Shown here piece by piece: positions 1 to 22,716 of a stretch of DNA of 22,716 nucleotides. The notes below the pieces were generated by a model that worked only from the letters and a program-made list of their open reading frames with translations, ran no database searches and was not told the origin of the DNA. Positions within the stretch are counted from its first letter, which is position 1. Each line of letters opens with the position of its first letter. The stretch covers positions 1 to 22,716 of the IMG/VR virus record IMGVR_UViG_3300006737_000239; one strand, written 5' to 3'. The position numbers were made by a program, and so were the translations under genes. Source of the stretch: a virus.

Positions 1-6
1 AGCTTA

Positions 7-1671
7 TTAAAAATTCTCAACAAGACCTTCGCTAGTAGGACTTTCACCTGAACCTGGTAGGTATTCTTGCCCATTTTTATCAATCATAATAAAATTTTGT
101 AGCTGCACAAATTGTGCTGGAAAGTTAAATAGTTTTTGTGTTAATGAAACCATTACTGGTGATTCAACATTAAATGGAGGTACATCCATATGACTCATTC
201 CATAATATGTAAAATTCTCAAATGCTTTTTCTTGTGATTTAGCTGTTTTTTCTACAAGATTGTCTTCCCAAGTTACTAGATCTTCTGCTGTTGCAAATGG
301 ATAATCTGAAGGTTCAATAGGAAATTCATTACGCATAAAACGCAAGGCTTGAATATGTTTACAGAAACGATATTGATTTAATGTAAATGTCCAATCGTCA
401 TTAATTTCTAAAATAACTTCTCCACTTTCTTTATAATCTTTGTAACTTGGCATGCCTTCTGCAATTCCACTTGTAAATTCTTCATTGTTTCCAAATCCTC
501 TGACATAAATATTACCGAAGTCTGCAAAAATACCAGGGAAATCTCGATATAAATTTTCCGGTAAACGAATATCTTTTGTTACTTGTCCAGAAGTAACTTC
601 TTGTAATTCAAACCCACTAGGAGCTACTAATTCAAAAAGATTATTTTCAACAAAATATTTTGTCCATTCAATTTGTGCAGCTTGTGTTAATTTATCAAAG
701 TTTTTTAATTGTTCATAACGACCAGGGGTTGTTGCTCCTGGTGCTGTGACTGGAAAATTACGTCCTTTTCTTTGACCTAGTGTAGAAATATAAGCGTAAT
801 CTCTTCTTGTAAAATCCTGGCAACTGCAGCAATACCTTCTACCAGTCTGTAAAAATCTACCTGCGTGTGGAGCAATTCTTGAAGGTGTAATTTGAACACC
901 ATCAATAGTGCTTTGAACTGAACCTCGTTTTTCAAATTGAAGAATGCCTTGATATTCATCAATGCCTGTTAAAACTGCTTGAACAAAACCAAAACGTTTA
1001 TTGGTAGCAGGATCTCTTGTATCACCATCAATCGCTATTCCTGATACATTAATAATTTTATCTTCTAATATGTCACCAACAATAGGTTTAGCTGTATCAC
1101 CTCCTGAGAATGTAACTAGTAGAGGAGAAGGTACTTGCTCACCACTTGCTGTGCTAAATGTTCCTGATAATTGTACATACCAATAGTTTTGATTATCTTG
1201 CGTTACACCTGAAAACAAAGTTTGTGGATTAGCTTCTCCTGAAACTGCTAAACGTATGCCACTAACATCGGTTAAATTATCAAATCTTAAATTACCTGGC
1301 TCAATAATACCAGTCCAATGCATTCCTAATTCTTTATTTGGAGTTGGAAAACCCTTAAATGTACCTGACATAATAGGAGACCTTCCACCTATTTCATTTA
1401 TTGCTCCTGATGTTTGTGGAATTAAATATTTAAAATCATATGCATATGCAGCATGTGCAATATCAGATGTTGCTAATTCCCATCCTCGTCGCCAACGTAA
1501 CCAAGCTGCTTGTTGGTCTACATTATAAATTGATAATGGAACGGATCTTCCAAACTCAGCTTTGATAGGTTTAACTTCATAGTTAGATCCGCTATCAAAT
1601 TTAAATCTGTCGAAACCAGTATTTACTTTAGGGTTTTTGTTGCCGAAACTTCCAAACCCTTTATTTGCCAT
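7..1671 (-). CDS. Probable virion structural protein, 554 aa, unknown family
   Basis: I do not recognise the family. The protein begins with a polar Gly/Asn/Lys-rich stretch (MANKGFGSFGNKNPKVNTGF), followed by a long beta-rich, Ser/Gly/Thr-rich body in which the pair SG recurs many times (for example near residues 88-104, 135-155 and 185-210), the usual look of phage structural or fibre-type proteins. A Cys cluster (YCCSC) lies near residues 281-285, unusual in a virion protein and possibly a metal site. The C-terminal third is helical, rich in aromatic and acidic residues. The ATG shares its first base with the TAA of the upstream structural gene (TAATG), so translation is coupled. It ends with tandem stops TAATAA at the window edge. 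Placement after the connector and lysozyme-like genes suggests a tail, neck or baseplate-type part; that role is inference. Confidence 0.85.
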   Translation of the reverse strand: MANKGFGSFGNKNPKVNTGFDRFKFDSGSNYEVKPIKAEFGRSVPLSIYNVDQQAAWLRWRRGWELATSDIAHAAYAYDFKYLIPQTSGAINEIGGRSPIMSGTFKGFPTPNKELGMHWTGIIEPGNLRFDNLTDVSGIRLAVSGEANPQTLFSGVTQDNQNYWYVQLSGTFSTASGEQVPSPLLVTFSGGDTAKPIVGDILEDKIINVSGIAIDGDTRDPATNKRFGFVQAVLTGIDEYQGILQFEKRGSVQSTIDGVQITPSRIAPHAGRFLQTGRRYCCSCQDFTRRDYAYISTLGQRKGRNFPVTAPGATTPGRYEQLKNFDKLTQAAQIEWTKYFVENNLFELVAPSGFELQEVTSGQVTKDIRLPENLYRDFPGIFADFGNIYVRGFGNNEEFTSGIAEGMPSYKDYKESGEVILEINDDWTFTLNQYRFCKHIQALRFMRNEFPIEPSDYPFATAEDLVTWEDNLVEKTAKSQEKAFENFTYYGMSHMDVPPFNVESPVMVSLTQKLFNFPAQFVQLQNFIMIDKNGQEYLPGSGESPTSEGLVENF

Positions 1672-2465
1672 TACAGATAACCGCCTTGTGCAATAGCATG
1701 TGCACCTGGAACGTAACCAGAAGGCGTATTATAAACACCGTTTTGAAGAACACCTAAATACAAACGATCACCTCGTTGCAAATAAATAGCACGGTTTTTT
1801 AAAGGTGTTGCTTCTCCAAGTCCTGCAGTATTACCTGCCTCAGGCACAGGCACAATCATTTCAGGCATTACATCTGAACAATCTACAAATGTTTCATTAG
1901 CTGGAATTGTTTTGGCAAACAAAATTCCGTAATCTCCATTCGCAGGAATGGGAACTGTTGTTTGACGTGTGTGATAGCAAACAAAAGTTACAGCAGGAAG
2001 TGCTGAACTTGCTGCACTTGAATACGCAAAACCACTTGTAGTTTGTGATGCAATTCCACTATATTTAATTTCAGTATTTAATCCTTCAATATCTGGAGTA
2101 CCTGTAAACGTATAGTAACCAACTCCTTCTTCTGCAGGTGCACTTGTTAATCCTGTTTCTGAAATATATACAGTCTGACCACTAGTAAGACTAATATACT
2201 CTCCTGTGGTAGTTGTATTAATTACATAGTCTGCTGTTTGTGCTAATCCAAAATTATCTCGCACAATAGTAATGCTATCTACAATTCCACCACTATTATT
2301 ATCACTACTTAATGTAGCGTCCATATCAACTAACAATGCTGGATTTTGTCCGCCAAGAACATTTAAATTACCTGCACCACCCACAACTTGATTTGTAATT
2401 CGAGTCCTTTCTATTAAAGGACGATCTACAAACATTGGTTGCTTGTTTGTATTTGTAGTTGCCAT
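1671..2465 (-). CDS. Probable virion structural protein, 264 aa
   Basis: No family recognised. The sequence is Thr/Ser/Gly/Ala-rich with alternating beta-type segments, no membrane helix and no enzymatic motif. The ordered-looking C-terminal part (about residues 155-264) contains hydrophobic beta strands and ends in a Gly/Ala-rich stretch (PGAHAIAQGGYL). This composition fits a virion surface or tail component. The start is well supported: AGGAG lies 7 nt upstream of the ATG, one of the better ribosome binding sites in the window and stronger than those of most neighbours, so the product may be made in quantity. It is coupled by TAATG to the next gene. Alternatives are a head decoration or tail fibre-related protein; the sequence alone does not decide. 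Confidence 0.85.
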   Translation of the reverse strand: MATTNTNKQPMFVDRPLIERTRITNQVVGGAGNLNVLGGQNPALLVDMDATLSSDNNSGGIVDSITIVRDNFGLAQTADYVINTTTTGEYISLTSGQTVYISETGLTSAPAEEGVGYYTFTGTPDIEGLNTEIKYSGIASQTTSGFAYSSAASSALPAVTFVCYHTRQTTVPIPANGDYGILFAKTIPANETFVDCSDVMPEMIVPVPEAGNTAGLGEATPLKNRAIYLQRGDRLYLGVLQNGVYNTPSGYVPGAHAIAQGGYL

Positions 2466-2500
2466 GAGTTACTCCTGATTGATCTATTTTAATACAGCTT

Positions 2501-3181
2501 TTAATCAAAGCCACCAAAAAATTCAATTGCTTTTTTTGCACTTATAGGTGCATTACTTTGTTGCATTACTTGTTGATTTAATTTTTCTTGTTCAGAATTA
2601 AGTGTTAATATTTGATTTCTTAAAAATTCCATCATAAATTCTTTTGGACTATAGCCAGGAGTTTTTGGATCTTCTTGTACTCCACCTGTATTTTGTGTTG
2701 TCGCTGCCGCTGTTTGTGTAGGCGTTTGGTCATATGTAGGGTTAGGCCCTAATACTTCTTGTGCTCTTGTATAATTTTCTCCTCCTTCCATTAAACTTTT
2801 TAAAGCACCAGAAACTGTTGTGCCAAATGAATCTGCTTTATTCATATTGGCATTAGGATTACCTCCAAGAATTGTGTTGTATAAACGATCAACTCCCATT
2901 CCTGATTTATATCCACGGCCAAGTAACCATTTTTCAACATGTGGCATTTGTTCTGCAATAGTATAGTTACCTATTTTTTTAGGATCTAAACCTGCTTCAC
3001 CACGTTCGTAATCACCAAATTGAATAACACCATAATATTTATCTTGATCGCCACCCCAAACATTAGGTTGAAATGTTGATTCTTTATTTAAAACAGCACC
3101 TAATTCATAAGGGTCTATTCCTAAACGTTTAGCAGAATCAAAAATAGCTTTTCGATCTGCATTTGTAACTTGATAAGTCAT
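2501..3181 (-). CDS. Lysozyme-like / lytic transglycosylase-type virion protein
   Basis: The first 110 residues look like a lysozyme-fold (soluble lytic transglycosylase-like) domain: a helix (NADRKAIFDSAKRLGIDPYE), then a glutamate in LNKES at residue 34 that would be the catalytic acid, then WGGD and YYGVIQFGDYE (about residues 42-59), matching the order E-S then G-x-x-Q-F-G seen in that superfamily. A linker rich in Gln/Thr/Ala follows (about 140-175), and the C-terminus is helical. There is no signal peptide, and the gene sits among structural genes, so I infer a virion-associated peptidoglycan-cutting protein used during entry rather than a lysis endolysin. The ATG overlaps the stop of 3178..4752 in ATGA. 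Enzymatic activity is not proven; a structural protein that kept the fold is the alternative. Confidence 0.7.
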   Translation of the reverse strand: MTYQVTNADRKAIFDSAKRLGIDPYELGAVLNKESTFQPNVWGGDQDKYYGVIQFGDYERGEAGLDPKKIGNYTIAEQMPHVEKWLLGRGYKSGMGVDRLYNTILGGNPNANMNKADSFGTTVSGALKSLMEGGENYTRAQEVLGPNPTYDQTPTQTAAATTQNTGGVQEDPKTPGYSPKEFMMEFLRNQILTLNSEQEKLNQQVMQQSNAPISAKKAIEFFGGFD

Positions 3182-4752
3182 CGCGCTACTCTTCCAGATA
3201 ATTGCATTTGTAAGAATTTATTAGGATCTAAAACAGGATTGCTTCCTGAATAAATACCAAGTAAAGACTGATCAATCTGAGAAGGTTCAATTTCTCGTAA
3301 AGCATCATTTTCATCTTTAGCTGTCATAGATCCAGGAAGTGAATTGTCTGACGAATAAAGATTAGGGAAAGTTTGTTTATGAATTGCCAAGCCAAGATCT
3401 CTAACTTTATCCAGCTGTGTTTTATCTTGACCTTGAGCAGCACGGCGAGCTTGCTCATAAATCTGCATTGGATCAGCTTGCAGAATTTGCTCAGCATTAG
3501 GCGGTAAAACTGTATTAGCTGGATTGGCATTAGGCATTGTGCTAGTACCATTTCCATAAGTTGCACCCATATTGCCAGCCTGATCTCCAGGGGCATAAGG
3601 TCTAGCAGGGCTACCAGGTGTTACCGGAATTGGTGTACCAGGTATAACATTAGGTGCATTAGGAGGCGCACCTGGTACAGGAGTTTCAACAGAAGGTTTT
3701 AATGCTTCAAATATTCTTGATCCACGGGCATATTCTTCTGCTACTTTTCTGCGAATAGCATCCATATCAAGATCTGCGCCTTGATCTGGACGATCATCTA
3801 CATCCTTTGGATTAGGTTTTGGTTTTGGTGCGCGTCTGCCTGACATCATGTCAGATGCACTAGGTGCAGCATTTTCATTTGATTTAAATTCTGCTTTTCT
3901 TGCTCCAGCAAGTTTAGGCATTGGTCCTAATCTACTCATATTTGCATCCCCAGGATTTTGAATATTTTCTTTTAACATGTCATATAAACCAGTGCCTAGG
4001 TTATAACCTCCGTAGGCACCTGCAGTTCCTGTAAGCAATGCACCTGGACCTGTTATTAGTCCACCTAAAGTTCCTGCAGTCGTTCCTCCTATACCTCCTA
4101 AAACACCGAAAGTAGCACGACCTATAGCGTCAATTGGATCTGCTCCTTCTTGAACTTGATCATAAGCATCTAATGCGCCACCTGCAACATTTAATAGTGG
4201 ACCTGCTTTTAAAACATTTTTTGCGCCTTTTAAAAAACCTCCCCCTCCTTTTGACATATTAGCCATTGTCTGTACGCCGCCTGGGATAGCAGGTCCTTGG
4301 ACATTATATAAACCTCCTGGAATAACTTGTTTAGGTACAGCTCTTGCTCCACGGGGATAATTCAAATCAAAACTACGTGGTGAGCTCGGTACATTAGGCG
4401 CTCTTAATGCACCACTAGCAGCTTGTCCACCTCTTGGTAAAGCTACATCATCAAGTCGTGCAGCCGCGTTGAGATTACGTTGTACTTGATTTCGCGCTGC
4501 TTCTTTAGCAGCACCTGGAGCCATTCTAGATATATCATCTACCTGGCCAAGTACACCAACAGGTGCATTTTGTATACCTACTCCTCGAAATTGACCTGGT
4601 AAAGCTCTTTGCAATACATCATCAACTTGGTTTGCAAAACCTCTATAGGTACTTGGATCAGTAATAGTATCAATTGTTGTTTTAATTACTGGCGTACGAC
4701 GGCCAAATTTTATAAATCTATCTAGATTGTTTCCAACAAGAGAAGTAGCCAT
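3178..4752 (-). CDS. Large Gly/Ala/Pro-rich probable internal virion protein, 524 aa
   Basis: No family recognised. The N-terminal 170 residues are basic and polar. About residues 175-260 form a hydrophobic Gly/Ala/Thr-rich region with small-residue spacing (GVLGGIGGTTAGTLGGLI), able to make membrane-inserting helices of the glycine-zipper type. About residues 300-400 are a Pro/Asn/Gly-rich linker (PKPNPKD, PGAPPNAPNVIPGTP), and a helical C-terminus follows. This three-part build, directly before the lysozyme-like gene, is what one expects of an internal or ejection protein that works with a peptidoglycan hydrolase in DNA delivery; that is inference. The start follows the upstream stop as TAA-TC-ATG. 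Two other minus-strand frames are open across parts of this gene (3324..3596 and 4718..4996), but they look like by-products. Confidence 0.85.
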   Translation of the reverse strand: MATSLVGNNLDRFIKFGRRTPVIKTTIDTITDPSTYRGFANQVDDVLQRALPGQFRGVGIQNAPVGVLGQVDDISRMAPGAAKEAARNQVQRNLNAAARLDDVALPRGGQAASGALRAPNVPSSPRSFDLNYPRGARAVPKQVIPGGLYNVQGPAIPGGVQTMANMSKGGGGFLKGAKNVLKAGPLLNVAGGALDAYDQVQEGADPIDAIGRATFGVLGGIGGTTAGTLGGLITGPGALLTGTAGAYGGYNLGTGLYDMLKENIQNPGDANMSRLGPMPKLAGARKAEFKSNENAAPSASDMMSGRRAPKPKPNPKDVDDRPDQGADLDMDAIRRKVAEEYARGSRIFEALKPSVETPVPGAPPNAPNVIPGTPIPVTPGSPARPYAPGDQAGNMGATYGNGTSTMPNANPANTVLPPNAEQILQADPMQIYEQARRAAQGQDKTQLDKVRDLGLAIHKQTFPNLYSSDNSLPGSMTAKDENDALREIEPSQIDQSLLGIYSGSNPVLDPNKFLQMQLSGRVAR

Positions 4753-4754
4753 GA

Positions 4755-5234
4755 TTATCTATAAATGCGATGGAGGATAATATTGCTGCCAACTGTTGTG
4801 TCAGCTGGACCAGGGAGTGCTTGAATAAATTCAGCACCTGATCGTTCATAACGATAGCGTGCCTGCATTTCATCTTTATAGTTTGGAACATATAGTATTT
4901 GTGCAAGACGATTTGTCTCATACAAATAAACATCATTCCAAAGACGCAAAGCATCTCGGACATTACTTGATCGAATAGTACGATCAACATCACCAAGGAT
5001 GCCTTCTACTCGTGTACTTGGAGGAGTAAAATTAGGATCGTTAGACGCTAATTGTGTTTTCTTTTCCGATGCATCACAACGGTCAATTTGAATCACAATT
5101 TTGTCATGAAACAATGTATCCGGAACGGAATTCATTGCCTCTTCTAAACGAGCATAATCACCTGCTGGGACACTAGTTACGTAGTAACCCAGATGATATC
5201 TAACCCTGCTTTGATCAAAAGGGGATAACTGCAC
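4755..5234 (-). CDS. Possible head-tail connector / head completion protein, 159 aa
   Basis: A mostly helical 159-residue protein with charged helices (YARLEEAMNSVPDTLFHD; RDALRLWNDVYLYETNRLAQ) and a conserved-looking C-terminal part (PGPADTTVGSNIILHRIYR). Size, lack of membrane segments and position after portal, capsid and decoration genes fit a neck or connector protein, but I see no diagnostic motif. The frame has a stop a few codons upstream, and the only early start is GTG at 5234..5232, which has no clear Shine-Dalgarno sequence. It lies about 5 nt downstream of the likely transcription start of the promoter at 5246..5273, so this would be a nearly leaderless GTG start. An unannotated start further inside cannot be excluded. 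It is followed directly by TAA-TC-ATG of the next gene. Confidence 0.75.
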   Translation of the reverse strand: MQLSPFDQSRVRYHLGYYVTSVPAGDYARLEEAMNSVPDTLFHDKIVIQIDRCDASEKKTQLASNDPNFTPPSTRVEGILGDVDRTIRSSNVRDALRLWNDVYLYETNRLAQILYVPNYKDEMQARYRYERSGAEFIQALPGPADTTVGSNIILHRIYR

Positions 5235-5245
5235 TGCATACCAGG

Positions 5246-5273
5246 CTTATACACTTATTCTAAACTGTGTCAA
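5246..5273 (-). promoter_or_regulatory. Sigma70-type promoter for the 5234..7 transcription unit
   Basis: On the minus strand TTGACA (5273..5268, perfect -35) is separated by 16 nt from TATAAG (5251..5246, five of six to the -10 consensus). The expected start is near A5239, only about 5 nt before the GTG of 4755..5234. The -35 box begins right after the U-tract of the terminator at 5271..5294, so one unit ends and another begins within 60 bases. It is the only promoter in the window with both boxes close to consensus, and it implies use of the host-type housekeeping sigma factor. Confidence 0.7.
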
Positions 5274-5294
5274 TAAAAAAGACCCGAAGGTCTT
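5271..5294 (-). terminator. Intrinsic terminator after the helix-hairpin-helix gene
   Basis: Minus strand: stem AAGACC (5294..5289), loop TTCG, stem GGTCTT (5284..5279), then an uninterrupted T run (5280..5275) and ATTG. The C(UUCG)G loop is the exceptionally stable tetraloop common in bacterial terminators. The stem includes the last bases of the stop codon TAA (5295..5293) of the helix-hairpin-helix gene, so it ends the capsid transcript. The six-base-pair stem with two A-T pairs at its base suggests partial rather than complete termination. Confidence 0.85.
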
Positions 5295-5703
5295 AGACAC
5301 GGACAAGATCTGCAGCAAATACAGAATCCCAATCGACTCTTTTAATTTGTCTTAATTGCTCCAAACTATGAAAACGTTCTCCAGAAAGTGAAGTTTGAAG
5401 GTCTTTAATATCTTTTGCTGTTTTCATTCCAATCCCTTTAATGTGATCAGAAATCATACGTGCAGTTGCTGCATTAATATTTAAACGCGTATCAGTTGGA
5501 AAAGTTCTAGGCTCTTCTCCAGAAGCTGCATCTTTTACTTGCAGGCTTTTAACTTTAGTCGTTGCTTGTGCATCTTTTTCAATCTCAGTGTGATACACAG
5601 TAAAAATGCGACCGTCCTGGTCTTCAACCATGAACCAGTCGCCGTCATCCCATTGAGTAACAACTTTTACTCTTGTACCAGTCTTTTTGTGCTGATATAA
5701 CAT
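5293..5703 (-). CDS. Helix-hairpin-helix (ComEA-like) protein with N-terminal small beta domain
   Basis: Residues 1-45 look like a compact beta (SH3-like) domain (HKKTGTRVKVV, DGDWFMVEDQDGRIFTVYH). Residues about 48-68 are a polar linker. Residues about 70-136 carry a ComEA/competence-type helix-hairpin-helix unit: RLNINAATARMI, then the hairpin GIGMKTAKDIKDL, then FHSLEQLRQIKRVDWD, matching the LNINxA...GIGxxxAxxI...F.SLEDL..V order of the family. Such units bind the DNA backbone without sequence preference. The gene sits between abundant virion genes and the next transcription unit, so the product may touch packaged DNA or the portal/neck; that is inference. A strong hairpin (5705..5730) abuts its ATG, and no free Shine-Dalgarno sequence is visible, so translation is probably low. 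An intrinsic terminator follows its stop. Confidence 0.8.
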   Translation of the reverse strand: MLYQHKKTGTRVKVVTQWDDGDWFMVEDQDGRIFTVYHTEIEKDAQATTKVKSLQVKDAASGEEPRTFPTDTRLNINAATARMISDHIKGIGMKTAKDIKDLQTSLSGERFHSLEQLRQIKRVDWDSVFAADLVRV

Positions 5704-5704
5704 C

Positions 5705-5730
5705 GGGGCCAGTAATAGTTAACTGACCCC
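5705..5730 (-). promoter_or_regulatory. RNA hairpin abutting the start codon of the helix-hairpin-helix gene
   Basis: Minus strand: GGGGTCAGT (5730..5722), loop TAACTATT, ACTGGCCCC (5713..5705), giving nine consecutive pairs including one G-U. One base (G5704) separates it from the ATG at 5703..5701. No T run follows, so it is not a standard terminator. Any ribosome initiating here must melt the helix, which also holds the only purine-rich stretch near the start. It could lower translation of 5293..5703 relative to the upstream virion genes, or protect the 3' end of the upstream mRNA. Confidence 0.6.
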
Positions 5731-5745
5731 ATATTACCCTAAATA

Positions 5746-6510
5746 TCAATAACCAGGGTAGTTAGATGCAATCTTATAAGGAATGTACTGCTCAATATCG
5801 TCGTAATCCATAGCAACATCTGGCTGGATGTAGCAGAGTTCAACGAGAATGTAGCCTGTATTACCAGCTGCTTTATCAGCATCGGTAATAGCCCAACCAC
5901 CATTGGTGGCAGTAGAGTTTGTAGCAGTCTTTGAATAAACCCGATAAGTGCTATCAGAGGTTAATTCTTTGTACTGAACACCAGAAGCAAGTGGAGATAA
6001 TCCATAGCCTGCAGAACCAGCTGCAATGCTGTTGCTAGATGCTGTTAAGTTAGCTGCATCAACCTGACCAGAATGCGTGGTAGGTGCAGTTGCTGAACCA
6101 GGACCAAAACCAATTACTTGGGCAGATCCAGAGGTAAGCAAGCTTCCTGCAATACGACCATCGCCCCAGCCTTGTGCAACAGAAATAGTTGCACGATAAG
6201 CATAAGCAGGAAGATCAGTAGAAGCAGTAACAGTCATGCCAGTGATGTTGACACGCGTATCATCATTCTTATAAGGAGAAGGAATGATTACGTTGGCTGT
6301 TGTTACATAGCCATCACCAGATGCATTGGTTACAGGAACGTAACCACGCTGTTGAAAGTAACGATATCCAGGGGTAGCCAGAACAGATGTCGGGCCAGCA
6401 ATAGAAGCGTTATTAGAGGTTCCACCCCGCGTATCAATGTTCTGATACCACCCATTGAGTGGCTCGGACATATCAGCCGGGTAAATTTTCTTAGCAGATA
6501 AATATGCCAT
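5746..6510 (-). CDS. Probable abundant virion protein (decoration/head fibre type), 254 aa
   Basis: A beta-rich, Ala/Ser/Thr/Gly-rich protein with no membrane segment or catalytic motif. It starts MAYLSAKKIYPADMSEPLNG and ends in a Tyr-rich tail (QYIPYKIASNYPGY). Its DNA is visibly richer in G and C and in C-ending codons than most of the window, like the neighbouring major capsid gene and unlike the AT-rich genes on either side; this is the usual mark of a highly expressed virion protein. Only 34 nt separate it from the capsid gene, so both are probably on one transcript. I infer a head decoration or head fibre protein. The family is not recognised, and a tail protein remains possible. Confidence 0.85.
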   Translation of the reverse strand: MAYLSAKKIYPADMSEPLNGWYQNIDTRGGTSNNASIAGPTSVLATPGYRYFQQRGYVPVTNASGDGYVTTANVIIPSPYKNDDTRVNITGMTVTASTDLPAYAYRATISVAQGWGDGRIAGSLLTSGSAQVIGFGPGSATAPTTHSGQVDAANLTASSNSIAAGSAGYGLSPLASGVQYKELTSDSTYRVYSKTATNSTATNGGWAITDADKAAGNTGYILVELCYIQPDVAMDYDDIEQYIPYKIASNYPGY

Positions 6511-6544
6511 TTACTTAAAAATGTATAAGTGGACGTTAATTAAA

Positions 6545-7714
6545 TCAAACAACACCATCATCAGAGATGAAGCTGAAAGCATTCGTAATGAAGTCTTTGT
6601 TCAGAACCTCAAAACCAGCATACAGCTGCCAAATTAGAATGATAAAGCGTGAGAAATCATCATTGTTGTTGATCAAAACTTGTGCGTTCGGACCGCCAAT
6701 TCCAATGCCGATTGCCTGAGGACCGAAGAAGAAACCTTGAGCTACTTCTTCATCAGCAAAAGTATTAGCACCATCAGAAGCGAACGTAGCACTAACAGTC
6801 TTGTTGGGGAAGTTAGTGGACTCGAAGAATTTAACACCTTCGAATTGAACACCAGTAGGCATCACAGGCTCACCAGCCAGGAAATAACCCTGACCAGCTT
6901 GAGGACCCATGTAGAAGCTGGAGTTGTTAGGCATCATGGGATTAGCCATGTACATGCCTTGACCGGGGTTGCCGCTATAACGAGCAATCTCACGGAAATC
7001 TTCGTCACGACGCAAGTGCATCATGAAGACAGGATCACAAATACAACGATACAGACCATCAGCGAAGGTAGGAACGTTGCGCTTACGCAGATCCTTAACA
7101 ACTTCTAACAAGTCAGTACGAACAGAGAACTGTTGAACTTGACCGGTGTACTCAGCAGCTGTGTAAGAAATGCGACCTTGTGCATCTTTTTCTTTGTCAC
7201 CAGCAAAGTAGTAACCACCTTGTGTAGTACCTGCTTTACCTTGTGCTTCTGCTTTAGCCAGTTCGTCAATAAAGACGCGATCACGCCAACGGCGATAATC
7301 ATCTAACAGCGTAAGGCTGCCGATGGACTGGTGGAACATGTTCAGGTTGCCGGTATCAAGCAGCAAACGCTGAGCAGTAATTAAAGTTTCCCGAGCAATT
7401 TTAAAAGTAGAAGGCTGGGTAGGATCAGCCGGATCTGCAGGACCAGTGTATTCCTTAAGCACCACCAGGACTTTCTCCTTGGTGATGTTACGGCTGTTGG
7501 CTGTACCAATTGTCTGATCTGAGATACGCTCACGGCTATCCTTTGTGCCGGGAGATCCCCAGAACTTGTAGCGATCTAACTGAACAGTTTGTCCAGGCTG
7601 TGAGGTAAAGTCATGTACGACTACAGGCTCAACAGCCATTTCACAAATATATGCAGGATGCGGACGGTAAAGTTCCGCTCCTAAAATCTTAGGAAAATCA
7701 TTATCAAGGAACAT
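6545..7714 (-). CDS. Major capsid protein, HK97 fold (N4 gp56-like subset)
   Basis: A 389-residue protein of the length expected for a major capsid protein, downstream of portal and candidate scaffold. Features I associate with HK97-fold coat proteins of the N4 gp56-like group are QPGQTVQLDRYKFWG (residues about 39-53), the dimension-setting segment DPVFMMHLRRDEDFREI (about 227-243), the VKFFESTNFP strand (about 294-303) and a long helical central part (about 103-155). The C-terminus (YAGFEVLNKDFITNAFSFIS) is a typical P-domain strand pair. GAGG lies 8 nt upstream of the ATG. Codon choice is the most GC-ended among the larger non-overlapping genes, fitting very high expression. No N-terminal delta domain or protease site is seen, and no prohead protease gene is present nearby. 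Assignment to the exact family is by eye. Confidence 0.8.
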   Translation of the reverse strand: MFLDNDFPKILGAELYRPHPAYICEMAVEPVVVHDFTSQPGQTVQLDRYKFWGSPGTKDSRERISDQTIGTANSRNITKEKVLVVLKEYTGPADPADPTQPSTFKIARETLITAQRLLLDTGNLNMFHQSIGSLTLLDDYRRWRDRVFIDELAKAEAQGKAGTTQGGYYFAGDKEKDAQGRISYTAAEYTGQVQQFSVRTDLLEVVKDLRKRNVPTFADGLYRCICDPVFMMHLRRDEDFREIARYSGNPGQGMYMANPMMPNNSSFYMGPQAGQGYFLAGEPVMPTGVQFEGVKFFESTNFPNKTVSATFASDGANTFADEEVAQGFFFGPQAIGIGIGGPNAQVLINNNDDFSRFIILIWQLYAGFEVLNKDFITNAFSFISDDGVV

Positions 7715-7797
7715 CTTCTATCCTCTTTTTAAAGGTAATAAGGGTTTCTGGAGATTCGGTCTAAGCCTATCTACTATAAATTTTAGCAGTGACTTAC
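7715..7797 (-). other. 83-nt leader of the major capsid gene, longest gap in the window
   Basis: The region holds a purine-rich ribosome binding site (AAAAAGAGGATAGAAG before the ATG) and, on the minus strand, a -10-like TATAGT about 65 nt before the start codon. I find no convincing -35 box for it and no stable terminator hairpin. Because every other junction is tight or overlapping, a capsid-specific promoter or RNA-processing site here is plausible but not shown. Confidence 0.35.
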
Positions 7798-8316
7798 TTA
7801 TCCATACATTGGAGGCATTCCTCCCATGGAATAACGTGCTCCCATTGTGTTACTAGAGCCTGGATTTTCTGGATCAATACCCATTAAATTTGCTGCACCG
7901 CCACCAAATTGTCCACCAAGTCCTCCTGCTGCTGTAAGTGCTGCTGCTGAAAGTGCACCTGAACCATAAGGTGCTGCATCTACAGCGCCTTTTCCAATAT
8001 TTAAGAATTTGACTCTTTCAGCGTCATCCATGGGTACATTATTTAATACATCAGCCATTGCTGGTCCAACAGCATTGCCTACATTTTGTTTAGACAATGT
8101 TTGACGCAAAGCTGGAAGTTGAGAACCAGCCACAGCTCCTAAACCAGCTGCACCTAATGTTTCCAGTAAAATGCGATCAGTTGGTTTGTCAGAGCCAACA
8201 TTGCCTAAGGCAGAAAGGCCAGCGGCAGCAGCGCCGCCAGCCACAGCAGAACCTACAGGACTATTTGCAATAGCACGTAAACGTTGCATTTGAGGATCAA
8301 ATTTTCCTGCAAGCAT
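7798..8316 (-). CDS. Gly/Ala-rich hydrophobic protein between candidate scaffold and capsid genes, 172 aa
   Basis: No family recognised. Residues about 20-42 (GSAVAGGAAAAGLSALGNVG), 54-68 (LGAAGLGAVAGSQLP) and 117-140 (GSGALSAAALTAAGGLGGQF) are small-residue-rich hydrophobic segments of the glycine-zipper type, able to pack as tight helices in a membrane or a helical bundle. The C-terminus is Met/Gly/Pro-rich (MGGMPPMYG). The ATG lies 4 nt after the TGA of the upstream gene, preceded by GGAA. The slot between scaffold and capsid is often filled by a protease, scaffold or decoration gene, but no protease motif is present. Composition resembles the hydrophobic virion candidates at 16717..17508 and 18779..21483. 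An internal virion protein is my best guess. Confidence 0.8.
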   Translation of the reverse strand: MLAGKFDPQMQRLRAIANSPVGSAVAGGAAAAGLSALGNVGSDKPTDRILLETLGAAGLGAVAGSQLPALRQTLSKQNVGNAVGPAMADVLNNVPMDDAERVKFLNIGKGAVDAAPYGSGALSAAALTAAGGLGGQFGGGAANLMGIDPENPGSSNTMGARYSMGGMPPMYG

Positions 8317-8320
8317 GAGA

Positions 8321-9295
8321 TCATTCCATTACAAATAGTTTGTTAGCCATAACACGAGGATCGGCTTGGTTCACAATGCGCCAAGCTTGCGTCGGGTCAT
8401 AATCCATTTGCTGTTTAAAAGCACCCCAGAAATCTTGGGGCTGTTGAGGAGCTTCCTGTTGCGGAGGTGCAGGGAGACCAGGCATTTGTGCAGCAGCTGG
8501 TGCAGTGGGATAACCACGGGTTTCTAATTCCTGCTCAGACTCATACACAGGGTATGGACCGCGAGGACCAAAGAACTCCAAGGTGTAATCAGACAAGACA
8601 TCAGGATTCGTCAGAATCTCGTTGTATGCCAGATTTTCTTTGTGCTCATTAACAGAGAAGGCTGCATAGCCCATCAATGTGTCACTTGCCCTTTCTCCCC
8701 ATGCGACGGCGCTGTCCAGCATCCCTTCCAGATTTAGGGCGTACTGATTCAGAATCGCTGGAGCCTCTGTCCCGTAGTTCGCTACTACCATCCGGCTCTC
8801 CGGACTCCACCCCAGAACCTGGGCCACGTCCTCCAAGGAGCTGACCGAGTAAGTTTGGGAAGAGTTGGGCGAGGATGTCTGGCTTGCTTGCCAGGTCGGG
8901 GCTGCCGATGGTGCCGAGGTCTGTTGGTACTGCGGAGGAGCCTGTGACTCCCAGTTGCCCTGGGTATACGGACTCGCTGCCGGAGCCTGGACCGGTGATG
9001 GCGCTGCCTGGGACGGGGAGCCCTGTTGGCCCAGAAGTCCCACTACTTGACTGAACGCCGACTCCCATGGATTGGCCTGTGGTGCTGCCGGGGAAGGGGG
9101 GACGAATGCTGACGGGGCGGATTGGTAATTGGGGGCTGCCTGAGGTGCCGCCTGGGGCGCCGCCTGGGGGTAAGCTACTCCGGCCTGGCTCGCCTGAACC
9201 GGGGTTGTTGGCTGAGGGGCTGCTGCCACGTAGCTGCTTGGGGCCACGGATGGTTGGCTCATCTGTGGGGTCGATTGGACGGTAGCGTCCTGCAT
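8321..9295 (-). CDS. Candidate scaffolding protein, 324 aa, started inside the portal gene
   Basis: Residues 1-150 are low-complexity Pro/Ala/Gln/Ser-rich, including a (PQAA)3 run near residues 43-54. Residues about 152-324 look ordered and helical, with VSSLEDVAQVLGWSPE and acidic helices up to the C-terminal RVMANKLFVME. Position between portal and capsid, an elongated disordered-plus-helical build and no other scaffold candidate suggest a scaffolding role; this is inference. The start is well supported: AAAAGGAG (9310..9303) lies 7 nt before the ATG although both are inside the portal reading frame. The first 205 residues are encoded by DNA that also encodes the last 204 residues of the portal frame, in the +1 phase. 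Base composition changes sharply to GC-rich across that shared stretch. The unique 3' part has ordinary composition. Confidence 0.85.
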   Translation of the reverse strand: MQDATVQSTPQMSQPSVAPSSYVAAAPQPTTPVQASQAGVAYPQAAPQAAPQAAPNYQSAPSAFVPPSPAAPQANPWESAFSQVVGLLGQQGSPSQAAPSPVQAPAASPYTQGNWESQAPPQYQQTSAPSAAPTWQASQTSSPNSSQTYSVSSLEDVAQVLGWSPESRMVVANYGTEAPAILNQYALNLEGMLDSAVAWGERASDTLMGYAAFSVNEHKENLAYNEILTNPDVLSDYTLEFFGPRGPYPVYESEQELETRGYPTAPAAAQMPGLPAPPQQEAPQQPQDFWGAFKQQMDYDPTQAWRIVNQADPRVMANKLFVME

Positions 9296-11072
9296 AACTC
9301 ATCTCCTTTTGTAATGCTTCTAGAGTTCGATACAGATAGGGAGTGAGGTCCAAGCGTGGATCTGCAGCCATTGGCAGATCGGGAGCTTGTGGATGTGGGG
9401 TCTGCATCATTCCCGCAACCAAACTAGAGAACTTGTTATAAGCACCCTGTAATTCACCGACCATTCTGAAGGGAAAGCCAGAAAGCATTTCCGCTCTTTC
9501 TTCATCTGTTTTAGATGGAAAAAGATACTTCAATGCTTCTATACTATCAACTCCAAGCTCTTGTAAATTTCTGACAACAATTGAATTATTTAAAATATCT
9601 TGTGTTGACTCTTCATATACAGGACCTAACCAACGCCAATTCATAGTTACATCTCCGTCTGGTATTAATCCTTTAACACCAGGCGGTACCATTTGAGCTT
9701 TAATTAAAGCCTGCATGATTTGCTTCATTTGACCTTCAAACTGTTTTAAAGCTTGTTGATAACCCGCTTTCTCTTCTATCGAAGCTTCTTCTGTTGGAGT
9801 AATTGGTTTTTCAATACCTGCTACAGCAGCTAAAGTATCTTTGAACATCGTTTCTTCCATGAAGATAATGAGTTCTAAACATCTGCAAATTCCATGCTCA
9901 TAAATTGCATTTGCTTTCTTTTTGCTGGTGGCCGCCACACGACCAAACAAACTTTTATATTCGGTAGCAGTAACACCTGCACTGATTGAAAGTTCATCTA
10001 CACCTCCTAAAGCAGTACGAATTTCTTCTCTAAATTGTCTAACAAATGCATTCTGATCACCAGAGATTGCATCAGGAACAATATAACCAACACGATCATT
10101 AGGTTCTAAATTTGCAATAACTCTTGGTACACGAATACTTCCATCTACACTGCTACGTGAAATTGGATCTTGCTTAAACGTAGAAGATGATAAAGGCGAC
10201 ATACTCTGAAAACCAGAGTTAGCTGCAATAGAAGGACGTTGAGCAGCACCATCATTACCACTTTCAATTAGGTCAGTTTTAGGTCTAGAAGATAATAAAG
10301 TTGGATTACCAAAAAACTGTAAGTTTTTACGCATTGTGCGTACTAACTCATCATGCAAACAAATCTGACTTGCAAATTGATCAAACTCTCCATTGCCTTC
10401 CATGGAGAATCCTTTAGGATTATTAAAAATTTCAACACAAGGAATATAACCTAATTCATTTGGAAACTTATCAGTTTTACCTGGCATTGTAGTGGCAATA
10501 TTTTCAAATGACATTTCGCCATCAGAATGAGTTTCTTCAATCTCTAATGGCCTAATTGAAAGACGAATATATTTTTTACGGCCAGGAGTTTCTCTAGGTC
10601 CATGTGTATTGCCTCCTGTTAGTTGGCCCATTTCGATGCCACCATAACCTACATCTGCCATACCAGCAGATGCATTTTGTTTTACTTTATAGCTATAAAT
10701 AATAACAACTTCTTCTAGCTCACCATCAACATTGTAGTAACTACGATATTCATAATTACGGAAATAATAGAGACGATAGTTATTTTCAGTAGGTCGAATA
10801 TAAAACAACCCTTTGCCATCACATAAAAAATAATCCCAAATACTATCTAATCGAATATCAAGCTTATTATATTTAGCAACTTTTTTAATAAAGTCACCAC
10901 GCTGTTGACCAAAGTTATCCTGTGATGGAAAAAATTCAACACCCTGACGGATGCCGAACAATTTCATTTGTGCAATGTGAGAAGAGACAATGCCACTATC
11001 TACTTGTGCGTCGCCATTGCGTTCGATATAAGCATCAATAATTTCTTTCAGGCGATTATTCGTGTCTGACAC
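8682..11072 (-). CDS. Portal protein with an overprinted Gly/Ser/Pro-rich C-terminal extension
   Basis: A 796-residue protein upstream of the candidate scaffold and capsid genes and downstream of the terminase: the canonical portal position. The first roughly 590 residues show portal-like alternation of helical and beta segments, including a long wing/stem region with MRKNLQFFGNPTLL (about 248-261), QFREEIRTALGGVDELS and KANAIYEHGICRCLELIIFM. Residues about 593-796 are a disordered Gly/Ser/Pro-rich tail ending in a basic RRRMGRKGK. This tail is read from the same DNA as the first 205 residues of 8321..9295. Portals usually end soon after their helical crown, so the tail is probably a later addition. 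The start is GTG (11072..11070), sharing one base with the upstream stop TAG (TAGTG). Family assignment rests on context and general build, not on a signature motif. Confidence 0.8.
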   Translation of the reverse strand: MSDTNNRLKEIIDAYIERNGDAQVDSGIVSSHIAQMKLFGIRQGVEFFPSQDNFGQQRGDFIKKVAKYNKLDIRLDSIWDYFLCDGKGLFYIRPTENNYRLYYFRNYEYRSYYNVDGELEEVVIIYSYKVKQNASAGMADVGYGGIEMGQLTGGNTHGPRETPGRKKYIRLSIRPLEIEETHSDGEMSFENIATTMPGKTDKFPNELGYIPCVEIFNNPKGFSMEGNGEFDQFASQICLHDELVRTMRKNLQFFGNPTLLSSRPKTDLIESGNDGAAQRPSIAANSGFQSMSPLSSSTFKQDPISRSSVDGSIRVPRVIANLEPNDRVGYIVPDAISGDQNAFVRQFREEIRTALGGVDELSISAGVTATEYKSLFGRVAATSKKKANAIYEHGICRCLELIIFMEETMFKDTLAAVAGIEKPITPTEEASIEEKAGYQQALKQFEGQMKQIMQALIKAQMVPPGVKGLIPDGDVTMNWRWLGPVYEESTQDILNNSIVVRNLQELGVDSIEALKYLFPSKTDEERAEMLSGFPFRMVGELQGAYNKFSSLVAGMMQTPHPQAPDLPMAADPRLDLTPYLYRTLEALQKEMSYAGRYRPIDPTDEPTIRGPKQLRGSSPSANNPGSGEPGRSSLPPGGAPGGTSGSPQLPIRPVSIRPPFPGSTTGQSMGVGVQSSSGTSGPTGLPVPGSAITGPGSGSESVYPGQLGVTGSSAVPTDLGTIGSPDLASKPDILAQLFPNLLGQLLGGRGPGSGVESGEPDGSSELRDRGSSDSESVRPKSGRDAGQRRRMGRKGK
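9303..9310 (-). promoter_or_regulatory. Strong Shine-Dalgarno sequence inside the portal gene
   Basis: Minus strand AAAAGGAG with a 7-nt spacer to the ATG at 9295..9293. It is among the strongest ribosome binding sites in the window and decides that 8321..9295 is translated independently, not by frameshifting from the portal frame. Confidence 0.8.
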
Positions 11073-11281
11073 TACTTCTTACCCTTTTGTTTATACATCC
11101 TAGCAGCCTTGCCAGCCTTCTTAGCTTTATCAGTATTTGCTACAAATTGTTTTCCTTTTTTAGATGCAGCTTGTTTTTTAGCATCAGTTTTATCTCGCTC
11201 TTCTGGCGATAACTTGGCCCATGCTTTTCTAGGAAGATATCTTTTAGTTGTGCCATCAGATTGAATTGCTTTATCTGCCAT
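11072..11281 (-). CDS. Small Lys-rich protein resembling the C-terminal half of DUF5872-type proteins
   Basis: A 69-residue, strongly basic protein. The order TKRYLPRKAWAKLSPEERDK, then KKGKQFVANTDKAKKA, is what I remember from the C-terminal half of DUF5872-type proteins found in bacteria, cyanophages and large algal viruses (KRYLPxxxWxxLSxxE followed by GKQxVxNT). The other half is in 11400..11687, so the two parts are encoded separately here. The C-terminus is a Lys/Ala run (AGKAARMYKQKGKK) without hydrophobic segments. The likely role is nucleic-acid binding or association with packaged DNA, from charge alone. Start follows the previous stop as TAA-TC-ATG; its own stop overlaps the GTG of the portal gene. 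Confidence 0.8.
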   Translation of the reverse strand: MADKAIQSDGTTKRYLPRKAWAKLSPEERDKTDAKKQAASKKGKQFVANTDKAKKAGKAARMYKQKGKK

Positions 11282-11283
11282 GA

Positions 11284-11403
11284 TTATTTACTCATATATT
11301 TACCAGCAAGCTTGTCAATTTTTTTAGCTTGACTAGCATGCATCTTCGCACTACCTTTTAATTGTTTTGAAATTTTTTGTAAATCCTTTTTAGCTTGTTT
11401 CAT
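11284..11403 (-). CDS. Very small Lys-rich protein, 39 aa
   Basis: The ATG at 11403..11401 overlaps the TGA of 11400..11687 as ATGA, and its TAA is followed by TC and the ATG of 11072..11281, so it fills the space between two genes exactly, as a real gene would. The product begins MKQAKKDLQKISKQLKGSAK and ends KIDKLAGKYMSK: an amphipathic, highly basic helix with heptad-like Leu/Ile spacing and no cysteine. The motif LAGKYM near its end recurs in 20908..21483 and, in variant form, in 14581..14880. It is shorter than most automatic gene finders accept. Function unknown; it may act with its two basic neighbours. Confidence 0.65.
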   Translation of the reverse strand: MKQAKKDLQKISKQLKGSAKMHASQAKKIDKLAGKYMSK

Positions 11404-11687
11404 GATTTTTTGTCTTTAGCTTTTTTGGCTGCAGTAGCTGCTTTTTTACCTTTTTCGTATTGATCTTTAGTTTGCCAATCTTCTTTGCCCCATTTCTTAA
11501 GATCTTTTTGTTTACTAGATTGACCTCCCTTGTAACCACCTCCTTTCTTTTTATATTCACTAGCAACAAGCTGAGCTTTTCGAGCAGACCATTGCCCTGG
11601 CTTTCCGCCTTTGCTTCCTGACATTACGCGTTTCTTAATTGATTCGCGCAAGCTTGGTTTTGTATATTTGGAATCATCTTGTGCCAT
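11400..11687 (-). CDS. DUF5872-like basic protein, 95 aa
   Basis: The block KPSLRESIKKRVMSGSKGGK followed by PGQWSARKAQLVASEYKKKG and then KDLKKWGKEDWQTKD (residues about 10-79) is the signature arrangement I associate with the DUF5872 family (LREKIKxxxxxGxKGGKPGQWSARKAQ, then GGGY, then KSLxxWTxEDWxT). Function of the family is not known to me. In proteins I remember, this block continues directly into KRYLPxxxW...; here it ends in a Lys/Ala-rich tail instead, and the continuation is found two genes downstream at 11072..11281. The ATG shares a base with the upstream stop (TAATG), and the stop overlaps the next start (ATGA). No membrane segment is present. Confidence 0.8.
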   Translation of the reverse strand: MAQDDSKYTKPSLRESIKKRVMSGSKGGKPGQWSARKAQLVASEYKKKGGGYKGGQSSKQKDLKKWGKEDWQTKDQYEKGKKAATAAKKAKDKKS

Positions 11688-12130
11688 TAAACTCTAGGAA
11701 TTGGAATAAAAGGTGTTTGCTCTTCTCTTTTTTCTCCTCCTCTGTAAGGCAAATAAGGACCAAAGCGATAAGGAGACTGACCACCAGGAATTGCACCATA
11801 TGCTCCTGGCCTAAATCCACCTGCTAATAATTCAATGGTATTCATATCAGTGCCAGAAAAATAAGGTAGGTTCATCATTCCACCAGGTGTTTGTCCTGGA
11901 AAATGAGGAAGTTTAAAAACACCACTATTCCCTAAATTAGGATCGCCGCCAGAGGGGCGAGGCGCACGTTTACGATATATACCAAATGGATCTACAACTC
12001 TAGGAATTTCATCCATTACCATTGGTGGACCACCTGGATTCGGGCCTGGTCCATCGACTAAGACACCACTATTTGGAAATGTTGGATAATGATTCAGTGG
12101 ACCACTACCTTGATAAGTTGGATATCCCAT
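11687..12130 (-). CDS. Pro/Gly-rich small protein, 147 aa
   Basis: No family recognised. The protein is rich in Pro, Gly, Tyr and Phe, with little predicted helix and no hydrophobic segment; it resembles disordered linker-type virion proteins. Residues about 59-69 contain SGGDPNLGNSG, nearly the same as SGGDPNIGNSG at the N-terminus of 12381..12581, and a related PNSGV lies near residues 19-23, so the three small genes here may share an origin. Start and stop are coupled by TAATG junctions on both sides. Function unknown. Confidence 0.75.
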   Translation of the reverse strand: MGYPTYQGSGPLNHYPTFPNSGVLVDGPGPNPGGPPMVMDEIPRVVDPFGIYRKRAPRPSGGDPNLGNSGVFKLPHFPGQTPGGMMNLPYFSGTDMNTIELLAGGFRPGAYGAIPGGQSPYRFGPYLPYRGGEKREEQTPFIPIPRV

Positions 12131-12381
12131 TAGAATTGCCTCCTTGTATTTACATTAGCCATTCCAGAACCTTTGCTTCCTGGAGATGCAAAAGATGCTG
12201 AACGTGTATTGCGTGGAACACTAGCTGATTTTACATCTCCCAATGTTTTCATTCGTTCTGTTGAATGCCTAGGGTCCTCATGTAAAGGTCCTGAATACTC
12301 TGTCGTAAAGGGAGCCATCGGGTAGTCTGGCTCCTCTTTACCAGGCATCATTAAATTAATGTAAGCACCTGCTAATTCCAT
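12130..12381 (-). CDS. Small polar hypothetical protein, 83 aa
   Basis: No family recognised. The N-terminal 20 residues (MELAGAYINLMMPGKEEPDY) could form a short amphipathic helix; the rest is polar, Ser/Arg/Pro-rich and probably disordered, ending in MANVNTRRQF. TAATG junctions on both sides tie it into the operon. The phrase MKTLGDVKSA resembles IRTLGNMTDA in the upstream gene 12381..12581, a weak hint of relatedness. Function unknown. Confidence 0.7.
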   Translation of the reverse strand: MELAGAYINLMMPGKEEPDYPMAPFTTEYSGPLHEDPRHSTERMKTLGDVKSASVPRNTRSASFASPGSKGSGMANVNTRRQF

Positions 12382-12581
12382 TAGTACACATGCTTGTTAG
12401 CAAAACCGTTTTTTTGTGCATCAGTCATATTTCCAAGTGTACGAATAGCGTCTAATTTATCGTATTGATTTATTTGCTTTTGTGGATTAACTGCACTAAA
12501 ACGATCAAATGGAAGCATAGGCATAAGTGTACCTATTCCACCGCTGTTTCCTATATTAGGATCACCACCGGAATATCTCAT
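12381..12581 (-). CDS. Small hypothetical protein with SGGDPNIGNSG motif, 66 aa
   Basis: I start this at the ATG 12581..12579 (MRYSGGDPNIGNSG); the frame is open 3 codons further to a TTG at 12590, but nothing favours that start. The N-terminal motif is shared with 11687..12130. The remainder is a short helix-forming segment (QINQYDKLDAIRTLGNMTDA). No Shine-Dalgarno sequence is evident. The stop overlaps the next ATG as TAATG. Function unknown; possibly a small virion-associated protein. Confidence 0.7.
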   Translation of the reverse strand: MRYSGGDPNIGNSGGIGTLMPMLPFDRFSAVNPQKQINQYDKLDAIRTLGNMTDAQKNGFANKHVY

Positions 12582-12606
12582 GTTTATCAAAGCGACTATT
12601 ATTATT

Positions 12607-12774
12607 TTACTCTTCTAATTTTGAATTTAATCTTTGTAAAACAATTCCATCGCCTTTTAAATCCCAAGTTAATAAATCCCCTGGTTCCCAATACAAAGTT
12701 TCTAGAACTTCTTCTGGAATCTGTAAAACTAAATCACCATTAGAATCTTCTTCTAATTCAACGTAGTAACTCAT
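12607..12774 (-). CDS. AbrB/MazE-like small DNA-binding protein, 55 aa
   Basis: ATG at 12774..12772 overlaps the TGA of 12771..12995 (ATGA). The product MSYYVELEEDSNGDLVLQIP, then EEVLETLYWEPGDLLTWDLK and GDGIVLQRLNS, matches the swapped-hairpin AbrB/MazE/SpoVT pattern: a first strand with acidic turn, IPxEVLExLxWxxGDxLxW, then GDxIVLxR. Such 50-60 residue proteins occur in cyanobacteria and their phages. The family usually dimerises and binds DNA; here no toxin partner lies next to it, so a plain regulator or a structural DNA binder is more likely than an antitoxin. It is acidic overall. Start and frame are convincing; the biological role is inference. Confidence 0.75.
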   Translation of the reverse strand: MSYYVELEEDSNGDLVLQIPEEVLETLYWEPGDLLTWDLKGDGIVLQRLNSKLEE

Positions 12775-12995
12775 CTTTCAAGTAATCTTTCCACAAGTTT
12801 ATCAAGCTTATCATTTATTTCACGAAACTCTTGATTCATTTTTTCCATTTCACGTAAAAAATCTTGTTTTAAGACGTACTCTAAAGGCATGCGATCAATG
12901 CGATCTTCTAAGGCTCGCATACGACCAAATACTTTACTGACAAACCAGCCGCCACCAGATACTGCAGCAATTGCTACAACAATTAATTGTTCCAT
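12771..12995 (-). CDS. Single-helix membrane protein with coiled-coil tail, 74 aa
   Basis: Residues about 3-22 (LIVVAIAAVSGGGWFVSKVF) form one N-terminal membrane helix; residues about 24-74 are a continuous charged coiled coil (RMRALEDRIDRM, EYVLKQDFLREMEKMNQEF, INDKLDKLVERLLER). I remember very similar small proteins from cyanophages and picocyanobacteria, often near structural or packaging genes, without an assigned function. The layout resembles small holin- or spanin-like proteins and also XhlA-type membrane anchors, but none of these is established. It starts 1 nt after the terminase stop (TAAAATG) and overlaps the AbrB-like gene by ATGA. Confidence 0.8.
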   Translation of the reverse strand: MEQLIVVAIAAVSGGGWFVSKVFGRMRALEDRIDRMPLEYVLKQDFLREMEKMNQEFREINDKLDKLVERLLER

Positions 12996-12996
12996 T

Positions 12997-14523
12997 TTAA
13001 AAGTCCAGTTGAAGTTTTCCTCGCTTCATTAGTCCATTGACTAACCAAACTAGAGCATCTACACAATCGTCATGTGAACTAACACCAAAATTTGTTAGCT
13101 CTTCAAACATCGTTGTAAAGTTTCTATACCTGTTAAATATTATTTTACGATCTTCAAACATTCCCATAATCCCTCTAAAACGTGCTAACTTATCTGCACG
13201 AAATCCTTTGACTGGATGCCAAATAAGATTATATAAATTTTCTTGATTTAAACAAACACGTTTAAAGTCTGCTTCTAAAGACGCTTGATACTGAACAGCC
13301 TCTGACCAAATATCACAAGTTGAATAAGTGGGAAACCAAATACCATTATCTTGCTTTCCAATAACAGACCAATCATACAAAAGTTCTTTCATTGCATCTA
13401 ATTTTTCTAAATTACCCATAACACGTAGTCTTCGATAATCAATAATATGGATTTTATCTCCTATTCGACCACCTAAAACCATAACCGTATAATCATTTTT
13501 TTCTTTTGTTCCGGCTGATAAATCAACCCCAACTCCTAAGCAATCAAATTCAGTTGCAATTTCTGCTTTAACTAAAAGCTCTGGTGCCAGCGATAGTTCA
13601 TTCTGTCTAACGATTTGATTCATATATTGAAACGAAAAAGCAATAGGAGCTTGTCTTTTCTTTTCCTTTAGGTAATCTAAAGACCACATTTCTGGCCAAT
13701 ATGACTCTTCATCGCCTGTCTCCTCGTTATTTAAGATCGCTGATAGGACGAGCTGCATCCAATTGTTATTCGGACAAAATGTTGTTGAATGAATATCATC
13801 ATGACGGAATCGTGTTCCCAAACAAATCGCACGGCCCCCTTCAAACATGGTTGGAGCGATCACCGCATTCCAATTATCTTCCATCATCTTACGGATGTCA
13901 GGGTTACCAATATCAGCAGCAGACTTCACAGGGTCATCAATAATAACTAACTGTGAACGTTTAGAAGTCACTGATCCTTTAAGACCTGCTGCACATAATG
14001 TAAATTGCTCTTCACCCGTTGTATCTATGCCAGCAAATTTATGATCAATAGACCAATACTCATTGCTAGTTACATTTTTAAGTAGTTTGACTTTAGGAAA
14101 TACTTCTTGGTATCGCTTAGATTCAATGATTCGTTTAATTGTTGCAGACTTAGATCTAGCAATATCAACTGTATAACTTAGATAAAGAATTTGCAGAGGT
14201 TTTCCAGCTTGTGTATGAATACCAATTGCCCATGCTGTAAACAAACCTAAAACAGTAGATTTAGCTGATCCTCTGGGACCTAATAAATCTATATTTGGTC
14301 CTGCAATTTTAGTTAGACAAGAGCTATTTGTATTTGTTACAAGTTGTTTGTGCCATTCTTTATGGTGCTCTGCTGGAGGTTTATCTGCTACATATTCACA
14401 AAAGAATCCAAAATCATCTCTTGCTTTTTCTAGAAGATGTTCATCTTTACTTTTGCGTACACGATGATTTTTAGCCGCTGCTTGTGCATTACGGCGATAC
14501 GCTAAGTGCAGATGAGAAGCCAC
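12997..14523 (-). CDS. terL: Terminase large subunit (packaging ATPase and nuclease)
   Basis: The motor that threads phage DNA into the prohead and cuts it. ATPase domain: Walker A GPRGSAKST at residues 82-90, Walker B LVIIDD at 192-197 with the catalytic acid following, and a coupling motif LGTRFR at 235-240. Nuclease (RNase H-like) domain: first aspartate D334 in GVGVDLSAGT, a second candidate D404 in STCDIW, and a C-terminal SSHDDCVDAL (483-492) with D485/D486/D489. At 508 residues it is of normal length and looks intact. The start is GTG (14523..14521), sharing one base with the TAG of the upstream small gene (TAGTG). The ordering candidate small terminase, two small genes, large terminase, then portal further on is usual apart from the inserted small genes. 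Identity is secure; the packaging type (cos, pac) cannot be read off. Confidence 0.97.
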   Translation of the reverse strand: MASHLHLAYRRNAQAAAKNHRVRKSKDEHLLEKARDDFGFFCEYVADKPPAEHHKEWHKQLVTNTNSSCLTKIAGPNIDLLGPRGSAKSTVLGLFTAWAIGIHTQAGKPLQILYLSYTVDIARSKSATIKRIIESKRYQEVFPKVKLLKNVTSNEYWSIDHKFAGIDTTGEEQFTLCAAGLKGSVTSKRSQLVIIDDPVKSAADIGNPDIRKMMEDNWNAVIAPTMFEGGRAICLGTRFRHDDIHSTTFCPNNNWMQLVLSAILNNEETGDEESYWPEMWSLDYLKEKKRQAPIAFSFQYMNQIVRQNELSLAPELLVKAEIATEFDCLGVGVDLSAGTKEKNDYTVMVLGGRIGDKIHIIDYRRLRVMGNLEKLDAMKELLYDWSVIGKQDNGIWFPTYSTCDIWSEAVQYQASLEADFKRVCLNQENLYNLIWHPVKGFRADKLARFRGIMGMFEDRKIIFNRYRNFTTMFEELTNFGVSSHDDCVDALVWLVNGLMKRGKLQLDF

Positions 14524-14693
14524 TATTTCTTAGCTTTATCTTTCTGAAGCTTAGCAGCTTTTGCAGCTTTAAGTCCTTTTTCAGCCGATTCCTTGGCTTT
14601 GTTTCCTTTCTCCTCCTTGGAGTCCGGGTTGTTCTTCTCGTTCTTCTTCTTGAAGTGCTCCAGGAGCTGGGGCGGCATTTTGTTCTTGGCCAT
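14523..14693 (-). CDS. Small Lys-rich protein, 56 aa, overlapping 14581..14880
   Basis: Starts at ATG 14693..14691 (MAKNKMPPQLLEHFKKKNEK) and ends AAKLQKDKAKK; about 30 percent lysine, probably one long basic helix. Codons 1-37 lie inside 14581..14880 in the +1 phase. By my count 30 of 36 codons (2-37) end in G or C inside the overlap, against 3 of 19 after it, and Lys codons go from 7 AAG/3 AAA to 2 AAG/6 AAA. The switch falls exactly at the stop of the upstream frame, which supports both frames being coding. No good Shine-Dalgarno sequence is visible, so initiation may depend on ribosomes already translating the upstream gene. The stop overlaps the terminase GTG. The name MPPQLLEHFKKK-type suggests a phage family, but function is unknown. 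Confidence 0.75.
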   Translation of the reverse strand: MAKNKMPPQLLEHFKKKNEKNNPDSKEEKGNKAKESAEKGLKAAKAAKLQKDKAKK

Positions 14694-14880
14694 TATTTAA
14701 ATATTTACCAGCAATAGGTAATCCAGTTTCTGTATCTATATTAGGTTTACTAGATCCTGAGTTACCAAGAACTTCTTGCAAAGACATATGTCCAGGTGAC
14801 ATTTTACGATTGCGATTTAATTCACTAACCATTTCTCCAGCACTTCTGGAGGTAAATTGCATTGGTTGTTCGCCTTGCAT
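14581..14880 (-). CDS. Small polar protein with disordered acidic/Gln-rich tail, 99 aa
   Basis: Residues 1-60 look like the core (MQFTSRSAGEMVSELNRNRK, then MSLQEVLGNSG and TGLPIAGKYLNNG). Residues about 63-99 are a Glu/Gln/Gly/Arg-rich tail (PGALQEEEREEQPGLQGG) and are read from the same DNA as 14523..14693. Tail composition, made almost only of residues with G- or C-first codons, follows from that overlap. The motif AGKYL resembles LAGKYM in 11284..11403 and 20908..21483. The ATG lies 2 nt after the TAA of the candidate small terminase. Function unknown; position between the candidate small and large terminase suggests a packaging or virion accessory protein. Confidence 0.75.
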   Translation of the reverse strand: MQGEQPMQFTSRSAGEMVSELNRNRKMSPGHMSLQEVLGNSGSSKPNIDTETGLPIAGKYLNNGQEQNAAPAPGALQEEEREEQPGLQGGERKQSQGIG

Positions 14881-14882
14881 AG

Positions 14883-15515
14883 TTAGTCCTCTTCGTATTG
14901 AATTCTAGCCCAAACACTCATTGAAGCTTCATGCAATGGTCCTTCAATAGGATCATCACGAAAAATAGATATGATTTCACGCATTGCTCTATCAGCACCA
15001 GCCATTAAGAGTCCTTTACGGTCACGCGAAGAAACAAAAGACTCAACCTGGGCGATAGTGGAACGCAATTCTTTTTGCATAGCAGCAATGCGAGCCACAC
15101 CGGAATCACGCTTAACAGCATAGTTTTCTATGTCTTCACGTAGTTTACGGATGTCTTCTTGCATCTCCTGGATTTCATTGAGAAGTATTGCAAGATGATC
15201 CGGTTTTTCATACGCAGCGTTAAACCAAGCATCACAAGATGTAATGCTTCCTTTGTAGCCCAGAAATCTGGAGTACAAATAAACTTGAATTAAAGAATAT
15301 GTATCAGCAGCAAAAGACAAAAAAGATTCTTTTACTGCTGTGTCTTGATTTTCTAGCCAGTGCTCAAAAACTTTAGCTTCAAGATCAGAAAGTGTAAGCT
15401 GACTTTGCTTGCCTATAGTCCCTTGCTTCATCGCTTTCGCGGAAGTCCTGGGCTTGGCGGGCGGAAGTCCGCTGTTCACTTGCTCCTTTGCCAATTGTTT
15501 GTCGCTCTTGGTCAC
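14883..15515 (-). CDS. Candidate terminase small subunit, 210 aa
   Basis: Helical throughout. Residues about 40-75 (LTLSDLEAKVFEHWLENQD, SLIQVYLYSRF) may be the DNA-binding helices; residues about 108-165 form a long coiled coil (LLNEIQEMQEDIRKLREDIE); the C-terminus is acidic (SMSVWARIQYEED). Size, helical plus coiled-coil build and position two small genes before the large terminase fit a small terminase subunit, though no helix-turn-helix is certain. The start is GTG at 15515..15513, chosen because GGAGG (15526..15522) lies 6 nt upstream; the next in-frame ATG is only at codon 29. The first 43 codons overlap 15385..15666 in the +1 phase: 25 of 42 codons end in G/C there, against 5 of the next 30. 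Confidence 0.8.
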   Translation of the reverse strand: MTKSDKQLAKEQVNSGLPPAKPRTSAKAMKQGTIGKQSQLTLSDLEAKVFEHWLENQDTAVKESFLSFAADTYSLIQVYLYSRFLGYKGSITSCDAWFNAAYEKPDHLAILLNEIQEMQEDIRKLREDIENYAVKRDSGVARIAAMQKELRSTIAQVESFVSSRDRKGLLMAGADRAMREIISIFRDDPIEGPLHEASMSVWARIQYEED

Positions 15516-15666
15516 CAGCGTCCTCCATTTTTTTCTTACTAAATTCGTAAGCTACGCCTGCAGCATCCCGATATTTTTGAAGATCAAACCAATCATCTGA
15601 ATCTTCATCATAGTTTCCACCAGTACCGGAACCGCTTGTACTAAACGTGCCATTTGGGTCCACCAT
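15385..15666 (-). CDS. Small polar protein, 93 aa, overlapping the candidate small terminase gene
   Basis: No family recognised. The N-terminus is Ser/Gly/Asp-rich (SGSGTGGNYDEDSDDWFDLQ) and resembles the start of the next gene upstream (GTGGDYTENP in 15690..15866). A helical middle (KYRDAAGVAYEFSKKKMEDA) leads to a charged, Arg/Gln/Ser-rich tail ending AKSAYTF. The last 43 residues are read from DNA shared with 14883..15515 in another frame. The ATG at 15666 has only a weak AGG about 12 nt upstream. Function unknown. Confidence 0.7.
   Translation of the reverse strand: MVDPNGTFSTSGSGTGGNYDEDSDDWFDLQKYRDAAGVAYEFSKKKMEDAGDQERQTIGKGASEQRTSARQAQDFRESDEARDYRQAKSAYTF
15522..15526 (-). promoter_or_regulatory. 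Shine-Dalgarno sequence inside 15385..15666 that selects a GTG start
   Basis: Minus strand GGAGG with a 6-nt spacer to GTG at 15515..15513. It lies within the coding frame of the upstream gene and shows that 14883..15515 is initiated independently within that frame. Confidence 0.75.
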
Positions 15667-15689
15667 TTTATTGAACCTAAGAATTTAAA

Positions 15690-15866
15690 TTAGAAATTAC
15701 TCATCATGGAGGCTAAACCACCAGCATAGATGTCGCGGCGACCTTCAACAGATTTTTGACGTTGCTGTTGCTTTTTAGAAGTGGTTAAGCGATCCAACAA
15801 TTCTTGAAAATTGTCTAAATCCACTGTGGGATTTTCGGTATAATCTCCACCTGTTCCGTCAGACAT
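15690..15866 (-). CDS. Small hypothetical protein, 58 aa
   Basis: Starts best at ATG 15866..15864 (MSDGTGGDYTENPTVDLDNF); the frame extends 4 codons to a TTG at 15878 without support. The product has an acidic N-terminus sharing GTGG(D/N)Y with 15385..15666, a helical segment (FQELLDRLTTSKKQQQRQK) and a Gly/Met-rich end (YAGGLASMMSNF). The short gap before it contains TATAAT on the minus strand but no matching -35 element, so I do not call a promoter. Function unknown. Confidence 0.65.
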   Translation of the reverse strand: MSDGTGGDYTENPTVDLDNFQELLDRLTTSKKQQQRQKSVEGRRDIYAGGLASMMSNF

Positions 15867-15902
15867 AGATAAAGTCAATCACTTCAATAATTATATTACT
15901 TC

Positions 15903-16709
15903 CTAACTCCAAAATCCTGCCATCAATGAACCATAGATTTGTCCTTCTTTTGCCCTAGCCGCTTTAAACTTCTCAAAGTCAGATTGAATATTAGAACGTT
16001 GTACATCATACTCACCTTGCAGCTCAACACGTTCAGAGGCATATGCTCCTTGAATATCTGCTACATCAGTTAAACCAGTATTGACAATCGCTTGTAAATC
16101 AACAGCACCTTGATTTTTTAAACCTTGAACTTCTGCTGCACTTTCTTTTCCAACATCTGCAAGATACTTTCTCCAGCGCTCGTCAGAATCAGCTGTGTAC
16201 TGTGCAATATCTAAATTACGATCTGCTGCGTATTGGGTACCTTGTAAACCTAGTTGAGCTGCATAATCATTGGAATCTGAAATTAATTGTTGAACAAGAA
16301 TATTATTTGCACCAACTGCATTTGCATAATTTACATTTTGCTCACCTTTAATTTTTTCTAGACTTTCTGCCCCAAGTTGATCAAACATGGCAGGCGTCAT
16401 GCCTGGGCCAAGATCACCATAAAACTGTGTTAAATAAGCCGTACCATCATCTTCATAATTATTTGTTATTTCACCCCCTCCAAAATCACTGGATCCTCCT
16501 GATGCTCCAAAATTCTTTTCTTTGCTTGCAGCTGTAAGTGCTTTATCTCCTACCGTACCTTCAAAGCCTTTTGCACCTTCTTGCGCTTTTGCAAGAAACT
16601 TTTCGATGTCTTCTTGGCTTCCTCCAGCATCCCCAAAGGCTCTTACATCATGCCCGGTGATTTTGTTGTCCGATGCATATGTATCAAGAAAATCTTTATA
16701 TGCGCTCAT
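15903..16709 (-). CDS. Helical probable virion protein, 268 aa
   Basis: No family recognised. Residues 1-50 form a charged helical region (DFLDTYASDNKITGHDVRAF), residues about 60-85 a Gly/Ser linker (GASGGSSDFGGGEITNNYE), and residues about 110-268 a long Gln/Ala/Asp-rich helical rod (NNILVQQLISDSNDYAAQLG; ELQGEYDVQRSNIQSDFEKF) suited to coiled-coil assembly. No membrane segment. The composition fits an internal virion or structural rod protein; a scaffold role is possible but the position, before the terminase, is unusual for one. The ATG is preceded by AGGTAAAAA. Confidence 0.8.
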   Translation of the reverse strand: MSAYKDFLDTYASDNKITGHDVRAFGDAGGSQEDIEKFLAKAQEGAKGFEGTVGDKALTAASKEKNFGASGGSSDFGGGEITNNYEDDGTAYLTQFYGDLGPGMTPAMFDQLGAESLEKIKGEQNVNYANAVGANNILVQQLISDSNDYAAQLGLQGTQYAADRNLDIAQYTADSDERWRKYLADVGKESAAEVQGLKNQGAVDLQAIVNTGLTDVADIQGAYASERVELQGEYDVQRSNIQSDFEKFKAARAKEGQIYGSLMAGFWS

Positions 16710-16716
16710 TTTTTAC

Positions 16717-17508
16717 CTATGCGAAAGATGCTGTAAGTTTTGCAGAACTAGGAGATTTCATTGGTAATCCAAATACATTATAAGTTCCTGATTTAGAACC
16801 ATCTGGATTACGTACTGCTCTTCCATAATAAGACTGAGCCATCTCTTCGTATTGATTTAATGGCCCTTTAGCTGCACCTTCTAGTGTATTTGCAAGACGT
16901 GAATTTAAGAAACTATTGAACTGCATAGGACTTTTATTTTGACCCATGCTATCTGCAAGGCTTCTATAATATTTATTTTCTTTCTTAGTGGGAGCACGAT
17001 AAAAATTAGTGGCAAATGCATCTTCAACTAAATCTCTTTGGGTATCTCTATTTACGTCTGCATTTAATAACCTAGCAAAATCTTTTGTTCCATAAAACTC
17101 ACTGGTAGGAGACAACTTGCTTTCCATAAACTGCAGTGCAGTAAATGGATCTGTATTGCCTGACTGCACAGAATCATTCATAACACCAAATGCATCCTGC
17201 GCTCTGGCACTATCCTTATAGTCTTCTTCAGCATCAAAGAAAACATTTTGTGAATAGTTTTCTAAAAACTGACTACCTGGCGTTTGATAGCCTAATAAAT
17301 AATCTAATAATTGATTCTGCTGAGCTTGTGCGCTTCCTCCTCCAGATATACTGCTTGCTTCATCATCATCACCCAAAAGGCTGGCAGTAAGCGCTCCAGC
17401 AGCAGGCCCTGCAATCGGACCAACGCCAGGTATAAAAGATGCTGCCGTACCTACAATTGCAGGAGCAACATCCTTAGCAACATCTCCAATAAAATCAAAA
17501 AACCCCAT
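16717..17508 (-). CDS. Probable virion protein with N-terminal Gly/Ala/Pro hydrophobic region, 263 aa
   Basis: Residues about 1-48 form a hydrophobic, small-residue-rich region (VAPAIVGTAASFIPGVGPIA, then GPAAGALTASLLG) that could insert in a membrane, followed by an acidic turn (DDDEASS). The rest is polar and helical (residues about 75-210) and ends with FGLPMKSPSSAKLTASFA. The pattern of a short hydrophobic head on a soluble helical body resembles phage internal or ejection proteins; no family is recognised. The ATG is overlapped by the stop of a 9-codon mini-frame at 17508..17534 (TAATG), and AAGG lies 7 nt before it. Confidence 0.8.
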   Translation of the reverse strand: MGFFDFIGDVAKDVAPAIVGTAASFIPGVGPIAGPAAGALTASLLGDDDEASSISGGGSAQAQQNQLLDYLLGYQTPGSQFLENYSQNVFFDAEEDYKDSARAQDAFGVMNDSVQSGNTDPFTALQFMESKLSPTSEFYGTKDFARLLNADVNRDTQRDLVEDAFATNFYRAPTKKENKYYRSLADSMGQNKSPMQFNSFLNSRLANTLEGAAKGPLNQYEEMAQSYYGRAVRNPDGSKSGTYNVFGLPMKSPSSAKLTASFA

Positions 17509-17534
17509 TACTTACCTTCTGGTTCTTCCATCAT
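17508..17534 (-). other. Nine-codon mini reading frame in a short leader
   Basis: ATG ATG GAA GAA CCA GAA GGT AAG TAA, preceded by GGGATG and ending in a TAATG overlap with the start of 16717..17508. It fills the 38-nt gap between two genes and could feed ribosomes to the next start. It may equally be chance. Confidence 0.25.
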
Positions 17535-17546
17535 CGCATCCCAAAA

Positions 17547-18152
17547 TCAAACCCCATAAACCATATTGCTTAATCGAGCAATAGATTGTGGACTTTTGCT
17601 TCCTGCAAGTTTCATTTTAAAATCTTGTGCATTTTTTTTACGAGCTAAATTAGTTTGATTTAACTGTTGCGCACGAAGAATTGAAGTTGTTTCTCTATTA
17701 AGTTGTGCGTCTTCTCCAAGCAATGATGCACCTGCTGCAATTAACTGACCTTTAATACCTAAACCTTGTCCTACAGCAGCCGCAAAACCAGCAGATTGTG
17801 TAAGATTTTCAGCCAATTCATTACCAGCTTGTTTTGCAGTTCCAAGAGGATTATCTGCACCTCCACCACCGAATAATCCTCCTCCTAACCGATTTAAAAA
17901 ATTTTCAAAAGTAAATGCATCAGCATTGCTTGATCCACCTATATCACCAAAAATTGTACCTGAAAAATCATACGGACTTGGTGTACCATACGTTCCAAAA
18001 TCATATGAGGGCATGTTCTCAGGAGATATAAATCCACCCCCATAATTAATATCAGGAAGGTTATCTAATTGATAATAATCAGTCCCAAAAGTAAGAGGTT
18101 GATTATATAAATCATTAAACCCACCAATAGAAGGCAGTCCTGTAGAAGACAT
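17547..18152 (-). CDS. Hypothetical protein, 201 aa, Gly-rich
   Basis: No family recognised. The N-terminal half is Gly/Tyr/Asp/Pro-rich and probably unstructured (DFGTYGTPSPYDFSGTIFGD). Residues about 85-150 contain a Gly run (GGGLFGGGGADNP) and a weakly hydrophobic Ala/Gly-rich helix (GFAAAVGQGLGIKGQLIAAG). Residues about 150-201 are a helical Gln/Asn/Lys-rich end (RETTSILRAQQLNQTNLARK). It follows 18153..18776 directly (TAAATG). It looks like another member of the unidentified virion block. Function unknown. Confidence 0.75.
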   Translation of the reverse strand: MSSTGLPSIGGFNDLYNQPLTFGTDYYQLDNLPDINYGGGFISPENMPSYDFGTYGTPSPYDFSGTIFGDIGGSSNADAFTFENFLNRLGGGLFGGGGADNPLGTAKQAGNELAENLTQSAGFAAAVGQGLGIKGQLIAAGASLLGEDAQLNRETTSILRAQQLNQTNLARKKNAQDFKMKLAGSKSPQSIARLSNMVYGV

Positions 18153-18776
18153 TTATACAAGCCCCCTGTAATACCCACTCATTCTAGGCTTCATTGCATT
18201 TGCTAAATTTAAACCTGTAAATGAATTGCTAGCTGCGCTTACTGCTTCAGGCAGATAAGCAGCTTTAGAAGCACCTACAGTCATAAACATTTGTGGTCCA
18301 GTTTTGTATTTAAAAGAAGCCTTACCAGCTGCATCTAAATTCTCAAGTCCCATTCTTTGATTGCGTTCTGCAACACGTAAAAAATAAGGTTCAGTTGCTT
18401 CTAATTTTCTTCTTAAAAGATCAGGGTCATTATATGTTTTTAACATTTCACGGAAAATTTGTGTTTGAGCATCTATGTAATCACGATCACCACCTTCTTG
18501 AGTTTGTTTATTATTAACAGGTTTAGTCGAAGTGTCTTCTTTTTTAAACGCCCCTGAAGGATCTCCAGGGCCTTGTGTTCCTTCTTCTCTAAAATCATAA
18601 TCCTGTCCAGTTCTATTTCCTATCGGACCTGTTCCTTTTTCTGCTGCACTTGGCGGCAAATTACCAAGGGCCATCATCATAGGCCGGCCGCCTTGATAGG
18701 TTTGGAAATAAGGGTTGTTATAAGGATTCTCAGCTCCAAAAAACTGAGCTCTTGGATTGTTAAAATATTGCATCAT
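18153..18776 (-). CDS. Hypothetical protein, 207 aa
   Basis: No family recognised. The N-terminal 30 residues are Asn/Phe/Tyr/Pro-rich (NNPRAQFFGAENPYNNPYF), residues about 45-95 are polar and disordered, and residues about 96-175 form charged helices (IFREMLKTYNDPDLLRRKLE; YFLRVAERNQRMGLENLD). There is no membrane helix apart from a short weakly hydrophobic stretch near 175-195. Start follows the upstream stop as TAA-TC-ATG. Its place among Gly-rich proteins suggests a virion component. Confidence 0.75.
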   Translation of the reverse strand: MMQYFNNPRAQFFGAENPYNNPYFQTYQGGRPMMMALGNLPPSAAEKGTGPIGNRTGQDYDFREEGTQGPGDPSGAFKKEDTSTKPVNNKQTQEGGDRDYIDAQTQIFREMLKTYNDPDLLRRKLEATEPYFLRVAERNQRMGLENLDAAGKASFKYKTGPQMFMTVGASKAAYLPEAVSAASNSFTGLNLANAMKPRMSGYYRGLV

Positions 18777-18778
18777 GA

Positions 18779-19822
18779 TTAGAAACTAATAGAGGGTGAG
18801 GCAACAGCACTAGCTGCATAAGGATTAGCAGTTAAAGCAGTACGGAAGTTAGCACCCGCTTCACGCTGTCCCTGCTGGGCCATTTTTGCTTGAGCAGATA
18901 ATGTACCAAGCATTGCATAACTATTTGTTAGACTAGCATTCATTGCTTGCTGACGTACTAATTGACCATCAAGCATGCGATTAAGAATAGGCTCTTGTGC
19001 CTTCATTCTTAAAATATCATTTTCCATTGCTGTTTGTTGAATAGCTCTCATATTAGACATAAACATATTCATACTTGCATTTTCTTGATATCGATTTTTT
19101 TCTCGGTTATATTTTTCAGATCCTTGTCCTGTTGTTTGAGCTACTTTGCGATCAACCATTTCGCCTAGTCCTTGGCCTGTGGCTGCACCAATCACTGCAC
19201 CACCTATACCAAGACCAAGTTTCATTAATGGACTGCCTCCTAGACGGCTTGCTTGAGCACCTAACGCAAGTCCGCCTCCTCCAAGAAGACCTCTTCCTGC
19301 TTCACCTTCACTGATACCTTGAGCAGCTAAACCAATGCCCCCTAAGGCTGCTGCACCCCTAAATAAACCTCCTCGTGTAAAATTCATTCCTCCTATTTGT
19401 TGCCCTTTAGGATTGGGTGCAGAAGACCCTTTATTACCTTTATTACCACTTCCACCAGAACCTGAACCGCCTGAACTGCCAGAACCACCAGAACCACCAG
19501 AACCACCAGAACCACCGGGACCTCCTGTACTACTAGGGCCGGTATAATCTTCTGGGAAAAAACCACCTCTATTTGTCATTCCAACAGGAGGTAATAACAT
19601 TTGATTTGGATTAACTGTTCCAACTCCTGCCTGACTGCCTCCATTAGGGCCTGCATATCCTCTACGTTGCTGCTGTGCTGCAGCCATTTTTTGACCTGCA
19701 TTAGTCAACATATTTCCCGTACTTTGCATTTTAGAACTTATTATGTCTTGGAAATCACGACCGATCATTCCAGCCCCCAAAAACATAGTTTCTAATCCAC
19801 CCAGGTTGCCAACTTCTTGCAT
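18779..19822 (-). CDS. Gly/Ser-linker protein with glycine-zipper hydrophobic region, 347 aa
   Basis: No family recognised. Residues 1-55 are helical and Gln/Ala/Met-rich. Residues about 99-128 are a collagen-unlike GGS repeat linker (GGPGGSGGSGGSGGSGSSGG), encoded partly by an exact 9-bp tandem repeat. Residues about 150-215 are strongly hydrophobic and Gly/Ala-rich (AAALGGIGLAAQGIS; LMKLGLGIGGAVIGAATG), able to form two membrane-inserting helices. Residues about 225-330 are helical and Met/Gln-rich. The linker suggests two independently moving parts. I infer an internal virion protein that inserts in a membrane during entry. The start has GAGAG about 7 nt upstream and follows the longest gap in this half (51 nt). 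Confidence 0.8.
   Translation of the reverse strand: MQEVGNLGGLETMFLGAGMIGRDFQDIISSKMQSTGNMLTNAGQKMAAAQQQRRGYAGPNGGSQAGVGTVNPNQMLLPPVGMTNRGGFFPEDYTGPSSTGGPGGSGGSGGSGGSGSSGGSGSGGSGNKGNKGSSAPNPKGQQIGGMNFTRGGLFRGAAALGGIGLAAQGISEGEAGRGLLGGGGLALGAQASRLGGSPLMKLGLGIGGAVIGAATGQGLGEMVDRKVAQTTGQGSEKYNREKNRYQENASMNMFMSNMRAIQQTAMENDILRMKAQEPILNRMLDGQLVRQQAMNASLTNSYAMLGTLSAQAKMAQQGQREAGANFRTALTANPYAASAVASPSISF
19481..19516 (-). repeat. Four exact tandem copies of a 9-bp GGS-coding unit
   Basis: Plus strand agaaccacc repeated four times without a mismatch, with degenerate copies on both sides. On the coding strand each unit reads Gly-Gly-Ser within the linker of 18779..19822. Exact tandem identity implies recent slippage or copy-number change; the linker length may vary between related phages. 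Confidence 0.85.
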
Positions 19823-19843
19823 GGTATTACTCTCTAACAGTTA

Positions 19844-19861
19844 ATACTTAAGATACTTAAA
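19844..19861 (-). repeat. Tandem 9-bp repeat in the 51-nt gap before 18779..19822
   Basis: Plus strand atacttaag followed by atacttaaa. It contains the palindrome CTTAAG. A -10-like TAGAAT lies just upstream on the minus strand but without a -35 element. It could be a regulator site; evidence is weak. Confidence 0.35.
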
Positions 19862-19873
19862 TTCTATCTCGTC

Positions 19874-20905
19874 TTAATAAATCCCATACTCATCTGTACT
19901 AGGTAAATCTTTTCTTGCTCCTGCTGCAATCAATGCATTAGCCATCTTGCCCGCAATGATTCCTGCTGCAGCACCAGCTGCTCCATAACCTAAAACTTTA
20001 CGTGCGCTAGGCATTTGTTGATAACTCATACCACCAGGGATTTTTTTCTTACTTCCAGCAACTACATTTTTGGGTGGTTCTACACCAACAGAAGTAGTAA
20101 CTGTTTTAGGATTTGCAGTTGCTGCACGAATAGCACTTCCACCTCCAACTAATGCACCTGTTGTTTCTAGTCCAACAGGAAATCCAGCAACTAATAATTC
20201 AGGCTTGCCTTCTAGATTTTCCATTGTTCCCTTTAGAACACCTAACCCCAATAAACCTCTATCGTTATAAAGAGTGTTCATATAATTGGCATAACGCTGC
20301 TTTGTTAAATCCGGAATATCTTCTTTAGCAGTGTCGTATTTTAATGGCCTACCACGACGACCAAGAAAGTAACGATCAAAGGACTCCATTACGGGATTAT
20401 TGGTTTGCCTTCTGTCTTCTGCTCCTAGTTCTGTGTGTCCTTGTGCAAAACCTTTGGGACGACCTAACTCACCAGGATTAGTAAGATCCATTGTCCCCAT
20501 AGTTGCCACCATAGGAACTCCTAAACCTGCTAACTTAATTCCTGCTCTTTGTGCAGAATTATAGTTATAAATATTGTCTCCAACAATTTGTTCAGCAATC
20601 TTGTCACCGATTGCCATTGGATGGTTATAACGCCAATAGACATGACGCGTTGCATCATCACCAACATCTGTTAAAAAACGAGCACCTACAGCACCTGCCA
20701 GCTCTGCTGGAGTTTGTACGCCAACTCCACGTTGTCCTAATGCCTCATAATAACCACCGTCTAAGCCAGGAATAACACTGTGGCTATACCGACGTTCACG
20801 ACTACCTTTTCCAAAGCGTTCGTCCGCTAATTGATCCTGAGTTGCTACACCTTTTTTAAATCCTGTTTTAACAGATTGACCTAAATTTCGTAATTGTTGA
20901 AACAT
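19874..20905 (-). CDS. Probable virion protein with C-terminal glycine-zipper helix, 343 aa
   Basis: No family recognised. The N-terminus is basic (NLGQSVKTGFKKGV). The centre is mixed alpha/beta with many Tyr, Arg and Asp residues (HVYWRYNHPMAIGDKIAEQI; MESFDRYFLGRRGRPLKY) and may be a folded domain. Two short hydrophobic Gly/Ala segments lie near residues 115-130 and 230-255, and a clear small-residue helix near the end (VLGYGAAGAAAGIIAGKMAN, about 308-327) could span a membrane. It starts as TAA-TC-ATG after the upstream gene. The build matches the neighbouring hydrophobic proteins. Function unknown. Confidence 0.8.
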   Translation of the reverse strand: MFQQLRNLGQSVKTGFKKGVATQDQLADERFGKGSRERRYSHSVIPGLDGGYYEALGQRGVGVQTPAELAGAVGARFLTDVGDDATRHVYWRYNHPMAIGDKIAEQIVGDNIYNYNSAQRAGIKLAGLGVPMVATMGTMDLTNPGELGRPKGFAQGHTELGAEDRRQTNNPVMESFDRYFLGRRGRPLKYDTAKEDIPDLTKQRYANYMNTLYNDRGLLGLGVLKGTMENLEGKPELLVAGFPVGLETTGALVGGGSAIRAATANPKTVTTSVGVEPPKNVVAGSKKKIPGGMSYQQMPSARKVLGYGAAGAAAGIIAGKMANALIAAGARKDLPSTDEYGIY

Positions 20906-20907
20906 GA

Positions 20908-21483
20908 TTACACGCCCATGATAGAAGCCATGTTATTTCTAGCTGCATTCATATCATATGTTGGACCCATTGAATTCATCATTCTGACTAAATCACCTTG
21001 TTGTTGACCTCCTTGCATTGCTCCTTGTAGTTGTTGGAACATTGTGTCTTCCATATATTTACCAGCCAACTCATCCATCGTCATTCCATTTACATTTCCA
21101 CGTTGTGCTTGTTGTTGTGCATTAGTAACAGCTTGACCACCTTGCCCCTGCAAAGCCTGTTGTGAATAACGATCTTTAAATAAAGTATCTGTTAATGCGC
21201 GTGATGTTACTGCACCTGTAATAAAGTTTGCTCCAGTTCGTGCAAGAGGATTTTGAATACCTGCTTTGCTTAATAAACCTAAAGTTGCAGCCGAACCTAC
21301 GGTATCTGCAAGACCATAAGCAAGTGCTTCATCTGGTTTACCGCCCATAATTAAATGTGCGCCTCCAGTTAATAAACCACCACCCAATGCCTCAGGCAAT
21401 GCCTGAACAAACATATCACGAAAACGTGGCAGTACTTTTTTTCCTACTGTTCCTAATGTTCCTGCTAATCTTCCAGCTGCCAT
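20908..21483 (-). CDS. Probable virion protein, Gly/Ala hydrophobic N-half and Gln/Met C-half, 191 aa
   Basis: No family recognised. Residues about 28-75 contain hydrophobic Gly/Ala-rich segments (ALGGGLLTGGAHLIMGG; YGLADTVGSAATLGLLSKAG), and residues about 82-100 continue in that style. From about 108 the protein becomes Gln/Met/Asn-rich and helical (QQALQGQGGQAVTNAQQQAQ) with MDELAGKYMEDTMFQQL near 140-156. It starts at ATG 21483 without a clear Shine-Dalgarno sequence, and its TAA is followed by TC-ATG of the next gene. Likely an internal virion protein by composition and context. Confidence 0.8.
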   Translation of the reverse strand: MAAGRLAGTLGTVGKKVLPRFRDMFVQALPEALGGGLLTGGAHLIMGGKPDEALAYGLADTVGSAATLGLLSKAGIQNPLARTGANFITGAVTSRALTDTLFKDRYSQQALQGQGGQAVTNAQQQAQRGNVNGMTMDELAGKYMEDTMFQQLQGAMQGGQQQGDLVRMMNSMGPTYDMNAARNNMASIMGV

Positions 21484-21508
21484 TTATTTAAACACAAATA
21501 TATTCTTT

Positions 21509-22096
21509 TTATTTTACAGGGCCTTTTTCTTCCGCTGCTTTAATTTCACCTGGTGATGCTTTCATCAACTGTGCAATATTCATTGTGCCTTTCACTTCAG
21601 CTTCAGCTTTAGATTCCATTGTCTTCATTAAGTAATTCCTAGGATCTGGATTATCCGCCCTAGGCATAGGATTCTTAGGACGTTTTTCTGGATTCATTGT
21701 TGGACTTAATTCAAAAGTTTCTTTCCACTTGTCTCCTTTTAATTGAAATTCAATCGTATCTAAAAATGTAGGTTTTTGAAAAACAGGACGGCCTGCATCA
21801 AAGTTATATAGTTCTTTTCTGCTTACATCAAATCTTCCTGGCAAGCCTTGGAATAAATTAAAATTATCTGGTTGTGCATCAGGGAAATTTAAACGAGGAT
21901 TAATTGTAGGTTTTCTACTAGTTATACGATTGCGTAATTCACTTGCACCAAAACGGTTAATTTGAAAAGGTGGCTGAGTAGAATCAGCGCGATTCTGTTG
22001 TTCATATTTTGTTTTTACATATGCACCTTTATCAAAAAATTTGGCTACATCATCCATGTAGTCTTGTGGTTTTACTAGGCGCTTATCGTATGGCAT
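21509..22096 (-). CDS. Polar hypothetical protein, 195 aa
   Basis: No family recognised. Rich in Pro, Asn, Arg, Lys and Phe with no membrane segment. The N-terminus is helical (QDYMDDVAKFFDKGAYVKTK), the centre looks extended (RNRITSRKPTINPRLNFPDA; QGLPGRFDVSRKELYNF), and the C-terminus is a charged helix (METMESK-type, then NIAQLMKASPGEIKAAEEKG). It starts after TAA-TC. Unlike the hydrophobic proteins downstream it seems fully soluble; a linker or adaptor in the virion is possible. Function unknown. Confidence 0.8.
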   Translation of the reverse strand: MPYDKRLVKPQDYMDDVAKFFDKGAYVKTKYEQQNRADSTQPPFQINRFGASELRNRITSRKPTINPRLNFPDAQPDNFNLFQGLPGRFDVSRKELYNFDAGRPVFQKPTFLDTIEFQLKGDKWKETFELSPTMNPEKRPKNPMPRADNPDPRNYLMKTMESKAEAEVKGTMNIAQLMKASPGEIKAAEEKGPVK

Positions 22097-22098
22097 GA

Positions 22099-22224
22099 TT
22101 ATTTTTTACTGCGTTTTTTTACAGGAACACAGTTGGCAACTTTTTTACCTGTTTTCTTTGAAGTCTTCATTCCATCTTTTCTGTATCCTTTCCAGCAAGG
22201 ATCACTTTTTTTCTTTACTGGCAT
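22099..22224 (-). CDS. Small Lys/Cys-rich basic protein, 41 aa
   Basis: Starts at ATG 22224..22222: MPVKKKSDPCWKGYRKDGMK, ending in NCVPVKKRSKK. The pattern KKKSDPCWKGYxxxGMKxKxGKKVxNCVP is one I associate with very small proteins of marine cyanophages and other phages; the two cysteines may bind a metal or form a disulphide. An in-frame ATG at 22299 would add 25 residues, but those overlap the upstream gene, look unlike the family and show no composition change, so I reject it. It overlaps the upstream gene by 23 nt. Probably binds nucleic acid, by charge only. Confidence 0.75.
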   Translation of the reverse strand: MPVKKKSDPCWKGYRKDGMKTSKKTGKKVANCVPVKKRSKK

Positions 22225-22450
22225 TTTTATTTTTCTTATCTCTATTGATCCTAACAAGAGTTTCACGTAGTCTGGCTTGTTTTTGAGTCTTCTCGTCATA
22301 CTTATCTGGATTCTTTTCTACATTGGCTTGCAACTGTGCACTTGTAATACCTTTTCTTTTTGCTTTTGCTGTAAAAGCACCAGGGTTCTTTACAGCTTTT
22401 TTAATCCACTTCTTGTCTTTTTCTTTAGTTGTTTTTTTCTTTTCTGTCAT
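22202..22450 (-). CDS. Lys-rich protein with WIKKAVKNPGAFTAKAKRKG motif, 82 aa
   Basis: About 30 percent lysine. Residues about 15-60 carry KKWIKKAVKNPGAFTAKAKR followed by ITSAQLQANVEKNPDKYDEK, close to the short W-I-x-K-A-x-K-x-P-G-A basic motif that recurs in phage virion-associated small proteins. The rest is Lys/Thr/Arg-rich with no hydrophobic segment. The ATG is 1 nt after the TGA of the preceding gene, and the 3' end overlaps the start of 22099..22224 by 23 nt. A DNA-condensing or DNA-associated virion protein is plausible; this is inference. Confidence 0.8.
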   Translation of the reverse strand: MTEKKKTTKEKDKKWIKKAVKNPGAFTAKAKRKGITSAQLQANVEKNPDKYDEKTQKQARLRETLVRINRDKKNKNASKEKK

Positions 22451-22451
22451 T

Positions 22452-22716
22452 TCAACCTCTGCGAATAATGGGGAAGCGCTGCATAGTATCGCCTCTACCT
22501 AGTCTCTCACTAATAGGACGTACATATTCATTTTCACGACGTTCACGTCCTTCAAATTTAACAGGGCCACCACGTTTTTCTGGATCATTTATTAATGTAC
22601 CAGTAGGGAATAAAGCATCTCCACGCATACGAGGATAAGTAATTTGTTGCCCATATTGTGTTAGCTGACCAGAAGGACTTCTTGTTTGAGAACCAATCTT
22701 AGACAATCCTGGCGAT
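22452..22716 (-). CDS. Hypothetical protein, 5' end outside or at the window edge
   Basis: The reading frame is open to the window edge and contains no early ATG; the first possible in-window start is a TTG at 22706, so the true start is probably beyond position 22716. The visible part is polar, Arg/Gly/Pro-rich and lacks hydrophobic segments (QITYPRMRGDALFPTGTLIN; RPISERLGRGDTMQRFP). It resembles the small disordered basic proteins near 11.7-12.6 kb in composition. Its TGA is followed after one base by the next ATG. Function unknown. Confidence 0.7.
   Translation of the reverse strand, partial: SPGLSKIGSQTRSPSGQLTQYGQQITYPRMRGDALFPTGTLINDPEKRGGPVKFEGRERRENEYVRPISERLGRGDTMQRFPIIRRG

Follow-up and report, generated by a model that had tools for sequence, protein, structure and literature searches.

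Out-of-frame overprinting of one gene by another is established in viruses, with the A/B and D/E genes of phiX174 and Rz/Rz1 of phage lambda as examples. In lambda C/Nu3-type systems, a scaffold is produced from an internal start within another head gene, and because the reading frame is the same the scaffold corresponds to part of the larger product. In T7, a gap of ~100 nt with a promoter lies between the portal gene gp8 and gp9; the portal gene of P-SSP7 shares 1 nt with the scaffold gene. The P22 portal (725 aa) possesses a C-terminal barrel, formed by residues 601-725, that lies inside the head and is unstructured in the procapsid (PMC12005531). Surveys show that gene overlaps in DNA viruses are generally short: the median genome-mean overlap is 15.6 nt, and +2 overlaps of dsDNA viruses mostly measure 1 or 4 nt (PMC8903798). 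In tailed dsDNA phages, whose genomes are not usually regarded as pressed for space, it is unusual for essential structural genes to share a long same-strand overlap. The literature that we searched, which did not include the S-EIV1 genome paper, holds no report of an out-of-frame overlap between portal and scaffold.

Here, we describe such a locus in a fragment of an S-EIV1-like cyanophage. The window, the whole 22.7-kb stretch of DNA that was analysed (22,716 nt, IMG/VR record IMGVR_UViG_3300006737_000239), encodes a portal gene (frame A) whose 3' part is overprinted by the next gene (frame B). Sequence comparisons and predicted folds make it likely, in our judgement, that this overlap is genuine, old and family-wide; that frame A encodes a portal with a flexible tail of ~200 residues; and that B, the next head gene, is most likely the scaffold and has its own initiation. 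Both frames are shown to be under selection.

Layout and conservation of the overlap

A sequence-only reading of the window had described a 614-nt overlap with both frames open, spanning portal residues 593-796, and had placed AAAAGGAG 7 nt ahead of B's ATG. The open reading frame listing confirms the overlap and its coordinates (Table 1), and the residue range and the spacing also hold. The same reading had noted that the DNA becomes GC-rich here: window GC is 0.59-0.68 in 8650-9400 versus 0.33-0.46 upstream, and the 132 complete loci average 0.61 within the overlap, 0.51 over the remainder of B and 0.44 in the portal core. AAAAGGAG and the B start codon are part of an invariant block, AAAAGGAGATGAG[TC]TATGCAGGACGCT, found at the same position in all 158 loci whose sequence extends to the site. 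These loci comprise the window, S-EIV1 and IMG/VR contigs, and were retrieved with the portal core only, among the matches listed. In every one of the 158, a stop codon stands in the B frame two codons ahead of the ATG, and B is thus unable to start farther upstream in frame. Just past the B start codon lies a 5-bp hairpin, GGACG-CUAC-CGUCC (window 9278-9291, minus strand), whose stem is invariant in 78 diverse loci; amino acids conserved in both frames may be enough to cause this invariance.

Table 1. Window coordinates and strand of the features discussed
Feature	Coordinates	Strand	Basis or remarks
Frame A, portal protein, 796 aa, GTG start	8682..11072	-	Open reading frame; core residues 1 to ~597 ordered, tail ~598-796
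Frame B, probable scaffolding protein, 324 aa, ATG start	8321..9295	-	Open reading frame; position; composition; predicted helices
Dual-coding overlap, 614 nt, B in frame +1 relative to A	8682..9295	-	Both frames open, both under purifying selection
AAAAGGAG, ribosome-binding site of B	9303..9310	-	Within portal codons LQKEM; 158/158 loci
Portal-tail motif IGSxDLxxxPxLLxQLFPNLL, A residues 722-741	8850..8909	-	Conserved; frame B relaxed beneath
Conserved B segment NPWESAFNKVVNLL, B residues 75-88	9032..9073	-	Predicted helix, inside overlap
Long predicted B helix, residues 178-229	8609..8764	-	Begins inside overlap; pLDDT 75-89 for most
Conserved B C-terminus, predicted helical, residues 289-320	8336..8431	-	Outside overlap; invariant residues
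Portal stretch of low synonymous rate, ~270 nt	9296..9565	-	Excess predicted RNA structure; adjoins B start
Terminase large subunit	12997..14523	-	Upstream of portal; PF17289 E 5.6e-10; phrog_38 E 6e-75
Major capsid protein	6545..7714	-	Downstream, same block; phrog_1357 major head protein E 1e-14

Synechococcus phage S-EIV1 (KJ410740) is the sole close relative of the window's portal, B, capsid and terminase in 50,697 phage records, and a search of those records for relatives beyond the S-EIV1-like family, which might have a portal lacking the tail, gave none even at E 10. IMG/VR holds hundreds of relatives (at least ~600 matches in each of two similarity scans), and the viral contigs among the matches listed by these scans are close relatives; GTDB genomes contain one similar locus, likewise carrying the overlap. 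Comparison of portal C-termini in these relatives shows that the overlap is kept. Both frames are open in 132/132 complete loci fetched with the portal core (among the matches listed), where its length is 497-644 nt and always of the form 3n+2. A scan with the start-site pattern, which is independent evidence for frame openness only, since B's start is what the scan selects, gave 90 more complete loci, some of them on contigs already in the portal-core set. Here both frames are open in 89/90, with overlaps of up to 662 nt, and the two sets combined hold 175 distinct overlap sequences. A portal frame closed near residue 600 was looked for in the loci listed and not found. In the sole exception among the 90, L170, both frames are truncated by what looks like a shift of one base within the overlap; this is likely an indel or an assembly or sequencing error. 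One locus (L107/L218), whose portal stop falls within the last ~10 nt of the contig, was left out.

The window's gene order is portal, B, a 172-aa gene and the major capsid protein. Amid the head and tail genes, a 136-aa protein (window 5293-5703, minus strand) matches the helix-hairpin-helix entry PF12836 weakly, at an E of 3e-5 that does not reach the curated cut-off. In S-EIV1, the terminase large subunit (54080-56620; L082 5535-8075) contains an in-frame insertion of ~337 aa with a Pfam Intein_splicing match (E 1.4e-11) that is absent from the window's terminase. The S-EIV1 major capsid gene, 60859-62007 (+), is misannotated in GenBank (region 60784-62010; L082 12239-13465), where one minus-strand and one short plus-strand CDS cover it. 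The S-EIV1 portal is annotated through the overlap, and B is annotated from an internal start only (AHV82225.1, 59863-60264). Full-length B occupies about 59287-60264 (L082 10742-11719), so the annotation loses the overprinted N-terminal part. Standard annotation thus hides such genes, in this case cutting the second one to its last 133 residues.

Identity and history of the two proteins

Frame A lies between the terminase and capsid genes and falls in phrog_20475 (head and packaging, E 5e-250). A gp8-type profile built from the T7 and P-SSP7 portals (two sequences) does not match it, with an hhalign probability of 0.4%. Its AlphaFold2 model, made from 59 family sequences, is of low confidence (mean pLDDT 44.6). 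When this model is compared with the PDB by Foldseek, the first 44 matches are all portals or portal-containing complexes, T7 gp8 included, and the best of them, to 8i4m from cyanophage P-SCSP1u, reaches E 8e-6 for the low-confidence model. In BFVD, portal and head-to-tail connector proteins make up most of the named matches below E 1e-3. By comparison of predicted folds, then, frame A is a portal, as the sequence-only reading had proposed. The predicted model also bears out its view that the portal carries an extra, disordered tail. The last predicted core helix spans residues 577-595, and in the final ~200 residues pLDDT is mostly below 50, with weak helices at 731-737 and 741-745. The tail is Gly/Ser/Pro/Arg-rich and predicted to be disordered, with short conserved motifs; in one of them (Table 1), residues G723, D726, P731, Q736, L737, F738 and P739 are invariant in 60 sequences.

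Frame B encodes a protein whose residues 1-150 are disordered and Pro/Gln/Ala/Ser-rich, with one predicted helix at 76-88. We propose that B is probably the scaffold, given its position, its composition and its predicted helices. These agree with the earlier assignment of B as scaffold; matches in sequence or fold do not add to it, as the B model (mean pLDDT 57) finds no PDB counterpart, neither sequence profile nor fold yields a scaffold match, and a T7-type scaffold profile (two sequences) does not match B. The overlap could instead be real while B is some other protein of the head or inner core, or a chaperone of assembly, with the 172-aa gene or another protein serving as scaffold. We regard this as rather unlikely, though to be taken seriously: it fits the lack of a profile or fold match to a scaffold, and one gene, that of 172 aa, separates B from the capsid gene. 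However, B's place after the portal, its Pro/Gln/Ala-rich disordered N-terminus, its predicted long helix and its conserved C-terminus, predicted to be helical, fit scaffolds, and in T7 and P-SSP7 the scaffold directly follows the portal.

In the likeliest history, the overlap would have arisen from a P-SSP7-like arrangement in which an ancestral portal stop lay next to the scaffold start, the portal then being extended across B's disordered N-terminus. This would also be the simpler course, because the portal's last predicted helix ends where B begins. The statement in the sequence-only reading that the portal lost its stop goes further than the data: no relative without the portal/B overlap, which would set the direction, was found in the phage records, in GTDB or among the IMG/VR matches listed, and codon usage within the overlap gives no clear sign of which frame came first. 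That same neutrality of codon usage leaves some room for the reverse order of events, in which the portal tail was already long and B gained an upstream start within it, so that B's N-terminal region is the newcomer. We hold this order to be possible and the less probable of the two, as B's start sits where the last predicted portal helix ends and the P-SSP7 and T7 gene boundary lies just after the portal.

Openness of, and selection on, the two frames

Both frames are open more than chance would allow. When B's amino acids are held fixed and synonymous codons are drawn anew from the part of B outside the overlap, frame A gains a mean of 11.6 stops and is never open; with the overlap's own codon usage the mean is 3.5 stops, and frame A is open in ~2% of draws. 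Conversely, with A's amino acids fixed and codons redrawn, B is open in 0.6-1.6% of draws. The third, unused frame of the overlap has a mean of 6.9 stops and a minimum of 2. Substitutions that are silent in B and close frame A are also depleted inside the overlap (~61 expected, 4 scored), while outside it the same class is seen 110 times with 91 expected. As none of the complete loci of the set has a stop, the 4 scored changes must lie in codons that differ at two or more bases.

We next classed substitutions by their effect on A and B in disjoint pairs, using a purpose-built counting scheme modelled on OLGenie rather than the published program. In the main test (44 disjoint pairs; the SS class in the overlap is small, at 177 sites), frame A in the overlap has a dNN/dSN of 0.68 (95% CI 0.53-0.85) and a dNS/dSS of 0.44 (0.32-0.66), and frame B has a dNN/dNS of 0.35 (0.27-0.44) and a dSN/dSS of 0.22 (0.16-0.34). 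Just past the portal stop, the frame-A ratios are 1.9 (1.40-2.63) for dNN/dSN and 1.24 (0.96-1.79) for dNS/dSS, as fits an untranslated frame. The conclusion is the same when close pairs are picked on the portal core or on the remainder of B and when transitions alone are counted, with ratios of 0.24-0.39 for A, 0.15-0.24 for B and a control above 1. Both frames are thus under purifying selection in the overlap, and frame A is under none just downstream. This was the overlap-aware rate test that the sequence-only reading had called for, and a portal frame free of constraint, which that reading named as evidence against itself, was sought both here and among stop-creating changes and was not found.

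Constraint alternates along the overlap, each frame being held where the other is free. Over B residues 122-149, which coincide with the conserved portal-tail motif of Table 1, frame A is constrained (NS 0.038) and frame B can vary (SN 0.137). The reverse applies over B residues 166-195, where B's predicted long helix begins: constraint falls on frame B (SN 0.010), and frame A is relaxed (NS 0.131). Over B residues 1-26, both frames are held.

These results weigh on two further explanations. In one, only B is functional in the overlap, where the portal happens to have no stop and its tail is tolerated readthrough, kept open by GC-rich composition; the tail is indeed of low complexity and predicted to be disordered, and high GC makes stops rarer. 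We nevertheless consider this very improbable, as A-nonsynonymous changes are suppressed in the overlap (dNS/dSS 0.24-0.44) and not just past it, frame A is the better conserved over B residues 122-149, the third frame and the synonymous redraws gain stops, and B-silent stop-creating changes are missing. Less probable still is that only the portal frame functions in the overlap and B begins farther in, as the GenBank annotation of S-EIV1 has it, since AAAAGGAG and the upstream ATG are invariant in 158 loci among the matches listed, B is under purifying selection within the overlap by both of its ratios (0.35 and 0.22), and NPWESAFNKVVNLL and the start of the long helix fall inside it.

The region upstream of B, a model, and known systems

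Synonymous divergence in the portal drops abruptly from ~0.45 per site in the core to 0.09-0.20 over the 90 codons that lead up to B's start. In close pairs, synonymous divergence is 0.038 in this 270-nt stretch versus 0.238 in the portal core; overall the synonymous rate is 4-6 times lower than in the remaining portal, with a sharp upstream boundary, and no similar dip was seen in the capsid, terminase and two other genes. A hidden open reading frame was ruled out: each of the five other frames is interrupted by stops in all loci, and none of them shows a preference for synonymous changes that are also silent in it. An artefact of recombination or pair selection was likewise ruled out, as pairs picked on the upstream portal core also show the stretch to be slow, and divergence within it rises in step with overall divergence. 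Compared with synonymous-codon permutations, the 270 nt have an excess of predicted folding (mean z -2.7, with 20/20 sequences below -1.64), and non-overlapping windows upstream have z of -0.1 to -1.65. The covariation of candidate helices is modest (two-sided changes at 8 pairs, pairing in 88.7% of cells, 0/500 shuffles as high), in a test that favours them because the structure was derived from the same sequences. RNAalifold consensus windows over the stretch give no stable conserved fold, and Rfam has no match to it. The leading idea, for which these data are suggestive only, is that a structured RNA element exerts control here; the cause may instead be a signal in the DNA, for instance a packaging site.

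In the model that we favour, some ribosomes would read the portal through the overlap, and others would initiate B at the internal Shine-Dalgarno site in the portal message. The portal tail may project from the crown into the head, by analogy with the C-terminal region of the P22 portal, and short tail motifs such as QLFPNLL may hold the scaffold, inner proteins or DNA. The earlier suggestion that the overlap links the amounts of portal and scaffold goes beyond these data: B has its own ribosome-binding site, and because its start lies ~600 nt from the A stop, the usual stop-start coupling is inapplicable. A more speculative proposal, to which we give a low probability, is that the overlap and the structured 270 nt form one module, in which the RNA element would set the frequency of B initiation and so fix the portal-to-scaffold ratio, and the QLFPNLL motif would dock the scaffold and nucleate head assembly. 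The overlap allows a direct test of the portal tail's part in scaffold recruitment. Moreover, because both frames are measurably constrained in alternating segments, it is a good natural case of two proteins sharing one sequence, conserved over hundreds of environmental contigs of a widespread and abundant cyanophage lineage.

The locus resembles the head block of T7 and P-SSP7 (gp8, gp9, gp10) in its order of portal, next head gene and capsid and in its podovirus-type portal fold. However, the T7 and P-SSP7 portals are ~520-540 aa long and lack the 200-residue tail, and we detected no sequence-profile similarity of A or B to these phages. Like the P22 portal, frame A has an extra C-terminal region beyond the crown; in P22 this region becomes a helical barrel, whereas the tail described here is Gly/Ser/Pro-rich, predicted to be disordered, and overprinted. 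In P22, the scaffold gene is not known to overprint this region. As in lambda C/Nu3, a probable scaffold would be made from an internal start inside a head gene, but here the frames differ, and the two products are therefore unrelated. The locus also resembles phiX174 A/B and D/E and lambda Rz/Rz1, which likewise encode two conserved proteins in two frames, the second with its own start. What sets it apart from these is a terminal overlap of ~500-660 nt that joins two head-assembly genes of a tailed dsDNA phage.
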